Shown in pieces: positions 1 through 64,000 of a stretch of 64,000 bases of DNA. The stretch comes from an uncultured Candidatus Melainabacteria bacterium. GTDB taxonomy: Bacteria; Cyanobacteriota; Vampirovibrionia; Gastranaerophilales; Gastranaerophilaceae. The notes under the pieces are model-generated. The model did no database searches. It worked only from the letters and a program-made list of their open reading frames with translations, and was not told the DNA's origin. Numbering within the stretch: the stretch's first letter is position 1; each line of letters opens with the position of its first letter. Made by a program: the position numbers and the translations under genes. The stretch lies in the NCBI GenBank assembly GCA_949902595.1, contig CATLDC010000010.1, forward strand, positions 1-64,000, written 5' to 3'.

Positions 1-9
1 CACCCCGAA

Positions 10-75
10 AAGTATGGCTACGAGAGGGTTTGAGACCCTATACATAGGATGTAAAGCTCTTGAGTTTCCATACTT
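10..75 (+). other. possible structured RNA or relic at the window edge
   Basis: An 8-bp stem, AAGTATGG at 10-17 with CCATACTT at 68-75, closes a region holding an AGGGT/ACCCT hairpin (25-29 with 35-39) and a further GAG/CTC pairing. The fold is tRNA-like in size but does not read as a tRNA, and I match it to no riboswitch class. It could be the end of a longer RNA that starts before the window, or chance. Confidence 0.25.
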
Positions 76-155
76 CATATTTATATAATTCCACATATTG
101 GGAAAAAGATAACGCTTTAGGGTAAAATCTTTACAAAATTTTACATAGTAGATTA

Positions 156-281
156 GGAGATGAGCAGCCCCTTGATTTTTGGTTTTGTGCATATTACTAT
201 CAGTAATGTAGAGTGCTTACGCCAATATGACACTCACACAAAAGGGGCAATGACCTGTAGTCGATGGCAGGCCAAATCTCC
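156..281 (+). promoter_or_regulatory. structured 5' leader of rpsO, possible S15 autoregulatory RNA
   Basis: GGAGAT (156-161) pairs with ATCTCC (276-281) and closes a two-arm fold. The long arm pairs GCCCCTT (167-173) with AAGGGGC (242-248) and TTTTGTG (183-189) with CACAAAA (237-243), topped by an ATTACT/AGTAAT hairpin; a small CCTG/CAGG arm follows. The element ends about 20 nt before the rpsO ATG, just upstream of the AAGGA ribosome site. Autoregulation of rpsO by S15 through leader RNA is established in several bacteria; that this leader does so is inference. Confidence 0.45.
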
Positions 282-300
282 GCCAAAAAGGAAAAAACAA

Positions 301-564
301 ATGAATTTAAAGAACAAACAGGAAATCATTGAAAAATTTGGTGCTAACGCAAAAGACACAGGTTCTGCAGAAGTACAGATTGCAATGTTGACCAAGAAAA
401 TTTCTGAACTTACCGAACACATGAAGGCTAACAAAAAAGACTTTGCTACAAAACGCGGTCTGTTGATGATGGTTGGTAAAAGAAAAAGACTTCTTTCATT
501 CTTGAAAGAAAAGAACCTTGAAGGTTACAGAAGTCTTATTAAAGAACTCGGTATCAGAGGTTAA
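301..564 (+). CDS. rpsO: 30S ribosomal protein S15
   Basis: Primary 16S rRNA-binding protein of the small subunit platform. The 87-residue product has the usual S15 length and hallmarks: a [13 protein letters not shown] stretch near residues 20-32, a basic helix ending in [13 protein letters not shown], and a C-terminal [13 protein letters not shown] longer frame opens at 160, but the start at 301 matches family length and is preceded by AAGGA at a suitable distance. It stands alone with a strong terminator just after the stop. The folded leader upstream suggests autogenous control. Confidence 0.97.
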
Positions 565-572
565 GTTAATTG

Positions 573-605
573 AAAAATCCGGTTTTAATAAAACCGGATT
601 TTTTT
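573..605 (+). terminator. rho-independent terminator of rpsO
   Basis: Perfect stem AAAATCCGGTTTT with AAAACCGGATTTT followed by a T run, 9 nt after the rpsO stop. Confidence 0.9.
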
Positions 606-609
606 GTTC

Positions 610-633
610 AAAAAAAAACCCGCAAAACGCGGG
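610..633 (-). terminator. terminator of the 683-1102 gene
   Basis: Read on the minus strand, CCCGC and GCGGG form a short GC-rich stem followed by eight T residues. It lies about 50 nt past the stop of the gene at 683-1102 and back to back with the rpsO terminator. Confidence 0.8.
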
Positions 634-682
634 TAAAATTTTTGTAAGATGTAAGATGGGGTAATAAGTAAAAATCTCTTTG

Positions 683-1102
683 CTATTGCTTAAGAAGCGC
701 TTCAACTTCTTTTCTAAGCGACTCCGTAAACCCTGCCTTTATTGTCGGATTGTTAGGGTTCTTGTTGACAACATCAAGGAGCGCCTTTGCATTAGCCTTT
801 GTTTTGTTTGCGCAGAATGCACTGCGTGCTTTATTAAAATCTTTTATATCGTTTATTTGCTGATTAGTTTCCTGTTCTTTTTGTGTATCCTGTACAGCTT
901 CCTCTTCAGAAGCTGAGGATTTTTTCAAAGTCAAATTTCCAAAAATTGAATTACCGCTCAAAATATTCATAATAGCGTTTGGCGCCTGCGTTGCAAGCAT
1001 TGCACCTATTGCGCTGTGATTAGAAACACCGTTCATTCTGTTAATTAGAGCAGTGTCTTTTGCAGCATATTGACTATTTCTGATATCTGAGTAGTAACCC
1101 AT
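683..1102 (-). CDS. hypothetical protein, 139 aa
   Basis: Not recognised. The product begins MGYYSDIRNSQYAAKD, has no signal peptide or membrane span, a low-complexity Glu/Gln-rich middle (about residues 65-85) and a helical C-terminal segment of about 50 residues rich in Ala, Lys and Asn that ends in EALLKQ. The gene follows a similarly organised gene at 1202-2161; both C-termini look like helical segments of similar length, though similarity by eye is weak. Its promoter region carries the exact 21-bp repeat also found before the neighbour, placed 22 nt before the ATG, so the pair is probably co-regulated. Likely a lineage-specific protein. Confidence 0.75.
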   Translation of the reverse strand: MGYYSDIRNSQYAAKDTALINRMNGVSNHSAIGAMLATQAPNAIMNILSGNSIFGNLTLKKSSASEEEAVQDTQKEQETNQQINDIKDFNKARSAFCANKTKANAKALLDVVNKNPNNPTIKAGFTESLRKEVEALLKQ

Positions 1103-1124
1103 CTTTTGAACTCTCTGTGTTTAT

Positions 1125-1145
1125 GTCTTACATATATATAAAGTA
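1125..1145 (-). repeat. 21-bp promoter-proximal repeat, copy 1
   Basis: On the minus strand this reads TACTTTATATATATGTAAG plus two bases, identical to 2182-2202. It sits 22 nt before the start codon of the gene at 683-1102, where a -10 region is expected. Confidence 0.75.
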
Positions 1146-1149
1146 AACA

Positions 1150-1181
1150 AAAACTCCACGATTTCAGTTTCGGGGAGTTTT
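1150..1181 (-). terminator. terminator of the 1202-2161 gene
   Basis: AAAACTCC (150-157 of the kilobase) pairs with GGAGTTTT; on the minus strand the stem is followed by TTTTTGTTTACTTT. The T tract runs straight into the promoter repeat of the next gene, a compact terminator-promoter junction. Confidence 0.75.
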
Positions 1182-1201
1182 GTTACAAAAGTTAATAATT
1201 A

Positions 1202-2161
1202 TTAGTTTTCCAAAAGCCATTTGTCTACGAGTTTGATTTCCTGTGCGTATTTTTCAGCAAGTTTTGGGTTAGAGTCAGACATTTCTTTGATTTTGTTAGC
1301 ATAGGCTTTTTTCTGTTCCGGGTCTTTGCATTTGATAAACTCGTTGAATCCTCTTTTGATTTCAGCCTTTGTTGCCTGATTTCCGTCAAGGCTGTAAGAA
1401 TCATTCATGCATTCTTTTTTTGCTCTTGTAAGGAAGTTTCCATCAGCCTTATCCAAAGTCTGCTCGCTTGCCTTTGGCTGCAAGTTATCGCGTTTGGTTT
1501 TCAAATCTTTCAGGTCGTCAGTAAGTGTTTCGATTTCGGCTTCGAGTGCAGAAAGCTTAGTTTCTGCGTTTTCGATAATCTTTTTCTGTTTTTCTACTTC
1601 TTTATCAATTTCTTCATTCTTTGCTTTTGCGTCGTTCAAAGCTTTTTCAGCATTATCGAGCGCGGCCTTGTTTTCAGGAGTTGGTTGAGCGTCGTAAGCC
1701 TTGCGTGCAGTAGCAACATCGCTTTCAAGGGACTGGGTCAGAAATTTTTGTCCTTGAAGTGATTTGATTGAGTTTTCTGCATTAAGTTTTTCTGTTCCGA
1801 GTTCTGTTGCCTTAGCAGTTTTGTCCAGCAAGTCTTCGGATTTTGTCTGGATTTGTTTATTGAGTTCAGAAACTTCTTTATTGTAATCAACTTTTGGTTC
1901 TTTTTGGGCTTTGATTGACTGGTAAGCCTGCGCGCCTACGCTAAAGAGGGCTCCGGCAACCTGGAATCCGGCCATTTTATCATAATCAACTTCGCCATAG
2001 CAATTAGTAAAAGCGTTGCCGCCGAGCATGTTTCCGATTTGGAAATTACCGCCGAATCCGCCCATTGCATTGCCGCCACCGATAAAGTTAAGACCAGATT
2101 GGAGGAAGTTTGTCCCGGTCATGTTATTCATATTCAAGTTGTACATGTTTGTAAATGTCAT
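1202..2161 (-). CDS. hypothetical coiled-coil protein, 319 aa
   Basis: Not recognised as a named family. The N-terminal 60 residues are rich in Asn, Gly, Met and Phe (NFIGGGNAMGGFGGNF and similar), followed by one hydrophobic patch near residues 65-80 (MAGFQVAGALFSVGA), then about 150 residues of Lys/Glu/Ala-rich heptads that should form a long coiled coil, and a charged helical tail ending in WLLEN. The frame extends 21 codons further upstream, but the ATG at 2161 has GGAAAG upstream, and the upstream repeat then lies at the same distance from the ATG as in the neighbouring gene. Probably a surface or cell-structure protein, but no function can be assigned. Confidence 0.75.
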   Translation of the reverse strand: MTFTNMYNLNMNNMTGTNFLQSGLNFIGGGNAMGGFGGNFQIGNMLGGNAFTNCYGEVDYDKMAGFQVAGALFSVGAQAYQSIKAQKEPKVDYNKEVSELNKQIQTKSEDLLDKTAKATELGTEKLNAENSIKSLQGQKFLTQSLESDVATARKAYDAQPTPENKAALDNAEKALNDAKAKNEEIDKEVEKQKKIIENAETKLSALEAEIETLTDDLKDLKTKRDNLQPKASEQTLDKADGNFLTRAKKECMNDSYSLDGNQATKAEIKRGFNEFIKCKDPEQKKAYANKIKEMSDSNPKLAEKYAQEIKLVDKWLLEN

Positions 2162-2181
2162 CTTAATATCTTTCCATCTTA

Positions 2182-2202
2182 GTCTTACATATATATAAAG
2201 TA
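2182..2202 (-). repeat. 21-bp promoter-proximal repeat, copy 2
   Basis: Identical to 1125-1145 and 20 nt before the ATG at 2161. A near copy (16 of 18 core positions) lies at 41438-41455 before another coiled-coil gene. Confidence 0.75.
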
Positions 2203-2274
2203 TGTAAGGAATAGGCGATTTCAAGAGGGGAAGAATTTGTTACAAAAGTTTACAAAATAATAAAAGGCAAGATA

Positions 2275-2362
2275 GATTTTTTGCGTTAAACGAGTCTACG
2301 GTTTTTGCTTCAATGAACTCAGATTCATTGAAGCAAAAGACCTACGCTCTCTGCAAAAAATC
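2275..2362. repeat. nested inverted repeat in intergenic DNA
   Basis: An inner perfect 15-bp stem (2303-2317 with 2324-2338, 6-nt loop) lies inside an outer 10-bp pairing of GATTTTTTGC (2275-2284) with GCAAAAAATC (2353-2362). The 450-nt gap between the gene at 1202-2161 and the prepilin contains this, a second hairpin and a tRNA, but no ORF that I can support. The 11-nt core of the inner stem is the same as that of the hairpin at 2407-2445 apart from two compensated changes. Confidence 0.7.
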
Positions 2363-2406
2363 CGTTCGAACTCCAAAAAGGAGCTTCTCGTCTCACTCAA
2401 TACAAA

Positions 2407-2445
2407 GATAAAGCCTCAATGGATATAATCCATTGAGGCTTTATC
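2407..2445 (-). terminator. 17-bp perfect hairpin directly after tRNA-Leu(UAG)
   Basis: GATAAAGCCTCAATGGA (2407-2423) is the exact reverse complement of 2429-2445, with a 5-nt loop. On the minus strand it starts at the base after the tRNA discriminator and is followed by TTTGTATTG, so it may serve as terminator or as a 3'-processing signal. Confidence 0.65.
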
Positions 2446-2524
2446 TGGGCATGAAGAGACTCGAACTCCCACGCTTTCGCACTAGTTCCTAAGACTAGCG
2501 TGTCTACCATTCCACCACATGCCC
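2446..2524 (-). tRNA. tRNA-Leu, anticodon UAG
   Basis: On the minus strand GGGCATG pairs with CATGCCC to give a 7-bp acceptor stem. The anticodon arm CTAGT-CTTAGGA-ACTAG places TAG at positions 34-36, reading CUA codons. A short extra arm (GCGAAAGCG region) fits the class II structure of leucine tRNAs, and the T arm contains GTTCGAGTC. The 3' CCA is not encoded; the next base begins a long hairpin. Confidence 0.93.
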
Positions 2525-2578
2525 GTATTCAGTTGTCACAATAGTTAATATACCAAGAGCATAATCATTTGTCAATGC

Positions 2579-2607
2579 AAAAAGGCGCCTGGATAAATCC
2601 AGGCGCC
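2579..2607 (-). terminator. terminator of the prepilin gene
   Basis: GGCGCCTGGA (2584-2593) and TCCAGGCGCC (2598-2607) form a 10-bp GC-rich stem; on the minus strand it is followed by TTTTTG. It lies just past the stop of the prepilin at 2615. Confidence 0.85.
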
Positions 2608-2614
2608 CGTTTTA

Positions 2615-3295
2615 TTAATACCTGTAAATTACTTTCCAGTTATTATCAGCAATTGAGCCTGCGCAGGTCAAACCGTTAGTAACAGTTGTCTCATCACAAG
2701 AGCCTTTCCAAGCATCAGCAGTTGCATCTGAGTATGCCTTTGCCTCTGCATTCCCGCCATGAGGGATAACAGAGCCGGAGTTATCAAGAACAAGATTGAA
2801 AATATCCTTACCAATCTTATTCGGTTTTGTATCAAACCCGTTGATATCATAATAAATCTCTGCAACTTTGCCTTTGTATGAGCCCTGTGCGTTATCCCTA
2901 TCAGGAGCCTGCAAAGATACTGCAAATGCGTCACCAGCTTTTAATGTAAACACTTTAAAACCATCTGCACCAACCAAATCCGTACCGACAAAATCTTTTG
3001 GAGCTGGTGTACCGGCATCCATTGTTCCATCTGCACGGCCTTCAATATATTTCTCCAACTCTGTCAGGTATTCATCAGCGTCAGCTACTGCGCCTGAAAT
3101 TGTGTTTGTTTCTTTATCAGCCACCAAAAATTCGTTGGCATTTTCCAAAGTGCTCATAAACTTTCTGATGCTTGGACCAACTTTTGCTTTCTGGTAACCG
3201 CCCACAAGTGTCGGGGTTGTCATCGCTGCAACAACGCCGATAATTGATAGGGTTATCAATACTTCTGCAAGAGTAAAACCGAATTTCTTTCTCAT
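2615..3295 (-). CDS. type IV prepilin-like (pseudopilin) protein
   Basis: A 226-residue protein with a textbook class III prepilin leader: MRKKFG, then the processing point, then FTLAEVLITLSIIGVVAAM, with the conserved Glu at mature position 5. The prepilin peptidase that cleaves such leaders is not in the window. After the hydrophobic helix (about residues 7-30) comes a globular domain with four Cys residues near the C-terminus (CDETTV and LTCAGS segments) and a tail WKVIYRY. GAGAGGA upstream of the ATG at 3295 supports the start. Such single pseudopilin genes are numerous in Gastranaerophilales, where their role (pili, secretion or DNA uptake) is not settled. Confidence 0.88.
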   Translation of the reverse strand: MRKKFGFTLAEVLITLSIIGVVAAMTTPTLVGGYQKAKVGPSIRKFMSTLENANEFLVADKETNTISGAVADADEYLTELEKYIEGRADGTMDAGTPAPKDFVGTDLVGADGFKVFTLKAGDAFAVSLQAPDRDNAQGSYKGKVAEIYYDINGFDTKPNKIGKDIFNLVLDNSGSVIPHGGNAEAKAYSDATADAWKGSCDETTVTNGLTCAGSIADNNWKVIYRY

Positions 3296-3372
3296 AAATA
3301 TAAAATCCTCTCTATTATTATACGGACATAAGTTATTTTAACATTTTTTATGTGCTTAGTCCAGAGCAATAA

Positions 3373-3403
3373 TAAAAAAGGCGCCGGCTTGAAAGCCGGC
3401 GCC
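3373..3403 (-). terminator. terminator of the GH57 branching enzyme gene
   Basis: GGCGCCGGCTT and AGCCGGCGCC form a strong stem; the minus strand continues TTTTTTATTATT. Confidence 0.88.
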
Positions 3404-3417
3404 TTTTAAATCTCAAA

Positions 3418-5136
3418 TTATTGATAAAGCGGTGCCAATTTCTTTTCCTGTTGCGGAATCACACCCTCTGTAATTGACTGGTAAACCCTATAGTCAATTG
3501 CAGGGAAGCAGTTATCAATGTCCTCGATTTCTTTCAACTTGCCTTCATCAATGTTTCCTGACTCAATCATGTCAGCGATAAGGCTAAATCTGTCAACATG
3601 CTCGTTGAATCTGTCTGTAGCATAATCCTTAGCCTGCCATGTTGTAATCAAAAATGGCCAGTCTGAACTCTGTAGAAGCAAGTTTTCTCTTGCCAGCTGG
3701 TTAAGAGCCCTAAGAAGCAGCTTGTCTTCCGGCAACTCAGCATGGTTATCAACAATCTCACTCATACGTTTTTCGCAAGAGTGGATAATCGGCCACATCC
3801 ATTCTGTCAGGTGGTTCATCCATACGTAGAAGTGACCGCCCTGTCCCCATGAACTTTCCGGAATCTGGATAGCTTCTTTTGGCGGATACTTGGTTACGTA
3901 TTCACCAGCTGTAAGTCTTTCAACTTCAGGAAGATAGTCATTAAACTTCTTAATAACCTGCTTGATAAACTCAACACCTTCAAACCACCAGTGCCCGAAG
4001 AGTTCTGTATCAAATGAAACCATTACAAGACCCTCTTTGTTCTTAGCAAGCTTGTAGTCATTCAACAGGTGATAAATCAATGTTGTGTAGTGATCAGAGT
4101 TCTCGTTAATCTTGTTCATTGCAAGCACCGGATCGTACAACATTTTGTCACCCAAATCTGTTGTTGGAGAAGTAATTCTCCAGTAGTGCATGCCGGACTT
4201 GTCATCCTTCTTGTGGAACTCTCTGAAGCAGCCGTCACCAGGGTATCCGTCAGCAGCTGACCATACCTGATAACCAGCCCTGTCGTTACGTCCCATTACA
4301 GCAACCTGAGCATCAGGAAGCCAGTAAGCTGCATAAGTATCATAGCCTGTTGCAGGTCTTTCCGGAAGCGGAATATATTCGATGTTTCCGTACATACCAA
4401 TTACACGTCTGTTTCCAATAGAATTTCCGCCTTCAATTACGTGAGATTCTGTAAAGAAGTAGTGAATATCGTTGTTTTGAAGCGTTACTTCAATAGCCGG
4501 TCTCCAGTGTTTTTTGCCGTCTTTGCCAACGTATTCGTAACCCTGACGGTAAGCACATTCAGGAAGCCATGCTCCGTAAGCTTTCTTGCCAAACAGTCTT
4601 TTTGTTGTGTCCTGACCAACTTTGAACTGTGCGTTCAGGTTGCTGTCAGTTGCAAGAAGCGGAGAGAATCCGTGTGTTGCACCTGAGGTTGTAATTTCAA
4701 TACAACCAAGGTCTTGATATTTTTTGAAGTATTTAATCAGATTCTTTTCGTACTTGTTGACAAAATCGTCACGAAGTTTGTTCCACAAATCGAAATAGTA
4801 TTTTGCAAGATATTTCAAGTGTTGAGAATGAGCAACCTTAGGGTCAGGATATCTGTCCAAATCTTTTGAAACAGCCTTGATTCTTGAATCAATGTACTCA
4901 ACAAACCCGTTTTGCAAATGTTCATCATTTAATTGCTCAGCAAGAATTGGAGTAATACCTACTGTCAATTTTGCTTTGATACCTTCGTCGTATAACTCTG
5001 AAATAGCGTTGAGCAAAGGTACATATGTTTCAGCCATGCATTCGTAAAGGTTTTCTTCTCCGAATGGCCACATCCCTGCTTTCCTGTAGTACGGCAGGTG
5101 GCTGTGTAACATAAATACGAATTGTCCTACTGACAT
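3418..5136 (-). CDS. GH57 1,4-alpha-glucan branching enzyme
   Basis: Glycogen-type branching enzyme of family GH57, which moves an alpha-1,4 segment to an alpha-1,6 branch. The 572-residue length fits the family. Conserved regions are visible: HSHLPYY at residues 11-17, WLPECAY at 190-196 with the likely nucleophile Glu193, and VSFDTELFGHWWFEG at 373-387 with the likely acid/base Asp376. The frame can start at a TTG four codons upstream, but GGAGG lies 7 nt before the ATG at 5136. It is monocistronic with its own terminator. Glycogen synthase and the other glg genes are not in the window; a second GH57 protein lies at 48393-50909. AmyC-type alpha-amylase activity was once claimed for relatives. 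Confidence 0.9.
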   Translation of the reverse strand: MSVGQFVFMLHSHLPYYRKAGMWPFGEENLYECMAETYVPLLNAISELYDEGIKAKLTVGITPILAEQLNDEHLQNGFVEYIDSRIKAVSKDLDRYPDPKVAHSQHLKYLAKYYFDLWNKLRDDFVNKYEKNLIKYFKKYQDLGCIEITTSGATHGFSPLLATDSNLNAQFKVGQDTTKRLFGKKAYGAWLPECAYRQGYEYVGKDGKKHWRPAIEVTLQNNDIHYFFTESHVIEGGNSIGNRRVIGMYGNIEYIPLPERPATGYDTYAAYWLPDAQVAVMGRNDRAGYQVWSAADGYPGDGCFREFHKKDDKSGMHYWRITSPTTDLGDKMLYDPVLAMNKINENSDHYTTLIYHLLNDYKLAKNKEGLVMVSFDTELFGHWWFEGVEFIKQVIKKFNDYLPEVERLTAGEYVTKYPPKEAIQIPESSWGQGGHFYVWMNHLTEWMWPIIHSCEKRMSEIVDNHAELPEDKLLLRALNQLARENLLLQSSDWPFLITTWQAKDYATDRFNEHVDRFSLIADMIESGNIDEGKLKEIEDIDNCFPAIDYRVYQSITEGVIPQQEKKLAPLYQ

Positions 5137-5253
5137 ATTTGCCTCCAATCATCTTCTCGTGTTTTTTGTTCTTGAATATATATTTTTACATTATTATTTA
5201 TAACATAATCTTACCAGAAAAGTAACTCTTAAGTATTAACTCACCGGAATAAT

Positions 5254-5268
5254 GTTACAATTGTTAAC
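5254..5268. promoter_or_regulatory. GTTACAATTGTTAAC motif
   Basis: Paired GTTAC/GTTAAC words about 9-10 bp apart in the gap before the branching enzyme gene. Similar paired words occur in several other intergenic regions of the window (see findings). Nothing else is evident in this 195-nt gap apart from a small GGGC/GCCC hairpin near 5278. Confidence 0.35.
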
Positions 5269-5331
5269 TAAGTTTTAGGGGGCACTATGCCCGAGATGCA
5301 ATTATATAAGGATTATATCCTCAAAAATTAA

Positions 5332-6162
5332 TTATCCGATTGTAAACATGTAGTTATTATTTTTTGAGCAGGTCGCGCAAAAATCTGTTTCTGCTGTTAC
5401 GGAAGATGAGAAATCTTTGAACGAGCTTCCGCATCTTCCTCTGTAATCGTTAGCAAGGAAAGGGCAAGCGTAGACGCCGTTCTGGGAAAGCGTACGACCG
5501 TACATGCAATCGGTTTTTAAAGACGGTTTTGCAAAGTTTTCGTCATCAAAAGACGGGTGAGAAACCGCAATCTGAATATCGGTATTATGAATCTCCTGTT
5601 CCTTAAAAATCTGGTTAAACATTTCCATGATTTCAGAATGTTCAAGATTGTAATGGTTCTGGATAGATAATACAGATGTAAAATTGTATCTGCTAAGATT
5701 TTTCAGAGCATAAATTGTTTGTCTGTAATGCCCGCGATAACGTACTTTGTCGCTATCAAGTTCGTTATAGTGAGCGACAGAAAGTTTGAAGAAAATTTGA
5801 TTTACGCCCTCGTCTTCTACGCGTTTCAGGAAACGGATTTTCTTTTCGTTAAGAAAACTTCCGTTCGTGCAAATACAAACATTGCATCTTTTGAGGCACA
5901 ATCTTAAAATAGCGTTAAAATCAGGATGGGTCATTGGTTCAGCCCCTGTAAGATAAATGCAGTAGAGATTTTCGAATTTCGTATCATTGAGTGCGTCTTT
6001 TATTTTATCAATTGAGATAAAATCTTTGACATTTCTTGTCATTGGAAAATCGATATAACATCCTGCGCAGCGTTGATTACAGTTTTTTGCAGTAAGTTCT
6101 ATAAAAAGATTGTTTAATTCTTCAAGTTTGTAAACCGGTGCTGTATAAATGCTGTTGCTCAT
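5332..6162 (-). CDS. radical SAM protein with C-terminal Cys-rich (SPASM-like) region
   Basis: A 276-residue radical SAM enzyme. The CxxxCxxC motif for the SAM-binding iron-sulfur cluster is C28-N-Q-R-C32-A-G-C35, followed by a TGAEPMTHPDF segment typical of the second strand. The last 60 residues contain five or six further Cys (DCMYG, ACPF, RCGSS, FCATC), suggesting an auxiliary cluster as in SPASM/Twitch enzymes. The ATG at 6162 is preceded by AGGAGGAG at good spacing; the 16 upstream codons of the frame are unlikely. Substrate is unknown; no RiPP precursor or obvious partner gene adjoins it. Peptide or cofactor modification is the usual role of such proteins. Confidence 0.85.
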   Translation of the reverse strand: MSNSIYTAPVYKLEELNNLFIELTAKNCNQRCAGCYIDFPMTRNVKDFISIDKIKDALNDTKFENLYCIYLTGAEPMTHPDFNAILRLCLKRCNVCICTNGSFLNEKKIRFLKRVEDEGVNQIFFKLSVAHYNELDSDKVRYRGHYRQTIYALKNLSRYNFTSVLSIQNHYNLEHSEIMEMFNQIFKEQEIHNTDIQIAVSHPSFDDENFAKPSLKTDCMYGRTLSQNGVYACPFLANDYRGRCGSSFKDFSSSVTAETDFCATCSKNNNYMFTIG

Positions 6163-6380
6163 GAACTCCTCCTGTATTAATAATTGACTAAACCATGTTA
6201 GAGCAAGCAAGTTATAAAAAAAATTATCGTCATGGGGTATAAATCAGGGAAACAGATTAGCCGGTCGGGCAGGTTAGTTTTATGGCAATATTACGTTTTG
6301 TAAATATTGTTTGAAAATTAATCAATTTTACATCTTGTTGTGTTTTATATATTTATGTGTAAATAACGTAAGTGTAGTGT

Positions 6381-7235
6381 ATGGCAATAAATCCAATTCT
6401 ATACGAAAACCAGTGCAACAAGCTGTCTGAAATTTATCAGGACTATCTAAGCGTGCGGAATCTTGTCACAACAGATAAGGATGAAAAGGATTCCATCTTT
6501 GAGACTATTCCGATTTATAACAAGGCTAAAGAGCTTGCGCAAAATATTTCTTCAAAGGATTACGGGTGCACCTCGGCGCTCGCGACTCTTGCCATATTAA
6601 ATGGACCGGAAGAAATCGGGGATTTGTTTTCTGCGATGAAGCAGATTAAGTCACAATTTACGGGAAAACCGTATAATCCACCGTATGATAATAAGATTGC
6701 GCAGCATCCGTTTTCGTTTTTCCAAGGCTCTATTCTAAGAGATTACATGAATCCGTATTCTCCTGATTGTATTTTTCCAAAATTGTCAAGACGGCTTTTA
6801 GAACTGGATAAGAGTTTGCTTGAAACAAAACTTGGAAAATTTATTTGTAAAAAAATGGGGATTGGAATTGACGATATTTCAACCAATATACGTAGCATTT
6901 ATTATACTGATGACTTTCCTGATTTTATCAAAGCGAAAACATTTAAGACCAATAATCCATTTAAAGAATTAATTGCCCGAAGCATGGCTCGAACTCCGGT
7001 ATTGAGCACAGCAGCAATTATTGGTATTGGCTCTATGCATGTTAAACATAAAGTTGACGATGGTGCAGATTTATTAAAAGAAATACGTAATACTGCATTA
7101 GGTATTGGCACAACAATTATCGGCGTTGGATCACTCGGAGCTCTGGGTGCAAAACATTTTGGCGCAACAGGCTCACTTCTTGGAGTTGCAGCAGGGACTT
7201 TAATTGGAGCAAAAGTCTCAGGAACGCTTTCTTAA
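6381..7235 (+). CDS. hypothetical protein with Gly-rich hydrophobic C-terminus, module copy A (large)
   Basis: Not recognised. The 284-residue product is a clear paralogue of the protein at 30100-30951, nearly colinear, with long identical runs such as NGPEEIGDLFSAMKQIKS and DNKIAQHPFSFF. The N-terminal 190 residues are soluble-looking; the C-terminal 85 hold two hydrophobic stretches (about 207-225 and 235-280) rich in Gly and Ala with GxxxG-type spacing (VGSLGALGAKHFGATGSLLG), suggesting membrane insertion. No Shine-Dalgarno is obvious before the ATG. Its 3' end overlaps the convergent small gene at 7218-7487 by 18 bp, an arrangement repeated in the other copy. A pore-forming or membrane-associated role is only a guess. 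Confidence 0.8.
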   Translation: MAINPILYENQCNKLSEIYQDYLSVRNLVTTDKDEKDSIFETIPIYNKAKELAQNISSKDYGCTSALATLAILNGPEEIGDLFSAMKQIKSQFTGKPYNPPYDNKIAQHPFSFFQGSILRDYMNPYSPDCIFPKLSRRLLELDKSLLETKLGKFICKKMGIGIDDISTNIRSIYYTDDFPDFIKAKTFKTNNPFKELIARSMARTPVLSTAAIIGIGSMHVKHKVDDGADLLKEIRNTALGIGTTIIGVGSLGALGAKHFGATGSLLGVAAGTLIGAKVSGTLS

Positions 7236-7487
7236 AAGATTTTTAAAATTATTGATATCCTCACTTAGTGTAGCTTCTGATTGTATTGCAAACTTTTTTA
7301 TGGCCTCTAGTGTATCTATAGCATCTTGAATAGACATCGTTTTAAAAGAAAAAGTTTCTGCCTTTATGCAAAACCGCAAATGATTAGATATATTCTTCAC
7401 CATCCGATATTCCGACTGCGCTCTTTGCACATACTTCTGATTCACAGCCTGAAAATTCGGGCTTGGATTTACACTATTTACCTGCAT
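7218..7487 (-). CDS. hypothetical small protein, module copy A (small)
   Basis: An 89-residue soluble, mostly helical protein paralogous to 29854-30120: both begin with M-x-VNS-x-N, then NFQxVNQKYxQRAQxEY, and share SIQDAIDTLEAIK/PIQDAIDTLKAIK near residue 55. AAGGAG precedes the ATG at 7487. It lies 22 nt downstream of the PHP gene on the same strand and may be cotranscribed with it, and it is convergent with, and overlaps, its larger partner. Function unknown; constant pairing with the large protein suggests the two act together or regulate each other, perhaps through 3' antisense pairing. Confidence 0.8.
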   Translation of the reverse strand: MQVNSVNPSPNFQAVNQKYVQRAQSEYRMVKNISNHLRFCIKAETFSFKTMSIQDAIDTLEAIKKFAIQSEATLSEDINNFKNLLRKRS

Positions 7488-7509
7488 ATAAACTCCTTAA
7501 CAAAATATA

Positions 7510-8124
7510 TTATACCCCAAAAACCTCTCCATGAAAATCACTCCCGCCGGTTTTTATTAACTCCGGATACTTATTCGCAATCTTGACCACATCTTTTGCA
7601 GAATGAAATTTCACAATCCTGCGAAATCTCGGATAAGGATAATATGTTTCAATCCCGTCAAGACCACAAGCCATAAGCTTTTTCACTAACCCATCAAGAC
7701 TCAAAGCCCAATAACATGCCGGATGCGCAAGCACTGCAATCCCGCCTGCTTCATGGATTGCAGAAATTAATTTTGGCACATTTCTTTTTGCAAAAAGTCT
7801 TATCAAATCACCCTCTGTTTCTGGTTTTGTCTTTGCAAGAAACGGCTCCAGCGCAGGATGGTTAACGTCAATTCCATAAGCCAGAAGATGAATGAAAACA
7901 TAGCCGAACCAGCAATCAAATTCCACACCCGGAATCAATATCTCGTCCTTGTAAATCTTATGACCCTCAACTGTGTTGTGGTCGGTGATTGAGATAAGCT
8001 TGTAGCCGGATTTTTTTGCGTTTTCAACAATATCTCTGAACTCCGCTTTCCCGTCTGAAAAAGTCGAGTGGATGTGCAGGTTTACCTTGCCGGATTTGTA
8101 GTCTTCTTCTGTTAGATTTCTCAT
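7510..8124 (-). CDS. PHP domain metal-dependent phosphoesterase
   Basis: A 204-residue stand-alone PHP domain protein. Metal-binding motifs are all present: HIHSTFSDG at residues 17-25, ITDHNT near 46-51, PGVEFD near 66-71, AHPAC near 133-137 and a C-terminal GGSDFHG. Relatives act as histidinol phosphatase, RNase AM-like 3',5'-nucleotide phosphatase or other phosphoesterases; the substrate cannot be told from sequence, and the protein is shorter than the 270-290-residue YciV/TrpH type. No Shine-Dalgarno is clear; a TATAAA lies 9 nt before the ATG, so a very short leader is possible. Divergent from the membrane gene at 8175. Confidence 0.87.
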   Translation of the reverse strand: MRNLTEEDYKSGKVNLHIHSTFSDGKAEFRDIVENAKKSGYKLISITDHNTVEGHKIYKDEILIPGVEFDCWFGYVFIHLLAYGIDVNHPALEPFLAKTKPETEGDLIRLFAKRNVPKLISAIHEAGGIAVLAHPACYWALSLDGLVKKLMACGLDGIETYYPYPRFRRIVKFHSAKDVVKIANKYPELIKTGGSDFHGEVFGV

Positions 8125-8174
8125 AATAATATCTTTATACTACAATAAAATATAAAAAAGAAGCGGAGAAAAAG

Positions 8175-9206
8175 ATGGCAAAGAAAACACAAACACCACT
8201 TGGAATTTTTACCGAATCAATCGGGCTTTATTTTTCTAATTTTGATAAGTTTATTAAATACATGTCATTCCCTGTACTGGGGCAGATTGCCGGTCTGGGA
8301 CTTGTGTTTCTCATAACTTTTTTCTACACGCAGAATCTTCCAACGCTTCTTGAAAAATTTCCCGCACTCAATAATTTTAATACATTAATATTATTATCTA
8401 TTGTTATTACACTTCCCGGGCTCGCAATTTTTGTAAAAGCGTTCTGGGATTATCTTGTTGCATACGGTGCTGTAAACTCAATGGTCGAAAACCTGCTCAA
8501 ATCAGGAAGAGTTTATGACTTTGACGCACATACGGAATTAATCAAGAGAAGAACAGTGCAGTTTATCGGACTGTGGTTCCTGTTCGGAATATTTTCCATA
8601 ATTTCACTTTGCCCGCTTTTCTGGATAATCTGCGCAATACTCGCGGTTTATTTTGTACTCGTGTTTCAGGCTTTCACTTATGAGTCTGAACTCTCACCAA
8701 TTGGCTGCGTAAAAAAGAGTATGTCACTTGTAAAAGGTCACTTTGCTTCAACATTTATGCTTATGGCTCTTGCCGGAGCTCTAACTTATGTTTTCATCCC
8801 GCAGGTCTTTAATAAGGTTTTCGAAATTGTCGGAATAAACAATTTCCTTTCTGATTTGATTCTTCCAATGGTAAACCAGCTTCCTTTGATCGAAACAAAC
8901 AGCCTTCTTCAAACTTATGGCTTGAAAGGAATCGCAGGAAAAGATATTGCGATATTTACAATCCAGACTTTTGCTGCGCAAATCCTTATCCAGTATACAC
9001 TCCCGCTACGCTCAATTCTGTGGTCACTCTGGTACAGAGAACTCGGAGGAAGCACCGCAAAAGAAACGGCTCCTGCAACAAAAAGCAAATCAAAAAAGAG
9101 ACCGAGTGAAAAACTTATGGAAGAATCTCACAAAAAATACGGCAAGAAAAAACTGGATAGAAATATCATTAAACGCGCCATGGAAAAAGACGACGAAGAT
9201 ATCTAA
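8175..9206 (+). CDS. multi-spanning membrane protein of unknown function
   Basis: A 343-residue integral membrane protein with about six hydrophobic helices (near residues 35-55, 70-95, 130-165, 190-215, 255-280) and a Lys-rich cytoplasmic tail of about 55 residues (KSKSKKRPSEKLMEESHKK). It resembles the loose group of DUF975/GlpM-like membrane proteins in layout (YESELSPIGCVKKSMSLVKG is reminiscent of their amphipathic linker), but I cannot place it in a family. GCGGAG precedes the ATG. The stop overlaps the convergent aroF stop by 4 nt. Confidence 0.8.
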   Translation: MAKKTQTPLGIFTESIGLYFSNFDKFIKYMSFPVLGQIAGLGLVFLITFFYTQNLPTLLEKFPALNNFNTLILLSIVITLPGLAIFVKAFWDYLVAYGAVNSMVENLLKSGRVYDFDAHTELIKRRTVQFIGLWFLFGIFSIISLCPLFWIICAILAVYFVLVFQAFTYESELSPIGCVKKSMSLVKGHFASTFMLMALAGALTYVFIPQVFNKVFEIVGINNFLSDLILPMVNQLPLIETNSLLQTYGLKGIAGKDIAIFTIQTFAAQILIQYTLPLRSILWSLWYRELGGSTAKETAPATKSKSKKRPSEKLMEESHKKYGKKKLDRNIIKRAMEKDDEDI

Positions 9207-10216
9207 ACAATTTCTTTTCCAACAATCGGAGCAATCTGCTTAATCTGCTTGTATAACAAATCATACTGCCAAGGATAAAGCGACTGCGCACCGTCACAAA
9301 CAGCACGGTCAGGGTCGTGATGAACCTCAATTATCAAACCGTCACAACCAGCTGCAACAGCGGCCCTTGACATCGGCTCAACCTTGTCCCTCAAACCGGT
9401 TGCATGAGACGGGTCAATGATAATCGGCAGGTGACTGAGCTTTTTAATAACCGGAATTGCTGACAAATCAAGCGTGTTGCGGGTGTATTTTTCAAAAGTT
9501 CTGATACCGCGCTCACAAAGAATTACCTGATTGTTTCCTCCAGCCATGATGTACTCTGCTGACATGAGCCACTCCTCGTAAGTCGAAGAAAGCCCGCGCT
9601 TAAGAATTACAGGCTTGTGAGCATGCCCGAGTTCTTTTAGCAGGTTGAAATTCTGCATGTTTCTTGCTCCAACCTGAAGAATGTCAACATACTTTTCAAA
9701 AAGCTCAAGCTGCGCAACTTCCATAATCTCGGATGTTACAGCCATACCATGGTTGTCTGCAACGCTTCTTATGATTTTTAAACCTTCTTCACCAAGCCCC
9801 TGAAACGCGTAAGGACTTGTACGCGGCTTGAAAGCACCGCCTCTGATAATTTTTACGTTGGATTCGGAAAGCTCCTGCGCAGTTTCGTCCATCTGGTCAT
9901 AAGACTCAATTGTGCAAGGCCCTGCAATAAGTCCGGTGTACTTGTCTCCAAACTTAACCCCGTTAACTTCTACAACTGTGTCCTTGCCTTGACAAACTCT
10001 TGCTGCAAGCTTGTAGTTAGTTGTAAGCCTTATTACTTCATCAACACCTGTTAGGAGTTCGAAGTCTCTCTGGTCAACTTCTTTAACCCCGATTGCGTGT
10101 ACAACGGTACGGGCTTCTCCGTGTGAGACACGGGCTTCAAAGCCTTTTGATTCAATAAAGAGTGCAACGCGTTTTATATCTTTTTCGCTTGCGTGGCTAT
10201 TCATTACGACTAACAT
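9203..10216 (-). CDS. aroF: 3-deoxy-7-phosphoheptulonate synthase (DAHP synthase, type I-beta)
   Basis: First step of the shikimate pathway: phosphoenolpyruvate plus erythrose 4-phosphate to DAHP. The 337-residue protein has the ferredoxin-like N-terminal regulatory domain of Thermotoga-type enzymes (residues 1-70) and the catalytic barrel with GPCTIES near 95, RGGAFKPRTSPYAFQG near 125, LQVGARNMQN near 185, LKRGLSS near 207 and IDPSHATG near 265. GGAGG precedes the ATG. It stands alone on the minus strand. With pheA at 35222-36091 it marks aromatic amino acid synthesis. Confidence 0.95.
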   Translation of the reverse strand: MLVVMNSHASEKDIKRVALFIESKGFEARVSHGEARTVVHAIGVKEVDQRDFELLTGVDEVIRLTTNYKLAARVCQGKDTVVEVNGVKFGDKYTGLIAGPCTIESYDQMDETAQELSESNVKIIRGGAFKPRTSPYAFQGLGEEGLKIIRSVADNHGMAVTSEIMEVAQLELFEKYVDILQVGARNMQNFNLLKELGHAHKPVILKRGLSSTYEEWLMSAEYIMAGGNNQVILCERGIRTFEKYTRNTLDLSAIPVIKKLSHLPIIIDPSHATGLRDKVEPMSRAAVAAGCDGLIIEVHHDPDRAVCDGAQSLYPWQYDLLYKQIKQIAPIVGKEIV

Positions 10217-10267
10217 AGTTTTCCAACCTCCAGTGGTTTAATTATACAACAAACAATTGTAATAATA

Positions 10268-10296
10268 TTTATTTTTTTATAAGAACATGGTATAAT
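10268..10296 (+). promoter_or_regulatory. extended -10 promoter next to the UPF0210 start codon
   Basis: TGGTATAAT (10288-10296) is an extended -10 element with a weak -35 (TTTATT at 10268-10273, 17-bp spacer). Only 9 nt separate the -10 from the ATG and there is no Shine-Dalgarno, so the transcript is probably leaderless or nearly so. Confidence 0.6.
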
Positions 10297-10305
10297 CGGG
10301 CTGTT

Positions 10306-11673
10306 ATGACAATCTTTGACGAAAACCTGATACTTGAAACAATAAACATGATAAAGCTTCACAACTTTGATATAAGAACAGTGACGCTTTCAATAAGCCT
10401 TCGTGACTGCTTGAGCGAGGACGTAAACATTGTCTGCGACAAAATCCGGCGCAAACTGGACAAGTACGCGGGAAATCTCGTCAAATACGCAAACGAGATT
10501 GAGAACGACTACTCAATCCCGATTGTAAACAAAAGAATCGCAGTCACACCAATTTCTCTTGTGGGTGAAGCCTGCAAACACAAAGATTACGTAAAAATCG
10601 CAAAAACACTTGATAAATGTGCTGAAAACCTCGGGATTGATTTCATAGGCGGATTTTCTGCACTCGTTGAAAAAGGATGCACTCAAGGCGATTTAGGACT
10701 TATCGAGTCCATTCCGGAAGCACTTGCAACAACTTCAAGACTCTGTTCTTCTGTAAATGTTGCAACTTCAAAAGCCGGAATCAATATGGACGCAGTAAAT
10801 AAGATGTCCAAAATTATTAAGGAAGCAGCAGAACTCACTGCAGACAAAGATGGACTCGGCGCTGCAAAACTCGTTTGCTTCTGCAACTCTGTGAGCGATA
10901 ACCCGTTCATGGCAGGCGCTTACTGCGGATACGGCGAACCTGAGTGCGCGCTCAATATCGGAGTATCCGGCCCGGGTGTTGTAAGAGCAGCGATTTTGGA
11001 TTTGCACAAAGACGCTGATATGGGCGTACTTGCAAACAAGATTAAACAAACAGCGTACAAGATTACAGGCACAGGCGAATTAATCGGACGCAGACTCGCG
11101 GATAAGCTTGATATTCCGTTCGGTGTAATTGATTTGTCTCTTGCGCCAACTCCTGCAATCGGGGACAGCGTAGCGCAAATTTTTCAGGCAATGGGGCTTG
11201 AACACGCTGGCGCGCATGGAACAACAGCAGCGCTTGCAATGCTTAACGATGCGGTGAAAAAAGGCGGCATCATGGCAAGTTCTTACGTTGGAGGGCTTTC
11301 AGGAGCGTTTATTCCGGTATCAGAAGATGCGGGGATGATTGAGGCAGCTTCAAAAGGGTATTTGACTTTTGACAAGTTGGAAGCAATGACCTGCGTATGT
11401 TCTGTAGGGCTTGATATGATTGCAATTCCGGGTGATACACCGGCTTCGACGCTTGCCGGCATGATTGCTGACGAGATGGCAATCGGGATGATTAACAAAA
11501 AAACAACCGCGACAAGAATAATTCCTGCGCCGGGTAAGGGAGTCGGAGATAAGGTTGTATATGGCGGTTTGCTTGGAGAAGCGCCGGTAATGCCGGTTAA
11601 CAGGCTTTCTTCAGAAGGTTTTGTAATGAGAGGCGGGCATATTCCGGCTCCGATTCACAGTTTGAATAATTAA
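10306..11673 (+). CDS. PFL family protein, UPF0210/DUF711
   Basis: A 455-residue protein of the DUF711/UPF0210 family, structurally related to pyruvate formate-lyase-like proteins but lacking glycyl-radical chemistry as far as known. Typical segments are visible: [19 protein letters not shown]-like [25 protein letters not shown]-like [30 protein letters not shown], and the C-terminal [22 protein letters not shown]. In many bacteria it is paired with a small ACT-domain protein; here none is found, and the next gene is an unknown 107-residue protein. First of four genes on the plus strand up to 13016. Function is not established for the family. Confidence 0.88.
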
Positions 11674-11701
11674 GAGTAGTTTGTAAGTTAAGGATAGTTT
11701 A

Positions 11702-12025
11702 ATGGCAACATTTAAAGACATGGAAGACAGCTTAAGAGCATTTATTTTGCAAGAGCAGTCAGACGCGCACAACGTTAAGACTGTTAACGTTGCAAAGTAT
11801 AATAATATCAAAATCTGGATGGATCCAACGAAAGTAGTGCAACCTCACTTCATTATCAGAATTTCAATTTCAGAGGCACAGTTTGCTCTCGCGGACTGTT
11901 CAAAACTAAACGGCGGTCTTGGCTATGAAGAAAGATTTGTCATAAAGTGGTTTGGAAGAATGGGGATAAAAGACAAACTTCAGGAGCTCTGGAATTTTGC
12001 AGAAAAGAATAAGGAAGACAAGTAG
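11702..12025 (+). CDS. hypothetical protein, 107 aa
   Basis: Not recognised. A soluble protein starting MATFKDMEDSLRAFILQE with a central beta-rich segment (NIKIWMDPTKVVQPHFIIRISISEAQ) and a helical charged tail. It lies 28 nt after the UPF0210 gene, and its stop codon directly abuts the TTG start of the HxlR-type gene, so it is probably translated from the same mRNA. No catalytic motif is visible. Confidence 0.75.
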   Translation: MATFKDMEDSLRAFILQEQSDAHNVKTVNVAKYNNIKIWMDPTKVVQPHFIIRISISEAQFALADCSKLNGGLGYEERFVIKWFGRMGIKDKLQELWNFAEKNKEDK

Positions 12026-12373
12026 TTGGAATACAAAGATTTAGCAGTGAATCCCGTGAGCGTGGTTTTGCAGCTTGTCGGGGCAAAATGGAAAATCCTT
12101 ATCGTAAAAGAGCTTCTGCAAAAAGAAATGAGGTTTTCGGAGCTTAAAAAAAAGCTTGGCTGCACATCAAAAGTACTTATTGCCTGCCTTAAAGAAATGG
12201 AAGAAGACGGACTTGTTGTGCGCGAAGACTCCGGCATGATTCCTCCTAGAATCGAATACTACCTTACAGATATCGGCTACACTCTCAAACCCGTGGTTGA
12301 GTCGATGCAAAAATGGGGCAAAGAGTACAAGAGACTTAGAAAACTGATGGAGAAAATAAATAATGGAAATTAA
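12026..12373 (+). CDS. HxlR family winged-helix transcriptional regulator
   Basis: A 115-residue HxlR-type regulator with the family pattern: LVGAKWKILIVKELLQ (residues 17-32), MRFSELKKKLGCTSKVLIACLKEMEEDGLV (36-65) as helix-turn-helix, and PPRIEYYLTDIGYTLKPVVESMQKWG (74-99). The N-terminal redox Cys of HypR/QorR-type members is absent, so sensing by disulfide is not indicated. Start is a TTG immediately after the preceding stop, with AAGGA upstream. It overlaps the UPF0173 gene by 11 nt and may control this operon. Confidence 0.88.
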   Translation: MEYKDLAVNPVSVVLQLVGAKWKILIVKELLQKEMRFSELKKKLGCTSKVLIACLKEMEEDGLVVREDSGMIPPRIEYYLTDIGYTLKPVVESMQKWGKEYKRLRKLMEKINNGN

Positions 12374-13016
12374 ATATCTTGGACACAGCGCGTTTGAAAT
12401 TGAAACAAAAGGCAAAAAGATTTTAATTGACCCGTTTCTTGTTGCCTGCCCGAACTACAAACCGGAAGGCATAACCGATATTTTTGTAACCCACGGTCAC
12501 GGCGACCACCTTGGAAGCGCAATCGAGATTTCTAAATCAACAGGCGCGCCAATTACAGCTGTGTACGAACTTGCAAACTACTGCGCTCAAAAAGGCGCTT
12601 CTGCAATTGATATGGGCTTAGGCGCATGGCAGAATTACAGCTGGGGTAAAGCGATTCTGGTACCGGCTTTCCATTCAAGCTCAACTCCGGATGGCGGGTA
12701 TTGCGGATGCCCTTGCGGTTTTGTGTTTGAAATCGAGGGTCAGACAATTTACCACGCGGGCGATACCTGTTTGAACACCGAAATGAAAATGATTGGCGAG
12801 ATTTACGAGCCGGATATGGCAATGCTTCCAATCGGTGGAAAATATACGATGGATATTGAACACGCTGTTAAGGCGGCTGAATGGCTTGGTGCGACGGCGA
12901 TTGTTCCAATGCATTACAATACGTTTGATGCGATTTCTGTAGACATTTCGGAATTTGAGCGTCAGATTCGTGAAATCGGCAAAATGCCTATGGTGATGAA
13001 AATCGCGCAGGGGTAG
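12363..13016 (+). CDS. UPF0173 metal-dependent hydrolase (metallo-beta-lactamase fold)
   Basis: A 217-residue protein of the UPF0173/YtkL type. Metal ligands are visible: THGHGDHLG near residues 43-51 (HxHxDH), HAGDT near 136-140 and MHYNT near 182-186. The start LGHSAFEIETKGKKILIDPFL is characteristic. The substrate is unknown for the family. It overlaps the HxlR gene by 11 nt and ends the four-gene run. Some members are described as L-ascorbate-6-P lactonase-like, but nothing here supports that. Confidence 0.9.
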   Translation: MEIKYLGHSAFEIETKGKKILIDPFLVACPNYKPEGITDIFVTHGHGDHLGSAIEISKSTGAPITAVYELANYCAQKGASAIDMGLGAWQNYSWGKAILVPAFHSSSTPDGGYCGCPCGFVFEIEGQTIYHAGDTCLNTEMKMIGEIYEPDMAMLPIGGKYTMDIEHAVKAAEWLGATAIVPMHYNTFDAISVDISEFERQIREIGKMPMVMKIAQG

Positions 13017-13054
13017 GGGTAAATAAAGGCTCAAAAGAAAATCCATCAAATAAA

Positions 13055-13083
13055 TAGACATTTCTGCACATTTATTGTATAAT
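13055..13083 (+). promoter_or_regulatory. sigma-70 type promoter of the small hydrophobic peptide transcript
   Basis: TAGACA (13055-13060), 17-bp spacer, perfect TATAAT (13078-13083). It would start a transcript near 13090 that runs through several hairpins to about 13350. Confidence 0.75.
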
Positions 13084-13221
13084 AGATGTGCAGGGTAAAA
13101 GTAGAACCGCTACTTTCCTATCAGCCACAATCTACAATTGGGAAATGACTGATGAAAGGAGGGGGGTAAATGAATCCAGCTAGTAGTTATTATACTAGCT
13201 TGGAAGACAAGAAAAAAAGCT

Positions 13222-13302
13222 ATGATAATCGAAAAAATAATAATGCTACTATTCGTAGCAACGCTATTCATAGTAGCACTTCATTTATTTTGGAAATTGT
13301 AG
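13222..13302 (+). CDS. 26-residue hydrophobic peptide, type I toxin-like
   Basis: The peptide starts MIIEKIIMLLFVATLF, continues with a hydrophobic run and ends in a HLFWKL tail. This is one transmembrane helix flanked by a Glu-Lys pair and an aromatic/Lys end, the pattern of small membrane toxins. It lies within the transcript described above, in a different frame from the strong ribosome site at 13156-13167, and has no good site of its own, so translation might be coupled or structure-controlled. The same frame is open upstream to the TGA at 13171. Calling it a toxin is inference. Confidence 0.45.
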   Translation: MIIEKIIMLLFVATLFIVALHLFWKL

Positions 13303-13309
13303 GGTATAA

Positions 13310-13350
13310 ACGGCACTTGTCGAAGGTGCCACCCTGCTTCTTTATTATTT
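13310..13350 (+). terminator. putative terminator of the hydrophobic-peptide transcript
   Basis: GGCAC (13312-13316) and GTGCC (13326-13330) with a 9-nt loop, then a T-rich stretch. Convergent with the end of the AbrB-like gene at 13369. Confidence 0.5.
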
Positions 13351-13368
13351 ACTATATTTTACGATTTG

Positions 13369-13686
13369 TCAAGACTCAAAAGCTTTTTGTATTACAAGCC
13401 TGTCCTCATCAACATTAATCTCCAGCAAATCTTCTTCTGGATTAATCTCTAAAAGCTCTAATATAGGAATTGGAAAATTTAGCCCATATCCTGCACTCCG
13501 TTTTATCAGTTTTTTCACTAATAAACTATCTGTTGTGTCACTATCCACTTTTTGAACATACAATACCCTGTTCTTTATTACAAATGATACTGTATATTCA
13601 TCCTTGTTTATCCCTATAAGCTGCGCTATAGGTTTGTTGATATAAAGCTGCCAAGTATTTCCATTTGTAGTTAAATTTTTCTTCAA
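13369..13686 (-). CDS. AbrB/MazE-like DNA-binding protein with two swapped-hairpin repeats (copy 1)
   Basis: A 105-residue protein starting at a TTG (MKKNLTTNGNTWQLYINKPIAQLIGI) that reads as an AbrB/SpoVT-type beta hairpin, followed by a second similar unit (SAGYGLNFPIPILELLEINPEEDLLEI, about residues 60-95). The 104-residue neighbour at 13782-14096 has the same plan and both keep VKKLIKR between the units. AAGGA lies upstream of the TTG; the only nearby ATG is out of frame. It is probably an antitoxin-like or transition-state-type regulator; it faces the hydrophobic-peptide gene and shares operator-like words with its neighbour. Confidence 0.75.
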   Translation of the reverse strand: MKKNLTTNGNTWQLYINKPIAQLIGINKDEYTVSFVIKNRVLYVQKVDSDTTDSLLVKKLIKRSAGYGLNFPIPILELLEINPEEDLLEINVDEDRLVIQKAFES

Positions 13687-13709
13687 AATATCATCCTTGA
13701 AATGTCAAC

Positions 13710-13773
13710 TGTATACATAATATGGCCTTATAATATTTATTAATATTGCACTATATGAGCAGGTTGTATGCAT
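13710..13773. promoter_or_regulatory. operator-like words before AbrB-like copy 1
   Basis: TGTATACAT (13710-13718), TATTGCA (13744-13750) and TGTATGCAT (13765-13773). The same words recur before copy 2 at 14120-14173, suggesting binding of the AbrB-like proteins at their own promoters. Confidence 0.45.
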
Positions 13774-13781
13774 TTTATTTC

Positions 13782-14096
13782 TTATAAACTTTTGCTAATC
13801 TTTAGAATGGCCCCATTTGCATCAAAGCTCACAAAATCTTTTTCCGGTTGAATATCTAAAAGTTCTTGAAATGGCAATGTGAATATTAATCCATATCCCC
13901 CACCTCTTTTAATTAATTTTTTGACTAACAAATTTTTGCTAGAAGAATCTGAAGAGGCTTTACTCAGATACAATATTTTTTCTTTAAAAACCAATTCCAC
14001 ATAACGTTCTTCTGGTGAAACACCCAAGATATCAGAAAAGGATTTGTTAATGTACAAAACCCAAGAATTACCGTTAGTTTTTAACTTTCTTTTCAA
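13782..14096 (-). CDS. AbrB/MazE-like DNA-binding protein with two swapped-hairpin repeats (copy 2)
   Basis: Paralogue of 13369-13686. Unit one is KLKTNGNSWVLYINKSFSDI, unit two GGGYGLIFTLPFQELLDIQPEKDF, joined by LVKKLIKR. The frame extends to an ATG at 14114, but the TTG at 14096 corresponds exactly to the start of copy 1 and has AAAGG upstream, so I prefer it (104 residues). Divergent from the hypothetical gene at 14201, with a shared region of nested inverted repeats. Function as transcription regulator is inferred from fold-like pattern only; no toxin gene of MazF type adjoins. Confidence 0.75.
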   Translation of the reverse strand: MKRKLKTNGNSWVLYINKSFSDILGVSPEERYVELVFKEKILYLSKASSDSSSKNLLVKKLIKRGGGYGLIFTLPFQELLDIQPEKDFVSFDANGAILKISKSL

Positions 14097-14119
14097 AATG
14101 TAACACCTTTGCATTTAAC

Positions 14120-14173
14120 ATGCATACATACTACATTGTTTGTGCAATAATAAATATTGCATGATGTATGCAC
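14120..14173. promoter_or_regulatory. nested inverted repeats between divergent genes
   Basis: Outer TGCATACA (14121-14128) and TGTATGCA (14165-14172); inner TGCAATA (14143-14149) and TATTGCA (14155-14161). The words match those at 13710-13773, so this looks like an operator for the divergent AbrB-like gene and the gene at 14201. Confidence 0.55.
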
Positions 14174-14200
14174 ATAAAATGCACAAACATAGGAGGAATT

Positions 14201-14620
14201 ATGCCACTACCATCACTCGAAGACGACTTAAAATCTAAAAACCTATACATGCAAGAGGTTCTGCGTGATACATTGGAGCTCTTTACTCTTATTTTAGGGA
14301 ATCTGGAGTGTGTTATTGAAATCAGAAAAAGGACAAACCTTGGCAGAAAAAAAGAGACAAGAATTTTGAAGAAGAATTTTGCTATTCTTGAAGATATCAT
14401 GGAGCAGTACAGGAGTATAATTAAGCAGTCTCAAGAGATTTCGTATGATTTTGTGAAGCCGATACCGCCAAAGGAGGTCAAGAAGCAGGAGGAGTTTAAG
14501 CCGCCTAATAACATAATAATTTTTCCGCTCGGATTGGAGGATGATGATATTTATGTAAGGCCGGGGGAGACCATCTTTGACTGGGCAAAGAACAAAGAGG
14601 ACGAAAAGAAAGACGACTAG
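14201..14620 (+). CDS. hypothetical protein, 139 aa
   Basis: Not recognised. Start at 14201 is set by AGGAGGAA upstream; an earlier frame start at 14168 would lie inside the operator repeats. The N-terminal 85 residues are helical and charged (LEDDLKSKNLYMQEVLRDTL, KETRILKKNFAILEDIMEQ); a Pro/Lys linker follows and a short segment NNIIIFPLGLEDDDIYVRPGETIFDWA precedes an acidic-basic tail. No Cys, no signal, no membrane span. Divergent from the AbrB-like gene and probably under the same operator, so it may belong to the same accessory unit. Confidence 0.75.
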   Translation: MPLPSLEDDLKSKNLYMQEVLRDTLELFTLILGNLECVIEIRKRTNLGRKKETRILKKNFAILEDIMEQYRSIIKQSQEISYDFVKPIPPKEVKKQEEFKPPNNIIIFPLGLEDDDIYVRPGETIFDWAKNKEDEKKDD

Positions 14621-14632
14621 TCGTAAAATATC

Positions 14633-14661
14633 TTGACACCATCTTCTATTGGCGGTAGATT
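14633..14661 (+). promoter_or_regulatory. promoter before the MFS gene
   Basis: TTGACA (14633-14638), 17-bp spacer, TAGATT (14656-14661), 10 nt before the ATG at 14672. There is no Shine-Dalgarno, so the leader would be only a few nucleotides. Confidence 0.5.
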
Positions 14662-14671
14662 TACAAGTGGT

Positions 14672-15910
14672 ATGAAGAACAAGAATTTCGTAATAACATT
14701 TACGCTCATAGCACTCGGAGCACTGTTTTATTTCTTTGCAAATTTCCAGAGAATCGCGATTCCCGGTGCCATTTTTGACCTTCTCCAGCACGAACTCAAT
14801 GTGAGCGCGCCGTATATCACAACTTTTGGCGCAATTTTCATGTACATATACGCCTTTAACCAACTTGTAATCGGGGTTCTGGTTGACAGGTACGGCGGAA
14901 TGCGTGTAATGCTCACAGGCGGAATAATACTTGCTCTTGGCGCTCTTTTGTTTCCGCTATCTTCAAACCTCATGGTGATGTATCTTTCAAGAGCGCTCGT
15001 GGGGCTTGGAAGCAGCACTTTTTATTTGAGTTTAATCAAAGAGCTTAGAGGCTGTTTTTCTGACAAGAACTTCGGGCTTGCAATCTCTGTTATGCTTTTC
15101 ATTGGCTACACAGGAGGAATAGCAGCAAACGCGCCGTTTGTGTTTATGATGAAATACATGAGCTGGCGCGAAATCTTAATCATACTCGGCTGCGTGCTTT
15201 TTATCGGAGTAATAATCTTCGCCCTGCTCACAACAAAAATTAAGCTTCCTGAAATAAACAGGAATGTCAAAATGCGCGCGCTCCCGTTCAGGCTTGTGCT
15301 GCACAAAAAGCACAACAGGAATCTTTTCAGCTTTGCCTGCTGCAACTTCGGGATTTCGTATGCGATACAGACCATTATCGGGAAAAAGTTTCTGGAAGAT
15401 TTTTGCCTGATGAGCTCTGCAAAAGCAGCAGTTGTTTTATCAATAATGGCGGTGATTGCGGCTGTTTTCAACATTGTAAACGCGTCTATGTGCAAGCTCT
15501 GCCACAACCACAGGGTTATATTCCTCAAAAACGCTTCAATAATAACTTTTAGCAGCCTGCTCGTAATCTGCGTCTGCCTTGCGCTTAACTTAAGGACTGA
15601 TTTGATTGCAGTAATTTTTTGCGTGATTGCTGCAAACGCAAGCCTGACTTCGCTTCTTGTTCCGGTGCTTCACCTGACCAACCGAAAAATGGTATCAGGC
15701 ACAGCCGTGAGCATTATGAACTTCTGTTTCTTCACAATGGTCGGGCTTCTCGGGACTGCGATGGGGTTCTTGTTGAATCTGTTTGAGCCCGAAAAACGCG
15801 GAAATGTAATGGTCTATTCAAACCACTCTTACCTTGCGGTTTTCGGTCTATTCTTGATTTTGAGCATCTTCGAGATGTACAAGGCGATGAAGCTCTCTAA
15901 CAAATACTAG
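14672..15910 (+). CDS. major facilitator superfamily transporter
   Basis: A 412-residue inner membrane transporter with about 12 helices. The motif-A loop between helices 2 and 3 reads GVLVDRYGGMRVML (near residues 67-80). A TTG start 13 codons upstream is possible, but those codons overlap a TTGACA promoter, so the ATG at 14672 (MKNKNFVITF) is preferred. It resembles the NNP/OFA-type secondary transporters in general layout; the substrate cannot be inferred. It ends 24 nt before the coaE stop. Confidence 0.85.
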   Translation: MKNKNFVITFTLIALGALFYFFANFQRIAIPGAIFDLLQHELNVSAPYITTFGAIFMYIYAFNQLVIGVLVDRYGGMRVMLTGGIILALGALLFPLSSNLMVMYLSRALVGLGSSTFYLSLIKELRGCFSDKNFGLAISVMLFIGYTGGIAANAPFVFMMKYMSWREILIILGCVLFIGVIIFALLTTKIKLPEINRNVKMRALPFRLVLHKKHNRNLFSFACCNFGISYAIQTIIGKKFLEDFCLMSSAKAAVVLSIMAVIAAVFNIVNASMCKLCHNHRVIFLKNASIITFSSLLVICVCLALNLRTDLIAVIFCVIAANASLTSLLVPVLHLTNRKMVSGTAVSIMNFCFFTMVGLLGTAMGFLLNLFEPEKRGNVMVYSNHSYLAVFGLFLILSIFEMYKAMKLSNKY

Positions 15911-15933
15911 GAGGCAGCTGGGCAGCTAAGAAG

Positions 15934-16449
15934 TTAAGCAGCTTGGATTTTCGCTAAAAATTTCAAAACCTCTGCTTCTAAATCTTCAATGGTTGAGTTG
16001 TTGTAAATCACGTAGTCGGATTTTTTAATCTTCTCGTCCTGCGGCATTTGCGCGTTCATGCGAAGCTTAGCCTCCTCTTCGGTAAGATTATTTCTTTTCA
16101 TCAGCCTTTCAAGCCTAAGGTTGTCGTCTGCTGCGACAAAAAGAATCTTGTCGAACATTTTGTCAAAGTTCGCCTCAAAAAGAAGCGGTACGGAGACGAA
16201 GACAATATCATGCGGTGCGCCAAAAATCTCCAGAATCTCCTGTTTAACTTTCGGATGAATGTATTCTTCCAGTTTTTTGCGCGCTTCCGGGTCTTTAAAG
16301 ACCTTCTCTCCAAGTGCCTTGCGGTCAACATCCCCCAGAAACTTATGCGCGATTTTATCCGCGTCATAAACCGGAAACTCCTTTGCAAGAATCGCTTCCA
16401 CCTGCGATTTTCCGGCAGCAATATTACCCGTTATCGCAACTTTTAGCAT
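15934..16449 (-). CDS. coaE: dephospho-CoA kinase
   Basis: Last step of coenzyme A synthesis: phosphorylation of the 3'-hydroxyl of dephospho-CoA. The 171-residue protein is slightly short but has the P-loop GNIAAGKS at residues 8-15, the YDADKIAH segment near 30, IHPKV near 67, and the LFEANFDKMFDKILFVAA core near 93-110. The ATG at 16449 has GAGGGA upstream and overlaps the pseudouridine synthase gene by 26 nt, as last gene of a three-gene minus-strand operon. Confidence 0.93.
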   Translation of the reverse strand: MLKVAITGNIAAGKSQVEAILAKEFPVYDADKIAHKFLGDVDRKALGEKVFKDPEARKKLEEYIHPKVKQEILEIFGAPHDIVFVSVPLLFEANFDKMFDKILFVAADDNLRLERLMKRNNLTEEEAKLRMNAQMPQDEKIKKSDYVIYNNSTIEDLEAEVLKFLAKIQAA

Positions 16450-17185
16450 ATTCCCTCTTGATTTTGGCAATATACGCCTTCAATTCCTTAACCTGCTTCG
16501 GTTTAATCGGCTTAACCTGAGCTTTTTTCAAACCTTCTATTGTAACGGTTGCGTGCTGGATTCTTTTAAGCGACTCAACTTCAAACCCGAGTTTTGCAAA
16601 CATCCTGCGGATTTGTCTGTTCAAGCCCTGATAAAGAACAACCTGAATCATTGAGGACTTGTTTGTGAGCTCAAGCGGAAGCGTTTCTGCGTAAGCTGTT
16701 TTCTTCTCACCGGAATCAGTCTCAATCACTAACCCGTTCAACATTTTTTCAGCGTGTTCAGCTGTAAACTTGCCGTTAATCGTTACAACATACACCTTCG
16801 GAACCTTGATTGACGGGTGGGTCATCTCGTTTATGAACTCTCCGTCGTTTGTAAGAATAATAAGCCCTGTTGATTCCTTGTCAAGGCGCCCGACCGGTTT
16901 TAGGTGCTTAAGCTCCGGCGGGATTACATCATAGATTGTTTTTCTGCCTTTTTCATCGTCAGAAGTTGTAATGTATCCTGCCGGCTTATAGAACTTGTAG
17001 TACTCAAGCTTCTGAGGTTTTACAAGCTTGTTATCTATATAGACTTTGTCTTTTTCTCTTACATGGAATCCGAGTTCTTCAATCTGGCGGTCGTTAACGC
17101 GCACGCGGCCTTCCAGAATAAGCTCGTCGGCTTTTCTTCTGGAGCAGATTCCTGTTGATGCGATGTATTTGTTTAGTCTTGGCAT
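16424..17185 (-). CDS. pseudouridine synthase, RsuA/RluB/RluE/RluF family
   Basis: Converts specific uridines to pseudouridine in rRNA. The 253-residue protein starts with an S4 RNA-binding domain (MPRLNKYIASTGICSRRKADELI) and continues with the catalytic domain, including PVGRLDKESTGLIILTNDG near residues 97-115 with the catalytic Asp in GRLDKES, and the GLNRQIRRMFAKLG segment near 195. Length and S4 domain fit RluB or RsuA; the exact site cannot be decided from sequence. It overlaps the thioesterase gene by 13 nt. Confidence 0.92.
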   Translation of the reverse strand: MPRLNKYIASTGICSRRKADELILEGRVRVNDRQIEELGFHVREKDKVYIDNKLVKPQKLEYYKFYKPAGYITTSDDEKGRKTIYDVIPPELKHLKPVGRLDKESTGLIILTNDGEFINEMTHPSIKVPKVYVVTINGKFTAEHAEKMLNGLVIETDSGEKKTAYAETLPLELTNKSSMIQVVLYQGLNRQIRRMFAKLGFEVESLKRIQHATVTIEGLKKAQVKPIKPKQVKELKAYIAKIKREYAKSCDNG

Positions 17186-17589
17186 TTAAGATCCTCTTCA
17201 AATGATTTGCTTAAGACCTCCGGCATTTTTCTGTGAAGTGAGCCGTCTTTGTGTATTGCAACAACATCAAACTCGGCTTTAATAAGAAGCCTGTTTGTTG
17301 CTTTGTCTCTTATTGATTGAGCGAAAGTCACCATAAGCGGTGTGAGTTTTGAGATTTTTGTCTCAACAACAACTTCGTCGTTCAAGCGTGCAGAGGCTTT
17401 GTAGCGAACATTCATTGTTGTTACGGGAAGCAGGATGTCCTGATTTTCCAGGTCAATAAGGTTGTGCCCGAATTTTTCACACAGCTCGACTCTGCCTTTT
17501 TCCAGCCATCTAAGGTATGACCCGTGCCACACCACTCTGTATGCATCTGTGTCTGCATAATAAACTTTTTGCGTAAATTCATGTTTCAT
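17173..17589 (-). CDS. acyl-CoA thioesterase, YbgC/FcbC hotdog family
   Basis: A 138-residue single hotdog-fold thioesterase. The family signature VYYADTDAYRVVWHGSYLRW (about residues 8-27) contains the catalytic Asp and the V-x-x-H-G-x-Y pattern. Start at the ATG at 17589 gives the usual length; the longer frame adds an unsupported Cys/Tyr-rich segment. A perfect TATAAT lies 6 nt before this ATG without a Shine-Dalgarno, so leaderless expression is likely. It leads the operon thioesterase, pseudouridine synthase, coaE, and is divergent from the glyoxalase gene. Confidence 0.9.
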   Translation of the reverse strand: MKHEFTQKVYYADTDAYRVVWHGSYLRWLEKGRVELCEKFGHNLIDLENQDILLPVTTMNVRYKASARLNDEVVVETKISKLTPLMVTFAQSIRDKATNRLLIKAEFDVVAIHKDGSLHRKMPEVLSKSFEEDLKCQD

Positions 17590-17622
17590 AATAAAATTAT
17601 AATAACACGAAGGGAGGCAAAT

Positions 17623-18006
17623 ATGAAATTTTTGCACACAATGATTAGGGTTAAAGACATTGACGCGTCTTTGAAGTTTTATACAGAAGTTTTAAACATG
17701 AAACTTGACCACAAAAAGAGGCTCGAAGATTGCTGGCTCTACTTTTTAAACGACGAAGAAAACACCTGCCAGATTGAGCTTACGGTCAATGACGAGACAC
17801 CTGAAGAGGGTTACAAAATCGGCACGGGATTCGGGCATTTTGCGTTCTCAGTTGAATCCTTAGACGCGTTTACCGCAAAGATTGCAAGGCTCGGGTATGA
17901 GTACCTTTATCCACCTTTTGATTTGAACGGAAAGGGAACAAGGATTGCGTTTATTGCCGACCCGGACGGATACGAGATTGAACTTATTGAAAAAGTAGTC
18001 TGGTAG
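17623..18006 (+). CDS. lactoylglutathione lyase-like glyoxalase I (VOC family)
   Basis: A 127-residue VOC fold protein close to GloA: LHTMIRVKDIDASLKFYTEV at residues 4-23, QIELTVND near 55, GTGFGHFAFSVE near 72-83 and ADPDGYEIELIE near 111-122. The four expected metal ligands (His4 region, Glu in IELT, His in GHFAF, Glu in EIELIE) are present. GloA disposes of methylglyoxal; because glutathione synthesis is not seen here, the thiol cofactor is uncertain. GGGAGG precedes the ATG at 17623. Confidence 0.85.
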   Translation: MKFLHTMIRVKDIDASLKFYTEVLNMKLDHKKRLEDCWLYFLNDEENTCQIELTVNDETPEEGYKIGTGFGHFAFSVESLDAFTAKIARLGYEYLYPPFDLNGKGTRIAFIADPDGYEIELIEKVVW

Positions 18007-18068
18007 GGAATTTATCCTTGTATTTATAAATCGATAGTTCTATAATATTTTTATACGGGACAGAGGGG

Positions 18069-19892
18069 ATGAAGAGCAAATTCTGGTTACTTATAGTTTT
18101 CATATTATTAATCCTGTGCAACACTGTTTTTGCGCATGATGTTTACGCGCCTTATGTTCCGCAAAAAAACGAGGTGATATTCAATCAGTCAATGTTCAAG
18201 ATTGACGTAATTGACCCACAGGCAAGCACAAACTGGAAAGGGCTTAATTACCCGGGGTTAAGAGGCTCTAACCAGCTTGTTGTCTACACTCCTGCTTTCG
18301 GATTCCGCACAAACACAAACGAGTTTGGAACAGAAGCCATTGTAACAGGTGACACCGTAACATCGCTAAGCGGCGCAGATTCACTTATCCCCGCAGGCGG
18401 GTTTGTAATCAGCGGTCACGGGAAAGCGAAAAAATGGATTAACGAAAATGTTATGGTCGGGGCTAAAATCTCCATTGATTTGGAGAAAAAAATCATCACC
18501 TCTTACATAACTTCTGATACCTTCCTCTACAGCGCGCGTGAAAGGATTCGCGAGGTTCAGAACATGATGTTCTATTACGCGCAGAACGCAACGAATTACA
18601 ATTACAAGCGCACAGAGCAAAACATCTCAAAAGCAAACGAATGTATTTCAAAGGCTCAAAAAAACAGCGAGGATTCACAGAAATACGCTTCACGCGCGAT
18701 TGAGTACGCAAACCTTGCAATGTCAACGGTTATTCCTTACGATTCTAACGAATTGAAAGGTGTTTGGATTCGCCCTACGTATTACAACACTGACGATATA
18801 GAAAAAGTTCTGAACCAGCTTTGTGATTCAGGCATAAACAATATTTTCCTTGAAACGTATTACCACGGTCAAACGATTTTCCCTTCGCAGACAATGGCAA
18901 AATACGGATTCATCAAACAGAATCAGGAGTTTGCAGGATTTGACCCGCTGAAAGCTTGGATTAACGGAGCGCACAAACGCGGGATAAAAGTTCATATCTG
19001 GTTTGAGACTTTCTACGTCGGAAACAAGCCGCCTGAAACTAATCCGGAATTTATTCTTGCAAAGAAACCTGAGTGGGCAAATTACCAAAAGAAGAACGCC
19101 GATTCTTCAACAATCGCGTATTCTGTTTCCGAGCACAACGGATATTTCATAGACCCTGCAAATCCGGAAGTGCAGTGTTTCTTGTACGAGCTTCTCACAG
19201 AAATCATCACAAGGTACAAGCCGGACGGAATAAACCTTGACTACATAAGATACCCGCAGTCACTCGCTGCGAACTACCCGACTTACGACCTTTCAAACTG
19301 GGGTTACACGAAGTACGCAAGAGCTGAGTTTGAGAAAATATACGGGGTTGACCCGATGGTGTTGAAGCCTACTGATACATTGTGGTATCACTGGAAATTT
19401 TACCGCTGCAACAAAGTAACAAGCTTTGTGAAAAAAGCGAGCCAGCTTTGCAGGGCAAACAACATAATGATTACAACCGTAATCTTCCCTAACCGTTCTG
19501 TTGCGCTTGACACAAAGATGCAGGACTGGAGAAACTGGTCAATGAATAACTTTGTAGACGGGTTTACACCGCTATTTTTGACCTGCGATGATAAGACGGC
19601 AATGAATCTAATGGACCAGATTCTGAGAAACAAATCTGCAAGCACAAAGCTTTACGCAGGCCTGTTTGTAACATTTATGAACGGCTCAAACGCTGATTTG
19701 ATGAAGCAGATTCACGCAGCAAGAAGGTATTGTCTAAATGGCCTGATTATTTTTGATTACGCGCACCTGAATGAAAACTACTTAAACACACTTACAGAGA
19801 GCGTATTCAAGCCGGGCAAAAAAGAGATTATAATAACCGAAACAAACAAAGACAGACAGGAAAGGAGCCGGAAACGTGCCAGAGGGGACTAA
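18069..19892 (+). CDS. exported GHL10-like (UPF0748/DUF187) glycosyl hydrolase-related protein
   Basis: A 607-residue exported protein. A signal peptide spans residues 1-23 (hydrophobic core then FAHD). Residues about 25-160 form an N-terminal region typical of envelope proteins, about 160-230 are Asn/Lys/Glu-rich and helical, and about 230-560 form a TIM-barrel of the GHL10/YngK type: [60 protein letters not shown] with the likely catalytic Asp, and [10 protein letters not shown]. Family members are linked to cell envelope polysaccharide turnover. GAGGGG precedes the ATG. The 3' end overlaps the next small gene by 17 nt. Confidence 0.85.
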
Positions 19893-20058
19893 ACGCGCAT
19901 TTCTTGGAATATGGTTTGACTGCTGTCATGTTTACGGCAGGATTTATAAGAATAAAGCGGGCACAGCCTATGTTGGCAGGTGTCCGAAGTGTTTAAGGTC
20001 CGTCAGCGTGAGAATTGGCGGAGAAGGTACGAATAGGAGGTTTTTCCGTGGCAGCTAG
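19876..20058 (+). CDS. small Cys-rich (zinc-ribbon-like) protein, 60 aa
   Basis: A GTG start preceded by AGGAAAGGAGCC opens a 60-residue frame overlapping both neighbours (17 nt and 11 nt). The product contains [11 protein letters not shown] and [14 protein letters not shown] segments, so two Cys pairs could bind a metal, and ends [13 protein letters not shown]. Similar short Cys-containing proteins with a T-A-Y-x-G-R-C-P-x-C core occur in diverse bacteria as I recall, without known function. Tight overlap on both sides and good ribosome sites support that it is real. Confidence 0.7.
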
Positions 20059-21295
20059 TTTAGAAGAATTAAGAAAAGAAAACGAAGTTTTAGATATTTT
20101 TTGTAACCTTGTATCAATCCCGTCACCTTCGCTCAAAGAAGAAAAAGTTATTGAGTGGATTCTGGATTTTTGCAACCAAAACGGAATCGACGGCAAAAAA
20201 GACGCCTACGGAAACATCTACATCCATGTTCATGCAACAGATTCAAAAAAAGAACCAATTATGCTTTCGTCCCACATGGATGTTGTGGGAGACGACAGCC
20301 CGGTTAATATTTATCTGGACGGAGATTTTATTAAGGCAGAAGGAAGAACTCTTGGTGCTGATGACAAAGTCGGGGTTGCGTGCGCTTTGATGCTTGCAAA
20401 AGAGTTGGTTGAGAGAAGCCGGAGCGGATTCTCTCATGGCGGCTTGGAAATCACTTTCACCCGCGACGAAGAAACCGGCATGAGCGGGGTTGAGCACGTT
20501 GAGTTTGACAAAATCCAGTCAAAATACATCCTCGTATGCGATGCTGACAAACTCGGGCAGCTCCAGATTTCAGGCGCTAGTTACACAAACGCTAAAATCA
20601 CGGTCAAGGGTCTTATCGGTGGTCACTCCGGAATCGATATCGGTGACAAAACAAGACTCAATGCTGCAAAACTTATTGCAGAGCTTCTTGCAGAATTTCC
20701 TCAGGGCGCTTACTACACAGATGAAACAGGAGTCATTACCTCCTGCAACCTTGGCGCAATCGTAGCAGGCGGGGTGCAGAACTCTGTTGCTTCAATTGTT
20801 GAAAAAGGAATTAAGACTAACGATTACATAACCGAGATTATGAAGAAGACCTCAACAAACATTATCAACACCCTTGGTATGGCTTCTTATTCAATCAGAA
20901 GCGCGAGCGTTCAAAAAGAAGAAGAGCTCAAAAATCTTATGCAGTCAATTGTTGACAGGTTCAACGAAAAGTACCAAGGGCTTGCAGAGGCTCAAATCGA
21001 GTTTGAAGTCCACCTGCTTCCGTTTGAAAAAGCTGACGATGACAGGATTGAGATTGCACACACAAAAGCGTGCGAAATTGCCGGAATTAAAAACAAAATC
21101 GAATCTTTTCACGCAGGCGCTGAAACACACATTTATTGCCACAACAAAAACGCAAAGGGCGAAACATTCATGCCGTCGCTTCTCGGGCTTGCCGATGTTT
21201 ACAACATGCACTCCGCAAACGAGATGGTGGATTACAAAACCCTGCTTACAGGTTATCAGGTGATAAAAAATACGTTTGAAGTTTTCAACAGCTAG
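20048..21295 (+). CDS. M20 family metallopeptidase, peptidase T-like
   Basis: A 415-residue cytosolic zinc peptidase. M20 metal-site motifs are in order: [10 protein letters not shown] (HxD near residue 75), GADDKVG with a bridging Asp near 104, RDEETGMSG with the catalytic Glu pair near 140, VCDADK near 163, and a late His ([10 protein letters not shown] near 365). A dimerisation insert of typical size lies between. It resembles the PepT-like proteins of Firmicutes rather than the carboxypeptidase G2 branch. Start is the GTG at 20048, with AGGAGG 7 nt upstream; the longer frame to 20015 reads through that ribosome site. Last gene of the GHL10-small-peptidase trio. Confidence 0.88.
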
Positions 21296-21341
21296 CAAAT
21301 TATTTTTTTACAGGTATTATTATTGATAAGGAGAAATAAAA

Positions 21342-21725
21342 ATGAAAGTAAACCTTATCAAAAGTTTGTTGAGCGCAAATTCAACACCAAAATATAAACC
21401 GCTTAAAAAAGTCACCATCTCACCTGAGCTGGAATCAAAAATGTACAACGATATTCTTTCCTGCAGCTCAACTCTTGAAAACGCTGTTAAGAATACACCT
21501 TACACCATAAACTTCTTCCCTAAAAACAACAAAGAAGCTTATATGGAAATGGGAAATTCACAATATATTCTAAAGCCTGACTATGAAAAGAGTTCAGACT
21601 TCATTAGAAGCATTTATCGTAACGTAGATGAATACATCACACGCCCGACAGCAAAACCTTCTAAAAAAGGAATGCTTCAGGAAATGAAGGATTTAGTAAA
21701 GTTCGTATTCAAGGGTGAATACTAG
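21342..21725 (+). CDS. hypothetical protein, 127 aa
   Basis: Not recognised. It begins MKVNLIKSLLSANSTPKYKP and is basic, without signal or membrane segment; the C-terminal third is helical (GMLQEMKDLVKFVFKGEY). AAGGAGAA precedes the ATG. It ends 3 nt before the convergent synthase gene. It resembles other small secreted-or-cytosolic unknowns of this lineage in its short basic N-terminus only. Confidence 0.75.
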   Translation: MKVNLIKSLLSANSTPKYKPLKKVTISPELESKMYNDILSCSSTLENAVKNTPYTINFFPKNNKEAYMEMGNSQYILKPDYEKSSDFIRSIYRNVDEYITRPTAKPSKKGMLQEMKDLVKFVFKGEY

Positions 21726-21728
21726 ACC

Positions 21729-23036
21729 CTAAATTATGTGATGAGGCATCGCGAGATTTCCGTTGTCCAGACGTTTTTGAAGCTCGCCTGACGGTTCGTA
21801 GAACGGAGATACGGTCATCACCCTTGCTGCAATATCAGGGTAGTGATAAATAAACTTCAATTCGCTCTCTGTCAGAGGCTTCTGGGTGTGTACGTTCGCA
21901 TAACGCGCAAGCTCAAGAATCGTCCTTGCTTCGTTCTCGTCCTTGAACTCGATTTCCAGCTTGTCATAAACATTGCGGAAACCTTTAATCCCGCCGTATT
22001 CGCCTGTTGTAATCATGCGTCCTGTTTCAATGATTTCCGGCTCACCGCGTCCGAGCTCTTCGAAATCATAAAGCTCGTAATTCCTTCTGTCCTTTAACGC
22101 GCCATCCGCATGAATCCCGGACTCGTGAGCAAACGCGTTATCACCAACAGCCGGCTGGTTTATCGGAATCGGCAGCCCAAAAGCATAAGCCGTGTATTTT
22201 GCTAGCTTCCACGCTTTTGACAAATCAATGTTTTCATCGACCTGAAAATCACCGTTTCTGAACCCTGCCGACTTCAAAACAGCCAGAAGACAGGAGACTA
22301 AATCAGCATTCCCTGCGCGCTCTCCCATTCCATTGATTGCGGTGTTTATGTAGGCGTCCACACCCGCATCAAGCGCAGCACGCGCGCCTTCAACAGAGCA
22401 GGCAACTGCCATGCCGAGGTCGTTGTGGAAATGCATTTCAATCGGCATCTGAGTTTCTTTTGCAAGTCTGTAAATCCTTGTGTATGTGGTGTGCGGGTCT
22501 TCATACCCGAGTGTATCGCAGTATCTAAAGCGGTAAGCACCGCGTTTTTTAACCTCTTTTGCAAGTTTTATCAAATAGTCAAGGTCGCTTCTTGAAGCGT
22601 CTTCTGCATTCACACCAATAATTTTTGCGCCTTTTGAAACAGCGCACTCTACTGCTTCGCAGGTCATTTTAATAATATCATCCGGAGTCTTTTTGCCAAG
22701 ATACTTACCCCAAATCATCTGTTCGGAAGTCGATTGTGAGAGGTTGCAGTTCTCCAAAAGAGGGCAGTTTGTGAAAGATTGCTCTACATCAGAAGCAATC
22801 GCTCTCATCCATCCGGAGAGTTTTGTTTTAGTAATAACATTTCTCTTGACAAGTTCAAGGTTAGCGTTGAGGTAATTCAGTTCGTGCATGGTAGTAGGGA
22901 AGCCGAACTCGGACTGTGTAATCCCCATATCATCGAGCATCAGGTTAATGATTGTTTTTTGCAGTTTGGCAAGTCCCAATCTTGAAGTCTGAACTCCGTC
23001 TCTATTAGTAACATCCACGAAATAAATTTTTGGCAT
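21729..23036 (-). CDS. homocitrate/2-isopropylmalate synthase family protein
   Basis: A DRE-TIM-type acyltransferase of 435 residues that condenses acetyl-CoA (or a related acyl-CoA) with a 2-oxoacid. Visible motifs: VDVTNRDGVQTS (residues 6-17; Asn replaces the first Asp of the usual DRDG), GVNAEDASRSD near 140, EMHFHNDLGMAVA near 195-207, and AHESGIHADG near 285-294. The C-terminal LeuA regulatory domain is absent, so feedback by leucine is unlikely, and the size is that of NifV/homocitrate or citramalate-type enzymes. No nif, leu or lys genes adjoin, so the 2-oxoacid is uncertain. GGAGG precedes the ATG at 23036. Confidence 0.85.
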   Translation of the reverse strand: MPKIYFVDVTNRDGVQTSRLGLAKLQKTIINLMLDDMGITQSEFGFPTTMHELNYLNANLELVKRNVITKTKLSGWMRAIASDVEQSFTNCPLLENCNLSQSTSEQMIWGKYLGKKTPDDIIKMTCEAVECAVSKGAKIIGVNAEDASRSDLDYLIKLAKEVKKRGAYRFRYCDTLGYEDPHTTYTRIYRLAKETQMPIEMHFHNDLGMAVACSVEGARAALDAGVDAYINTAINGMGERAGNADLVSCLLAVLKSAGFRNGDFQVDENIDLSKAWKLAKYTAYAFGLPIPINQPAVGDNAFAHESGIHADGALKDRRNYELYDFEELGRGEPEIIETGRMITTGEYGGIKGFRNVYDKLEIEFKDENEARTILELARYANVHTQKPLTESELKFIYHYPDIAARVMTVSPFYEPSGELQKRLDNGNLAMPHHII

Positions 23037-23110
23037 AAATCCTCCCTTAAACCGTAGATGTATTTTACAATATTTAGACAAAGCCTGCAAGTAAAGATTA
23101 TGTAAAGCCC

Positions 23111-23596
23111 TTACTTATTAAAAGCACCCTTTAATACTTTTGCGCTGTCAGCAGCAATCGAATCTGTTATCTGCACTGTCTTTTCTACAGCTTTTGCCGC
23201 ATCTTTTTTTCCCAAAGCCGCAGCGAGCACGCCCACAATTACAAGAAACATTATTACAACCGCTCCAAATGCGTTTTGAAAATAATTCTTCTGTGCAATA
23301 CCTGCATCTTGCGGCTGAAACGGAAATTCTTCATCATAAGTACCGATTAATAATTTCTCCTGATAAGTATGGTGCTGCTCAATTCCAGTTTCGGTTTTCT
23401 TTAACCCTTTCAAACGGGAAAGAACCACTGAATCCTTTAATGCTCCTGCTTTAACATAGTAGTCCTCTTTTTTGAGGTTTTCGTCTAATTTTGCTTTGAT
23501 ATCATCAATAACTTTATTCTGCGATTCAGAAAACTTTGCATTCCTATCCTGATACAGAGCCTTGAAGCTCAAAGAACTGTTAATTGGTCTAATCAT
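23111..23596 (-). CDS. hypothetical single-pass membrane protein, 161 aa
   Basis: Not recognised. N-terminus MIRPINSSLSFKALYQD, a helical charged middle, one strong transmembrane helix near residues 110-128 (AVVIMFLVIVGVLAAALG) and an Ala/Lys-rich tail. A GTG two codons upstream is possible, but AAGGGA is better placed for the ATG at 23596. The short N-terminal N-x-x-x-x-F-x-A pattern resembles that of the small module proteins at 7218-7487 and 29854-30120. It is 13 nt after the AGCS gene end on the same strand and may be cotranscribed. Confidence 0.75.
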   Translation of the reverse strand: MIRPINSSLSFKALYQDRNAKFSESQNKVIDDIKAKLDENLKKEDYYVKAGALKDSVVLSRLKGLKKTETGIEQHHTYQEKLLIGTYDEEFPFQPQDAGIAQKNYFQNAFGAVVIMFLVIVGVLAAALGKKDAAKAVEKTVQITDSIAADSAKVLKGAFNK

Positions 23597-23609
23597 TTTC
23601 ACATCCCTT

Positions 23610-25085
23610 TTATAAGTATTTTACAATCTTACCACCAACGCTGTATTTTTCGCAATACCGCTTAAGCTCCTTAACCACGATATTTGATAACGCAAACACC
23701 GCAATCAGATTCGGTACTGCCAAAAACAACGTTACAGCGTCTGAAAGATTGATTATTGATTGGAAGTTCATTGCAGAGCCAGCAATTATACACAAACAAT
23801 AAATTGCCTGAAAAACTCTTGTTTTAGCTTTTCCTTCCCCGAACAAAAATCCCCACGCTTTAAGCCCGTAATATGAGCCACAAAGCATTGTAGATAAGAC
23901 AAAACAACTTGCCATAACAGTCAAAAGTATCGGATAAGCCGGGCAAATAGTTGCAAAAGCTTTTGAAGTAAGCTCAATACCTGCAATTCCGTCAACCGTC
24001 AAATAAGCCTTTGAAACAACAATCACAAACGCAGTTGCCACGCCAACAATAACGGTATCCACAAAAGGTTGAAGCATTGAAATAAACGCCTGCGCAACAG
24101 GTTTGTTAGTATTAACAGCAGAAAACGCAATTGGTGCAGTACCCAATCCTGATTCATTTGCAAACATCGCCCTTCTGAATCCCCATAAAAGACAAGCAAA
24201 CGCACCACCTGTCATTGCTCGCGGAGAAAAAGCTTCTTTGACAATCAGGACGAGTGTTTCAGGCAAATGATGTATGTTTACCAAACACACAAGAAATGCG
24301 CTCAGAACATAGAGTGAGCACATTACAGGTGTTACCTTTGAAGTAAACTTTCCAATAGCCTTAATCCCGCCAATAATCGTAAACCACGTAATCACCGCGA
24401 CTATTGTTCCGAGAATCCAGCCATTATCAGCAAATACGCTGTTATTTCCGCCGGTCACCTCCGTAAACTGAGCAGTCATAGCATTTATCTGGAACAAATT
24501 CCATCCGCCAATCATTGCAAATATACAGCAAATTGCATAGGTTTTGGATAAAACAGAGCCCGTCTTATCCCCCCATTTACCCCAACTCCTGAATGCAATC
24601 GGGATATAATACATCGGGCCGCCGGAAACAGAACCGTCGGGATTTGTTTGTCTGAACTTAACTCCAAGCAAGACTTCTGAAAACTTGAGCGCCATTGAAA
24701 AAAGTCCTGCAACAACCATCCAGAAAATTACCCCCGGGCCGCCGATTGAAACCGCAGCAGCCGAGCCTGCGACGTTGCCGATTCCGGCAGAGGCTGAAAT
24801 TGTTGCACTGAGTGCCTGAAAAGATGACAGTTCGCCTTTTTTCTTGCGCTGGTATCCGTTCGGGTTTTTGTGTTTGTAATTGTTTGTAATAAGTTTAACC
24901 GCGTGTTTAAAGCCCCAGAAGCCGATAAAACCGGTTCTGAAAGTAAAGTAAAGTGCCGCTCCAATCAAAAGCGCAACAAGAAATTCGACCTTAACCCCTC
25001 CTATTGTGACGTAGGAGAAAATCAAGCCCGACACCCTGTCTGCTACTGGCGATAACACGCTATCTATTACGGCATCTAAATTCAT
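23610..25085 (-). CDS. alanine/glycine:cation symporter (AGCS family)
   Basis: A 491-residue sodium/amino acid symporter with about 11 membrane helices. Family segments are plain: FQALSATISASAGIGNVAGSAAAVSIGGPGVIFWM near residues 88-122, SGGPMYYI near 154, MFANESGLGTAPIAFSA near 310 and the closing AVPNLIAVFALS. It imports alanine or glycine coupled to Na+. No Shine-Dalgarno is obvious; TATGAT lies 6 nt before the ATG, directly behind the terminator of the next gene upstream in the sequence. Alanine supply may link to alr at 42830-43951. Confidence 0.93.
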   Translation of the reverse strand: MNLDAVIDSVLSPVADRVSGLIFSYVTIGGVKVEFLVALLIGAALYFTFRTGFIGFWGFKHAVKLITNNYKHKNPNGYQRKKKGELSSFQALSATISASAGIGNVAGSAAAVSIGGPGVIFWMVVAGLFSMALKFSEVLLGVKFRQTNPDGSVSGGPMYYIPIAFRSWGKWGDKTGSVLSKTYAICCIFAMIGGWNLFQINAMTAQFTEVTGGNNSVFADNGWILGTIVAVITWFTIIGGIKAIGKFTSKVTPVMCSLYVLSAFLVCLVNIHHLPETLVLIVKEAFSPRAMTGGAFACLLWGFRRAMFANESGLGTAPIAFSAVNTNKPVAQAFISMLQPFVDTVIVGVATAFVIVVSKAYLTVDGIAGIELTSKAFATICPAYPILLTVMASCFVLSTMLCGSYYGLKAWGFLFGEGKAKTRVFQAIYCLCIIAGSAMNFQSIINLSDAVTLFLAVPNLIAVFALSNIVVKELKRYCEKYSVGGKIVKYL

Positions 25086-25101
25086 AAGTTAATCATATAA
25101 T

Positions 25102-25125
25102 AAAAAAGGCTCTTTTAAAAGAGCC
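25102..25125 (-). terminator. terminator of the prepilin-YadA-S74 gene
   Basis: GGCTCTTTT and AAAAGAGCC form a 9-bp stem followed on the minus strand by TTTTTTATT, 6 nt past the stop at 25132. Confidence 0.88.
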
Positions 25126-25131
25126 CCGTTA

Positions 25132-26727
25132 TTATTTCTTAAGCAGTTTTACAAGCTCCGCATTCTGCGACTTAATTGTTTCAACCTCTTTCTTAAGCTC
25201 GTCAATTGTTTTCTGCTGCTCATCAATCGTGTTTTTCATTTTTGCGTATCTAAAATCAAGCTCTTTGACAGCATTGATCAGGGCAAAAAACATATCTTCC
25301 ATTCTGATTTTTAAATATCCGTCCTCACCTTTTGTCACGGCGTTTGGAAATACTTTTTGCAAATCCTGAGCCATCACGCCTACATGAGGTGTACTTGTTT
25401 CATCATTTTTATAGGTATAGTGATATAAATCAAGTTTTTTAAGCGCATCTAGTCCCGCAACGAACTTTTCTCCAACATTTTTCAGCCGCCTGTCAGAGTT
25501 TGTGCCGTCAAGAGCACGCACGAATCCGGTCGCAGGCAAGCCTCCAACATATATAGTACCATGCATTGAAGAACCACGCCAACGCTTACCATCTGATTCA
25601 GCATAAGCAAACATTGAGAGACCTTTGCTTCCATCACCTTCACGAACATAAAATTTAGTGCCCCCGTTTCTGTTTAATAATACGTGGCCATCTACGACTA
25701 AATTTCCTCGTATATACACCGTATCTTGAGTCCTGCCCAGGGCAATCTGACTATTCTGGGTAGTTACAGCGCCCTGTCCTATTGCAGTAGAACCATCATG
25801 CAAAGCTCTTGCTGTTTGCCCGATTGCTATACTGTCCTCTTTTTGAGCAACAGCGTTTCTGCCGATTGCAATAGAATCTTTGTGTTGAGCCTTTGCACTC
25901 TTACCAAGCGCAATGCTACCTCCTGTTCCAGATTTATTTCCGGTTGCTTCCGCGCTCGAACCGATTGCAATTCCTTCCTGACCTGTGGCAGTAGTATTCT
26001 CACCCAAAGCAACACTGTTGTCACCACCCGCAGAAGCACCTGCACCTAATGCAATGGCATGGCTACCGGTTGCCTGGGTTGCTTTTCCGCCTACGTCGTT
26101 ATATGCCCCACCGAGTGCAACGCTCCCGCTACCGTTTGCTTTGGAGTGTGGACCGATGGCGACAGCTTGTGGTTCGGAGGCATTTGCGTGGTAGCCGGCT
26201 GCTAAGGGAGCGTAGGCGGCGCCTGTTTCAGCGTATGCTCCGATTGCAATACCATAGGAACCTACTGAGACGGCGCTTTGGCCGATTGCAGTAGCGTACA
26301 AATTCTTTGTGACTGCATTTTGGCCGATTGTTACGCTCTCGTCACAGGTGATGGTTTGGTTACCTCCGATTGCTACTGAATGTGCTGGGATTGTAGCGTT
26401 TGAGATACCTACTCTTCCTGACGGGTCTGCTGTTACTTGCATAACTTCGTCGCCTTTGCCGAAGGTGAGTTGGGAGTTGGAGTTTCCGCAGTCGATGTAG
26501 AGGCGGGTGTTTACTCCTGTTGGGACTTTTGAGGCTCCGATTACTGCTGTAACGTCTTTGCCTGCCATGTTAAAGGCTGCGTTGCCTTTGGTATCGATAA
26601 AGACCCAAGGGTTTGAGTTTGATGATGAGGCGCTTTTGCTCACAATAGGTGCGGTTGCGGCTGCGATTATAGACATAATGAGCAACACTATCATCATTTC
26701 CATCAATGAAAATCCTGTATGTTTCAC
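25132..26727 (-). CDS. chimeric prepilin / YadA-head / peptidase S74 chaperone protein
   Basis: A 531-residue protein with an unusual domain order. Residues 1-30 are a class III prepilin leader and helix (MKHTG, then FSLMEMMIVLLIMSIIAAA, Glu at mature position 5). About 110-355 consists of YadA/Hep-Hag head repeats of roughly 14-16 residues with S-x-A-I-G or S-V-A-L-G cores. About 355-405 is a beta linker. Residues 411-531 are an S74 intramolecular chaperone: S411-D-R-R-L-K416 gives the Ser/Lys dyad at the spacing known from phage endosialidases, followed by HVGVMAQDLQKVFPNAV and a C-terminal heptad coiled coil. YadA heads and S74 domains both act as trimers, whereas prepilins are usually built into filaments. 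I infer a trimeric surface adhesin anchored or exported by a type IV pilus-like system. Confidence 0.88.
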   Translation of the reverse strand: MKHTGFSLMEMMIVLLIMSIIAAATAPIVSKSASSSNSNPWVFIDTKGNAAFNMAGKDVTAVIGASKVPTGVNTRLYIDCGNSNSQLTFGKGDEVMQVTADPSGRVGISNATIPAHSVAIGGNQTITCDESVTIGQNAVTKNLYATAIGQSAVSVGSYGIAIGAYAETGAAYAPLAAGYHANASEPQAVAIGPHSKANGSGSVALGGAYNDVGGKATQATGSHAIALGAGASAGGDNSVALGENTTATGQEGIAIGSSAEATGNKSGTGGSIALGKSAKAQHKDSIAIGRNAVAQKEDSIAIGQTARALHDGSTAIGQGAVTTQNSQIALGRTQDTVYIRGNLVVDGHVLLNRNGGTKFYVREGDGSKGLSMFAYAESDGKRWRGSSMHGTIYVGGLPATGFVRALDGTNSDRRLKNVGEKFVAGLDALKKLDLYHYTYKNDETSTPHVGVMAQDLQKVFPNAVTKGEDGYLKIRMEDMFFALINAVKELDFRYAKMKNTIDEQQKTIDELKKEVETIKSQNAELVKLLKK

Positions 26728-26765
26728 GTTCTCTTCCTTTCTATTCCTATTTTGAAGAGCATTGA

Positions 26766-26793
26766 ATGTAACACAATACTCATTGTGTTACAT
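26766..26793. repeat. 28-bp perfect palindrome, left copy
   Basis: ATGTAACACAAT, loop ACTC, ATTGTGTTACAT. It is the exact reverse complement of the copy at 26947-26974. It lies 39 nt upstream of the prepilin-YadA-S74 start. Apart from the two palindromes and a promoter, the 359-nt gap holds nothing I can support. Confidence 0.75.
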
Positions 26794-26919
26794 GTGCTAC
26801 GCACGTAGACCGTCTTGCCCTTATTGTATCTGGCCTACAGGCTTTGCGCTTTTTGGCTGGTTTTGGGACTACAAGTTGGATTTTTGTAAAAATTGCTAAA
26901 AATGAAACACTGGATATAG

Positions 26920-26948
26920 TTGCATTACAACCAGCATGATGGTATAAT
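26920..26948 (+). promoter_or_regulatory. sigma-70 promoter of lpxI-lpxB with overlapping operator
   Basis: TTGCAT (26920-26925), 17-bp spacer, perfect TATAAT (26943-26948). The palindrome at 26947-26974 begins inside the -10 box and covers the start site, the classic place for a repressor. The transcript would have a leader of about 130 nt before lpxI. Confidence 0.7.
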
Positions 26949-26974
26949 GTAACACAATGAGTATTGTGTTACAT
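26947..26974. repeat. 28-bp perfect palindrome, right copy
   Basis: ATGTAACACAAT, loop GAGT, ATTGTGTTACAT: a 12-bp stem on both strands and the reverse complement of the copy at 26766-26793. Confidence 0.75.
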
Positions 26975-27086
26975 TGAAAGTAACTTAAAGTCGCTTTCCT
27001 TTTCTTGAAGCATTTCTTAATATTTGCTTTAAAATAAGCATGTTTATAGTATTATATTTCTAAGAAATTGGAGGAAAGATTTAATA

Positions 27087-27902
27087 ATGTCAGTTGCATT
27101 GGAACAGAAACAGGGTTTAATCGCAGGAGACGGGCTTTTGCCTGTCAAGATGGCGCAATATGCTAAAGAAAACGGGTTCGACGTTGTAGCAATATCTCTC
27201 TCAAACGATAACTATTCCCAGCTCAAAAAATACTGTTCCAAAGTATATTCTTTCTGCCCGGGCGAAGTCCAAAAAATCGAGGACACGCTCAAAGAAGAAG
27301 GCATTAAACAAATCACTTTTTTGGGCAAAGTTAGCAAAACAGTTTTGCTTAAACGTCCTAAATTCGACGCACGAGCTTTAGAATTTTTGAAAAAGGCTAT
27401 CAGACTTAACGATGACAAAGTTATGCTAATGATTATTGAAGAAATGGAAAAAATCGGCATAACAATTCTTGACCAGACCCTATTTATCAAAAACCTGATG
27501 ATTCCATCCGGAATCCTTGGCAAGGTTCAGCCTACGCAGGAACAAATCGACGACGTAAACTACGGCTACTGGCTTGCAAAAGAAACCGGAAAGCTTGATG
27601 TAGGCCAATCCGTTATCATAAAAGACAAAATGGTTATGGCTGTTGAAGCAATCGAAGGCACTGACAAATGCATAAAACGCGGATGCAAAATCGCAAAGAA
27701 AAATTCACGCGTGGTAAAAGTTGCAAAGCCTTCTCAGGACAAGCGTTTTGACATTCCTGCAATTGGATTAAGGACTCTTAAAACAATGAAGAAGCACAAA
27801 GCTGACCTTATCGCGGTTGAAGCCGGTGAAACAATTATTGTTGACAGAGAAGAAGTTATCAAGTACGCAAACAAGCATAACATTGTAGTAATGGCAGTAT
27901 AA
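27087..27902 (+). CDS. lpxI: UDP-2,3-diacylglucosamine diphosphatase LpxI
   Basis: Hydrolyses UDP-2,3-diacylglucosamine to lipid X in lipid A synthesis; LpxI replaces LpxH in many alphaproteobacteria, cyanobacteria-related and other lineages. The 271-residue protein has the DUF1009 layout: GLIAGDGLLPVKMA near residues 10-23, FLGKVSKTVLLKRPKFD near 78-94, AVEAIEGTDKCIKRG near 186-200 and KPSQDKRFDIPAIGL near 214-228 with the conserved Asp residues. TTGGAGGAAAG precedes the ATG. It is followed 8 nt later by lpxB, the next enzyme. Confidence 0.95.
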   Translation: MSVALEQKQGLIAGDGLLPVKMAQYAKENGFDVVAISLSNDNYSQLKKYCSKVYSFCPGEVQKIEDTLKEEGIKQITFLGKVSKTVLLKRPKFDARALEFLKKAIRLNDDKVMLMIIEEMEKIGITILDQTLFIKNLMIPSGILGKVQPTQEQIDDVNYGYWLAKETGKLDVGQSVIIKDKMVMAVEAIEGTDKCIKRGCKIAKKNSRVVKVAKPSQDKRFDIPAIGLRTLKTMKKHKADLIAVEAGETIIVDREEVIKYANKHNIVVMAV

Positions 27903-27909
27903 GAGAAGT

Positions 27910-29031
27910 ATGAAAAAGATTTTTATTATCACCGGCGAATACTCTGGCGATATTCATGCCGGAAAAGTTGTTGAAATCCTTAAATCACAAAATCCTGACA
28001 TAGAAGTCGAAGGAATCGGAGGCGAAAACCTTCAAAAAGCCGGCGCAAAGCTTTTTTGCGACCACTCAAAAATGTCCGGATTCGGATTCAACCTCAAAAT
28101 GGCAATTGACCATCTTGCGCTCGAAAAGCGCGTCTCTGACTACATTTTAAACAACTACAAACCTGATTTGGTGTTGCTAATTGACTATGGAACATTCAAC
28201 CTAAGAGTAGCAAAGCACCTTAAAGGACACGGAATCAAAGTTTTCCACTACATTCCGCCGCAGGTTTGGGCTAGCAGAAAATGGCGCATCAAAGGGATAA
28301 AAAAATACGTGGACAAGGTGCTTTGCATATTCCCGTTTGAAGTTGATATGTACAAAGAGCACGGAATTGACGTCCACTACTGCGGGCATCCGCTTGTTAA
28401 GCAGCTGCCTGAAGCTGCAAACAGAGAAGAGTTTTTTGAAAAACACGGGCTGGACAAAGAAAAGCCGCTTGTTTCGATTTTTCCGGGCTCGCGCCCTATT
28501 GAGCTTTACTTCCTTGCAAAAACTTTTATCAAAGCTGCAAAGAAGCTGCAGAAGCTCCATCCGGAACTACAGTTTTGCATCTCGCATGCACCGAATTTGA
28601 GCGACGATGTTTTTGACAAGTACATAAAAAACACCGACTTTAAGGTCATCAGAGGAGAGAATCAGGCTCTATTAAGCGTTTCTGACTCCTTAATACTTGC
28701 ATCCGGAACGGTTGCTCTGGAGGCTTCGCTTTACAAGGTGCCAATGATTATCGGGTATCAGGGGCCGTGGTTTATCTATCTAGTGTACTTGCTTGTAAGG
28801 TGCATTAACAAGGTGTCCTTGCCGAACATTATCACTGACAGGATGATTGTACCGGAGCTTATTCAGTGGAAGTTCAATGTTGAAAACATTTGTTACGAGA
28901 CAGAAAAGCTTCTTTATGACAAGTCTCACCGCGAAGCAACAATTGAGGCGCTAGGCCATGTTAGAGAGAAGCTCTCTGACATGTATTCTGCGCAGGAAGT
29001 TGCCGGAGTGATTTTAGAAACATTGAAATAA
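27910..29031 (+). CDS. lpxB: lipid-A-disaccharide synthase
   Basis: Joins lipid X and UDP-2,3-diacylglucosamine to make the lipid A disaccharide at the inner membrane. The 373-residue GT-B enzyme of family GT19 starts ITGEYSGDIHAGKVV and contains GIGGENLQKAG near residue 36, HYIPPQVWASRKWRIKGIKKYVD near 115-137, FPGSRPIEL near 190 and SGTVALEASLYKVPMIIGY near 263-281. Gap to lpxI is 8 nt. With lpxI and the LptD-like protein it shows an LPS-bearing outer membrane. A weak GAAGC/GCTTC hairpin near 29040-29055 may terminate the operon. Confidence 0.95.
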   Translation: MKKIFIITGEYSGDIHAGKVVEILKSQNPDIEVEGIGGENLQKAGAKLFCDHSKMSGFGFNLKMAIDHLALEKRVSDYILNNYKPDLVLLIDYGTFNLRVAKHLKGHGIKVFHYIPPQVWASRKWRIKGIKKYVDKVLCIFPFEVDMYKEHGIDVHYCGHPLVKQLPEAANREEFFEKHGLDKEKPLVSIFPGSRPIELYFLAKTFIKAAKKLQKLHPELQFCISHAPNLSDDVFDKYIKNTDFKVIRGENQALLSVSDSLILASGTVALEASLYKVPMIIGYQGPWFIYLVYLLVRCINKVSLPNIITDRMIVPELIQWKFNVENICYETEKLLYDKSHREATIEALGHVREKLSDMYSAQEVAGVILETLK

Positions 29032-29138
29032 AAGAAAAGGAGAAGCTTTGCTTCCCCTAAAATTTTCTACAACCTTTTTCTAACCTTATATATATAAAGT
29101 CAGCAAAGGATAATTAATTGCCTTTATGTTAAGAAAGT

Positions 29139-29699
29139 TTACTTTTGAGTGGAAAGGTATTTTCTTGCGCAATCGAACATTGAGGTAATCAGTCCGGAGT
29201 TTGAATAAATATTCATGCCTGCTGATTCCAGAACCTGTCTTACGCGGTTTTCCCACATTGAGTAGACTTCCTCGTCCGGCATGTTAAGAGTTTTGCCAAT
29301 AAGTTTTAGTTCTTTGTAGTCAATTGGTACAGGAAGCGCGCCTCTTAGGATATCAACGATATCAATACGTTTTTTGCGCGGAAAGGCTTTAAGAAAGGAC
29401 ACGATAGAAAGTTTGTTTTCTTTGATATAGTCTTTAAGAGTTTCAACAGACTCATCAATCAAAATTGGCTCCTGCGGGATTCTGTACTCTGCAAACTCCT
29501 CGGGCTCAACATCCATTACAGTTGCGATTCTTTCAATTGTTGTTCCGCGGGTAGAGAACGGAACTGTCTCATCAATAAGGTTATATACGTAAGATAGAGT
29601 AACGCCAATCATTTCAGCGAAATCACGTTTATGAAGCGAATTTTTTGTCAGGAATTTTGCAACCTTCTCAGAACTTTTTTCAGGGACTATTTGTTTCAT
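29139..29699 (-). CDS. XRE-type helix-turn-helix regulator
   Basis: A 186-residue protein with an N-terminal helix-turn-helix (about residues 12-60: AKFLTKNSLHKRDFAEMIGVTLSYVYNLID and TIERIATVMDVEPEEF) and a C-terminal region with a second helical domain (LSIVSFLKAFPRKKRIDIVDILRG, and LKLIGKTLNMPDEEVYSMWE) that looks like a divergent repeat of the same fold. The start at 29699 has GAGAGGTAA upstream and gives a normal N-terminus; the longer frame adds 19 residues without support. Targets unknown. Confidence 0.8.
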   Translation of the reverse strand: MKQIVPEKSSEKVAKFLTKNSLHKRDFAEMIGVTLSYVYNLIDETVPFSTRGTTIERIATVMDVEPEEFAEYRIPQEPILIDESVETLKDYIKENKLSIVSFLKAFPRKKRIDIVDILRGALPVPIDYKELKLIGKTLNMPDEEVYSMWENRVRQVLESAGMNIYSNSGLITSMFDCARKYLSTQK

Positions 29700-29853
29700 A
29701 ATTATTACCTCTCTAATTTTGTTAACTATAAGATAAAGTATTGTAAAATTTTTCATAACCCTACTCTTCGGTAGCCAACAAGCTGATTTGTATGGAATGT
29801 AAAATAATAAAGGAGGGATTTTATGATATAATTTGTTTAATTAGGAGTTTTTT

Positions 29854-30120
29854 ATGCGAGTAAATAGTATTAATTCAAACGTTAATTTTCAGACGGTAAA
29901 TCAGAAATATTTGCAAAGGGCACAAAAGGAGTACAAACAGATACATTGTTTGACAAATGATTTATTATTTTGTATGGAAACTGATGTCATGTTTAAAGAT
30001 ATACCAATTCAAGATGCAATAGACACTCTAAAAGCTATAAAAGCTTTTGCAAAAGATATCACACCAGACTTGAATAAAGAAATAGAATATTATACCAAAC
30101 TACTTGGAAAGCAATCTTGA
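29854..30120 (+). CDS. hypothetical small protein, module copy B (small)
   Basis: An 88-residue paralogue of 7218-7487. Shared features: MRVNSINSNVNFQTVNQKY start, QRAQKEYKQ, and PIQDAIDTLKAIKAFAKD in the middle. AGGAG precedes the ATG. Its 3' end overlaps the convergent large partner by 21 bp. Unlike copy A, no gene precedes it on the same strand, so it has its own promoter (a TATAAT lies near 29825). Function unknown. Confidence 0.8.
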   Translation: MRVNSINSNVNFQTVNQKYLQRAQKEYKQIHCLTNDLLFCMETDVMFKDIPIQDAIDTLKAIKAFAKDITPDLNKEIEYYTKLLGKQS

Positions 30121-30951
30121 AACCTCTGCCCCAATGAGCGTGCCAGCTGCAACACCAAGAAGAGAGCCTGTCGCACCAAAGTGTTTTGCTCCAAGAGCAC
30201 CGAGAGAGCCAACTCCTACGATTGTAGAGCCTAAGCTTAGCGCAGTGTTTTTTGCTTCTGTTAGAAAATCTGCCCCGTCATCAACTTTGTGTTTGACATG
30301 CATTGAGCCAATACCGACAATTGCAAGTGTGCCCAAAACAGAGGTACGTGTCATGCTTCGCGCCAACAAATCTTTGAATGGATTATTAGTTTTGAATGTA
30401 AATGTATTTAAAAAGCGAGGGGTTTCATCAGTATAATAAATACTTCGGATATCAGTTTTTGTTCTATCAACACTAATCCCTAATTTCTCACAAATAAATT
30501 TCCCCAACCTTGTCTCAAGCAAACTCTTGTCAAACTTCAACAACCATTTCGACAACTTTGGGAACACACAATCCGGAGAGTTGGGATTCATGTAGTCACG
30601 CAAAATTGTTCCGCGGAAAAACGAAAACGGGTGCTGCGCTATCTTATTGTCATAAGGAGGAGTATAGGGTTTGCCCGTGAATTTTGACTTGATTTGTTTC
30701 ATTGCAGAAAACAGGTCGCCGATTTCTTCCGGTCCGTTGAGGACTGCAAGGGTGGCAAGCGCGGAGGCGCAGCTGTAGTCATGACCCACGAGTTTGGAGG
30801 GGAGTTCTTTGAGTTTGCCATATATCGGGATTGTGTCAAATATTGAGCTGTCGTCATCGTCCGGGGAGACGGCTTTTCGCAGCGTCTTGTAGTCCTGATA
30901 GATTTCAGGGAGTTTGTTATATTGATGTTCGTACAAAATGGGGTTTATCAC
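30100..30951 (-). CDS. hypothetical protein with Gly-rich hydrophobic C-terminus, module copy B (large)
   Basis: A 283-residue paralogue of 6381-7235, starting at a GTG with AAGGTG upstream. Domain layout is the same: soluble N-terminal 190 residues with the invariant NGPEEIGDLFSAMKQIKS and IAQHPFSFF blocks, then a hydrophobic C-terminus with GIGSMHVKHKVDDGAD between two membrane-like stretches. The Gly-rich end (GAKHFGATGSLLGVAAGTLIGA) is the most conserved part, so it probably matters most. Convergent with its small partner. No homology to known toxins or transporters is evident to me. Confidence 0.8.
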   Translation of the reverse strand: MINPILYEHQYNKLPEIYQDYKTLRKAVSPDDDDSSIFDTIPIYGKLKELPSKLVGHDYSCASALATLAVLNGPEEIGDLFSAMKQIKSKFTGKPYTPPYDNKIAQHPFSFFRGTILRDYMNPNSPDCVFPKLSKWLLKFDKSLLETRLGKFICEKLGISVDRTKTDIRSIYYTDETPRFLNTFTFKTNNPFKDLLARSMTRTSVLGTLAIVGIGSMHVKHKVDDGADFLTEAKNTALSLGSTIVGVGSLGALGAKHFGATGSLLGVAAGTLIGAEVSRLLSK

Positions 30952-31088
30952 ACATACACCTTTTTCTTACACACTTATAAATAATAAAAAACATCAGCTT
31001 CGTCAAAATTGACAAATATACATATTATCGTTACAAAACTTAATCAAGCTAAAAAACTGATACTCCCAATTGTGTTATACTTAAATCT

Positions 31089-32168
31089 ATGAGGATACTT
31101 AAACTCGGACTTAGAAATTACAGGAATTGCGCGGATATCTCTCTGGACTTTGAGAGCCGGAAAACGCTTATTATCGGGAAAAACGCCCAGGGAAAAACAA
31201 ATATCCTTGAGAGTATTTATTTTTTGTCTGACCTCAAGAGCCCGAGAACCTCTACTATATCAGATATGATTAAGTTCGGACAAAGCCGGTTTGAAATTAG
31301 TGCCCTTGTTGAAAAAAACAATACAGAAATCGAGCTTGATTACTCTTACAGCGAGGACAAGAAACGCGAAATCAAAATCAACAAAGTTAAATCAACCCCA
31401 AAAGATTTCAAACTCGTAGTAAAAACTGTTCTTTTTTCAACAAAAGATTTATTGCTCCTAAGAGGCGCGCCACAAGACAGACGAGACTGGCTGGATAGGG
31501 CAATTTCCCAGATTTATCCGGCTTATGATGAGCGACTGTCCAAGTACGATAAAATCAGGATTCAAAAAAACAACCTGTTGAAAAATGAGGTTATTGATGA
31601 AGCTTTGTTGGATATTTACAACGAGCAGCTTGTGATTACGGGCGCCAATATTATTTTCTTGAGGAAAAAATTCCTTAAAGAGATTGAAAAAATCGCCTCT
31701 GTTAAACACAAAATCATCAGCGACACAGAGGATTTCAGCCTGAATTACACCTGTCCGGAAGACGAAGTCGAAGCAATTAGCGAGTATCTTAAAACCGAGC
31801 TTAATGAAAGGCGGAGAGAAGAACTTGCAAGGCGCCAGTCGTGCGTTGGCCCGCACAGGGATGACATAGAGTTTAAGATTAACGGGATTGACGCGGCAAA
31901 ATTTGCATCGCAGGGTCAGCAAAGAACGCTTGTTCTGTCGCTTAAGCTTTCGGAGCTTGAAATCATCAGAGAAAAGACCGGATTTTCTCCGATTCTGCTT
32001 CTGGATGACGTGCTTGCAGAGCTTGACGAGACAAGGCAGAATTACCTGCTCAAATCCATTGACAGCGGGACACAGACAATAATTACCTCGGTAGACACGC
32101 TTTTATTTGAGGACGAATTTTTAAAAGATGTTAAAATATATAATATAAGAGAAGGGGAAATCGCATGA
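31089..32168 (+). CDS. recF: DNA replication/repair protein RecF
   Basis: SMC-like ATPase that helps load RecA at gaps. The 359-residue protein has Walker A GKNAQGKT at residues 30-37, a signature region RRQSCVGPHRDDIEF near 255, SQGQQRTLVLSLKLSE near 280 and Walker B with D-loop ILLLDDVLAELDETR near 305. It lacks a Shine-Dalgarno; an extended -10 (TGTTATACT, ending 31081) lies 7 nt before the ATG, so leaderless translation is likely. The stop overlaps galE by 4 nt, a pairing away from the common dnaN-recF-gyrB context. Confidence 0.95.
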   Translation: MRILKLGLRNYRNCADISLDFESRKTLIIGKNAQGKTNILESIYFLSDLKSPRTSTISDMIKFGQSRFEISALVEKNNTEIELDYSYSEDKKREIKINKVKSTPKDFKLVVKTVLFSTKDLLLLRGAPQDRRDWLDRAISQIYPAYDERLSKYDKIRIQKNNLLKNEVIDEALLDIYNEQLVITGANIIFLRKKFLKEIEKIASVKHKIISDTEDFSLNYTCPEDEVEAISEYLKTELNERRREELARRQSCVGPHRDDIEFKINGIDAAKFASQGQQRTLVLSLKLSELEIIREKTGFSPILLLDDVLAELDETRQNYLLKSIDSGTQTIITSVDTLLFEDEFLKDVKIYNIREGEIA

Positions 32169-33157
32169 TTTTAGTAACAGGCGGAGCAGGATACATCGGG
32201 AGCCATCTTGTAATGGCACTTTTAGAACAAGGAGAAAACGTCATTGTTTTTGACAGCCTTGAAGTCGGGCACATAGAAACAATCGAAACTCTGAAAAAAT
32301 ACGGAAACCTTAAGTTTGTTCAAGGCAATTTAAAGAATCTTGACGACATACGAGGCGCGTTTCTTGTAAACAAAATCGACACAGTCGTGCATTTTGCAGC
32401 CTACTCACAGGTTGCAGAAAGCGTGAAAAACCCTCAGAAATATTATTACAACAATGTTTACGGAACGTTGAACCTTCTCAATGCAATGCTTGAATTTGGG
32501 GTCAAGAAAATTGTATTCTCCTCAACAGCCGCAACCTACGGCGAGCCTGAATACACTCCGATTGATGAAAACCATCCGCAGCACCCGATTAACCCTTATG
32601 GAAAAACAAAGCTCATGATTGAACACATAATGGACGACTACGACACTGCATACGGCTTGAAATCAGTGCGCTTGAGATACTTTAATGTTGCAGGTGCGGA
32701 TTCAAAAGCAAGAATCGGCGAGTGGCATGAACCGGAAACACATTTGATTCCGAATATTTTAAAAGCCACAAGCGACAAGGTTTTCAAAATGTTTGGCGAG
32801 GATTACGACACAAAAGACGGAACCTGTGTTCGTGATTACATCAATGTGGAAGACCTCGCGCAGGCGCACATCAAGGCGATTGATTATCTCAAGCAGGGCG
32901 GAGAAACAAATTTCTTCAACCTAGGAACAAACGACGGGAGCAGCGTAAAAGAAGTTTTTGCAGCCTGTGAAAAAGTCAAGGGAGAAAGCATTCCGCTTGA
33001 AGTCTGCCCGAGAAGAGAAGGCGACCCTGCAACTCTGGTTGCTGACAACAAGAAAGCAAAGGATGTTTTAAGCTGGGCGCCTGAAAAGGATTTGGAGCAC
33101 AGCATAAAGACCGCTTATGATTGGGAAAAAGAGCTAAAAAGCAGGATTAGTGAATAA
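32165..33157 (+). CDS. galE: UDP-glucose 4-epimerase
   Basis: Interconverts UDP-glucose and UDP-galactose (or the N-acetyl forms), supplying sugars for surface glycans. The 330-residue extended SDR protein has the NAD-binding GGAGYIGSH at residues 6-14, VVHFAAYSQVAESV near 74-87, the catalytic Tyr145-x-x-x-Lys149 pair with Ser119/Ser120 region (VFSSTAATYGE), and YFNVAGAD near 174. Translation is coupled to recF through an ATGA overlap. Its end overlaps the convergent yjbQ gene by 11 nt. Confidence 0.94.
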   Translation: MILVTGGAGYIGSHLVMALLEQGENVIVFDSLEVGHIETIETLKKYGNLKFVQGNLKNLDDIRGAFLVNKIDTVVHFAAYSQVAESVKNPQKYYYNNVYGTLNLLNAMLEFGVKKIVFSSTAATYGEPEYTPIDENHPQHPINPYGKTKLMIEHIMDDYDTAYGLKSVRLRYFNVAGADSKARIGEWHEPETHLIPNILKATSDKVFKMFGEDYDTKDGTCVRDYINVEDLAQAHIKAIDYLKQGGETNFFNLGTNDGSSVKEVFAACEKVKGESIPLEVCPRREGDPATLVADNKKAKDVLSWAPEKDLEHSIKTAYDWEKELKSRISE

Positions 33158-33563
33158 TCTGGACAGTAATATTGCGTGAGCGTGGTTTGTTGTCAAAATC
33201 CAAAAGCACAACCTGCTGCCATGTACCAAGGTTCAGCAGTCCGTCTTTTAGCGCAACATTAACAGAGCTTCCCACAAGTGCTGCTCTTACGTGCGCGTAG
33301 CCGTTTCCATCATGCCAGATTTCGTCGTGATGGTATTCCATGCCGGTCGGCGCGATTCGTTCGAGCGCTTCTTTCAAGTCTTTTACAAGCCCGGGTTCGT
33401 ATTCAATCGTTGTTACTGCGCTTGTGCTTCCCTGAATTGAGATACAGACAAAGGCTTCTTTTAGCGCGTGCTGGTAAACACAGTTCTGGACATGTTTTGT
33501 GATATTAATAATATCGTTATTCCCCTGGGTATTTATCACAAAGTTTTCATTAATTATCGGCAT
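33147..33563 (-). CDS. yjbQ: YjbQ family protein (secondary thiamine-phosphate synthase-like)
   Basis: A 138-residue UPF0047 protein. The family pattern is clear: VCISIQGSTSAVTTIEYEPGLVKDL, HHDEIWHDGNGYAHVRAALVGSSVNVALKDG and LGTWQQVVLLDFDNKPRSRNITVQI. E. coli YjbQ has weak thiamine-phosphate synthase activity, probably not its main role. Last gene of the nine-gene minus-strand operon that begins with obg; it overlaps yqaA by 14 nt. Confidence 0.92.
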   Translation of the reverse strand: MPIINENFVINTQGNNDIINITKHVQNCVYQHALKEAFVCISIQGSTSAVTTIEYEPGLVKDLKEALERIAPTGMEYHHDEIWHDGNGYAHVRAALVGSSVNVALKDGLLNLGTWQQVVLLDFDNKPRSRNITVQIIH

Positions 33564-34146
33564 CTTTCACCTCTTTTTTTATAAACGAGTGGCGTTTTTT
33601 GTAAACAACAACACAAAATATCACAATAACCACAGTAACCGCAAGGATTACGAGTTCCAAGTATTTCTTTACTGCTTCACCGAAGAACATGAGAACAAGG
33701 CTCACAAGGAAGAATCTTGCGCCGCGTCCGGCAAAACTTGCGAGGAAGAATTTGAAGAAATTCATATCAAGGATTCCGCTTGCAATCGTAAAAACTTTAT
33801 AAGGAATAGGAGTGAAAGCAGAGAAGAATACTGCAAACGAGCCGTATTCTTTGTACATCTTTTCAACCGCGTCGAACTTGTCGTGATTTTTTCTGAACAA
33901 GAAATTAAAAACAGGTCGTCCGCCGAACTTCCCGATAAGATACCCGATTACACCGCCAACAGCAGAAGCGATTGTGCAGACAGTTGCGTAATAAAGCGCT
34001 TTTTCAGGTTTAGCCAAATCCATTGCAATCAGCAAAAAATCAGGCGGTGGCACAAGAAAAAAGCTTTCCACGCAGGAGTTTATCGCCAAACCCTGTACGC
34101 CCATTGTCTGAAACCAGTTATTCATACTCACAAAAATTTCGTGCAT
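33550..34146 (-). CDS. YqaA family membrane protein (DedA/VTT superfamily)
   Basis: A 198-residue protein with four to five hydrophobic helices and the VTT-domain pattern: SFFLVPPPDFLLIAMDLAKPEKA near residues 29-50, GGVIGYLIGKFGGRP near 64-78, and FFSAFTPIPYKVFTIASGIL near 107-126 with the re-entrant Pro-Phe motif and GRGARFF near 139. YqaA/DedA proteins are thought to move lipids across the membrane. Sits between the S4 protein (8-nt gap) and yjbQ. Confidence 0.9.
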   Translation of the reverse strand: MHEIFVSMNNWFQTMGVQGLAINSCVESFFLVPPPDFLLIAMDLAKPEKALYYATVCTIASAVGGVIGYLIGKFGGRPVFNFLFRKNHDKFDAVEKMYKEYGSFAVFFSAFTPIPYKVFTIASGILDMNFFKFFLASFAGRGARFFLVSLVLMFFGEAVKKYLELVILAVTVVIVIFCVVVYKKRHSFIKKEVKDADN

Positions 34147-34154
34147 AATTTTTC

Positions 34155-34400
34155 CTATTCTATTACCTTGTACAAAGTCGAAGCGTCCTGAACGCTTACG
34201 TTTCCGGTCGGGATAATCAGCACTTCAACTTTTTCTGTCCGATTTGAGTACTCAATCTCAATAATATCGCCGGCTTTAAGTTGTTTGGCCGGCTTTGCAG
34301 GATTCCCGTTAACAAGCACACGTCCCATTTCAGAAACAGTGTTCGCAACGGTTCTTCTCTTAATAAGTCTTGAGACTTTTAAAAACTTATCCAAACGCAT
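34155..34400 (-). CDS. S4 domain RNA-binding protein, RqcP/HslR-like
   Basis: An 81-residue stand-alone S4 domain: MRLDKFLKVSRLIKRRTVANTVSEMGRVLVNG with the RNA-binding Arg/Lys residues. RqcP (YlbO/YabO-type) works with RqcH in Ala-tailing of stalled nascent chains; HslR recycles 50S subunits. The length and MRLDKFLKVSRLIKRR start fit the RqcP group best. Its ATG overlaps the punA stop by one base. Confidence 0.9.
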   Translation of the reverse strand: MRLDKFLKVSRLIKRRTVANTVSEMGRVLVNGNPAKPAKQLKAGDIIEIEYSNRTEKVEVLIIPTGNVSVQDASTLYKVIE

Positions 34401-35203
34401 TATATTCTTTTAATAACCTCTTTTACTAAAGCTTTAAACTTTGTTTTTGCCTTGTTTGCAGCATCAATTACATCCGCGTGCGAAAGCCCCACTGTGCTTA
34501 CTCCGGCTGCTGAATTACAAATACAGCTAAGCCCGATAACCTTCATCCCTGCCCAGGATGCAACAACCGCCTCAGGAACTGTAGACATTCCGACAGCGTC
34601 AGCTCCGATAACTCTTGCCATGCGGACTTCTGCCGGTGTTTCGTAAGAAGGGCCTGTGAGTGCCATGTAAACACCCTGCTGCAAATCAATCCCGAGTTCT
34701 CCGGCAATAGTTTTAGCAAGTTCAATGTATTTTGTGGTATAAACTTCGCTCATATCAGGGAATCTGTCCCCCATTGTGTCGTCGTTTTTGCCAATAAGAG
34801 GATTTACGCCCATGTAATTGATATGGTCTGTAATAATCATCAAGTCAGAAGGTTTAAATTCCGGATTAACCCCGCCTGCAGCATTCGTTACAATAAGAGT
34901 CTCAACCCCGAGTTTTTTCATGACCTTGACCGGAAAAACAACTTTCTGGATAGAATGACCTTCATAGAAGTGGAATCTTCCCTGCATCATAACCACGCGT
35001 TTGCCGTTGATTTCAGCAAAAACCAGCTGCCCTTTGTGGCCTGAAACAGTTGAAGCTTCAAACCCGGGGATTTCTGAATAAGGAATCGCAATTGTGCAAT
35101 ACTCGTCCGCAAGTTCGCCGAGTCCGGAGCCCAGAATTATACCGATTTCAGGTTTAAAATCCTGCACGCGTGTTTTTATATAATCAACAGCCCTATCTAA
35201 CAT
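34400..35203 (-). CDS. punA: purine-nucleoside phosphorylase
   Basis: Phosphorolysis of purine (deoxy)nucleosides in salvage. The 267-residue protein is of the trimeric PNP/MTAP type: GIILGSGLGELADE at residues 20-33 (phosphate loop), FHFYEGHS near 81, VTNAAGGVNP near 109, EVRMARVIGADAVGMSTVPE near 190-209 with the purine-binding Glu-Val-x-x-Met motif, and AAGVSTVGLSHADV near 228. The trimeric form prefers inosine and guanosine. Member of the obg operon. Confidence 0.93.
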   Translation of the reverse strand: MLDRAVDYIKTRVQDFKPEIGIILGSGLGELADEYCTIAIPYSEIPGFEASTVSGHKGQLVFAEINGKRVVMMQGRFHFYEGHSIQKVVFPVKVMKKLGVETLIVTNAAGGVNPEFKPSDLMIITDHINYMGVNPLIGKNDDTMGDRFPDMSEVYTTKYIELAKTIAGELGIDLQQGVYMALTGPSYETPAEVRMARVIGADAVGMSTVPEAVVASWAGMKVIGLSCICNSAAGVSTVGLSHADVIDAANKAKTKFKALVKEVIKRI

Positions 35204-35221
35204 ATTAATCTCCTAATAATT

Positions 35222-36091
35222 TTATACAGTATGGTATGAGCCAATCACGTAAAACATTTTTACAAGCGGCTTGATTTCATCAAAAGCTTTCTGCACCTTC
35301 TCGTCCAGAATATGACCTTCAAAATCAATATAGAAAACGTATTCGCCCAGCCCTTTTTTTGAAGGACGAGAGTCAATGTAAGACATGTTTATATCGTTCT
35401 CCTCAAGAATAGTCAGAATCTTATTCAAAGCACCTGCCTTGTTTTCTGTTGAGAAAGTTATGCTTGTCTTATCCGCGCCGGTTTGAGGCGAAAGGAATTT
35501 GCCAAGCAGAATGAACCTTGTCTTGTTGTTAGCTTCGTCATTAATTTGAGTCTCAATCACAGGAATATCGTACATTTTTGCGCACTCTATGCTTCCGATT
35601 GCAGCAACTGACTTATCCTCTTTAGACAAAGACCTTATTGCAGCAGAAGTTGAAAGAGTTGCTTCTTCTATCAAAGAGTCTGAAAAATTAGTCTGAATAT
35701 AATGTTTACACTGCGCAAGCGCCTGCGGGTGCGAGCGGATAATTTTTATCTCTGATTTTTTATCAGCAAACCCGATGAGCGCATGTTCCACGTCAAGTGT
35801 TGTTTCTGCAATAATCTTGAACCCTTCTTTTTTAAGTGAAGAAAGGTTGTCGAGTGTTTCTCTCACAATTCCCTCGATAGAGTTTTCAATCGGAATAACA
35901 GCAGCAATATCTTCGCTGTTCTCGTCTTTGAGTGCCTTGATTACGCCCGAGATTGATTTGAGGTTTGTGCTAACGCAATTCAGGTCAAATGATTCTATGA
36001 AATTATCCTTCGCAAAATCGCTGTATGAGCCTCTCGGGCCTAAGAATAAAAGTTTGCGGATTCTTGTTGTGTCTAAAATATCTGGTGTCAT
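35222..36091 (-). CDS. pheA: prephenate dehydratase
   Basis: Decarboxylates and dehydrates prephenate to phenylpyruvate for phenylalanine synthesis. The 289-residue protein has the catalytic domain (FLGPRGSYSDFA near residues 17-28, IPIENSIEGIVRETLD near 67-82, RSHPQALAQC near 119, NNKTRFILLGK near 187 with the Thr-Arg-Phe motif) and a C-terminal ACT domain (NKAGALNKILTILEENDINMSYIDSRPS near 211) for feedback by phenylalanine. No chorismate mutase domain is fused. GTAGGAA precedes the ATG. Confidence 0.94.
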   Translation of the reverse strand: MTPDILDTTRIRKLLFLGPRGSYSDFAKDNFIESFDLNCVSTNLKSISGVIKALKDENSEDIAAVIPIENSIEGIVRETLDNLSSLKKEGFKIIAETTLDVEHALIGFADKKSEIKIIRSHPQALAQCKHYIQTNFSDSLIEEATLSTSAAIRSLSKEDKSVAAIGSIECAKMYDIPVIETQINDEANNKTRFILLGKFLSPQTGADKTSITFSTENKAGALNKILTILEENDINMSYIDSRPSKKGLGEYVFYIDFEGHILDEKVQKAFDEIKPLVKMFYVIGSYHTV

Positions 36092-36096
36092 AGTTC

Positions 36097-36789
36097 CTAC
36101 CTGTCTGCTGCAAAATCTCTTTTCAATACATTATTAATACGTGTTGTTGCCTTATCAATCTCGCCTGTTTTGTAATAAATACGAGCAAGAAGCATTTCTC
36201 TTGAAGATGACGGGCTCATGTTGTAAGCCTTTTGAGCGTAAGAAAGCGCTGTGCCGTAGCGTTTTACAATCGCATAAATCGTTGCAGTCTCTTCGTAGCT
36301 TCTTGCAACAAGGTTTGAATCAGAAGTAAGTTCCGGAATCTTTTTGTACTCCTCGAGCGCTTTTACAAACTGTTTTTCGCTTCTCAGTTTGTAAGCGGTT
36401 GCAAAAACTTTTTCAACCTGTTCTTCCGGAGTAAGTTCCTGATTGTTAATACTTTCCATCGGCTCTGTTGCAACCGACTGCGCTGGAGCTGCTGCTACAG
36501 GCGGGGTATCCAAATCAGCAGAGTTGTTAACTTCTTCGCTTGTCGGATACGGAAGTTGTATATCCAGAGTCTTTTCTTCAGCCGTTTCTTCTTCAGCATT
36601 TTTTTCCTGCTGGATTTCAGAAGGAGCCGGTTTATTAATCTCGTCTATCTGTGCGTGTTTAACAACATTTTTCTCTGATGAATCAGGAAGATACTGGAAC
36701 GCTTTTGCAACCAAAATAAAAAATACAACGCAAATTGCAATCAGCAAACCCAAAAACTTTTTTGAATTAGACGAAATTTCTCTGTTCAT
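36097..36789 (-). CDS. membrane-anchored TPR protein
   Basis: A 230-residue protein with one N-terminal transmembrane helix (residues about 12-32, FLGLLIAICVVFFILVAKAF), a Glu/Pro-rich disordered linker to about 120, then TPR-like helices (EEQVEKVFATAYKLRSEKQFVKALEEY, SYEETATIYAIVKRYGTALSYAQKAYNMSP, LLARIYYKTGEIDKATTRINNVL). Topology suggests the TPR part is outside the cytoplasm. It sits between TIGR02757 and pheA with gaps of 3 and 5 nt. Specific role unknown; scaffold for envelope complexes is a guess. Confidence 0.82.
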   Translation of the reverse strand: MNREISSNSKKFLGLLIAICVVFFILVAKAFQYLPDSSEKNVVKHAQIDEINKPAPSEIQQEKNAEEETAEEKTLDIQLPYPTSEEVNNSADLDTPPVAAAPAQSVATEPMESINNQELTPEEQVEKVFATAYKLRSEKQFVKALEEYKKIPELTSDSNLVARSYEETATIYAIVKRYGTALSYAQKAYNMSPSSSREMLLARIYYKTGEIDKATTRINNVLKRDFAADR

Positions 36790-36792
36790 ATT

Positions 36793-37548
36793 TTATACTC
36801 CCAACTTTGTACTATTTAATTCTACACCAAAAGCAAACATTGCAAAATCATATTTTACAGGATCCTCAGGACAAAATTCTCTAAGCTTTTCCGTAAGCTC
36901 CAAAACCGCCTTGAAATCGTTGCTTTTCCTGCTCAAAAGTCCCATATTTCTTGACACACGTGCAACATGGACATCAAGCGGGATGAGCAAATCCTTTGGC
37001 TGCATAAATTTCCATATTCCCAAATCCACCGGAGGTTTTCGAACCATCCAGCGCAAAAACATGTTCATACGCTTCATCGCCCCGCCATTAGCAGGGTTTG
37101 GTATCATGTGATAGAACCCCTGACCCGCTGTTTTTGGAGCACGTGAATAAAAATAGTCTACGATGGTTTGGAGAAAATTGTCCTCCCCAAAAGCATACTC
37201 AAACAGCTCTTCTAAGCCTTTGCTTTCCCCGTAAAGCCCGTGAAGAATTTCAAAAATCGGGATAATATCGTAATCTTTCGCGAATCTATATTCAAGCCCT
37301 TTAAGATTAGCAAAATCACCGCTCCTAATATAGCCGGAGATGTCGTTACCTGCTCTTTCAAATAAGTCATCAAGCTTTTTAATGAACATCTTCCTGTTAC
37401 CATAAGCAAAAAGAGAAGCAATAAAGCCAGCAAGCTCAGAATCTTCCTTATTTTTCCACCTATGAATAAATTGGATAGGATCATCTTTAATAAAATCTTC
37501 TGTTTCATATTTTTCTACTAGTAAATCTAATTCCTGTTTTGTAATCAT
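36793..37548 (-). CDS. TIGR02757 family protein (DUF2400)
   Basis: A 251-residue protein with the family pattern: DDPIQFIHRW near residues 22-31, ELAGFIASLFAYGNRK near 38-53, NPANGGAMKRMNMFLRWMVRKPPVDLGIWKFM near 145-178 and PLDVHVARVSRNMGLL near 185-200. The C-terminal half resembles the HhH-GPD DNA glycosylase fold (DVHV-ARVSR), but no activity is established. Its ATG overlaps the tadA stop by 4 nt. Confidence 0.9.
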   Translation of the reverse strand: MITKQELDLLVEKYETEDFIKDDPIQFIHRWKNKEDSELAGFIASLFAYGNRKMFIKKLDDLFERAGNDISGYIRSGDFANLKGLEYRFAKDYDIIPIFEILHGLYGESKGLEELFEYAFGEDNFLQTIVDYFYSRAPKTAGQGFYHMIPNPANGGAMKRMNMFLRWMVRKPPVDLGIWKFMQPKDLLIPLDVHVARVSRNMGLLSRKSNDFKAVLELTEKLREFCPEDPVKYDFAMFAFGVELNSTKLGV

Positions 37549-37958
37549 CTCAGCGTTTTAAAAAACTCTCCCAACATTCTACTACATACTTCTTCTTCGA
37601 TTCCACCATAGACCTTTATCTTGGAATTTGCGATTCTGTCTAATTTCAGATTAGAAAACGCGCCATACTGCTCATTGTAAGCCCCGAAATAAAGCGTCTT
37701 TATCCCTGCCTGTATTATCGCCCAACCGCACATCGGACAAGGCTCAAGCGTTACATACATTTCGCAATCCGAAAGCCTTGATGTACCTAAAACCCTCTGA
37801 GCTTCCCTCAGTGCAAGCAGCTCGGCATGCGCGGTAACATCGTTTTCAAGCTCCCGACGGTTGTGCGCACTTGAGATAACCTCGCCGTCTTTTTTTATCA
37901 CACATCCTATCGGTACATCTATTAAACAAAGTTTTGCTTGTTCTATTGCGTTTTGCAT
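37545..37958 (-). CDS. tadA: tRNA(adenine34) deaminase TadA / cytidine deaminase-like
   Basis: Deaminates A34 of tRNA-Arg(ACG) to inosine. The 137-residue protein has the zinc motifs HAELLAL (His-Ala-Glu near residue 50) and PCPMCGWAI (near 80), and FGAYNEQYGAF near 104. The frame extends 18 codons upstream into obg, but GAGGGA and the ATG at 37958, one base after the obg stop, give the usual N-terminus. It is slightly shorter than E. coli TadA at the C-terminus. Guanine deaminase is an alternative, made less likely by the obg context. Confidence 0.85.
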   Translation of the reverse strand: MQNAIEQAKLCLIDVPIGCVIKKDGEVISSAHNRRELENDVTAHAELLALREAQRVLGTSRLSDCEMYVTLEPCPMCGWAIIQAGIKTLYFGAYNEQYGAFSNLKLDRIANSKIKVYGGIEEEVCSRMLGEFFKTLR

Positions 37959-37959
37959 C

Positions 37960-39258
37960 CTAGACTTTGCTTCCCTCGCCCCAGATTTCATCATCGTAAT
38001 ACCCGAGCTCAAGATGCCCGAGAATTACTGTATCACCGTTTTTAAGCCCGTGTTTGTGAAGCTCGTCAAACACGCCCATACTCTTAAGAATATTTTGAAG
38101 CCTTACAACCTGCTCGGTGTTTCTTGCATCAGTAACCTTTGCAAGCCGGTTAATCTTCCCGCCTGATATTATATAAGCGTCTTTTGCAACTTTTGTAATC
38201 TCAAACGCGCTGTCGTCATTGTCATAAGCGCCCAAATCCTCTTCGATATCAATATCAAATTCAGGTTTTGGAATCTCGTCCACTTTTTCAGAGATAAAGT
38301 ACAACAGCTCATTTACCCCCTCTTTTGTAACAGCAGAAATCGGGAAGATGTCCTTTGCGTACTGCTTAAATTCCTCTTTGTATTTTTCCAAATCCCCCGG
38401 CTGCACAGAATCGATTTTGTTCAGAACAAGAATTTGATACAGATTTGCAAGCCCTTCCGAGTGTTTTTTGAGTTCGTTATTAATAATTTTGTAATTCTCT
38501 ACCGGATTTTCCGCGGTCAAATCCACAATGTGAATCAAAAACCGGCATCTCTCAACGTGACGCAAAAACTCGTGCCCAAGCCCGACACCTTCGCTTGCAC
38601 CTTCAATAAGCCCCGGAATATCAGCAATAACATAAGACCCGCCATCAGCCTTCTTCACTACCCCGAGATTCGGCACAAGTGTTGTGAACGGATAATCCGC
38701 TATCTTAGGTTTTGCAGAACTTACGGCACTTATAAAAGTCGACTTGCCTGCGTTTGGCATACCAAGAAGCCCCACATCCGCAATGAGTTTAAGCTCCAGC
38801 TCCAAAATTCTTTCAATCCCCGGTTCGCCCGGCTCGCAGAACTGCGGCGCTCTTTTTTGCGCGGTTGCAAAGCGCGCATTTCCGCGTCCGCCGCGCCCTC
38901 CTTTTGCAATCAAGACCTGTTGTTCGTGCTCAGTCAGGTCAGCAATGATTTTTCCGGTTTTAGTATCTCTCACAACCGTTCCCATCGGGACTTTTATATA
39001 CAAATCTTTTGCGCAGGCTCCGTGCATACCTTTTATCCCGCCGTTTTCACCAGCCGGAGCTTTGAACACTGATTTGAGTTTAAAATCAAGAAGTGTTGAC
39101 ATATTTTCGTCTGCGACAAAATAAATATCGCCGCCGCGTCCGCCGTCACCGCCTGCCGGCCCGCCTTTATCAACATATTTTTCACGGCGCCATGCAACCA
39201 TTCCGTTACCGCCATGACCTGATACAACTCTTATTTTAGCTTTGTCTAAGAATTTCAT
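37960..39258 (-). CDS. obg: Obg family GTPase (CgtA)
   Basis: Large ribosomal subunit maturation and stress GTPase. The 432-residue protein has the Gly-rich Obg fold (residues 1-158, with GGPAGGDGGRGGD), a G domain (GMPNAGKST P-loop near 167, DIPGLIEGAS, NKID) and a C-terminal OCT domain (ITKVAKDAYIISGGKINRLAKVTD near 350), so it is full length. It leads the nine-gene operon running to yjbQ at 33147. Confidence 0.95.
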   Translation of the reverse strand: MKFLDKAKIRVVSGHGGNGMVAWRREKYVDKGGPAGGDGGRGGDIYFVADENMSTLLDFKLKSVFKAPAGENGGIKGMHGACAKDLYIKVPMGTVVRDTKTGKIIADLTEHEQQVLIAKGGRGGRGNARFATAQKRAPQFCEPGEPGIERILELELKLIADVGLLGMPNAGKSTFISAVSSAKPKIADYPFTTLVPNLGVVKKADGGSYVIADIPGLIEGASEGVGLGHEFLRHVERCRFLIHIVDLTAENPVENYKIINNELKKHSEGLANLYQILVLNKIDSVQPGDLEKYKEEFKQYAKDIFPISAVTKEGVNELLYFISEKVDEIPKPEFDIDIEEDLGAYDNDDSAFEITKVAKDAYIISGGKINRLAKVTDARNTEQVVRLQNILKSMGVFDELHKHGLKNGDTVILGHLELGYYDDEIWGEGSKV

Positions 39259-39277
39259 TTATTTCACCTTGTAAACA

Positions 39278-39306
39278 TTGCGTTGCTTTGCCTATCGTAC
39301 TATAAT
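39278..39306 (+). promoter_or_regulatory. promoter of tsaD with start site at the ATG
   Basis: TTGCGT (39278-39283), 17-bp spacer, perfect TATAAT (39301-39306). Six bases separate the -10 from the ATG at 39313 and no ribosome site exists, implying a leaderless mRNA. Confidence 0.65.
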
Positions 39307-39312
39307 GCTACT

Positions 39313-40350
39313 ATGAACAAGACTAAAAATACATTATTCAGTAACAAACCTGTTACAATTGACAATAATTCACTTATTATGGCAATCGAATCAAGTTGCG
39401 ACGAAACAGCCTGCGCAATCGTTAAAGGCGGACGCGAAGTCCTAGCAAACGTTGTAGCTTCCCAGATAAAAATTCACGAAGAATACGGCGGAGTTATTCC
39501 GGAAATCGCAGCACGCGAGCACCTCGAAGCCATTAATGTCGTGATAGCAGAAGCTTTCAAACAGGCAGGTGTTAGCGGTAATGATATTTCAGCTTTCGCA
39601 GGAACAGTAGGCCCGGGTCTTGTAGGATGTTTGCTCGTTGGGCTTAACGCGGCAAAATCGCTCGCGCTTGCTTATGACAAGCCTTTTATTGGTGTAAACC
39701 ACCTAAACGCACACCTTGCAGCAAACTTTATTGACACAGAATTAAAACCGCCGTTTATCGCGCTTCTGGTAAGCGGAGGTCACACACAGATTATCAAGGT
39801 TGATTCGTATTCCGAGATGAGCATAATCGGCGAAACAATCGACGACGCAGTAGGCGAAGCTTACGACAAAGTTGCGCGTCTAATCGGTCTCCCGTATCCC
39901 GGAGGTCCTAAGCTTGACAAGCTCGCACAGGAAGGAAATCCACATGCGTTCAAGCTTCCGGAGGCAAAGGTCGGAGGCTACGATTTCAGTTTTAGCGGTT
40001 TAAAAACAGCAGTACTTAGGCTTGTTAAATCTTTTGACGGGCAGGAAATGCCGGTTAGAGACATTTGCGCAAGTTTTCAGGAATGTGTCTCATCAACCCT
40101 TCTAAAAAAAGTTAAGCGTGCGCTTGAAGAAACTGGTTACAAGCAGGTTGTACTGGCTGGCGGGGTTGCAGCGAACTCCGAAATCAGGCGCAAAATCTTC
40201 AACCTGAAAGACGAAGGTTATGAAGTTTACGCACCGATTATGAAATACTGCACAGACAACGCTTCAATGGTTGCCTCTTCAGCGTTTTTCTTTGACAACA
40301 CTTTTGACAGCATTGATGTAGAAGTTTTCTCACGAGTATCTCGCGTTTAG
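39313..40350 (+). CDS. tsaD: tRNA N6-adenosine threonylcarbamoyltransferase TsaD
   Basis: Transfers the threonylcarbamoyl group to A37 of ANN-decoding tRNAs. The 345-residue ASKHA protein has AIESSCDETACAIV near residue 24, IPEIAAREHLEAIN near 60 with the metal-binding His, GVNHLNAHLAANF near 113, LLVSGGHTQI near 136, and AGGVAANSEIRR near 275. The N-terminus carries about 22 extra residues before the usual start; a second ATG at 39379 gives the family N-terminus, but only the ATG at 39313 fits the promoter as a leaderless start. Either may be used. Confidence 0.93.
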   Translation: MNKTKNTLFSNKPVTIDNNSLIMAIESSCDETACAIVKGGREVLANVVASQIKIHEEYGGVIPEIAAREHLEAINVVIAEAFKQAGVSGNDISAFAGTVGPGLVGCLLVGLNAAKSLALAYDKPFIGVNHLNAHLAANFIDTELKPPFIALLVSGGHTQIIKVDSYSEMSIIGETIDDAVGEAYDKVARLIGLPYPGGPKLDKLAQEGNPHAFKLPEAKVGGYDFSFSGLKTAVLRLVKSFDGQEMPVRDICASFQECVSSTLLKKVKRALEETGYKQVVLAGGVAANSEIRRKIFNLKDEGYEVYAPIMKYCTDNASMVASSAFFFDNTFDSIDVEVFSRVSRV

Positions 40351-40354
40351 AACT

Positions 40355-40377
40355 TTGTAAACATTTGTAACAATATT
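40355..40377. promoter_or_regulatory. TTGTAAAC/TTGTAAC paired motif
   Basis: TTGTAAACATTTGTAAC lies in the 108-nt gap before the 40459 gene, one of several intergenic sites with two TTWACA-type words about 10 bp apart. Confidence 0.35.
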
Positions 40378-40458
40378 CCCAAATACCCTAAAGTTTTTCC
40401 CGAAAATGCCGATATACATAATACAAGGGAAAAGAAAGCTCAAAAAGGAGCGTGGAAT

Positions 40459-40860
40459 ATGGGATTAAATGTATCATCAATGGAACACTCTTTCCAGTTT
40501 GAAAACAGAGAAAATTTAAGAAACACCGCAAAGAACATACTCAACAAATCCGGTGCAACAACAGAAGCAACCCAGAAGATTATTGAGAAGACCATTTTTG
40601 ACGGTGACAGGCAGTTAAAAGAATTGTACACAAACCCGCAGCTTGCTGTGCTCAAAGCTTCGACTCAAATCAGTGTAAACAATTCTCTTAAAGAAACATT
40701 AAAGTACTTAAAAGATCACGCAAACAGAAAGCCGTCCAAACAGCCTGTATTTGGTGAATTATGGAGTCTTTGCCAGTCTGGTGAAGAGGACTCTTACAAG
40801 GGCGAATTATGTGATTTTCAGATTGACAAAAATGTGAAGAACATTTTTGCAGCAGCATAA
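40459..40860 (+). CDS. hypothetical protein, 133 aa
   Basis: Not recognised. N-terminus MGLNVSSMEHSFQFENREN, mostly helical, no membrane segment; the C-terminal part has two Cys (SLCQSG and ELCDF). AAAAGGAG precedes the ATG. It is monocistronic, with a paired TTWACA motif upstream and a hairpin at its end. Short, soluble, lineage-restricted unknown; no function assigned. Confidence 0.78.
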   Translation: MGLNVSSMEHSFQFENRENLRNTAKNILNKSGATTEATQKIIEKTIFDGDRQLKELYTNPQLAVLKASTQISVNNSLKETLKYLKDHANRKPSKQPVFGELWSLCQSGEEDSYKGELCDFQIDKNVKNIFAAA

Positions 40861-40875
40861 GACTTCTCCTCAAAA

Positions 40876-40903
40876 GGGCGAAATGAGTAAACTCATTTCG
40901 CCC
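40876..40903. terminator. bidirectional hairpin between convergent genes
   Basis: GGGCGAAATGAGT and ACTCATTTCGCCC, 13-bp stem with a 2-nt loop. The minus strand continues TTTTG, so it best serves the YhcH-like gene; it may also stop the 40459 gene. Confidence 0.75.
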
Positions 40904-40911
40904 GCCCTCTA

Positions 40912-41361
40912 TTATATCTGCACCTTGACAATAACTTTTTTAACACTCAACTTACTATCCGGATTCAAAGACGGCTGGTGTGCGTCCTGCGGGTAAAACA
41001 CCAGAAATTCGCCTTCTTCCAGCATCTGATAAGAATCGCAGATATCGCAGTTCAAAAACTCTACATCCCTTTCTGCGCTGTAATCCTCTTTAGAGGAGCA
41101 GTTTGAGTAATCACTCACCCCGACTTTTTCCAAACCCTTAACCATGTACTGGATATCAATATACTTGCGGTGTGCTTCATAAGGTGCGTCGTCTTTGGTT
41201 TCGTAGCTCTGGACATTAGCGAATACTTCATCGCCTGAAATTTCGTATCTTCCGTCCGGAAGCGTCTCCAAATCAGCAGACTTAAGCCACTCAAATCCTT
41301 GCTGCAAGCGTTCTGAAAGCGGGTAGTAAGTCTCTGCATTAACCAACCTATCTTTTATCAT
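40912..41361 (-). CDS. YhcH/YjgK/YiaL family protein (DUF386)
   Basis: A 149-residue cupin-like protein. Family features: GRYEISGDEVFANVQSYETK near residues 40-59, YEAHRKYIDIQYMVKGLEKVG near 64-84, and FLVFYPQDAHQP near 121-132 with metal-binding His/Glu/Asp. Relatives take part in sialic acid or other sugar-acid use, perhaps as anomerases; nearby genes do not show which. AAAGGAG precedes the ATG at 41361; the frame's 10 upstream codons are unlikely. Confidence 0.87.
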   Translation of the reverse strand: MIKDRLVNAETYYPLSERLQQGFEWLKSADLETLPDGRYEISGDEVFANVQSYETKDDAPYEAHRKYIDIQYMVKGLEKVGVSDYSNCSSKEDYSAERDVEFLNCDICDSYQMLEEGEFLVFYPQDAHQPSLNPDSKLSVKKVIVKVQI

Positions 41362-41437
41362 AAGGCTCTCCTTTACAATCTTACGTAACAAATCTTAACA
41401 AAAGAAACAAAAAAAGGCAATTTCTGAAAGGAAAAAG

Positions 41438-41455
41438 ACTTTATATTCATGTAAG
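41438..41455 (+). repeat. degenerate copy of the promoter-proximal repeat
   Basis: ACTTTATATTCATGTAAG differs from the 1125-1145 and 2182-2202 core at two positions. It lies 58 nt before the ATG of another coiled-coil gene. A further variant lies at about 29086-29102 on the minus strand, with no gene near. Confidence 0.5.
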
Positions 41456-41513
41456 GTTAAAAAAGGTTAGTTTTTAAAATTACGCAGGTTAGAAAAAGTT
41501 AGGTAGGTTTACT

Positions 41514-42029
41514 ATGTTAATGGCATTCTGGGAAGTCCAGAGATTAACACGCGAAATAAATACCCTGGAAAGGCAGGCGATGCAGACGCAGACCCGGCTT
41601 TCCAACTACCAGAAGTACGCCGGAATGTTGGGCGGGTCTTCAATAATAACAATGGGTAATATCGCGGGTATGTCTTCCGAGCTTGTTCCAAGAGCCTCAT
41701 TATTTGCGCAGTTCTCGAATCAGGCAAGTTCAATGAGTGCAATGCAGAACCTGCAAGCTATGAAAATGCGGGGTATGGTTCCTTGGACCGGAAACGCGCT
41801 TGCTCAGTATCAGCTTGAGATGAGTGCTTTTGCAAGGTTCAAAGAAGAATCAATGAAAGCGCTCAAGCAGCAAGAAGCTCAGGTGCTTAATGAAAAAGAA
41901 AAAGAGATACAACTGGAATTAAACGACATCGAACAACGACTCAAAATCAAGCGCGCACGACTTGAATCAGTCAAGCAGCTTGCAGCGGAAGGAGCGCGGG
42001 ACAGCGCGCCTAAGTTCGGGCTCGGATAA
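41514..42029 (+). CDS. hypothetical coiled-coil protein, 171 aa
   Basis: Not recognised. An N-terminal heptad segment (FWEVQRLTREINTLERQAMQTQ), a Met/Gly/Ser-rich middle (MGNIAGMSSELVPRASLF, SSMSAMQNLQAMKMRGM) and a long C-terminal coiled coil (KEESMKALKQQEAQVLNEKE onward). The plan is like the 1202-2161 protein: low-complexity Met/Gly segment plus coiled coil, and it shares the promoter-proximal repeat. TAGGTAGG precedes the ATG. Confidence 0.75.
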   Translation: MLMAFWEVQRLTREINTLERQAMQTQTRLSNYQKYAGMLGGSSIITMGNIAGMSSELVPRASLFAQFSNQASSMSAMQNLQAMKMRGMVPWTGNALAQYQLEMSAFARFKEESMKALKQQEAQVLNEKEKEIQLELNDIEQRLKIKRARLESVKQLAAEGARDSAPKFGLG

Positions 42030-42098
42030 GATACTCTAAAAACTTAGAAAATGTGTAAAAATCGTGAAGTGTATACCTATTAACTTAAAATTCCCCTC

Positions 42099-42126
42099 GC
42101 CTCTCCTCATCCAGAAGAGGCTTTTT
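42099..42126 (+). terminator. terminator of the 41514 gene
   Basis: GCCTCT (42099-42104) and AGAGGC (42116-42121) with an 11-nt loop, followed by TTTTT. Confidence 0.75.
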
Positions 42127-42215
42127 ATTATGCTTTCTCCCCTCTTGCCTTTTTTCCATGCTTGTTTTATCATAGTTTTGTACAGTTAAATGCTATAAAG
42201 GTGGTGAAAATATAA

Positions 42216-42389
42216 ATGGCAGAAGTTAAAGTAGGCGAAAACGAAAGTATCGAAAGCGCTTTGAGAAGATTCAAAAAGAAAATCCAAAAAGCAGGAATCT
42301 TGTCAGAAGTTAAAAAACGTGAAAGATATGAAAAGCCTAGCGTAAAGAGAAAACGCAAATCAGAAGCAGCTCGCAAACGCAAGGTATAA
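42216..42389 (+). CDS. rpsU: 30S ribosomal protein S21
   Basis: A 57-residue basic protein read directly from the sequence: it starts [19 protein letters not shown], continues [20 protein letters not shown] and ends with [14 protein letters not shown], the standard S21 pattern and length. AAGGTGGTG lies 9 nt before the ATG. S21 sits on the 30S platform and helps in initiation. The opposite-strand frame here is spurious. In many bacteria rpsU precedes dnaG-rpoD; here those genes are 20 kb away. Confidence 0.95.
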
Positions 42390-42397
42390 TGTTTATA

Positions 42398-42429
42398 AAG
42401 GGCGGTTTGTCTTAAGACAAACCGCCCTT
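42398..42429. terminator. bidirectional terminator of rpsU and the TonB-like gene
   Basis: GGGCGGTTTGTC and GACAAACCGCCC form a 12-bp stem with a 4-nt loop between the convergent ends. Confidence 0.75.
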
Positions 42430-42472
42430 CTCATAAAACCAAAAAGCTAACCGTAAATAACAACCAACAATC

Positions 42473-42826
42473 TTAATTTTGAGTCTGAGCCTGAATATAT
42501 TTCAGCTGCACCTGAGTATTTACCCCGTCAGCAGTAAAAGAAGCCGGAAGCGGCTTGTAAGGAGCCCCGTTTTTTACAGCGTTTATTGCAGAAGCATTCG
42601 CTTTCTCGTTCGTTGAATTGACTATCATAGGTTTTGTTATTTCACCGTTCTTCAAAACCCTGAATTGAACGGTAACCTCATAATCCTTGCTTGACTTAAA
42701 CGGAGTCCAGCTGTCGTGCACAGCGTTTGGAAGATATTGGAAGTATTCGTTAAGGTTCTGAATAGGAGCCTCATCTGCAAACGCAGGAAGCGATAATAAA
42801 GATAAGACTATCAGGAGTTTTTTCAT
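42473..42826 (-). CDS. exported protein with TonB C-terminal-like domain
   Basis: A 117-residue exported protein: signal peptide at residues 1-18 (MKKLLIVLSLLSLPAFAD), then a single domain with DYEVTVQFRVLKNGEI and ASAINAVKNGAPYKPLP, the pattern of the TonB/TolA C-terminal fold. It has no membrane anchor beyond the signal and no Pro-rich spacer, so it is not a complete energy transducer. It follows alr by 3 nt and ends the operon. Confidence 0.8.
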   Translation of the reverse strand: MKKLLIVLSLLSLPAFADEAPIQNLNEYFQYLPNAVHDSWTPFKSSKDYEVTVQFRVLKNGEITKPMIVNSTNEKANASAINAVKNGAPYKPLPASFTADGVNTQVQLKYIQAQTQN

Positions 42827-42829
42827 GTT

Positions 42830-43951
42830 CTACCTCACATAAACTCTTGGCAGACGCACTTTTAGTCTGCATGTAAGTTCATAATTAATAGTATCTAATA
42901 TTTTCGCCCAACTATCAAGCGTCAAATCCTCATCGTCCAAGAGCGTTACCACATCGCCGACATTGGCCTCAACACCGGATAGGTCAAACATCATCTGATC
43001 CATGGTTATGTTTCCGACCTGACGTACTTTTTGCCCGTTTATCTTACCGCAAATCTTGTTGGAAAGGCTTCTTGAAACCCCGTCCGCGTAACCAATCGGT
43101 ATTGTAGCAACTTTTGTCGGCTCTTGAGCGACAAATTTGTGGCAGTAGCTTACGCCTTCGCCGGCTTTTACTTCATGAATATTTGTAATCCTGCCTTTTA
43201 AGCCCATAATCTGCTTAAGTTTTGGTCTGTAGTTGTACTTTGGCGGCAAGTCCGGATAAAGCCCGTAGAGCGAGATTCCGACACGCACCATGTTTGATTT
43301 AAAATTATAAGAGAAGGTTGCAGCAGTGTTCTGGATATGAATCAAGAGCCCTGATGTGTCAATGTTTTCAATAACGCTGTTCCATCTTGAGACCTGTTTT
43401 TCTGTTTCTTCCGGCTCTTCGGCTGCTGCAAGGTGGGTAAACACACCTTCGAATCTCAAGTACTCTGATTTTCTAACCTGTTCAATGAACTCAACTGCGT
43501 CTTCCGAGCGCACCCCGATTCGGTTCATGCCGGTATCAATCTTGACATGTACAATCGGTTTTATTCCTGTTCTTTCAAAAACCTCGCGGCAAACTTTGAG
43601 GTGCTCTTCGTTAAACACAGAAAACGCAATATCATTTCTTGCAGCGGATTCGATTGCCCAAAGCGGGATTGCGCCCACAACAAGAATCGGGCATTTTATT
43701 TTCACATTCCTCAAATCCAAGCCTTCGTCCACAGAAGATACGCCCAACATATCGACACCTGAGGCGAGCATTGTCTGCGCAAGCATTGCAGCACCGTGGC
43801 CGTAGGCGTCAGCTTTAACGATTGCCATGAATTTCTTGTCTTTTGGAATCCCTTTTTTTATTTCAAGAATATTCTGCGCCAGAGACTCAAGATTAATCTC
43901 AACCCACGCATCTTTGTGAATATTTACGTTTGATTGTCTTACGTTTTTCAT
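42830..43951 (-). CDS. alr: alanine racemase
   Basis: Makes D-alanine for peptidoglycan. The 373-residue fold-III PLP enzyme has AIVKADAYGHGA near residues 43-54 with the PLP-binding Lys46, and GEGVSYCHKF near 260 with the second catalytic Tyr. The ATG at 43951 has GAAAGGAT upstream; the longer frame begins inside the terminal repeat of the adjacent DUF559 cassette. Because this ribosome site is only a few bases from the cassette edge, the insertion has left alr translation intact. Confidence 0.95.
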   Translation of the reverse strand: MKNVRQSNVNIHKDAWVEINLESLAQNILEIKKGIPKDKKFMAIVKADAYGHGAAMLAQTMLASGVDMLGVSSVDEGLDLRNVKIKCPILVVGAIPLWAIESAARNDIAFSVFNEEHLKVCREVFERTGIKPIVHVKIDTGMNRIGVRSEDAVEFIEQVRKSEYLRFEGVFTHLAAAEEPEETEKQVSRWNSVIENIDTSGLLIHIQNTAATFSYNFKSNMVRVGISLYGLYPDLPPKYNYRPKLKQIMGLKGRITNIHEVKAGEGVSYCHKFVAQEPTKVATIPIGYADGVSRSLSNKICGKINGQKVRQVGNITMDQMMFDLSGVEANVGDVVTLLDDEDLTLDSWAKILDTINYELTCRLKVRLPRVYVR

Positions 43952-43962
43952 TTTAATCCTTT

Positions 43963-44029
43963 CCCTCTCCATCGGGAGAGGTCGCAGTTGTGCTTGAGCT
44001 TTGCGAAAGCTACAAATGCGGGTGAGGGT
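43963..44029. repeat. left terminal inverted repeat of DUF559 cassette 1
   Basis: Outer hairpin CCCTCTCC-ATC-GGGAGAGG, then TCGCAG, a middle hairpin (AGCTTT-GCG-AAAGCT), then ATGC and GGTGAGGGT. The outer 25 bp (43963-43987) are exactly repeated in inverted form at 44408-44432, and the inner GGTGAGGGT at 44369-44377. The repeat encodes the last eight codons of the nuclease gene. Confidence 0.85.
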
Positions 44030-44363
44030 TAATCCCCTCTTCTAATTTTATTATAACTCCATCAATATTTTCATATATCTCATTGTTCCAAAATCTAATA
44101 ACTTTATATCCTAACCCCTCTAAATATTTGGTTCTTTCAGTATCAGATATAATATTTTCAGGTTCATTATGCTGACCACCATCAATTTCAACAATAATCT
44201 TAGCTTCTTTGCATATAAAATCAACAATATATTTACCTATAGGGTGTTGGCGCTTAAACTTTAAATTATGAAACTGCCTGTTTTTTAAAAGATTCCAGAG
44301 GCGCTTTTCCTGAATTGTTGAGTTTTTTCGAAGTTCACGTGCTAAGATATTTTTTTCGTTCAT
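44010..44363 (-). CDS. DUF559 endonuclease-like protein (cassette 1)
   Basis: A 117-residue DUF559 protein, a Vsr-related PD-(D/E)xK-like nuclease family. Basic helix TIQEKRLWNLLKNRQFHNLKFKRQ (about residues 16-39), then GKYIVDFICKEAKIIVEIDGGQH with catalytic-type Asp near 49 and Glu-x-Asp near 59-61, and YLEGLGYKVIRFWNNEI near 84-100. Its start codon lies just inside the right inverted repeat, whose GGTGAGGGT may act as ribosome site, and its last residues (GINPHPHL) are encoded by the left repeat. It is in the same direction as miaB and alr, so it is probably cotranscribed. Role in element mobility is inference. Confidence 0.88.
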   Translation of the reverse strand: MNEKNILARELRKNSTIQEKRLWNLLKNRQFHNLKFKRQHPIGKYIVDFICKEAKIIVEIDGGQHNEPENIISDTERTKYLEGLGYKVIRFWNNEIYENIDGVIIKLEEGINPHPHL

Positions 44364-44368
44364 GTTTG

Positions 44369-44433
44369 ACCCTCACCAGCATCCGTAACTCACTTACGTT
44401 CGAACGGCTGCGACCTCTCCCGATGGAGAGGGG
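44369..44433. repeat. right terminal inverted repeat of DUF559 cassette 1
   Basis: Inverted partner of 43963-44029: inner ACCCTCACC, middle segment with the palindrome CGTTCGAACG, then CTGCGACCTCTCC and the closing GGAGAGGG. The outer part is identical to the left copy, while the middle is different in sequence but can again form a hairpin. Confidence 0.85.
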
Positions 44434-44439
44434 AAAAAG

Positions 44440-45747
44440 CTATACCATCTCACCATTCAGGTACCAGGTGCGCGCATTTGTTATTTTAACATTTACAAAC
44501 TCGCCTGTAATATCCCTGTCATAAGGAATATGAACAATCTTGTTGTTTCTTGTGCGCCCTGTGATTACACTTTTGCCTTTTCTGATTTCAAACTTCTCAA
44601 CAAGAACTTCAAGCTCGCGCCCCACGTATTTTTTATTGGATGCAAGACAACAAGCGCGGTTGTGCTCGTTCAATCTGGCAAGACGGTCGGTTTTTACATC
44701 CTCATCAATGTATAAATCAACCCACTTTGCTGCAACGGTCTTCTCTCGCGGTGAATAAGCCGCGGTGTTGGAATAATCAAGCTCCAACTCACTCATTGCC
44801 TTCAAAGTATTCTGGAACTGCTCCTCTGTTTCACCCGGGAACCCCGCAATAAAATCGCTTGTAATCGTAACATCCGGAATCCGGCTTCTAAGATTGTCGC
44901 AAATCTTTTTGTAAGTCGCGTAATCATACCTGCGGTTCATTTTCTTTAAAACATAATCATCTCCTGACTGCATCGGGATGTGGAAATACTCGCAAACCTT
45001 GTCCAGCTCGATTACAGTATCAATAAGCTCTTCTGTGATATCGGTTGGGTAAGATGTCACAAATCTGATTCTGAAATTCCCCTCAAGCGCGTTGACTTCC
45101 CGCAAAAGTCTTGAAAGATTCCAGCCTTCAAGGTCTTTGCCGTAAGAATCAACATTCTGCCCGAGAAGCGTAATTTCTTTAAACCCTTCTGAAAGCGCTT
45201 TTTTTGCTTCATTCAGAATGAGTTCAGGCTTTCTGGAACGCTCACGGCCGCGCGTGTACGGCACAATACAGTATGTGCAGAAGTTGTTGCAGCCTTCCAT
45301 AATCGGAATCCACGCATTAACGCTTTTTACACGGTTAATCTGGATGTCGCTTTCTTCGAACGGTTTTTCTTCAACAGAAACAACCCTCTCGCCAGCCTCG
45401 ATTCTTTTTACAAGATTCGGAAGTTCATAAAGCCTTTGAGTGCCCAAAACCAAATCCACGTATGGCGCACGGCGGAATAGGTCTTTGCCTGCCTGCTGTG
45501 CAACGCAGCCGGCAAAAACAATCTTCAAATCAGGCTTGTTCTTTTTCCATTTACCCCAGACCCCGATTGCACTGTATGCCTTGTCTTCTGAAAGCTGTCT
45601 GATTGAGCAGGTGTTGATAATTAGCATGTCAGCTTCTTTCGGCTCCTCTGTCTGGGTGTATCCAAGATGTTCAAGCATTCCGAACATACGTTCTGCGTCA
45701 GATTTGTTCATCTGACAACCAAGTGTTTCTATATATACCTTTTTCAT
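44440..45747 (-). CDS. miaB: tRNA-2-methylthio-N6-dimethylallyladenosine synthase
   Basis: Methylthiolates i6A37 in tRNAs reading UNN codons. The 435-residue protein has the UPF0004 domain with cluster Cys residues at 11 (LGCQMN), about 47 (NTCSIRQ) and about 81 (AGCVAQ), the radical SAM motif GCNNFCTYCIVPYTRGRERSR near residues 152-172, and a C-terminal TRAM domain ending NARTWYLNGEMV. AAGGGA precedes the ATG. Part of the operon sigma-gcvPB-miaB-(cassette)-alr-tonB-like. Confidence 0.96.
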   Translation of the reverse strand: MKKVYIETLGCQMNKSDAERMFGMLEHLGYTQTEEPKEADMLIINTCSIRQLSEDKAYSAIGVWGKWKKNKPDLKIVFAGCVAQQAGKDLFRRAPYVDLVLGTQRLYELPNLVKRIEAGERVVSVEEKPFEESDIQINRVKSVNAWIPIMEGCNNFCTYCIVPYTRGRERSRKPELILNEAKKALSEGFKEITLLGQNVDSYGKDLEGWNLSRLLREVNALEGNFRIRFVTSYPTDITEELIDTVIELDKVCEYFHIPMQSGDDYVLKKMNRRYDYATYKKICDNLRSRIPDVTITSDFIAGFPGETEEQFQNTLKAMSELELDYSNTAAYSPREKTVAAKWVDLYIDEDVKTDRLARLNEHNRACCLASNKKYVGRELEVLVEKFEIRKGKSVITGRTRNNKIVHIPYDRDITGEFVNVKITNARTWYLNGEMV

Positions 45748-45751
45748 TAAT

Positions 45752-47173
45752 TTATCCCTTATAAGTTAAATCCGGTTTTCTTGCAGCCAGTGTCTCGTCA
45801 ACCTTCTTGATTGGCGTGGTTTGCGGAGATTTCAAAACTCCTTCCGGATTTTCTTCAATCTCACGTGCTATTTTAAGCATAATTTCTACAAAATTGTCCA
45901 GAACCTCTTTTGATTCAGACTCCGTCGGCTCAATCATCAAAGCTTCATGCACAATTAGCGGGAAGTAAACTGTTGGCGGATGGCAGTTTGAATCCATCAA
46001 ACGCTTCGCAATCCCAAGCGTTGAAACACCTTGATGGTGCTGTTTTTCACCAGACAGCACAAATTCGTGCATGCAAGGCTCATCGTATGGTAAATCGTAC
46101 GCACCTTTTAGCTTTTCTTTCAAATAATTCGCGTTCAAAACAGCATCAGCACTCGCAAGCTTAAGATTCTTGCCCATCATAAGGATGTAAGCATAAGCCC
46201 TTACAAGGATTCCGAAATTTCCGTAGAAACTTCTAACCTTGCCGATAGAGTGTTTAATATCGTAATTTCTTACATACTTGCCGTCAACACAATCAATAAC
46301 AGGTGTTGGCAAGTAGTCTTTAAGCTTTTCCACAACCCCTACAGGACCTGCGCCCGGACCGCCACCGCCATGCGGTGTTGCAAATGTTTTGTGAAGGTTC
46401 AAATGCACAACATCAAACCCCATTAACGCAGGATTTGTCCAGCCCATAACCGCATTGAAGTTTGCGCCGTCGTAATAAAGCAAAGAGCCGTTATCGTGCA
46501 TAAGTTTTGAAATCTCAAGAACTTTTTCCTCGAAAATCCCCAGAGTATTCGGGTTTGTCATCATAATTGCTGCAACATTCTCATCCAGAAGCTCTTTCAG
46601 GGCTTCAACATCAACCTGACCTTTGTCGTTTGATTTGACTTCAACAATCTCAAACCCGCACATCTTCGCGCTTGCAGGGTTTGTGCCGTGAGCAGAATCA
46701 GGAACAATAACTTTTGTTCTGTTTGTCTCACCCTTGACCTCAAAATACTTTTTAATAACCATCATGCCGGTAAGTTCGCCATGCGCGCCAGCGGCCGGCT
46801 GCAAGGTTATCGCATCCATACCTGTTATGTGTTTCAGGGCTTCCTGCAAATTGTACATAAGCTCCAAAGCGCCTTGAGAATCCTCTTCATCCTGAAGCGG
46901 GTGGAGGTTTGCAAACCCTTCAAGAGAGGCAAGGAACTCGTTAACTTTCGGGTTGTATTTCATTGTACAGGAGCCAAGCGGATAGAAGCCTTTTTCAATA
47001 CAGAAATTTCTGTCGCTTAGTTCTTTGTAGTGTCTCAAGACCTCAAGTTCGCTCAGTTGCGGAAGTCCGATTTCACCATCCCTCAACATTTCTGCCGGCA
47101 GGAAATCACCGAGTTTATAATCCCCTACTCCGATACCATCTGCCCCGTTACTTTTTTCAAATATTGTCTTCAT
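45752..47173 (-). CDS. gcvPB: glycine dehydrogenase (decarboxylating) subunit 2
   Basis: PLP-dependent P-protein beta subunit of the glycine cleavage system. The 473-residue protein has [14 protein letters not shown] near 63-76, [12 protein letters not shown] near 125-136, and [19 protein letters not shown] near 259-277 with PLP-binding Lys262. The alpha subunit, GcvT and GcvH are not in the window. Its start overlaps the sigma factor gene by 17 nt, so translation is likely coupled. Confidence 0.95.
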
Positions 47174-47798
47174 CTAATACCCGTTCCTGTTTTAACAAAT
47201 CTTTTTTTATCTTCTCAAGCGCTGTCTGGATAATTCTTGAAATTCTCGACTGCGAAATATTGAACTCAACTGCAATATCTTTAAGCTTCTTATCGTAGAA
47301 ATACTTGGCTTCTATCAAGTCCTGTTCGCGCTGGGAAAGTTTTTTCATTGAATCGCAAATTCTTTTTTTGAGCTCGACAATCTCTGCTTTCTCTTCCGGA
47401 GTTCTCTGCGAATCCTTAATCAGTGTCGGATTGTCTGCGTCTGCAAGTTCGTCTATTGAGAGAATTGTTTTGTATACAGCGTCTTTGATTCTTTCCTGTT
47501 CAAAGTTTTCCTGCTCGCGCATAACGTGCCATTTGTAACGTCTGCGCATTTCGTTTCTTATTGCCCACTTTATTGCTTTTACAATATATGTCTGATTATA
47601 GACTTCGTTTGATTTTGCGTTGTTTACGAGGTAGTAAACAGTGTAGTTTGCAAGACTTATGACTTCAGACAAGTCGATAAGGCCAAGAGATGAGATTTTT
47701 TTGTACTCAACTTTTGATATAGTTTCTATTAAATCTTTATACTGAGAAAGATTAGCCCGTTCTTCTCTCTCTCGGTTTATAGCATTTAAATCCTTCAT
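47157..47798 (-). CDS. RNA polymerase sigma-70 family factor (alternative)
   Basis: A 213-residue sigma factor with recognisable region 2 ([23 protein letters not shown], then [23 protein letters not shown], residues about 40-93) and region 4 ([48 protein letters not shown], 150-198). Region 1 and most of region 3 are short, so it is not the primary sigma. The long helix-rich linker with [14 protein letters not shown] is unusual. It leads the operon and has a promoter whose -10 is 7 nt before the ATG. Confidence 0.88.
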
Positions 47799-47805
47799 AT
47801 CATAT

Positions 47806-47834
47806 AATATATCAGCAAATACGAAATTTTACAA
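47806..47834 (-). promoter_or_regulatory. promoter of the alternative sigma gene, leaderless type
   Basis: On the minus strand TTGTAA (47829-47834), 17-bp spacer, TATATT (47806-47811), then 7 nt to the ATG at 47798. No ribosome site is present. Confidence 0.6.
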
Positions 47835-47883
47835 TTAGTATTAAACATGCTAGAATGTAGTTAAGTAAGAGAGGGTAAAGAAA

Positions 47884-48390
47884 ATGACTTATTTTAGATA
47901 TATCAAATCAGCTGCACTGGTGATGTTGAGTGCAATGATTTTTACAACGAGCGCAGTTTGTGTTGAAAAAGTTTCAGCCCAGCCAGCAGCAACAGCTCCG
48001 GCTGCAACACAGCAAGCTTATATTCCGGTAAAACCGCTTTCTGTTGTAAATTCACCAAAAGCTTATCTCAACAAATCAATCGTTATGAAAGCTAAGTTCG
48101 ACAAATTCTCAACACTCGGACTTGATTACAAACCTGCATTCAAATCGTCAGACGATTACATCTCTTTTCTAATCCAGAGAGAAGACACAGCGCACGACAT
48201 TCCGCTCTCTGAAATGAAATTATTCCTTAAAAGAGATGTTGCAGAAAAGTTTATTGATTTAAAAACCAACGACGAAGTTGAAATAAAGGGTGTTGTATTT
48301 TCAGACGCATTAGGCGATGCGTGGGTTGATGTAAAGCAGCTCACCGTGACGAAAAAGGCGCCTGAGGAAAACAAAAACGGAGTTAAATAA
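47884..48390 (+). CDS. hypothetical exported protein, 168 aa
   Basis: Signal peptide in residues 1-32 (SAALVMLSAMIFTTSAVC, then an Ala/Pro-rich stretch), followed by a single domain of about 115 residues with SPKAYLNKSIVMKAKFDKFS and NDEVEIKGVVFSDALGDAWVDV, which resembles OB-fold proteins. The Cys in AVCVEK might be a lipoprotein-type residue but lacks a good lipobox. GAGAGGG precedes the ATG. It is 2 nt before the GH57-DUF3536 gene and likely in the same operon. Unknown role. Confidence 0.78.
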   Translation: MTYFRYIKSAALVMLSAMIFTTSAVCVEKVSAQPAATAPAATQQAYIPVKPLSVVNSPKAYLNKSIVMKAKFDKFSTLGLDYKPAFKSSDDYISFLIQREDTAHDIPLSEMKLFLKRDVAEKFIDLKTNDEVEIKGVVFSDALGDAWVDVKQLTVTKKAPEENKNGVK

Positions 48391-48392
48391 AT

Positions 48393-50909
48393 ATGCCATT
48401 AGATAACTTGGAACAAGAAAAAGATAATAAAGACAAAAAGAAAGTTTTTCTAACAATACACGGTCACTTTTACCAGCCACCAAGAGAAAACCCGTGGCTG
48501 GAAGCAATCGAGCAGCAGGACAGCGCTCTGCCGTTCCACGACTGGAACGAGAGGATTAATGCAGAGTGCTACAACCCGAACTCTGTTTCAAAAATCGTGG
48601 ATTCGAAAAACCAGATTCTCAACGTTGTAAACAACTACGAGTACATCAGCTACAACTTTGGCCCGACTCTTCTTTCGTGGATGGAAGAGTTTGCGCCGAT
48701 GGCTTACGAGCGCGTAATCAAAGCGGACATTAATTCAAGAAGAATGCACTCCGGCCACGGAAACGCGATTGCGCAGGTTTACAACCACATGATTATGCCG
48801 CTTGCAAACGAAAGAGACAAGCAAACACAGGTAAAATGGGGGGTAAAAGACTTTGAATACCGTTTTGGCAGAAAGCCGGAAGGTATCTGGCTCGCTGAAA
48901 CAGCGGTCGATGATGACACACTCCGAGTTCTTGTAGAAAACGATATAAAATTCACCATTCTTTCACCTTATCAGGCTCAAAGAATCAGAAAAGAGGGTGA
49001 AAGCACATGGCAGGACGTAAGCTGGGGCAACATTGACCCTGCGCGTTCTTACAGGTATTACATAAAATCAGCACCCGGAAAATATATTGACCTGTTCTTC
49101 TATGACGGCGCAATTTCACGTTCTGTTGCTTTTGACGAGCTGCTTACAGACGGAAACAAGTTTGTAAACCGACTCAAAGACGGGGTTTCTGATGCCAGAA
49201 ATTACAACCAGCTTGTAAACATTGCAACTGACGGCGAAAGCTACGGTCACCACACCAAGTTCGGTGACATGGCGCTTGCTTATGCGCTCAAGCTCAAGGT
49301 CAAAGACGCAGGGTTTATTATCACGAACTACGCAGAATACCTCGACAAGTACAGAAGCGACTGGGAGGTTGAAATCAAGCCGGTTTCATCATGGAGCTGT
49401 TTCCACGGTGTAGGACGCTGGTGCGATGATTGCGGTTGTTCAACAGGCGGGCATCCGGGTTGGAATCAGAAATGGAGAAAGCCGCTTAGAAACGCGCTTG
49501 ACTTCTTAAGAGACGAAACGATTACGATTTACAACAAGCATGCAAAAAAATACTTCAAGAATCCGCAGGATGCTCGAGACAACTACATCAGCGTCATTCT
49601 GGACAGAAGCGACATGAGTGTTAAGAGTTTTCAGGACGAATATTTCCTTCCTGATTTGGACGAAGAACAAAGAGTGAAAGCAATGGAGCTTCTTGAAATC
49701 CAAAGACAGGCTATGCTTATGTACACAAGCTGCGGCTGGTTCTTCTCTGAAATATCAGGAATTGAGACCGTACAGATTATGAAATACGCTGCAAGGGTTA
49801 TGCAGCTTGCAAAATCGTTCCTTAAGAAGGATTTGGAAACACCGTTTTTGGAAATCCTCAAGGAAGCAAAGAGCAACATTCCTGAGTTTGGCACCGGTAA
49901 AGATGTGTTTGAGAAGTTTGTAAAACCTTCTGTTATCACGCCGAAGCAGATAGTAAGTTTGTGGGCAATATCTTCGCTATACGCTGACATTGAGGACGAA
50001 GAGAGCGTTTATTGTTACAAAATCAAAAAGCGTTCTTACAAGCGGGTTCAAAAAGGTAATTCGCAATTGGTTATCGGACATATTGAGGTTGAATCAAAGG
50101 TCACGCTCGAAAAATCTAACATGATTTTTGCACTGCTCCAATTCTCCGGCGGAGATTTCCACTGCGCTATTAAAGAGTATTCGGAAAACTTCAGCGACAT
50201 ACAAAAAGAACTCATCAGGACTTATCTTGTATCACCGCTTACCGAGATTATCAGGCACATTGACAATTATTTTGGCAAAGAGTACTTCACGCTCAAGGAT
50301 ATATTTATTGAGGAAAGGCGGAAGATTCTTCAAACAATGCTCAAGGGCAAGTTGCAAATCTTTGCCAACACTTATGAATCAATGTACAACGAGGGCAAGG
50401 GTTCGATTTACCAGATGCAGACGCTCGGGTTGGAGATTCCGAAGGAGTTCAAGATTTCTGCGCAGTATGTTCTTACAAAGCAGTTCAACGATTTGTTTGT
50501 GGATTCGCGCGGATTTTTGGATTCGGATATAACCCAGCAGGCTTCTGATATCAATTTTGAGGCGAAGAGAATCGGGATTGAGATAGACAAGACTCCGACT
50601 TCAAGGATTTTCAGTAAGAAGATTGCGCAAAACATCAACAGGCTTTCTTATGCGCTTGATATTCAGCAGGTTGAGGCGACTTTAGAGCTTCTTGACTGTA
50701 TTTCGAAGCTGGAAATCAAGGTTGACATTGCAGAGGCGCAGAACTATTATTTCTCAAAGATTGTGACGAATATTGAGGAATTGATTCAGCGAATCACCTG
50801 TCAGGCTGACAGAGACTTGCTTGTGATGTTGTTTGAAATCGGCGAGAATCTGAACATCAACATGGATTATTACAAGCAGATGTTCGACAGGGCGCTGGTT
50901 AGAGGTTAG
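48393..50909 (+). CDS. GH57 family glycoside hydrolase with DUF3536 domain
   Basis: An 838-residue cytosolic protein. The GH57 catalytic part (residues about 15-330) has HGHFYQPPRENPW at 23-35, EGIWLAETAVD near 160-170 with the likely nucleophile Glu, and NIATDGESYGHH near 270-281 with the likely acid/base Asp; a DUF3536 domain fills most of the rest, with WSCFHGVGRWCDDCGCSTGG near 338-357. Such proteins are common in cyanobacteria and relatives and are thought to act on alpha-glucans, but the product is unproven. It follows the exported protein by 2 nt. Confidence 0.9.
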   Translation: MPLDNLEQEKDNKDKKKVFLTIHGHFYQPPRENPWLEAIEQQDSALPFHDWNERINAECYNPNSVSKIVDSKNQILNVVNNYEYISYNFGPTLLSWMEEFAPMAYERVIKADINSRRMHSGHGNAIAQVYNHMIMPLANERDKQTQVKWGVKDFEYRFGRKPEGIWLAETAVDDDTLRVLVENDIKFTILSPYQAQRIRKEGESTWQDVSWGNIDPARSYRYYIKSAPGKYIDLFFYDGAISRSVAFDELLTDGNKFVNRLKDGVSDARNYNQLVNIATDGESYGHHTKFGDMALAYALKLKVKDAGFIITNYAEYLDKYRSDWEVEIKPVSSWSCFHGVGRWCDDCGCSTGGHPGWNQKWRKPLRNALDFLRDETITIYNKHAKKYFKNPQDARDNYISVILDRSDMSVKSFQDEYFLPDLDEEQRVKAMELLEIQRQAMLMYTSCGWFFSEISGIETVQIMKYAARVMQLAKSFLKKDLETPFLEILKEAKSNIPEFGTGKDVFEKFVKPSVITPKQIVSLWAISSLYADIEDEESVYCYKIKKRSYKRVQKGNSQLVIGHIEVESKVTLEKSNMIFALLQFSGGDFHCAIKEYSENFSDIQKELIRTYLVSPLTEIIRHIDNYFGKEYFTLKDIFIEERRKILQTMLKGKLQIFANTYESMYNEGKGSIYQMQTLGLEIPKEFKISAQYVLTKQFNDLFVDSRGFLDSDITQQASDINFEAKRIGIEIDKTPTSRIFSKKIAQNINRLSYALDIQQVEATLELLDCISKLEIKVDIAEAQNYYFSKIVTNIEELIQRITCQADRDLLVMLFEIGENLNINMDYYKQMFDRALVRG

Positions 50910-50910
50910 A

Positions 50911-50946
50911 AAAGAAGAGGTGCGGCAAAGCCGCAACTCTTCTTAT
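50911..50946 (+). terminator. hairpin after the GH57-DUF3536 gene
   Basis: AGAAGAG plus TGCGGC pair with GCCGCA plus CTCTTCT around an AAA loop. The T-rich tail (CTTATTACG) is weak. Cassette 2 begins just beyond. Confidence 0.6.
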
Positions 50947-50957
50947 TACGTTGTGTA

Positions 50958-51015
50958 GCGCGTATGTCCCTTCTCCCCTGTGTGGGAGAAGGTGGGCGGA
51001 GCCCGGATGAGGGGA
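50958..51015. repeat. left terminal inverted repeat of DUF559 cassette 2
   Basis: 58 bp. Outer 37 bp (50958-50994) contain CCCTTCTCCC-CTGTGT-GGGAGAAGG and recur exactly inverted at 51419-51455. The middle is GGGC-GGA-GCCC here but GCCC-GGA-GGGC in the other repeat. The inner GGATGAGGGGA is again shared. Confidence 0.9.
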
Positions 51016-51043
51016 GCAATCGTTTTCATGCTAAAATTTAATA

Positions 51044-51391
51044 ATGGAACACCTCAAAAAATTTGCAAAAACGCTTAGAAAAGAGCAAACTCGTCCAGAA
51101 CAAATCATGTGGCACATACTACGTGAACGCCGGTTTTTCGGGCTTAAATTTCGCCGTCAGGTTCCGCTTAATAAATATATTGCAGACTTTGCCTGTTTTG
51201 AAAAGAAAGTAATCATTGAGCTAGACGGCAGAGAACATCTAGAGGAAGACGGTATTATCAAAGACAAAATCAGAACCGAGTATTTGGAGGATATTGGGTT
51301 CCGGGTTATTAGGTTTTATAATACGGATGTTCTGAATCATCTGGAAATTGTTTTGGAATTTTTGTATAGAGAATTGATTTCAGGGGAGTGA
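51044..51391 (+). CDS. DUF559 endonuclease-like protein (cassette 2)
   Basis: A 115-residue DUF559 protein, homologous to but clearly different from the one at 44010-44363. TRPEQIMWHILRERRFFGLKFRRQ (residues 16-39), NKYIADFACFEKKVIIELDGREH with the catalytic-type Asp and Glu-x-Asp (43-65), and YLEDIGFRVIRFYNTDVLNH (79-98). No strong ribosome site is close to the ATG; GAGGGGAG of the repeat lies about 30 nt upstream. A Vsr-like nick or cut activity is the family expectation; role in mobility is inferred. Confidence 0.88.
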   Translation: MEHLKKFAKTLRKEQTRPEQIMWHILRERRFFGLKFRRQVPLNKYIADFACFEKKVIIELDGREHLEEDGIIKDKIRTEYLEDIGFRVIRFYNTDVLNHLEIVLEFLYRELISGE

Positions 51392-51397
51392 AATTGT

Positions 51398-51455
51398 TCC
51401 CCTCATCCGCCCTCCGGGCACCTTCTCCCACACAGGGGAGAAGGGACATACGCGC
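51398..51455. repeat. right terminal inverted repeat of DUF559 cassette 2
   Basis: Inverted partner of 50958-51015, equal in length. It begins 6 nt after the nuclease stop codon. Confidence 0.9.
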
Positions 51456-51459
51456 TTAC

Positions 51460-52686
51460 TTATAAGTATTTCACCCCTACAAGCTCATCCGGCATAAACT
51501 GCTGCTCCACATCCGGCGCAGCATGCGTATAAACATAGCCCTCACCAAACCCGTATTTCTTCGCGTCCTTGTAATGCGCGTCCCTCAAATGCATCGGAGG
51601 CGGAAAATCCTTTCCGTGTTCAATATCCGAAAGCGCCTTATCAATCGCCATTATTACCTTGTTCGACTTAGGCGCGTTCGCAACATAAACAACTGCATTG
51701 GCAAGCGGAATCCTGCCTTCCGGAAGTCCAATTATCTCAACCGCGCGGTAAGCGTTTACTGCGATATTCATCGCATTTGGATCAGCAAGCCCCACATCTT
51801 CTGCCGCGCAAACAATCAGGCGCCTTGCAATAAATCTCGGGTCTTCGCCGGCCTCTATCATTTTTGCAAGGTAATAAATCGCAGCATTCGCATCAGACCC
51901 GCGCAAGCTTTTCTGGAACGCGGAAGCGCAGTCGTAGTGTTCCTGTGTTGAATATCGGGTATTCCTTTTCTGTGTAATACTTTCAAGAATATCGACGCTC
52001 AAAAGTCTTGTGTCATTTGAAAAATTGCTTGCAAAGTAAGAATTTTCAACAAGGTTCAAAGCGCAGCGCGCGTCTCCGCGAGCGTTATTAACAATAAACT
52101 TCGTCACCTCTTCGTCGTACTGAATCGGCTGGTAATTCTTCTCCAGATACTCAAACCCGCGATTAACAATCTTTTCCATGCTTACATCATTAATCGGATT
52201 CAACCTTATCACCTGCACCCTTGAAAGCAGCGCCGGAACAACCTGAAACGAAGGATTCTCCGTCGTAGAGCCGATGAGAAACACTGTCCCGTTTTCCACA
52301 TGAGGTAAAAGTGCATCCTGCTGGGTTTTTGAGTATCTGTGGATTTCATCTATAAACAAAATCGTCTTCTGACCGCTTCTCAGAGCCTGTCTTGCCTGTT
52401 CCACAGTCTCTTTAATTTCTTTTATGCCGGAAGTAACAGCAGACAGTTCAATAAACTGCGCATTAACCTTTGTTGCAATAAGTCTTGCAAGAGTTGTTTT
52501 TCCGCAACCCGGGGTTCCCCACAATATCAAAGAAAACAACCTTTGTGTTTTTAAAAGATTCAAAAGCGGAGAATTGGGCGCAACAACATTTGACTGACCC
52601 AGAAAATCATCCAATGTCTTAGGTCTTAGTATCTCCGCAAGCGGAGTCTGTTTATTTGCTTCTTCCAGTTGTGTGAATAAATCCAT
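51460..52686 (-). CDS. rarA: replication-associated recombination protein A
   Basis: AAA+ ATPase of the RarA/MgsA family acting at stalled forks. The 408-residue protein has LRPKTLDDFLGQ at 20-31, Walker A GTPGCGKTT at 57-65, Walker B TILFIDEIHR near 110, FLIGSTTENPSF near 131 and the C-terminal tetramerisation region with SLRGSDANAAIYYLAKMIEAGEDPRFIARRL near 258-288. An extended -10 (TGCTAGAAT) ends 6 nt before the ATG without a ribosome site, so it is likely leaderless. Confidence 0.95.
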   Translation of the reverse strand: MDLFTQLEEANKQTPLAEILRPKTLDDFLGQSNVVAPNSPLLNLLKTQRLFSLILWGTPGCGKTTLARLIATKVNAQFIELSAVTSGIKEIKETVEQARQALRSGQKTILFIDEIHRYSKTQQDALLPHVENGTVFLIGSTTENPSFQVVPALLSRVQVIRLNPINDVSMEKIVNRGFEYLEKNYQPIQYDEEVTKFIVNNARGDARCALNLVENSYFASNFSNDTRLLSVDILESITQKRNTRYSTQEHYDCASAFQKSLRGSDANAAIYYLAKMIEAGEDPRFIARRLIVCAAEDVGLADPNAMNIAVNAYRAVEIIGLPEGRIPLANAVVYVANAPKSNKVIMAIDKALSDIEHGKDFPPPMHLRDAHYKDAKKYGFGEGYVYTHAAPDVEQQFMPDELVGVKYL

Positions 52687-52706
52687 ACCAACATTCTAGC
52701 ATATAA

Positions 52707-53909
52707 TTATTGAACTTTTGCATTTTGCTTTTTCGCGTTCTCATATCTCTTTTTCGTAAAATGAACAGTCATACCTGCAACAAAAAAGCCCATAACTCCG
52801 ATTGAGAACACGTACGGAAGCCCTGATATCAAGACTTTTTGTTTCACAAGTGATTTGTATTCTTTTTCTACGGTTGATTTTCTATCAGCTGCTAATTTCT
52901 TCGCAAGCTCCTCAAGGTCATCAAATTTAGGCACCTTCAAATCCTTGCCAATCAAGTCTTTGCACTTGCCCATTTTATGAAGCAATTTTGTAAACCCTTT
53001 TTGAACCAATTCGCTCCCTGTGATTACATACAAAGCAACGAGCGGAAATCTTGTTGCGGTTTCTTTTAAATTTTCTTTACCTCTATCGGCAGACGCGCCA
53101 AAATATCCGGCACCGCCGACCAGCACGCAGGTTGTGAGCTGACCTTTGCTCAAAACAAGTTTGCCGTTCTGGCTGTTAAAATCCATACAAAAATATTTGT
53201 TAAAGAAATTCTTTGCCTTTGGAGAATCTTTAAACAACTTAGATCCCGGAGCAACTATAAACTCGGAGACTTTTTGTAACGCTCTGGAATCCTTACCCTT
53301 GGAAGCAAGCAGTCCTGCAAGCCCAAGGCATCCGGCATAAAGCCCCGCTGCAAGCCCGATATGTTTTTTCGCACTCTTTTTAACTTTCTCCTGATGAGCT
53401 TTATCCTCCTTGGTGTTTTCAAGCGATGCTATGTTTTTAAAATCGCTCTTGTTGAAAAGTTTTAATGTCATCAAGTTTTTAATATAATTCAAAGAAAACT
53501 CTGTTAGCGGAATCGCCATCGCTGCAAGCGCTATAGCAGCTTTTACCGGTAAAACCTGTTTATTATTTTTTCCACCCTTCTCTAAAAGCTCAACTCCTGT
53601 CGTTGCAACCTCTTTTTTCAAATTCTCAGGAAGTCCTTTTGAAAAAACTTTTCTTGCAACCTGCTGCCCCAGAATCGCAGGAGCAACATATATCAATGTT
53701 TCTTCAGAGACCTCAAGAAAAGTATTTTCTGTTAAATCAGCAACGCTCCTTGAAAAAACAGCTTTCGGAATTAAACAGGTTGAAAAATCCTGAATAAAAC
53801 GCGTTGTCGAAAGCCCTGAAGCCTGCTCCTGATGTCTCACGAACTTTGCGGCCGGCTTTAGGCCTTTCGGCAGTGTATTAATAAATATTTTGTTGTTATT
53901 TGATGACAT
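52707..53909 (-). CDS. hypothetical multi-pass membrane protein, 400 aa
   Basis: Not recognised. Basic N-terminus without a signal; hydrophobic segments near residues 125-150 (VKAAIALAAMAIPLTEFSL), 185-205 (IGLAAGLYAGCLGLAGLLAS), 260-275 (TTCVLVGGAGYFGAS), 295-310 and 365-390 (VFSIGVMGFFVAGMTVHF). The loops are Lys-rich. AAAGGGA precedes the ATG. It is 20 nt beyond the rarA start on the same strand, so it may be upstream in one transcript with rarA. Lineage-specific; no function inferred. Confidence 0.78.
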   Translation of the reverse strand: MSSNNNKIFINTLPKGLKPAAKFVRHQEQASGLSTTRFIQDFSTCLIPKAVFSRSVADLTENTFLEVSEETLIYVAPAILGQQVARKVFSKGLPENLKKEVATTGVELLEKGGKNNKQVLPVKAAIALAAMAIPLTEFSLNYIKNLMTLKLFNKSDFKNIASLENTKEDKAHQEKVKKSAKKHIGLAAGLYAGCLGLAGLLASKGKDSRALQKVSEFIVAPGSKLFKDSPKAKNFFNKYFCMDFNSQNGKLVLSKGQLTTCVLVGGAGYFGASADRGKENLKETATRFPLVALYVITGSELVQKGFTKLLHKMGKCKDLIGKDLKVPKFDDLEELAKKLAADRKSTVEKEYKSLVKQKVLISGLPYVFSIGVMGFFVAGMTVHFTKKRYENAKKQNAKVQ

Positions 53910-53931
53910 AATTTGATTCCATCCCTTTAAA

Positions 53932-54028
53932 ACTTGTGAAAACTAAAAATTGCCTTACCTTGAGATTTTTGTTTACAATTGTTTACTTTCACAAGTAAAA
54001 TTCAGGCAGACAAAACCTTCAAGGTTTT
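53932..54028. promoter_or_regulatory. intergenic region with paired motifs and palindrome
   Basis: ACTTGTGAAA (53932-53941) and TTTCACAAGT (53987-53996) are inverted partners flanking GTTTACAATTGTTTAC (53971-53986). AAAACCTT-C-AAGGTTTT (54012-54028) is a small hairpin that may end the aldolase operon. Two near-identical AAAATTC-RGGCAG words lie near 53998 and 54059. No ORF is supported in 53910-54166. Confidence 0.45.
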
Positions 54029-54166
54029 AACTACCCGTAAAAACTAAACAGAACAGTAAAAATTCGGGCAGTTAAACTAACCCGCGCCACCAATTTCTAT
54101 TCAGATTTTTTATCGCTGTTTTTTTCATTGCAAATTCAGTTTAGCGCACACAGGGCAATCTGTCAA

Positions 54167-54793
54167 TTACCTTAGCGCAAGAATCTTATCAGCCTCGTCT
54201 TTAGTCAAAACTTTTGCGCCTCCGAGAATCTGTGTATTCAGCACAACCTGCGCATAGGATTCAGCGAGTTCCAGTTTCATATAAGCGTCTCTGATTGTCT
54301 TAGAGCCAATAACAAACCCGTGGTTCGCCATCAAAACAGCGTCGTACTTATCAAAAAACTTAACCGTATTATCAACAAGTTCCATTGTTGAAGGGAGTGC
54401 GTATTCAGCAAGCGGGATTCCGCCAAAATAAAAAACATTCTCTGCCATAATTGGCTCCATCAGGTCTTTGCCCGCAGAAGCAAAAGTGCTGAGATAAGGT
54501 GAGTGGACATGGATAATATAATTAAATTCCGGTCTCTTTTTATAAATCCCGATATGCAAAAACTTCTCGCTCGAAGGTTTTTTGCCAGCTTCAAGAGATT
54601 TCCCCTCAAAATCAGTTTCCACAAGCTCATCCGCGCTCAAGTATCCGTTAGAAGAGCCGGAGGTTGTGATAAGCATACCGTCCCGGTATCTTGCAGAGAT
54701 ATTACCGGAATATCCGGGGGTGAAGTTCTTTTCCCCGCAAAGTTTTCCGCAATCAATTATTTCTTGTATCAAAGTCTTTTTTCTACAGAACAT
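54167..54793 (-). CDS. class II aldolase/adducin family protein
   Basis: A 208-residue zinc enzyme of the AraD/FucA fold. NFTPGYSGNISAR (near 21-33), SSEKFLHIGIYKKRP with Glu near 73 and IIHVHSPYLSTFAS with the His-x-His metal pair near 93-95, and LMANHGFVIGSK with the third His near 154. It could be fuculose-1-phosphate or methylthioribulose-related; the aldehyde products cannot be told. The ATG at 54793 overlaps the LptD-like stop by 11 nt. Confidence 0.88.
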   Translation of the reverse strand: MFCRKKTLIQEIIDCGKLCGEKNFTPGYSGNISARYRDGMLITTSGSSNGYLSADELVETDFEGKSLEAGKKPSSEKFLHIGIYKKRPEFNYIIHVHSPYLSTFASAGKDLMEPIMAENVFYFGGIPLAEYALPSTMELVDNTVKFFDKYDAVLMANHGFVIGSKTIRDAYMKLELAESYAQVVLNTQILGGAKVLTKDEADKILALR

Positions 54794-56954
54794 CTTCCAC
54801 CGTCTTAACATCTTCGACTACCGCGCGTTGGAGCACAGGAGCGCGGTTAGAGTTTCTAAATTCGTTCTCGTCCTCTTCAACTATATCTTCGCTCTTTTTG
54901 GCTTTCTTATCCTGTTTTATTTCCAGTCTTTCATAATCAAGCTGTGTTCCTTTGGCATCCATCATCAGCTGGACAGTAAAGAAAGTGTTTTCTCTAATAA
55001 AGTCATACCCGAGGTTGACCTTGATATCATCCGGCCCGAGTGAGAAATAGAACGCGTTTTCCTGGAATTGTTTACCATTTGGAGAATCACCGGAAAGATT
55101 AATGGAGCCAAACCATGAAACAGTAAGCCATCTGCAAATTCTTAAGTATTCTCTCAAGTAAACATTTGACTGACCGTATCTATAAGCATCAAACACCGGA
55201 ATCGGAGAATTGTCATCATAAACAGAGTGGAAATACCCGATATCCTGCATCCAGCGTTTGTACTGGGTATGGAGTCTAGGGCCGATTCTTCCGATAATCT
55301 GGGTGTCGCCTGTTCCATAAAGAGACGCTGCGAGCTGTGCAGTCAAATCAATACTAAAAGCTTTTTGCTCTTCCTGATTTTTGTAGTTTATAATATTTTG
55401 ATCAGCCTGTGCCATGTATCTAAAGCGCATAGTGCCAATCTGGTCGCCTCTTACAGCTCCGTAGTTTTTGTCTTCGTCAATATCGTGGTAATAACCGGCG
55501 TCAAAACGGTGGGCGTATCTTGAAGCGTGGCCTTTCAAAAGAAAGTCGTTAGAAGAGTATCCGTTTTCATAAACCAGATTCATACCGTATTTAGGTCTGC
55601 GTCTTCCCAAGAACCATTCCTGCATATAGTCGTTCATACCGTATTGCAGGTAAAGGTTATCGTCCAGCATCTGTTTACCTCTTACCATAAACAAGCTTTT
55701 TGCCGTACCATAAGCCACCTGGGTTCTGTTAGTAGCGGTGCTCAAGCGTCCGATACCGCCGACACCGATTCCGTGGTTATAGTTCAAAATCGGCATTGCC
55801 TTTAAAACAGAGCCTTTCGGGAGTTCAAATACAAACCCAGGGCCTAAATACATACCAAGGCCTCTGAATGAACCCAATTCCCAGGAGTTTGTCTCACCAA
55901 ATTCGTGGTTCTTATTAGTATAGATTTTCAGCGCAGGAATCTTTATAACCCTTTTGCCGTTTTTAAACACCCTTGCCTGTTTAACAGAAAGAATTTCCAG
56001 ATCACCTTTCTGGGTAATTTTCATGTCTTTTACGGTAACCTTGATAATACCTTGTTCCATGTCATTGCTCAAGGTCTGGTCTTTTGGAACGAGCATTTCG
56101 CCCATATTTGGACCGCGGTTTGCAGAGCGGAAGTTTATTGGAAATGATTCATCCACCTTAATAGACCCGTGTTCCTGCACAATTTTATCGCCGTACACAT
56201 AGCCTTTTTTCGCCTTGATTTCAATTGTGGCAGTCTGGGTCAGAGGGTTTTCAATAAGTGCGTTTTCTTCGTTCATGTCAACAAAGATATAATCGCCGGT
56301 AATTGTCTGCCCGTTTTTCAGAATCCTTACATTACCCTCTGCCTTAATTGTATTATTCATGCGGTCGTAAGTAAGTACATCGGCCTTAACATGTGTCCCC
56401 TGTTTTACGAACTCAACATTAACGTCTCCGGTTGCCTTAACGCAGTATGTATCAGTGTCATAGTCCATGTTTTCACAATCGAGGATTATGTTTTCAGATT
56501 CTTCAACCTCTGCATCTTTATCCTTTTTATCTTTGCGTGACCAGAAGTGTTTTGATTTCTTTTGTTCTGCAACAGCTTCTTCGTCGGCCTCGAATCCATC
56601 AGGCATCATGTTTTCATCAAAGTTTTCTTCAATCTCCTTGGAAGCATACTCGGAGGTCTCTGTACCTGCTGCGTAAACATCGTTCTCCGCCTGTGTTGGA
56701 GCGAGTTGCAGTTTTTTATCAGAATGCTGTTTTAGTTTCTTTTTAACAATAAGCCGAACTTTTTTTACAGGCGGAAGAGTCTTTTTACTTTTTGATTTCT
56801 TTTGCACTCCGGCTTCTTCCTGTTCCTGAAAAACAGGAGGAGTAAAGAACGCGTCGCCCGTGAAATCAGCAGGGTCAACAAATGAATACTCTGCAAACGC
56901 TGCGTTTGAGAGAACAAAAGATGTTATTAATGCTGCAACTAGTTTTTTATTCAA
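54783..56954 (-). CDS. LptD/OstA-like outer membrane LPS assembly protein
   Basis: A 723-residue exported protein starting at a TTG. Signal peptide at 1-22; residues about 30-165 are a charged, low-complexity Lys/Glu linker; about 170-290 is an OstA/LptA-type beta-jellyroll (GDVNVEFVKQGTHVKADVLT, AEGNVRILKNGQTITGDY); about 330-670 is beta-rich with alternating aromatic residues, consistent with the outer-membrane barrel. It differs from E. coli LptD in lacking the usual Cys pairs. With lpxI/lpxB it supports LPS export to the outer leaflet. Placed after the M23 gene (15-nt gap) in an envelope operon. Confidence 0.85.
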   Translation of the reverse strand: MNKKLVAALITSFVLSNAAFAEYSFVDPADFTGDAFFTPPVFQEQEEAGVQKKSKSKKTLPPVKKVRLIVKKKLKQHSDKKLQLAPTQAENDVYAAGTETSEYASKEIEENFDENMMPDGFEADEEAVAEQKKSKHFWSRKDKKDKDAEVEESENIILDCENMDYDTDTYCVKATGDVNVEFVKQGTHVKADVLTYDRMNNTIKAEGNVRILKNGQTITGDYIFVDMNEENALIENPLTQTATIEIKAKKGYVYGDKIVQEHGSIKVDESFPINFRSANRGPNMGEMLVPKDQTLSNDMEQGIIKVTVKDMKITQKGDLEILSVKQARVFKNGKRVIKIPALKIYTNKNHEFGETNSWELGSFRGLGMYLGPGFVFELPKGSVLKAMPILNYNHGIGVGGIGRLSTATNRTQVAYGTAKSLFMVRGKQMLDDNLYLQYGMNDYMQEWFLGRRRPKYGMNLVYENGYSSNDFLLKGHASRYAHRFDAGYYHDIDEDKNYGAVRGDQIGTMRFRYMAQADQNIINYKNQEEQKAFSIDLTAQLAASLYGTGDTQIIGRIGPRLHTQYKRWMQDIGYFHSVYDDNSPIPVFDAYRYGQSNVYLREYLRICRWLTVSWFGSINLSGDSPNGKQFQENAFYFSLGPDDIKVNLGYDFIRENTFFTVQLMMDAKGTQLDYERLEIKQDKKAKKSEDIVEEDENEFRNSNRAPVLQRAVVEDVKTVEDVL

Positions 56955-56969
56955 AGCTCTGATTTCCTA

Positions 56970-58082
56970 TTATATATAATTTAGCGGGTTATTAGGCTGC
57001 CCGTTTACCCTTACCTCGAAGTGGCAGTGTGGCCCGGTGCTGTAGCCTGTTGTGCCTTCGTAGCCAAGAACCTGACCTTTTGAAACACGCTGGCCTTTTG
57101 CAACAGCAGTAGAGTTCATGTGTGCGTACAAGGTAGTAATCGGTTTTCCGTTAACAATACCATGTTCAACAATAACAACCTTCCCGTATCCGCCATACCA
57201 GCCGGAATAAATAACCTTGCCGGAATTAGATGCGCGGATAGCGCCCAGATTAGGACCGCCTATATCCACACCGGAGTGGAAGGATTTGCTGTTAAAAATC
57301 GGGTGTGTTCTCCAGCCAAACGGCGAAGTAATTCTGCCCTGAATTGGCTTAATGAAACCGGAAGCTACCTGAATATCGGTATCTCTCGCGGTTTTATTAA
57401 TATATGAACCAATGCTTGCAGATTGTTTGGCAAGTTCTTTTTCTGCTTTCTGGTAAGCAATCCTGTCGGTTCTAAGCTTATTAATCATGTTTTCATTTTT
57501 ATTAATAGCTTTTTGGATATAAGTTTGCTGGGAATTAAGTGAGGCAACAGAGCGTTCGAGATTGCGTTTTCTTGCTTCAATATTGTATTTGAGCATTGCA
57601 ATTTCCTGCGCTTTTTTCTTCGCCACAATCATTCTGTCATAATCTTCTTTAAGAATAATTTTTTGGAAATAAACCCTGTCAACGAGCATATTGATATCTT
57701 CTGAAGTAATCAGAAGCTCAAAGAATGCTTTCCTCTGCACCTTGAACACTTTTCTAATATGCATAGCCAGCACAGAGTTAAGACTATTGTATTCAGCAGC
57801 CGCTCTATCAAGCTGTGCCTGCATTCCATTCAATTCTTTCTGGGCGCTTAGAATCTGGGTTTTGGAGTTTTGAAGCGAGGTGGTCGCGTTTTCTAACTTT
57901 TGCTGGTTTTTATAAAGTTTGTTGGTTTCAACGCTTTCCAGCCATTTCAGGTGATTTATTTTTGCACGGGTTTGTTTTTTCTTTGTTTCAAGGTCAGAGG
58001 CTGCAAAAGTGGCACAACACGCGAATGTGTTGAGTATCAAAGCGAATAATACCAAGATGCCTAATACTTTTTTTCCAGCCAA
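56970..58082 (-). CDS. M23 family murein hydrolase with N-terminal coiled coil (EnvC/NlpD-like)
   Basis: A 370-residue exported protein starting at a TTG (GGGAG upstream). Signal peptide 1-28; long coiled coil about 30-230; LytM/M23 domain about 245-370 with FGWRTHPIFNSKSFHSGVDIG (His and Asp ligands) and TGYSTGPHCHFEVRV (His-x-His). All zinc ligands are present, so it may be an active endopeptidase rather than an EnvC-type activator. It lies 18 nt after the 37-aa membrane peptide gene and before the LptD-like gene. Confidence 0.92.
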   Translation of the reverse strand: MAGKKVLGILVLFALILNTFACCATFAASDLETKKKQTRAKINHLKWLESVETNKLYKNQQKLENATTSLQNSKTQILSAQKELNGMQAQLDRAAAEYNSLNSVLAMHIRKVFKVQRKAFFELLITSEDINMLVDRVYFQKIILKEDYDRMIVAKKKAQEIAMLKYNIEARKRNLERSVASLNSQQTYIQKAINKNENMINKLRTDRIAYQKAEKELAKQSASIGSYINKTARDTDIQVASGFIKPIQGRITSPFGWRTHPIFNSKSFHSGVDIGGPNLGAIRASNSGKVIYSGWYGGYGKVVIVEHGIVNGKPITTLYAHMNSTAVAKGQRVSKGQVLGYEGTTGYSTGPHCHFEVRVNGQPNNPLNYI

Positions 58083-58100
58083 AAATCAGTTCTCCCGTTT

Positions 58101-58214
58101 TTATTTACCGAGCGTTGGAAGTATCATCAAAAGTCCCATGCCAACAGTCCACAAGATAAATGATACTGCAATTAACCCAACTATCAATTTTTTATGTTCT
58201 CTAAAAAAATCCAT
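58101..58214 (-). CDS. 37-residue single-pass membrane peptide
   Basis: The peptide starts MDFFREHKKLIVGLIAVSF and continues with a hydrophobic run to MILPTLGK. AGAGGTG lies just before the ATG. One transmembrane helix after a positively charged start means the N-terminus is probably inside. The MDFFREHKKLI start resembles the anchor region of SurA/PpiD-type foldases, so it could be a detached anchor or an independent small protein. First gene before the M23 gene, 18 nt apart. Confidence 0.7.
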   Translation of the reverse strand: MDFFREHKKLIVGLIAVSFILWTVGMGLLMILPTLGK

Positions 58215-58290
58215 TTTCACCTCTTACTATATCATAGTACAAAAATAGATTTTGAGCAATTTGTAAATAATAAACCCCAAAATGAAAAAA

Positions 58291-58372
58291 TGTCGTAGGG
58301 GGGACTTGAACCCCCAAGGATTTCTCCACACGCCCCTCAAACGTGCGCGTATACCGATTCCGCCACTACGAC
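58291..58372 (-). tRNA. tRNA-Leu, anticodon GAG
   Basis: On the minus strand GTCGTAG pairs with CTACGAC. The anticodon arm CACGT-TTGAGGG-GCGTG places GAG at 34-36, reading CUC/CUU codons. A class II extra arm (TGGAGAAATCCTT region) and a T arm with GGTTCAAGTCC follow. No CCA is encoded. Fragments of its 5' end recur twice just upstream (see repeats). Confidence 0.93.
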
Positions 58373-58486
58373 CCGTACTCTTATATATTCAATTTTCAAT
58401 TATTGCCAGTCTTCGTGGCGGATGTTCCCTCAAGGGGAACCCTCTCGGAAAACGTGACATTTAGTCACCTTTTCCTGCGGCAGAGT

Positions 58487-58497
58487 GCCACTACGAC
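58487..58497 (-). repeat. copy 1 of tRNA-Leu 5' end fragment
   Basis: GTCGTAGTGGC on the minus strand, identical to the first 11 bases of tRNA-Leu(GAG), 125 bp upstream of them. Confidence 0.65.
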
Positions 58498-58618
58498 ATA
58501 GATTTTCTTAGGTTTGCCATAAGCGGAATCGGTATTATCCGATATACGGCTCACACGGCTTTCGCCGGATTCGCCTGCCTCCAGCCAAACGATTATCAAT
58601 CGTTTTGCCGGAGTCCTT

Positions 58619-58629
58619 GCCACTACGAC
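58619..58629 (-). repeat. copy 2 of tRNA-Leu 5' end fragment
   Basis: Second extra copy of GTCGTAGTGGC, 132 bp beyond copy 1. The intervening 58373-58618 contains several small hairpins (GTTCCC/GGGGAAC, GTGAC/GTCAC, AAACGATT/AATCGTTT) but no ORF or complete tRNA that I can support. Confidence 0.65.
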
Positions 58630-58707
58630 CCCCAATTTTTAATTATTTAATTTTCAACAAAACCATATTAACACAAAAACTTTTTTGTTACAAATGTTAT
58701 ATTTTTA

Positions 58708-58736
58708 TTGACATGAAATTTCGTCTGTTTAACAAT
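58708..58736 (+). promoter_or_regulatory. promoter of the 58762 gene
   Basis: TTGACA (58708-58713), 17-bp spacer, AACAAT (58731-58736). GTTACAAATGTTAT (58687-58700) lies just upstream. Confidence 0.55.
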
Positions 58737-58761
58737 TAAAATACAAGGAAAGGCAAGGCTT

Positions 58762-58992
58762 ATGAACGTATCATCAATTTCAGTATCAGACAACTGCAAA
58801 CCAAGAAGAAACATGTTTATCAAATATGCAAACAGCTTCATGTCAATGATGAACAACGAAAAAAACCCTGTGGAAAAAGCACAAAAAGCCAACCTTCCTG
58901 CTGAAAAGAAAATCAACAAAACAATGGGAATCGAAACGCTTACGATTTTCCCTAAAGAAGTTGTTGACGGAAAAACAATTATCACAGCCTAA
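58762..58992 (+). CDS. hypothetical protein, 76 aa
   Basis: Not recognised. A basic soluble protein ([20 protein letters not shown], later [20 protein letters not shown]) with a short beta-like end ([20 protein letters not shown]). AAGGAAAGG precedes the ATG and a reasonable promoter lies upstream. 20 nt before dut and likely cotranscribed. Lineage-specific unknown. Confidence 0.72.
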
Positions 58993-59012
58993 ATATAGAG
59001 GGGAAGTATTTA

Positions 59013-59450
59013 ATGATTTTAAAGATTTTTAGAATGGAGCACAATCGTTTTGTGCCTGAATACAAAACAGAAGGCGCTGCCGGAATGGATTTATGCGCTG
59101 CAATCGACGAACCTGTTACTTTACAACCGCTTGAGCGAAAACTCATCCCTACAGGTTTGAAAATCGAACTCGAGCATGGCTACGAAGCCCAAATCAGACC
59201 GCGCTCCGGACTTTCTATCAAGCACGGCATAAGCCTTATCAACTGCGTCGGCACAATAGACGAGGACTATAGAGGCGAAGTCTGCATCCCTGTTGTAAAC
59301 CTCTCCAACGAAGCTTACACAATCAATCCGGATGAAAGAGTTGCACAAATGGTAATCGCACGCTGCGAGCAGGCTAAAATCGAAGTGGTGACTGAACTTA
59401 CGGAAACCGTACGCGGCGCTGGCGGGTTTGGCTCTACCGGTAAATTATAA
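59013..59450 (+). CDS. dut: dUTP diphosphatase
   Basis: Hydrolyses dUTP to dUMP, limiting uracil in DNA and supplying thymidylate synthesis. The 145-residue trimeric dUTPase has all five motifs: AGMDLCAA near 23, [11 protein letters not shown] near 66-76, [11 protein letters not shown] near 85-95, RVAQMVIAR near 109, and the C-terminal [15 protein letters not shown] lies upstream of the ATG. Confidence 0.96.
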
Positions 59451-59488
59451 TTTTTATTAACTTTTATTGCACAAATTTCCCAAAATGC

Positions 59489-59517
59489 TTGACGGTTAAG
59501 GGAAAAAAGGTTAGAAT
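59489..59517 (+). promoter_or_regulatory. promoter of the zinc-ribbon gene
   Basis: TTGACG (59489-59494), 17-bp spacer, TAGAAT (59512-59517). An 11-bp inverted repeat (59519-59548) covers the expected start site. Confidence 0.65.
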
Positions 59518-59518
59518 T

Positions 59519-59548
59519 AAACCATAGCATGCTAATTTGCTATGGTTT
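59519..59548. repeat. hairpin or operator at the zinc-ribbon promoter
   Basis: AAACCATAGCA (59519-59529) and TGCTATGGTTT (59538-59548) with an 8-nt loop, between the -10 box and the AGGAG ribosome site. It may be an operator or a 5' mRNA hairpin. Confidence 0.6.
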
Positions 59549-59573
59549 ATTAAATTATTTAGGAGACAATGTC

Positions 59574-59855
59574 ATGTACCAAGACGAAACGCTTATTTGT
59601 GAAGATTGCGGCAGTGAATTTATTTTCACAGCTGGCGAACAGGAATTTTATGCTCAAAAAGGTTTAGCAAATAAGCCAAAGAGATGCCCTGACTGCAGAA
59701 AAGCAAAAAAACAACAACACAGAGGCAAAAAGAGAATGTTTGATGCAGTTTGTGCAAAATGCGGTAAACAAACACAGGTGCCTTTCAACCCTACACAAGG
59801 CAGAGATGTATTGTGCAGAGAATGCTTTGAAGCTGAAAAGGCTGCTGCTGTATAA
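59574..59855 (+). CDS. zinc-ribbon domain protein, 93 aa
   Basis: A small protein with two Cys clusters: ICEDCGSEF near residue 8 and RCPDCRKAK near 37, then VCAKCGKQTQVPF near 59 and LCRECFEAE near 80. This is the pattern of the CxxC-x(n)-CxxC probable zinc-ribbon proteins widespread in cyanobacteria-related and other bacteria, with a basic middle (KKQQHRGKKRMF). Nucleic-acid binding is the usual guess. Start at 59574 with AGGAG upstream. Confidence 0.85.
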   Translation: MYQDETLICEDCGSEFIFTAGEQEFYAQKGLANKPKRCPDCRKAKKQQHRGKKRMFDAVCAKCGKQTQVPFNPTQGRDVLCRECFEAEKAAAV

Positions 59856-59873
59856 AATTGAATAATATTAAGC

Positions 59874-59908
59874 AAAAATCAGAGGTTTATTAAAGCCTCT
59901 GATTTTTT
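59874..59908. terminator. bidirectional terminator between zinc-ribbon gene and nagZ
   Basis: AAAATCAGAGG and CCTCTGATTTT with T runs on both strands; it overlaps the last codons of nagZ. Confidence 0.8.
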
Positions 59909-60828
59909 AATGCCTGTATCCTATTATTAGACTCAAAAATACGAGCTCTCAATTCCTCATTCTTTTGAGCCTCATAAGCAAGCCGCTCAATAACATCGAT
60001 GGTTTCAGAATTAGCGTCTCTAAATATAAACATGTCAACACCCGCAAGAATCGCCATGACACACGCTTCCAGCGAGCCAAAATCCTGCACGCCTTTCATC
60101 ACCATATCATCTGATATCACAACACCGTCGTATTTTAGCGTGTTCCTCAAATACCCGATTGCGTTCTTGCTCAAAGAAGCCGGAATCACCTCTTTGTCAA
60201 AGCAGGTGCAGTGTAGATGCGCTGCCATAATCATATCAGCCTCGCAGGTAAAAGGCTTTATATGAACTTTTTCCATAACCTCAAGTGGCAAGTCGATTTG
60301 AGGAAGGGTTAAGTGGCTGTCCTTATCCGCATCACCGTGTCCGGGGTAATGCTTAAGACATGGTATTATCCTGTTTTTGCGGTATATTTTTGATACCAAA
60401 TTCACGCCCTGTATCACCTCGTCGGTCTTATCAGAAAATGCGCGTTCGCCGATTATCGGGTTATCAGGGTTTGTATTAACATCCGCGCAGGGTGCAAAAT
60501 TAAGGTTTATCCCGTATTCGCCAAGTTCATGTGCGATTTTGTCGGTTTGTTCTGCCAAGAAATTTTCGCCTTTTTGAAAAGCAAAGCGCGGAGAAAGGTA
60601 CCTTTCATGGATATTTTCTGTGCGCTCAACCCGTCCGCCTTCCTGATCAATCGACAGGAAGGGAGGAATTAGAGATTTTTGTTTTATATCTGATATTAAG
60701 GATTTAAATTGTTCTTTTGATTCAATATCTCTTGTAAAAAATATAACGCCGCCAAGACCTTTTGAAAGAGCCTTATCAAGTTCTGTACCGGTTCCTAAAA
60801 TAAACATTTGATAAATCAGTTTTTCCAT
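59890..60828 (-). CDS. nagZ: beta-N-acetylhexosaminidase, GH3 family
   Basis: Removes GlcNAc from anhydro-muropeptides in peptidoglycan recycling. The 312-residue one-domain GH3 enzyme has IDQEGGRVERTE near residues 62-73, LKHYPGHGDADKDSHLTLP near 158-176 with the catalytic Asp-x-His pair, and GVVISDDMVMKG near 233-244 with the nucleophile Asp. The ATG at 60828 fits a promoter whose -10 is 6 nt away and there is no ribosome site; the longer frame start is unlikely. Confidence 0.93.
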   Translation of the reverse strand: MEKLIYQMFILGTGTELDKALSKGLGGVIFFTRDIESKEQFKSLISDIKQKSLIPPFLSIDQEGGRVERTENIHERYLSPRFAFQKGENFLAEQTDKIAHELGEYGINLNFAPCADVNTNPDNPIIGERAFSDKTDEVIQGVNLVSKIYRKNRIIPCLKHYPGHGDADKDSHLTLPQIDLPLEVMEKVHIKPFTCEADMIMAAHLHCTCFDKEVIPASLSKNAIGYLRNTLKYDGVVISDDMVMKGVQDFGSLEACVMAILAGVDMFIFRDANSETIDVIERLAYEAQKNEELRARIFESNNRIQALKNQRL

Positions 60829-60834
60829 AAAACA

Positions 60835-60864
60835 ATCATACATTTAATTGATTAGAAAAATCAA
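60835..60864 (-). promoter_or_regulatory. promoter of nagZ, leaderless type
   Basis: On the minus strand TTGATT, 18-bp spacer, TATGAT, then 6 nt to the ATG. Confidence 0.6.
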
Positions 60865-60922
60865 CTTTTTATTATAATAGAATTAGGATATAATAGGGAT
60901 AAAAGGAGTAAACAGAGTCAGT

Positions 60923-61375
60923 ATGAAGAAAATAATATTAACGATTCTTGCGGGATTTTTTCTATTATCAGCCATAAGTCTTGATGTTTCTGCGGCGAAG
61001 AAGTCTTCAAAGCTTTCAAAAGAAGCAATCACAGAGATGTCTGACAACATAGACAAGTTAACAGAAAAAATATACGGCAGGGCTCTTTTATCTCCGCAGG
61101 ACAACGAGACCTTAATCGGGATAAAAATAAAACTTGATAACCAGATGCTTGTATCGTCTTCAACCGAGCTCGCGCCTTTGTATTACAAGGCCGGCAATGT
61201 TTACAGGCTCCGTGATATGAAGCCCGAAGCAATTGAGTGTTATCAGACAATTTTAGAAAACTTCTCTGACACAGCACTGGCTCCAAAAGCACGTGCTGCG
61301 CTTGAAACACTCGGGGTAACAGTTACGGCTCCGCAAAGTTCGGAAGAAGAATCTGAAAGTGATGAAGGCATATAA
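60923..61375 (+). CDS. exported protein with TPR-like helices, 150 aa
   Basis: Signal peptide at 1-25 (IILTILAGFFLLSAISLDVSAA), then helical segments with a TPR-type unit (LAPLYYKAGNVYRLRDMKPEAIECYQTIL near 79-107, followed by APKARAALETLG) and a Ser/Glu-rich tail. It resembles the short periplasmic tetratricopeptide proteins of this lineage, such as the C-terminal part of 36097-36789. AAAAGGAG lies 14 nt before the ATG. Role unknown. Confidence 0.78.
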   Translation: MKKIILTILAGFFLLSAISLDVSAAKKSSKLSKEAITEMSDNIDKLTEKIYGRALLSPQDNETLIGIKIKLDNQMLVSSSTELAPLYYKAGNVYRLRDMKPEAIECYQTILENFSDTALAPKARAALETLGVTVTAPQSSEEESESDEGI

Positions 61376-61376
61376 T

Positions 61377-61408
61377 AAAAAAGACGGATTTTAAAATCCG
61401 TCTTTTTT
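61377..61408. terminator. bidirectional terminator between 60923 and 61412 genes
   Basis: AAAAGACGGATTTT and AAAATCCGTCTTTT with T runs on both strands. Confidence 0.9.
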
Positions 61409-61411
61409 AAT

Positions 61412-62011
61412 TTATTTTGTTGTTTGAATAAACAAGCTTATCAAATCATTCAAAGCCGAGTATTGTTTCTGATAGCTTTGTGATTGTTTTTCTAATGTTA
61501 AAATTTGTTTTTTGTATTCCTGAATAGAAGCCTGACATTCGCGTGCAGAGACTTTCAGGTTTTCCTGAACCTGCTGCGCGTCTTGAAGAACGCTCTTCAT
61601 AGAAATTCCAAGAGCTTCCATGGTTTGTTTGATAATCTGAGCGCCTGTGTGTCTTGAAACACCACTTGGCAGCTGGGAAATAAGTTTTTTCAAAACTGTA
61701 ATATTTGCAGGCATTTCAAAAGATTCGCTCATTGTCTCAACAACAGGAGTCTGAACCGGTTTTGGCTCTGCAAAGAACGGGTCTTGTTCTTCTGCAATAT
61801 CGTCAAAGAAATTACTGCTTGCAGCTTTAGCCGGTTTTGCAGGTTCTGCAAAAATATCATCATTAGAAGATGAAGCAAATATATCGTTATTAATAGGATT
61901 TGTAACAGGGGTTGATTCAAAGCTTACCGGCTCTGTTTCGAAATCCATACTTTCTGCTTGTTTTTTCAAAGCTTCTACAATCTTTTTTCCAACACTTTCA
62001 TTATTCGGCAT
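61412..62011 (-). CDS. hypothetical protein with C-terminal coiled coil, 199 aa
   Basis: Not recognised. The N-terminal 90 residues are low complexity, rich in Phe, Asp, Glu and Pro (NDIFASSSNDDIFAEPAKP, NFFDDIAEEQDPFF); about 95-150 is a compact helical domain (MPANITVLKKLISQLPSGVSRHTGAQ); about 150-199 is a coiled coil (LKVSARECQASIQEYKKQIL). The middle resembles no family I can name. Cytoplasmic. Separate transcription unit before rpoD. Confidence 0.75.
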   Translation of the reverse strand: MPNNESVGKKIVEALKKQAESMDFETEPVSFESTPVTNPINNDIFASSSNDDIFAEPAKPAKAASSNFFDDIAEEQDPFFAEPKPVQTPVVETMSESFEMPANITVLKKLISQLPSGVSRHTGAQIIKQTMEALGISMKSVLQDAQQVQENLKVSARECQASIQEYKKQILTLEKQSQSYQKQYSALNDLISLFIQTTK

Positions 62012-62097
62012 ATTTTTAATACTCCCTCATAGGTTTACTGAAATCATTATATGGGAAACATGTTTAAAATCCAATAAAATGTAATGTTTTGTAAAAT

Positions 62098-62129
62098 AAA
62101 AAAGATGAATAAATCTATTCATCTTTTTT
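62098..62129 (-). terminator. terminator of dnaG-rpoD
   Basis: AAAGATGAATA and TATTCATCTTT with T run on the minus strand, 7 nt past the rpoD stop. Confidence 0.88.
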
Positions 62130-62135
62130 TATACC

Positions 62136-63230
62136 TTAGTTTTCTACGTATTCTCTCAATCGTTTGCTGCGATTAGGATGTCTTAGTTTTCTAAGCGCCT
62201 TCGCTTCAATCTGTCTGATACGCTCACGGGTTACGCCGAAGAGCTGTCCGACTTCTTCCAGAGTTCTCTGGCGTCCGTCGTCCATACCAAAACGGAGTCT
62301 CAAAACATCACGCTCACGAGGAGAAAGTGTGCAAAGAACTTCTGCAAGGTCTTCTCTAAGAAGTTCTGACGCAACGGTCTTGATTGGAGCGTCTGCTTCC
62401 TTGTCCTCAATAAAATCACCGAGTCTTGAATCTTCTTCCTTACCGATTGGTGTTTCCAATGACAAAGGCTCTTGAGCAATCTTGACGATTTCTCTTAGTT
62501 TTGAAATTGAAACGCCCATTTCAACTGCAAGTTCTTCTTCGGTTGGTTTTCTTGAAAGTTCCTGCGCAAGTCTTCTTGTTACTTTTTTAAGTTTGTTAAT
62601 TGTTTCAACCATGTGAACAGGGATACGGATTGTTCTTGCTTGGTCAGCAATCGCTCTTGTAATAGCCTGTCTAATCCACCATGTTGCATAAGTTGAGAAC
62701 TTGAAACCTCTTTCGTGGTCAAATTTTTCAGCTGCTCTGATTAAGCCAAGGTTGCCTTCCTGAATAAGGTCTAAAAAGAGCATGCCTCTACCCACGTATT
62801 TTTTTGCAATACTTACAACAAGTCTGAGGTTTGCCTGAACGAGTTTGCGTTTTGCAATCGCGCCCGGTGTGCCGCCTTGAATGATTTTGCGTGCAAGTTC
62901 GATTTCTTCGCTTGTTGAGAGTAATTTAATACGTCCGATTTCTCTTAAGTACAGTCTTACAGGATCTTCTACCGCCACACCTTTTGGAGCTTCTGTTTCC
63001 ATCTCGCTGTCGCGTGAGGAGCTTTCGGAGTCCATCATATAAAAATCGTCGCTTTTGATACCGCCCAATTTAGAAGAGGTAATAATGTCTTCAATATTAT
63101 CTGTTCCTAAATCAGTCTCAATGTAGTCAACAGCGTCATCGTCTTTTTCGCTGTCAAAATCCAGCATATCAAGACTTTCTTCTTCTACGACGCTTACTAC
63201 TGATGAATGTGAGTTTCTTTTTTGGGTCAT
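62136..63230 (-). CDS. rpoD: RNA polymerase primary sigma factor RpoD/SigA
   Basis: A 364-residue primary sigma. Residues 1-85 are acidic and variable; region 1.2 is [17 protein letters not shown] near 92-108; region 2 has [37 protein letters not shown] and [16 protein letters not shown] near 150-200; region 3 [11 protein letters not shown]; region 4 [51 protein letters not shown] near 298-348. It follows dnaG with one shared base, the classic macromolecular-synthesis order without rpsU. Confidence 0.97.
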
Positions 63231-64000
63231 TATTTATCTCCAGTTCTTAATTTTATCTTATCTCTAAGCTGCATCTGTATTTTCAGGGCTTCTATTTCGT
63301 CATCGTTGACCTGTTTGTATTGCTGACGTATCTTTTCGGTTTCTTTTTCCTGATAACATTTCTTGAGCCTTACGATATTTTCTTTAACAGCTTTTTCAAA
63401 CTCGTCCGCCTCTAAGCCGTTAAATGCTTCCGAGAGCTGAACTAAATCTGTTAAAATTTGGGTCAAATTATCATCCTCAATGAATTCTGTATACAAACTT
63501 TTAGTCAATTCCTTAACATTATTTATTGTACATGAGATTTTGTCAATTGTATTTTTTACAATTATTAACGTTTCATCTTGAATGATATTTTCGGGGAACA
63601 ATTCATTGAGTTGTTGAAAACTTAACGAACCGCCACTTGCTAAAAAAACGCTCAATAAATTTTTTTGCGCTTTTATTTCGAATTGTGAAGAATTTGTTAC
63701 AAGATTTTTTTTATTCTGTACGCTCCCTACATATTCCCCTAAATTATTAACCCTGCTAAGCTCTTTAAGCATGGCATTTTCGTCGATATTTAATACCGTT
63801 GACACCATTTTAACATATTCTGATTGAATAATCTTGTTGTTGACATCTTTTAAAATCTCAATAATCTGATTAACAAGCTCAGCCTTTTCCTGCGGAGTCT
63901 TTGCAGAACTCTTTTCCCTCAAAACATTGTTCAAAAGAAAATCAATCAACAGCGGCGCATTATTAATGTACTCGCTAAACGCCTCTCCGCCCATAGAACG
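63230..64000 (-). CDS. dnaG: DNA primase DnaG, C-terminal part (runs off the window)
   Basis: The frame stays open to the window edge, so the gene begins beyond it. The visible 250 residues cover [20 protein letters not shown] (the end of the catalytic core region) and the helical C-terminal domain that binds DnaB helicase ([21 protein letters not shown], and [17 protein letters not shown] to the end). The zinc-binding domain and the TOPRIM core are outside. The stop is one base into rpoD, so translation is coupled. Confidence 0.9.

Follow-up and report, generated by a model that had tools for sequence, protein, structure and literature searches.

Heads of the YadA type are left-handed beta-rolls able to bind collagen, and in Moraxella a pilin coding segment is inverted by the DEDD invertase Piv. 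Promoter segments lying between inverted sites in front of surface genes are known from the FimB/FimE, RecV and Mpi systems, and with Mpi or RecV there are many such switches per genome. On the protein side, modular type IV pilins carry a display module grafted on the pilin, and the pair of pilin and S74 domain (IPR012902 + IPR030392) is listed among them, with S74 called a predicted peptidase (PMC8179133). Because the pair already stands in that list, the architecture alone is not new, and the idea that the pair is novel is weakened. S74 domains are otherwise found in the chaperones of endosialidases and tail fibres and in the MYRF ICA, where the Ser/Lys pair is a proven dyad (PMC3742443 for MYRF and endosialidases).

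The locus examined here lies in a window of 64,000 nucleotides from a non-photosynthetic gut lineage of Cyanobacteriota, and it combines known kinds (modular pilin; promoter inversion) and is not itself a new kind. As in the modular pilins (PMC8179133), a prepilin leader is followed by S74; here, however, a YadA-type head stands between the two, the gene belongs to a large paralogous family, and control appears to be exerted by promoter inversion. Head repeats and a predicted beta-roll are shared with the type Vc trimeric autotransporters BpaC, BoaA and YadA, but the type V secretion signal and the C-terminal barrel are missing, their place being taken by S74 and a coiled coil. The fold, the SDxRxK dyad, the following coiled coil and the position C-terminal to a trimeric beta-structure are those of known S74 domains, whereas the carrier here is a bacterial pilin-anchored surface protein. 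The predicted switch resembles those of FimB/FimE, RecV and Mpi in its layout, in its candidate short tyrosine recombinases of FimB/RecV type and in its many copies per genome; it departs from them in its near-perfect 13-4-13 palindromic sites, its locus-specific cores, its about 29 pairs and its placement mostly before pilin-like families. With Moraxella Piv it has in common that DNA inversion would change pilin expression, but here it is the promoter that is inverted, and tyrosine recombinases are the candidates. The most striking feature, an invertible promoter before a multigene family, is absent from the first-pass annotation, and no prior report of a switched S74-pilin family was found in the open-licence PMC papers searched.

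The explanation that best fits the whole, and that we favor with moderate confidence, is a phase-variable family of modular pilin adhesins controlled by promoter inversion. The class III prepilin leader and hydrophobic helix would direct the chain to Sec and hold it in the inner membrane; prepilin peptidase is expected to cleave after Gly5 of VKHTG, and the type IV filament machinery would then take up the anchored, modular pilin-like protein. Its YadA-type head would trimerize, assisted by the S74 chaperone and coiled coil at the C-terminus, the S74 part would cut itself off before Ser411 and release residues 411-531, and a type IV filament would carry the head, most likely at its tip, presumably for adhesion. 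Transcription of each of the at least 11 paralogues would be set by a site-specific DNA switch, in which a promoter-bearing segment, flanked by two palindromic sites ~40 bp ahead of the start codon, is turned around by a short 180-aa tyrosine recombinase of the kind encoded in this genome. The gene and its protein modules lie on the minus strand.

25132-26727, minus strand: gene of the pilin, YadA-head and S74 protein (531 aa, GTG start)
26733-26740, minus strand: Shine-Dalgarno sequence AAAGGAAG, within the 39 bp of leader that separate the start codon from the site (from the sequence)
26713-26727, minus strand: prepilin leader VKHTG, with G before FSLME and Glu+5 (N_methyl and TIGR02532, both above cut-off)
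26644-26712, minus strand: hydrophobic N-terminal pilin helix, residues 6-28 (model helix 8-24 and sequence)
25717-26379, minus strand: YadA-type beta-roll head, residues ~117-337 (Pfam YadA_head, model, Foldseek)
25333-25497, minus strand: Peptidase_S74 or intramolecular chaperone domain, residues 411-465 (Pfam, profile search, model, Foldseek)
25495-25497, minus strand: Ser411 codon, the expected nucleophile and cleavage point (sequence, alignment)
25480-25482, minus strand: Lys416 codon of the dyad (sequence, alignment)
25135-25302, minus strand: C-terminal long helix or coiled coil, residues 476-531 (structure models)

The Pfam family N_methyl matches residues 2-25 with 26.1 bits against a cut-off of 21.2, and NCBIfam TIGR02532 calls the leader independently and above its own cut-off; together with the G-F junction, Glu+5 and the hydrophobic helix, these matches bear out the prepilin leader first read from the letters. 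YadA_head reaches 96.9 bits in seven stretches, above its curated Pfam cut-off. The full-length AlphaFold model has a helix at each end, the C-terminal one being long, and a beta-roll between them. Its head is good and its S74 part poor: in this monomer model pLDDT exceeds 90 over most of residues ~220-335 of the beta-roll, while residues 30-115 form a low-confidence region. Foldseek matches the modeled head to the trimeric autotransporter heads BpaC, BoaA and YadA. Of the "YadA-type collagen-like head repeats" named in the first-pass annotation, the YadA_head repeats thus stand and the collagen-like character does not, the predicted fold being a beta-roll instead. The annotation was right that no barrel is present, as neither a YadA anchor nor a C-terminal 4-strand barrel was matched in the 531-aa protein by Pfam even at relaxed E, and S74 plus helix form the C-terminus where an autotransporter would have its barrel. 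Its list of modules holds as well, although the C-terminal coiled coil (~476-530) and the upstream element at 26767-26973 had been overlooked. No pilin-body family was matched after the N-terminal helix in Pfam or NCBIfam. The window copy also lacks, at 26630-26645, four residues (a KMSK repeat) that follow the pilin helix in all other aligned copies.

Nine S74 genes above cut-off were found in the genome, and those S74-pilin genes whose 5' ends are present share one architecture, with near-identical N-termini and variable heads. Four further 5' ends run off contigs (C14, C18, C20, C24) and two 3' parts begin at contig ends; at least 11 S74-pilin copies are counted in all. One paralogue (L043:5539-7079, C4) carries a frameshift in its head region. 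The same domain order of pilin leader, head and S74, for which a search in Gastranaerophilales had been proposed, was found in relatives across the genus and in other families of the order, with S74 in all 17 scanned relatives and YadA_head and N_methyl in 16/17 each. The recurrence of N_methyl in 16 of the 17, and a prepilin peptidase encoded in the genome, point to a true prepilin leader as opposed to an ordinary signal anchor. Four PilB/PilT-type ATPases above cut-off are encoded alongside the peptidase.

Incorporation into a pilus is the step on which the strongest competing explanation turns. It holds that the leader is an anchor only, and that the product is an inner-membrane-anchored, pseudopilin-like surface protein outside the pilus, either a pseudopilin fibre or a tethered trimer. 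No globular pilin module is recognizable after the helix, and the head is long and rigid; a trimeric head of ~220 residues would not easily be accommodated in a helical filament other than at its tip, and the paralogues, at least 11 in number, would have to serve as minor or tip subunits. Against this stand the conservation of the leader with its Glu+5, the encoded prepilin peptidase and T4P-type ATPases, and the precedent of modular pilins with bulky extra tip domains (PMC8179133). We consider this explanation rather unlikely, and pilin-anchored display of the head plausible.

The S74 domain matches PF13884 over residues 411-465 with 56.3 bits (cut-off 22), and the C-terminus of the protein also matches phage tail fibres in PHROGs. 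Profile searches returned the MYRF ICA (7dc3, E 7e-10) the phage tail fibre 8jov (1e-9) and 3gud (9e-6). While the domain is poorly resolved in the full-length model, a domain-only monomer model built from 61 sequences reached a pLDDT of 89.6, and its best PDB matches in Foldseek were the MYRF ICA (7dc3, E 6e-5, TM 0.58) and next the phage chaperone 3gw6, which upholds the S74 fold proposed initially. Ser411 and Lys416, the dyad that had been picked out at the same time, are present within SDRRLK. Across 61 aligned S74 domains from several families of the order the Ser is kept in 60/61 and the Lys in 61/61; since most of these rows were gathered by a pattern requiring the Lys, the Ser count is the fairer test of conservation. 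The sole exception is a paralogue (L046:6501-8087, C9) in which Cys replaces the Ser (ACDRRLK).

That paralogue would suit the explanation that S74 is only a trimerizing chaperone or stays attached, the Ser/Lys pair being kept for structure and nothing being released. We judge this unlikely, given the retention of the pair across several families (60/61 and 61/61, most rows being Lys-selected) and the proven role of the same pair as a dyad in MYRF and endosialidases (PMC3742443). That the S74 domain releases itself is plausible, although it may also fold without cutting.

Searching the 5' region of the S74-pilin gene against the genome revealed a ~207-bp repeat bounded by palindromes. In the window this element spans 26767-26973, directly upstream of the 531-aa gene, and has the following parts.

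26767-26792, no strand assigned: gene-proximal recombination site TGTAACACAATACTCATTGTGTTACA (pattern search, pairing)
26948-26973, no strand assigned: distal recombination site with core GAGT, an exact reverse complement of its proximal partner (pattern search, pairing)
26793-26947, no strand assigned: invertible 155-bp segment, with end B (GTAGCACA) toward the gene and promoter end A away from it (pairing, comparison)
26920-26948, plus strand: sigma70-type promoter TTGCAT-17 bp-TATAAT in the invertible segment (from the sequence)

Elements before the S74-pilin copies measure ~207-304 bp and are bounded by inverted 26-bp palindromes of the form TGTAACACAAT-nnnn-ATTGTGTTACA. The pattern TGTAACACAATNNNNATTGTGTTACA occurs 63 times in the genome, as compared to 0 times for the reversed control, and 29 site pairs could be resolved. 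The arms hardly vary, and the 4-nt core is variable (ACTC, ACCT, ACCC, ACAT, CCCT, ATGC). Within pairs the cores are complementary in 28 of 29 cases, whereas 100000 permutations averaged 6.4 and never exceeded 17. When the 900 bp preceding the S74-pilins of the order were searched without bias, inverted repeats of at least 22 bp were found at 16/58 genes, as compared to 2/278 control windows from the same loci and 0/580 shuffles. A detectable inverted repeat thus lies upstream of only some S74-pilins of the order, and some of the repeats use other arms (TGCAAC... or ATTTACATAAT...). The gene-proximal site mostly lies 11-48 bp before the start codon.

The -10 box of this promoter overlaps the distal site by one base, its last T (26948) also opening the site, and the A-end consensus, TTGCnT-17-TATAAT, overlaps its site in the same way. 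TATAAT abuts the site at the A end in 18/29 elements and at the other end in 0/29. A promoter at the B end was considered and rejected, as it amounts to a weak TACAAT in the window copy and is absent from other copies. Because the promoter at 26920-26948 fires away from the gene, the window copy would be OFF as assembled; orientation here means the consensus assembly state, all genomes being MAGs or drafts. Of the 11 S74-pilin 5' ends in the genome, that on C14 (L051) has the promoter facing it and would be ON; the other ten have the non-promoter end next to them. Several OFF copies have their promoter directed at the 3' end of a convergent gene (presumably dapF, recA, ruvC and clpB, as read from the ORFs), and this speaks for the pilin as its intended target. 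Across the order, L214, L195, L232, L208 and L253 look ON, and L194, L197, L241, L242, L215, L221, L246 and L251 look OFF.

The strongest evidence for inversion comes from sequence comparison of two S74-pilin loci in a second genome, CALVAO01, namely L214 and L242. Their distal flanks are collinear (434 bp, 96.8%), as are leader and gene start (257 bp, 99.6%), and from site to site they match over 438 bp in the inverted direction only (96.6%). L241 agrees with L242, its interior matching that of L214 at 98.4% inverted and 48% not inverted. In the source genome, C14 and C18 likewise have an inverted interior (94.3%) and a collinear leader (98.7%). The boundaries of inversion coincide with the sites, and both orientations are thereby demonstrated between the same boundaries, the compared loci being paralogous and not one locus in two cells.

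Further differences were seen in a sister species (G023), whose flanks are ~95% identical to those of the source genome. Its L117 presents the opposite end of the element to the same flank as in L061, with 28 bp of interior visible. In L118, as compared to L067, both cores of one element have changed together, from ATGT/ACAT to ATAC/GTAT. At L112 and L114 the flank is orthologous but the element next to it is not the same, a difference that could partly be misassembly because G023 is a fragmented MAG. In L120 and L119, as compared to L053 and L072 (G000), the flanks of two loci are joined at the site, which may represent large rearrangements between sites, or misassembly.

The element might instead be a MITE-like mobile repeat standing before genes by chance, its orientation being the direction of insertion. 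Its ~29 copies genome-wide, with interiors 75-92% alike, and the many contigs that end in an element would be expected of such a repeat. We nevertheless regard this as very improbable: flanks are collinear and only the segment from site to site is inverted, the conserved arms enclose a 4-nt core that differs between pairs and matches within them, the gene-proximal site mostly keeps within 11-48 bp of the start codon, and other species have recombinase genes enclosed by the same site pairs. None of the elements was found to contain a transposase. A MITE or REPIN reading of the repeat was rejected on the matched cores, perfect arms, promoter position and site-to-site inversion. A chance fusion of a pilin leader to a phage tail fibre or to the remnant of a prophage can be dismissed as extremely improbable, since the S74 domain and some PHROG tail-fibre matches are outweighed by flanking housekeeping genes (which we take to be lpxI/lpxB and an amino-acid carrier) and by intact paralogues with the same module order at unrelated loci and across the order.

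For the promoter inversion that we favor, the candidate enzymes are short tyrosine recombinases. Four of ~180 aa are encoded in the source genome and compete for the role. Serine recombinases have a 2-bp overlap, and the shared 4-nt core appears to fit the overlap of a tyrosine recombinase better. A serine invertase was ruled out as the switch enzyme, no PF00239 (serine resolvase) gene being present in the genome. In G025 an intact short tyrosine recombinase gene (L263, C44, 2558-3103) lies inside an inverted pair of the same sites, and in G008 one with internal stops (L142, C21, 2370-2735) lies inside an inverted site pair. This linkage in other species ties the enzyme family to the sites and suggests the assignment, and the recombinase itself may be invertible. 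Presence of recombinases as compared to presence of sites does not discriminate, because the recombinases occur in most of the genus, including species without the exact sites. The sites would also make a clean natural case in which to ask how a tyrosine recombinase could keep ~29 switches distinct through a core of 4 bases.

A second pilin-like family (MKKGFTLAELLIVLGITGV..., ~490 aa), in which N_methyl is the sole recognized domain, was found behind the same kind of element, with cores ACCT/AGGT. Its members are L058 (C1:41000-52000), L045:3986-5476, L052, L055, L056, L057, L065, L072 and L073. The promoter end faces the gene in L058 and away from it in the other copies with visible elements.

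A wider reading, which we offer only tentatively and hold to be somewhat doubtful, is a genome-wide antigenic variation system in these non-photosynthetic gut Cyanobacteriota. It would comprise ~29 core-typed invertons of one site family, with essentially one ON member per pilin family, in the source genome one S74-pilin and one pilin of the second family. Recombination at matching cores, or gene conversion, would occasionally reshuffle adhesin genes and switches, and the S74-chaperoned trimeric heads would be carried on type IV filaments. Such reshuffling is suggested by the differing elements behind orthologous flanks in G023. Three modules of usually separate machines, the type IV pilus, the type V adhesin and the phage tail fibre, are joined here, apparently under the control of a switch, in a gut lineage that is abundant and has been little studied. 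Provided that the switches operate as interpreted here, these commensals would resemble Bacteroides and C. difficile in varying their surface.

Several other arrangements of the sites were observed. A shorter class of element, of 194 bp with cores ATGC/ATGT, occurs at L062:4830-5023, L063, L067 and L047:2478-2671; in L062 and L063 a Shine-Dalgarno-like stretch and an ATG lie just inside one site, and these elements perhaps switch translation starts or leaders. Elements also precede the genes of large uncharacterized proteins, one of which has an EF hand (L071:3005-4747, L053/L054, L060, L066 and L064), which are possible further switch targets. At L113/L202 (G023:C137, sites 1217 and 1398) the two sites have the core GAGT on the same strand and form a direct, not an inverted, pair, and this locus may be locked or able to delete. 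At L148 (G007:C6:38500-45026, sites 3842 and 4234) the element lies between two divergent pilin genes, where one inversion could swap which gene is expressed.

Follow-up and report, generated by a model that had tools for sequence, protein, structure and literature searches.

We propose, with a probability of roughly 0.7, that a 476-bp cassette (0.48 kb) at the miaB-alr junction of this genome is a minimal selfish mobile element with one gene, driven by the presumed catalysis of its nuclease and presumably copied, and that its ends also spread alone, as REP-like solo repeats. The proposal builds on what we observed: an association of the gene with repeats, inverted ends, insertion polymorphism, a genome with two copies, in-frame insertion and conserved candidate catalytic residues. 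The features of the window, by which we mean the whole 64-kb stretch of DNA analysed, are as follows.

43960..44435, minus strand: the entire 476-bp cassette at the miaB-alr junction, with inverted arms; missing from this junction in a sister genome (L144)
44010..44363, minus strand: DUF559 gene for a predicted nuclease of 117 aa (Pfam E 7.8e-41; AlphaFold2 model; Foldseek)
43960..44032, plus strand: terminal repeat on the alr side, with the hairpin CCTCTCC-ATCG-GGAGAGG, a middle hairpin and the putative third-strand word GGTGAGG
44366..44435, minus strand: terminal repeat on the miaB side, in inverted orientation
42830..43972, minus strand: alr, the downstream host gene (named by NCBIfam)
44440..45747, minus strand: miaB, the upstream host gene (named by NCBIfam)
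50969..51444, plus strand: second cassette of the same type, with arms at 50969-51013 (plus) and 51400-51444 (minus) and a DUF559 gene between them

A preliminary description of this DNA had placed a DUF559 gene between inverted repeats, and the whole between miaB and alr in operon orientation; both statements were borne out. The outer arms (43960-43987 and 44408-44435, 28 nt) are 96% complementary and the inner arms (44008-44032 and 44366-44390, 25 nt) 80% complementary, and miaB, the DUF559 gene and alr follow one another on the minus strand as an operon. The alr open reading frame as listed begins within the repeat; alignment to the empty site puts the start at ATGAAAAACG, near 43952. Target duplication at miaB-alr amounts to at most 2 bp (AT). 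No methyltransferase lies next to the DUF559 gene, the adjacent genes being alr and miaB (further neighbours in the window were judged by their ORF translations only).

The encoded protein belongs to the DUF559 family (PF04480; 138.8 bits against a gathering score of 20.6), and the sole other profile that it matches, more weakly, is the MTES_1575 nuclease; with these two as its only profile matches, it is not a tyrosine HuH transposase of the RAYT type. Across 36 aligned domains, the invariant residues include T16, E19, R38, D48, E59, D61, H65, D74 and R77. An AlphaFold2 model of the 117-aa protein (mean pLDDT 86) matched, in Foldseek, the catalytic domain of I-Bth0305I (3r3p, E 1.6e-5), Vsr (1cw0, E 2.4e-3) and a gonococcal endonuclease-like protein (3hrl), which matches by sequence as well. 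The predicted model thus has the Vsr-like fold by which EDxHD homing endonucleases are recognized, and we infer from it that the DUF559 protein is a Vsr/EDxHD-type nuclease of the homing type. One passage of an earlier study places a cyanobacterial DUF559 gene in the EDxHD homing family (PMC9403480), and a section of another lists Legionella segments with a transposase and DUF559 among recombination hotspots (PMC12308824).

Each arm was said to hold a terminal hairpin, a middle hairpin and an inner word, and we found all of these, the inner words being GGGTGAGGG and GGTGAGGG. Folded as single-stranded DNA, the left arm beats 200 of 200 shuffles (z -5.5), and the right arm is weaker (z -1.8, with 10 of 200 shuffles equally good). 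The pattern CTCTCCNNNNGGAGAGG, with at most one mismatch, occurs four times in the 64-kb window against 0.02 expected. The hairpin GGAGAGG and the word GGTGAGG of this cassette fit an antiparallel purine triplex in which the word would be the third strand, and the cassette at 51 kb fits one too, with the hairpin GGGAGAAGG and the third-strand word GGATGAGGG. The repeats of the two cassettes had been called unrelated in detail; this is right for their letters and wrong for their pairing rule, which is common to both. The view that the two are distinct members of a single element type is upheld. The triads are perfect on all four window arms (7/7 and 9/9). A scan of the 64 kb for a hairpin with a mirror third strand returned four units, exactly the arms of the 44-kb and 51-kb cassettes, and six resampled windows returned none. 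The window arms also conform to the rule that defines PIT/TM repeats, namely a purine 3' hairpin arm plus a mirror third strand with G on G and A or T on A. Over 251 hairpins from family flanks, a hairpin's own third strand scored a mean of 0.803, compared to 0.753 (sd 0.0055) for shuffled partners, and was perfect in 37% versus 12%. A direct-repeat reading of the same hairpins scored 0.778, likewise above the shuffled mean. Judged from the letters, then, an antiparallel purine triplex is the favoured pairing rule for these repeats, yet it is not isolated from the direct-repeat reading.

There are three DUF559 genes in the genome, the third in a cassette outside the window. One hairpin type occurs at about 31 sites (0 for the reversed pattern), nearly all of them solo, and the most abundant solo type has no bracketed DUF559 gene of its own here. 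One solo repeat lies in frame within ilvD (L030:523, G000 contig 1, about 385.8 kb), where it is read TSPQPSPQGEG. At five loci (L025, L026, L036, L041 and L048), two repeat types stand close together with no gene between, as in REPINs; part of the E. coli literature reports similar pairs of types A and B (PMC4666352). In another comparison (L042 versus L322), the hairpin loop of a solo repeat has about 50 extra bases in the sister genome.

Of the 146 genomes in a family search, 101 had DUF559 matches, a figure that counts weak ones in long frames resembling helicases. (Such weak DUF559-like matches in long proteins, with frames of about 1040 aa and 1440-1530 aa, occur in many genomes and lie outside the element.) We analysed 92 distinct cassettes, 87 of them with full flanks. 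Inverted arms scoring at least 18 were found at 58 of these 87, compared to 1/285 shifted windows and 19/520 mismatched pairs. PIT units lay on both sides of 57/92 DUF559 genes (0/291 shifted controls) and on either side of 77/92 (15/291). The preliminary description had held that DUF559 genes without repeats, or repeats flanking unrelated genes just as often, would speak against the element. Genes of the former kind exist but are a minority, 15/92 having no detected PIT unit. Solo repeats do adjoin other genes; bracketing pairs were absent from the shifted controls, from miaB flanks (both sides 0/23, either side 2/23) and from priA flanks (both sides 0/28, either side 3/28).

Repeat type and nuclease clade covary, a check that the same description had put forward: for the 68 of 92 cassettes with one clear repeat type, the nuclease tree carries 10 label changes against a shuffled mean of 23.2, and 0/200 shuffles were as low. 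One genome (G040) has the same cassette at two loci, with 89% similarity over 508 nt that begins at the outer repeat. In 30/57 intergenic cassettes, a TATAAT-like box is found no more than 30 nt from the ATG, compared to 6/57 for a control 300 nt upstream. One repeat pattern is present in 24/146 genomes and is enriched where DUF559 is strong (16/51 versus 8/95 others; Fisher p 5.5e-4), with 8 of the 24 positive genomes having no strong DUF559. At shared sites, the identity of the nucleases is mostly below that of the host genes.

Contiguity of miaB and alr in relatives lacking the cassette had also been raised, and the junction is indeed uninterrupted in the nearest relative examined (MiaB 99% identical) and at 14 other loci. 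The 30 miaB loci of the genus thus comprise 15 in which alr directly follows miaB without a repeat, 5 with a cassette, repeat or repeat pair, and 10 with another neighbour in the stretch examined; for this junction, parsimony favours a gain in the window's genome. At the same junction after miaB, one locus (L156) carries a pair of inverted units that enclose no gene. Separately, length variation in MiaB near residue 206 was considered as in-frame repeat inserts and rejected: it is a natural variable loop without repeat peptide at the 11 MiaB loci checked (four genomes with split MiaB matches fall outside those 11). As for solo repeats, a clear empty site was seen in the sister genome (83% complete) for 4 of the 22 compared. 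Each of these four sites shows 1 to 5 replaced bases and a gap of 56-65 nt, longer than the repeat, and no target duplication was seen. The replaced bases and the excess length mean that the solo data fall short of clean transposition.

Cassettes also sit within host proteins, a stop-free frame of at least 200 aa surrounding 33 of the 92. By their flanking peptides, the hosts of all but a few are PriA (7), IspE (6, plus one fused upstream of IspE), HydE at its C-terminus (6), an M14-type peptidase (5), PrmA (2) and a UvrD-type helicase (2); profiles confirmed PriA, IspE, M14, HydE and PrmA on one representative each and the UvrD-type helicase on two. The PriA linker measures 186-204 aa when filled, whereas most relatives with an empty linker have about 40-60 aa (one has 90), in a comparison of 30 loci of which 8 had no readable linker. 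The PriA-site nucleases, 7 copies from five genera, form one clade (100/83), as do the 6 HydE-site copies (94/86). The IspE-site nucleases fall into two clades that match two genera; together with nuclease identity mostly below host identity, this is as compatible with slow vertical descent as with homing. To go by the reading frames, the arms are translated wherever the cassette sits in frame.

The arms also resemble an Rfam family. Whalefall-1 (RF01762) matches the alr-side arm at 43961-44029 on the plus strand (E 2.3e-5, 28.6 bits) and the miaB-side arm at 44369-44434 on the minus strand (E 0.032, 18.8 bits), both below the gathering threshold of 37 bits, so the window arms stay outside formal membership. 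Matches at E 0.001 occur in 38 of the 146 related genomes, and matches above the threshold in 3. Of the 90 matches listed, 14 are no more than 300 nt away from a DUF559 domain, compared to about 0.09 expected under random placement. An Rfam search of 20 loci at the gathering threshold gave no match.

The association extends beyond this order. From a scan across genomes of bacteria and archaea, we took the best 80 of at least 553 DUF559 loci and dropped two at contig ends. Of the resulting 78, we counted the 57 neither titled nor grouped as Gastranaerophilales, mostly from other phyla; the remaining 21 overlap the family set in part (L173 and G040 contig 3 agree in length and range) and were not treated as independent. 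Against shifted controls pooled over all 78 loci, the 57 had arms scoring at least 15 in 38 cases (0/279), a PIT unit on either side in 48 (8/279) and PIT units on both sides in 16 (0/279). A further 28 DUF559 loci from viral contigs stand outside these flank counts. Beside the DUF559 gene of a Nitrospirae MAG (L192), the downstream flank holds a repeated unit with the hairpin word. Counts of one repeat type in 17 genomes with a DUF559 locus ranged only from 0 to 13 per genome, which means that this type is not abundant as a rule. A candidate occurrence of Cedecea cassette DNA in E. coli was rejected: the query matched 5350/5426 genomes through its flank at bcsG, coverage reached 80% in 0, and no E. 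coli record covered the cassette.

We suggest the following route. The element would consist of a Vsr/EDxHD-type nuclease gene between two inverted structured repeats, each a hairpin with a triplex third strand of the PIT/TM type. Its nuclease would nick or cut an unoccupied target, or a repeat exposed as a single strand, after which the cassette would be copied in by the repair or replication of the host. When only the ends are acted on, this machinery would scatter solo repeats over the genome, much as RAYT scatters REPs, and the element would settle where it does least harm, at gene junctions or in frame in the linkers of host proteins. Nuclease action on repeats or empty sites, followed by host copying, would explain the ends, the sites, the solo copies and the spread. 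Nuclease activity, repeat recognition, the way in which the cassette is copied and the movement of solo copies in trans are steps that we infer. Several observations count against this reading: the most abundant solo type lacks a bracketed DUF559 gene of its own here, 15/92 cassettes show no PIT unit, and, in particular against simple active homing, target duplication is lacking beyond a possible 2 bp, some genomes have repeats and no strong DUF559, and nuclease identity is mostly below that of the host genes.

A narrower account, which we regard as rather unlikely, is that of a site-specific homing gene that spreads through gene conversion after cutting its unoccupied site; its repeats would not be mobilised and would be either passive or a protection for the ends. 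The single clades at the PriA and HydE sites, the patchy occupancy of one PriA linker and the predicted fold of a homing enzyme all suit it. It sits poorly with the many unlinked sites and one cassette at two loci in G040, and with solo repeats that have empty sites and a repeat type that tracks nuclease clade. Less probable again is that the repeats come from another system, such as replication slippage or some transposase, and that DUF559 is a passenger caught between two of them. Repeats in 8/95 genomes without strong DUF559 agree with this, as do, in the part of the published record that describes them, E. coli K-12 repeats with no mobility gene nearby (PMC4666352). The bracketing of 57/92 DUF559 genes and 0/291 shifted windows, the recurrence of the association in other phyla and the repeat's excess in DUF559-positive genomes argue the other way.

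Two further accounts seem to us improbable by a wide margin. The arms could be a structured non-coding RNA, given that both match whalefall-1 below threshold and that a passage by its authors grades this family a certain RNA (PMC2864571). Yet the arms of one gene point in opposite directions, they are translated in the in-frame cases, their copies are many and genome-wide, and the listed matches near DUF559 genes far exceed chance. Least credible, by a little, is a host function as an orphan restriction gene or Vsr-like repair gene with terminator hairpins. The predicted Vsr-like fold and the hairpins at both gene ends would suit it; within the window no methyltransferase is adjacent, presence is sporadic, and insertions occur within unrelated proteins. 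A wider form of the mobile-element reading, to which we give somewhat less than even odds, is that these cassettes are a distinct bacterial element class, in which a single Vsr-type nuclease recognises hairpin-triplex ends and copies itself into junctions and, in frame, into genes for housekeeping proteins. The PIT-type and whalefall-1 repeats of many phyla would then stem from it.

Four points go beyond the preliminary description: the rule of triplex pairing, the connection with PIT/TM and whalefall-1, the existence of solo copies and the in-frame housekeeping insertions. Triplex repeats are abundant in bacteria, and a nuclease that they bracket makes their origin directly testable: it offers a candidate gene source for a widespread repeat family previously without a known gene. 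The data further suggest that the Rfam non-coding RNA whalefall-1 may really be the end of a DNA element; they give DUF559 a function hypothesis, and they indicate that a nuclease cassette is tolerated in frame in PriA, IspE and others without an intein. Searches of the open literature for DUF559 with inverted repeats, and for PF04480 with endonuclease and repeat, returned no paper, which does not imply absence from print.

Among known systems, the nearest are the PIT/TM or "potential intrastrand triplex" repeats, which include TMECO of E. coli; passages of Holder et al. (2015) report triplex formation in vitro for TMECO and state that gene-context analysis never revealed activities conferring mobility (PMC4666352). 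To judge from those passages, the two share a purine 3' hairpin arm, a short loop, a mirror third strand, many copies, inverted pairs and strain variability; here, however, a nuclease gene is bracketed, the long form adds a middle hairpin, and the spacer is 36-39 nt, compared to the loops of 1-6 nt allowed in that search. Whalefall-1 has the same order of CUCUCC hairpin, middle hairpin and GGGUGAGG, but a section of Weinberg et al. (2010) describes it as a non-coding RNA from whale-fall samples only (PMC2864571), whereas in our cassettes its behaviour is that of the end of a mobile DNA. I-Bth0305I (EDxHD, Vsr-like) is alike in predicted fold and differs in that our cassette lies outside any intron or intein, has structured inverted ends and can be in frame without a splicing domain. 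In REP/RAYT systems (REPINs), hairpin repeats bracket one small mobility gene, and non-autonomous copies are solo or paired. The cassettes share the bracketing hairpin repeats around one small gene and the solo and paired copies; RAYT is a HuH tyrosine transposase, whereas here the gene encodes a predicted Vsr-type nuclease and the GTAG tag is absent. Finally, Rickettsia palindromic elements are palindromic repeats that lie in frame in proteins, and the insertion described here differs from them in that it can bear a whole nuclease domain.

Follow-up and report, generated by a model that had tools for sequence, protein, structure and literature searches.

The window, by which we mean the whole 64,000-nucleotide stretch of DNA analyzed here, raises the question of whether a compact block that carries a single nuclease gene between inverted repeats can be a mobile element and, if so, what moves it. 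The 498-bp block singled out in a preliminary description of this DNA is real: its one open reading frame (51044..51391, plus strand, 115 aa, PF04480) matches Pfam DUF559 with an E-value of 2e-35, and nothing but this gene lies between the arms, so that the block is free of a transposase, as had been stated. The convergent neighbors, which we take from that description and from sequence recognition to be a DUF3536/GH57 gene, ending at 50909, and rarA, with its stop codon at 51460, are indeed undisrupted. The inverted ends are likewise present and identical over their outer ~38 nt, but each arm measures 64 nt and not 58 bp. The left arm (50957..51020, plus strand) comprises a stem (50969-50992), a mini-hairpin GGGC-GGA-GCCC (50994-51004) and an inward-pointing, G-rich mirror tail GGATGAGGGG (51005-51014, plus strand), and ends in GCAAT; the right arm (51393..51456, minus strand) is an inverted copy of it, also with an inward tail, the two arms being 92% complementary and separated by 372 nt. 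Two copies of the hairpin core, CCTTCTCCC-N6-GGGAGAAGG, are present in the 64 kb as against 0.00 expected (100 shuffles, even with 3 mismatches allowed), and a chance origin of the arms is ruled out by these shuffles and by the control positions considered below.

Mobility, which had at first been inferred from the repeats and the gene, is borne out by dispersed repeat copies and by orthologous empty sites, both for solo arms and for one full DUF559 element. A block kept at the same site in all relatives, with no copies elsewhere, is clearly not what is seen, and an empty allele was sought at the GH57-DUF3536/rarA site of the block itself but none was found. One relative, G023 (~97% DNA-identical in the flanks, assembly 83% complete), shares this site; there the element is present and its gene is inverted between unmoved arms, as expected from recombination between inverted repeats. 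The other relatives, most of those compared being metagenome-assembled genomes, have different neighbors at this site, synteny differing within the genus.

The full element with an empty site lies elsewhere in the window, at ~43950-44445; it is a divergent second DUF559 element, which the preliminary description had missed. It is a ~492-bp insertion (43950..44445) at the point where the stop codon of miaB and the start codon of alr overlap (ATGA). Its left arm (43963..44028, plus strand) consists of a hairpin CCCTCTCC-ATC-GGGAGAGG, an extra stem-loop and a tail GGGTGAGGG, and is followed by the DUF559 gene (44010..44363, minus strand, 117 aa) and the right arm (44370..44433, minus strand). Both host genes are intact, miaB (44440..45747, minus strand) having its stop codon TAG and alr, for alanine racemase (42830..43951, minus strand), its start codon at the insertion edge. 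G023 lacks this element and reads TTACGTTTTTC|ATACCATC uninterrupted (L277), with miaB and alr overlapping by ATGA, and the two genes are directly joined in 14 of 30 genus members. This junction is occupied by other DUF559 elements in G018 and G029, by a fragment of DUF559 in G002 and by solo hairpins in G024, G008 and G016. G023 likewise lacks a third DUF559 element (contig C1, 11518). The DUF559 gene with its two arms is a mobile unit. Where G000 has the third element, contig C43 of G023 (L283) holds another insert with an AbrB/MazE-like small open reading frame, and this place may be an insertion hotspot.

The arm by itself is a mobile unit as well. Clean empty sites are found in G023 for the solo repeats L086, L205, L217, L225, L226 and L227, with L205 representing one complete arm of the 50957-51456 subfamily (GTAA...ACAAT). 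The repeat is in place in G023 at L208, L209, L212, L213 and L215 and, as judged by gap size, L220, L223 and L228 are common to both genomes, while more distant genus members are devoid of it at L086, L206, L208-L211 and L213. L210 was rejected as a clean empty site, since G023 retains a partly deleted copy, and target replacement is involved at L206 and L219. The base pairs common to the junctions are AT (2 bp) for the second element, AAT (3 bp) for L086 and 9 bp for L225; target duplication is inconsistent, with 9 bp at one site only and none clear at the other sites.

Across the genome, about ten further copies of the 50957-51456 arm subfamily, including degenerate ones, were detected, and the repeat pattern has 36 matches, 34 of them outside the first element as solo repeats of the same motif class; the preliminary description had not registered these further copies. 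Solo repeats also occur in coding sequence, for example in the lipA-like L219 (a gene named from motifs). A single-protein DUF559 query against the genome contigs recovered only 3 loci. Longer repeats at L203, L204, L221 and L229 are bounded on either side by triplex-type motifs, share the inner sequence GAGCGACTTTAGC...CCTTGCGCAGAAGG, and are perhaps a reduced composite element.

Read from the outside to the inside, the 50957-51456 arms begin with a short leader, which is followed by the 9-bp C/G hairpin, the mini-hairpin as spacer, the G-rich tail and, at the inner end, [A/G]CAAT. Other DUF559 genes, in relatives and in one Omnitrophota and one Deltaproteobacteria genome, are accompanied by arms built alike, for example CCCTCTCC-loop-GGAGAGGG-N3-GGGTGAGGGG. 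The tail mirrors the G arm of the hairpin, and its two variable positions covary with those of the stem (114 distinct elements, related copies included; Fisher p 9e-17 and 2e-18): stem CT goes with tail GGGTGAGG, CC with GGGTGGGG, TC with GGATGGGG and TT with GGATGAGG, all four combinations being present. Within the 50957-51456 subfamily, those copies in which G-C replaces C-G as the outer stem pair have T in place of G in the tail. The T*C-G triad belongs to the purine-motif triplex code, and the change in the tail matches this triad, so that three strands and not two are kept matched. Judged from this covariation, the matched third strand supports a triplex-like form as the one that is recognized, and such a triplex may form in vivo; fold modeling of the arms covered hairpins only. 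The similarity of the arms tracks that of the proteins (Mantel r 0.37, p 0.001), a signal that may reflect simple co-inheritance.

The repeat is a variant of a published motif, a relationship that the preliminary description did not bring up. Repeats of the BoxC/PIT/TM class have been known since the 1990s and have been connected with genome instability (PMC4666352). Their consensus, named BoxC, then PIT, then TMECO, is 5'-CCCTCNCCCN3-6GGGNGAGGGN3GGGNGAGGG, with 3,610 copies in 262 proteobacterial genomes, and the authors explicitly found no transposase or integrase remnants near TMECO sites (PMC4666352). The likeness extends to the order of a C-rich stem, short loop, G-rich stem, spacer and G-rich mirror tail, and to the occurrence of solo copies and tail-inward inverted pairs that are dispersed and mostly intergenic. 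The 50957-51456 arm differs in its 12-nt, hairpin-forming second loop beside the stem CCTTCTCCC, and fits the BoxC/PIT/TM pattern only when such a loop is allowed. A link between DUF559 and these repeats was not found in the literature (open-licence PMC papers; search terms including DUF559 and inverted repeat).

The protein encoded between the arms scores 121 bits against PF04480, for which the curated cut-off is 20.6. Invariant in the DUF559 alignment are R12, E19, W23, Q39, F49, E59, D61, G62, H65, D74, R77 and R90; these invariant residues, which include E59-x-D61-G62, are EDxHD-like. A structure model (pLDDT 90.7) aligns with the DUF559 structure 3hrl (Z 16.1, rmsd 1.1, 93 aligned), the I-Bth0305I homing endonuclease (Z 11.7, rmsd 3.2, 95 aligned), Vsr (Z 10.2, rmsd 2.6, 100 aligned) and TnsA (Z 6.9, rmsd 3.4, 100 aligned), and the profile match of DUF559 to I-Bth0305I has an E-value of 2e-6. 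The model points to a predicted nuclease of the Vsr/EDxHD type. Similarly, YcjD has been placed in the PD-(D/E)XK group next to Vsr (PMC1189080) and one DUF559 gene has been termed EDxHD (PMC9403480), and in Legionella three repeated segments that contain a transposase and a DUF559 gene are reported to be recombination hotspots (PMC12308824). Between the gene at 51044-51391 and its same-site orthologue in G023, pN/pS is 0.13, and the protein is thus maintained by purifying selection.

Taken together, the block is probably a small autonomous selfish mobile element, composed of a DUF559 nuclease gene and ends of the BoxC/PIT/TM class, with the solo arms as its non-autonomous units. In the mechanism that we propose, an arm that becomes single-stranded or extruded, on the lagging strand or as a cruciform, would fold into a hairpin or, through folding back of the mirror G tail, into a purine-motif triplex. 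DUF559 would then recognize the folded arm and nick at its edge, and host repair would attach the freed end to a target with a break or nick, via 0-3 nt of microhomology. We know of no strand joining by PD-(D/E)XK nucleases, and a partner, either a host ligase or host repair, must therefore be assumed. Targets tolerated by selection would be gene junctions (ATGA, TAATG), 5' leaders and in-frame positions within genes, the last because the arms have stop-free frames. A report of nuclease activity on the repeat was not found in open-licence PMC papers.

In-frame positions are occupied by more than solo arms. In several relatives a whole DUF559 element lies within one long reading frame: in L127, and also in L129, L131 and L146, PriA domains flank DUF559 on both sides, with the insertion immediately preceding the Walker A motif, and further elements of this kind are found in HydF (L058), PrmA (L042), the IspE-like GHMP kinases L124 (two insertions, in the kinase gene of G091), L136 and L151, the radical SAM protein L128 and the M14-like L132 and L147. 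The extra stretch amounts to ~140 residues relative to solved PriA and ~190 relative to solved HydF, and several genera have an insertion at one and the same position of PriA. Pfam detected no splicing or intein domain in the in-frame insertions. Translated in frame, the arms (among L127, L129, L131, L146, L042, L058 and L124) give peptides like NPSPHPSPAGGEG and PLPLRERVGVRG.

Such insertions at conserved positions of PriA, HydF, IspE and PrmA, together with the shared place in PriA in several genera, the repeated targeting of the miaB-alr junction and the fact that I-Bth0305I and Vsr are the nearest characterized folds, are what would be expected if DUF559 were a homing endonuclease that cuts allelic empty sites, host recombination then copying the element by gene conversion between strains and not by transposition. 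As the full account this is doubtful, as copies and solo arms sit at many non-homologous sites, for which reason homing alone is insufficient to seed them, and solo arms carry no nuclease gene. Homing may nevertheless act in addition to the movement of the selfish element at repeatedly occupied places such as PriA and miaB-alr.

The association of DUF559 with the repeat is old and wide. Inverted arms (within 250 bp of the DUF559 gene, score >=35) are found at 62 of 95 DUF559 genes, whereas for control positions displaced within those loci the count is 2 of 351; clear arms are missing from one third of the genes. Of 92 phylum genomes with a good DUF559 match, 72 contain the TM repeat (mean 16.3 copies); of the 102 that lack such a match, 26 do (mean 1.9), a contrast (Fisher 8e-14, 194 genomes) in which the counts ignore phylogeny. 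Within the window's family the respective figures, again with counts that ignore phylogeny, are 35/40 and 9/45 (p 2e-10), and the contrast becomes weaker, 17/40 and 9/45 (p 0.02), after two arms for each DUF559 gene have been deducted from the counts. A backward-pattern control gave zero almost everywhere. Among the matches listed, each checked tail-inward pair 250-600 bp apart brackets a DUF559 match (G002, G008, G019, G022). The preliminary description had proposed a search for other DUF559 genes flanked by hairpins, and the same kind of ends does recur in other phyla, such arms being known now from Cyanobacteriota, Pseudomonadota, Deinococcota and Omnitrophota, including plasmids of Sphingomonas, Deinococcus and Sinorhizobium, with one-sided arms in Klebsiella, Azospirillum and Lelliottia. 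In Deinococcus plasmids (L319, L324), DUF559 elements occupy two different junctions within one and the same hpa operon. Phage records contain only two DUF559 relatives of the 51044-51391 protein, and phages are thus no obvious vehicle. More than 2 TM copies without a good DUF559 match occur in 16 of 194 genomes; repeat-rich cases are G026, G041, G083, G100, G105 and G209, which may hold orphan repeat populations or have lost their nucleases.

These repeat-rich genomes also agree with the idea that the arms owe their movement to factors acting in trans, either an unrelated transposase or the replication and repair of the host, and that DUF559 is a passenger which was caught between two arms and kept, as do the lack of a known strand-joining activity in such nucleases and the decay of E. 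coli repeats via internal deletion. A passenger role is unlikely given that the same gene family lies between such arms in several phyla, that the checked tail-inward pairs among the matches listed all bracket DUF559, that the overall association is strong, that the gene is under purifying selection and that the Y1 transposase is missing from the genome. That DUF559 is instead a host repair or defense nuclease of the VSP type, with hairpins that are ordinary terminators or regulators, is highly improbable, for although an interaction with cytosine methylation is reported for VsrA, a DUF559 protein of Caulobacter (PMC12907096), a function of the hairpins as terminators or regulators only is contradicted by the empty sites and dispersed copies, and the gene inversion between arms, the arm length of 64-70 nt, the two hpa junctions and the finding that PIT elements have neither promoter nor terminator activity (PMC4666352) speak against it as well.

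With the autonomous element as the preferred reading, DUF559 elements are the likely origin of the BoxC/PIT/triplex-motif repeats, those of E. coli included. The DUF559 protein of E. coli K-12 is encoded by ycjD (L062:3205-3430), which is adjoined by TMECO copy no. 9 (Holder 2015) and overlapped at its 3' end by a degenerate second triplex copy. About half of 5,426 genomes have the triplex pair that lies between fepB and entC in E. coli (L193, L196), and the alternative allele is 186 bp shorter. This pair and those at alx-sstT and ygfF-gcvP were rejected as proof of insertion, as they are polymorphic mostly by internal deletion and have no outgroup polarity.

Several known systems resemble the element in part. 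As in REP/RAYT (TnpA-REP) systems, a gene lies between inverted palindromes that are also numerous as solo copies, insertions occur in and near genes, and target duplications are few or absent; it differs in its PD-(D/E)XK/Vsr-like nuclease in place of a Y1 HUH enzyme, and in having a third-strand tail and no GTAG/CGTC tag. A RAYT-borne REP was rejected, as the genome has no Y1/RAYT transposase (PF01797). With I-Bth0305I and the EDxHD homing endonucleases it shares the catalytic fold, EDxHD-like invariant residues and selfish spread, but it has mobile inverted arms and non-homologous insertion sites, and appears to lack an intron, intein or NUMOD. Palindromic repeats in frame within host proteins are likewise known as Rickettsia palindromic elements and coding REPs, whereas here the complete element, including the nuclease, can be in frame. 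As in IS elements and MITEs, there are inverted ends and both autonomous and reduced copies, but no DDE, Y1, serine or tyrosine recombinase. We give an even chance to the more far-reaching proposal that the element represents a new class of transposable element, in which a single Vsr/EDxHD-type nuclease and triplex-forming ends achieve non-homologous insertion without a known transposase or integrase, also in frame inside essential proteins, and which is the source of BoxC/PIT/TM repeats across phyla, ycjD being its degenerate relic in E. coli.

The pairing with DUF559 makes the origin of the BoxC/PIT/TM repeats directly testable, even in E. coli K-12. Should DUF559 itself be what moves the element, transposition without a recombinase would be the work of a restriction-like enzyme, and the in-frame insertion of whole elements in PriA, HydF, PrmA and IspE would amount to an intein-like lifestyle without splicing. 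If this is true, many proteins annotated as "endonuclease domain-containing" would gain a role.
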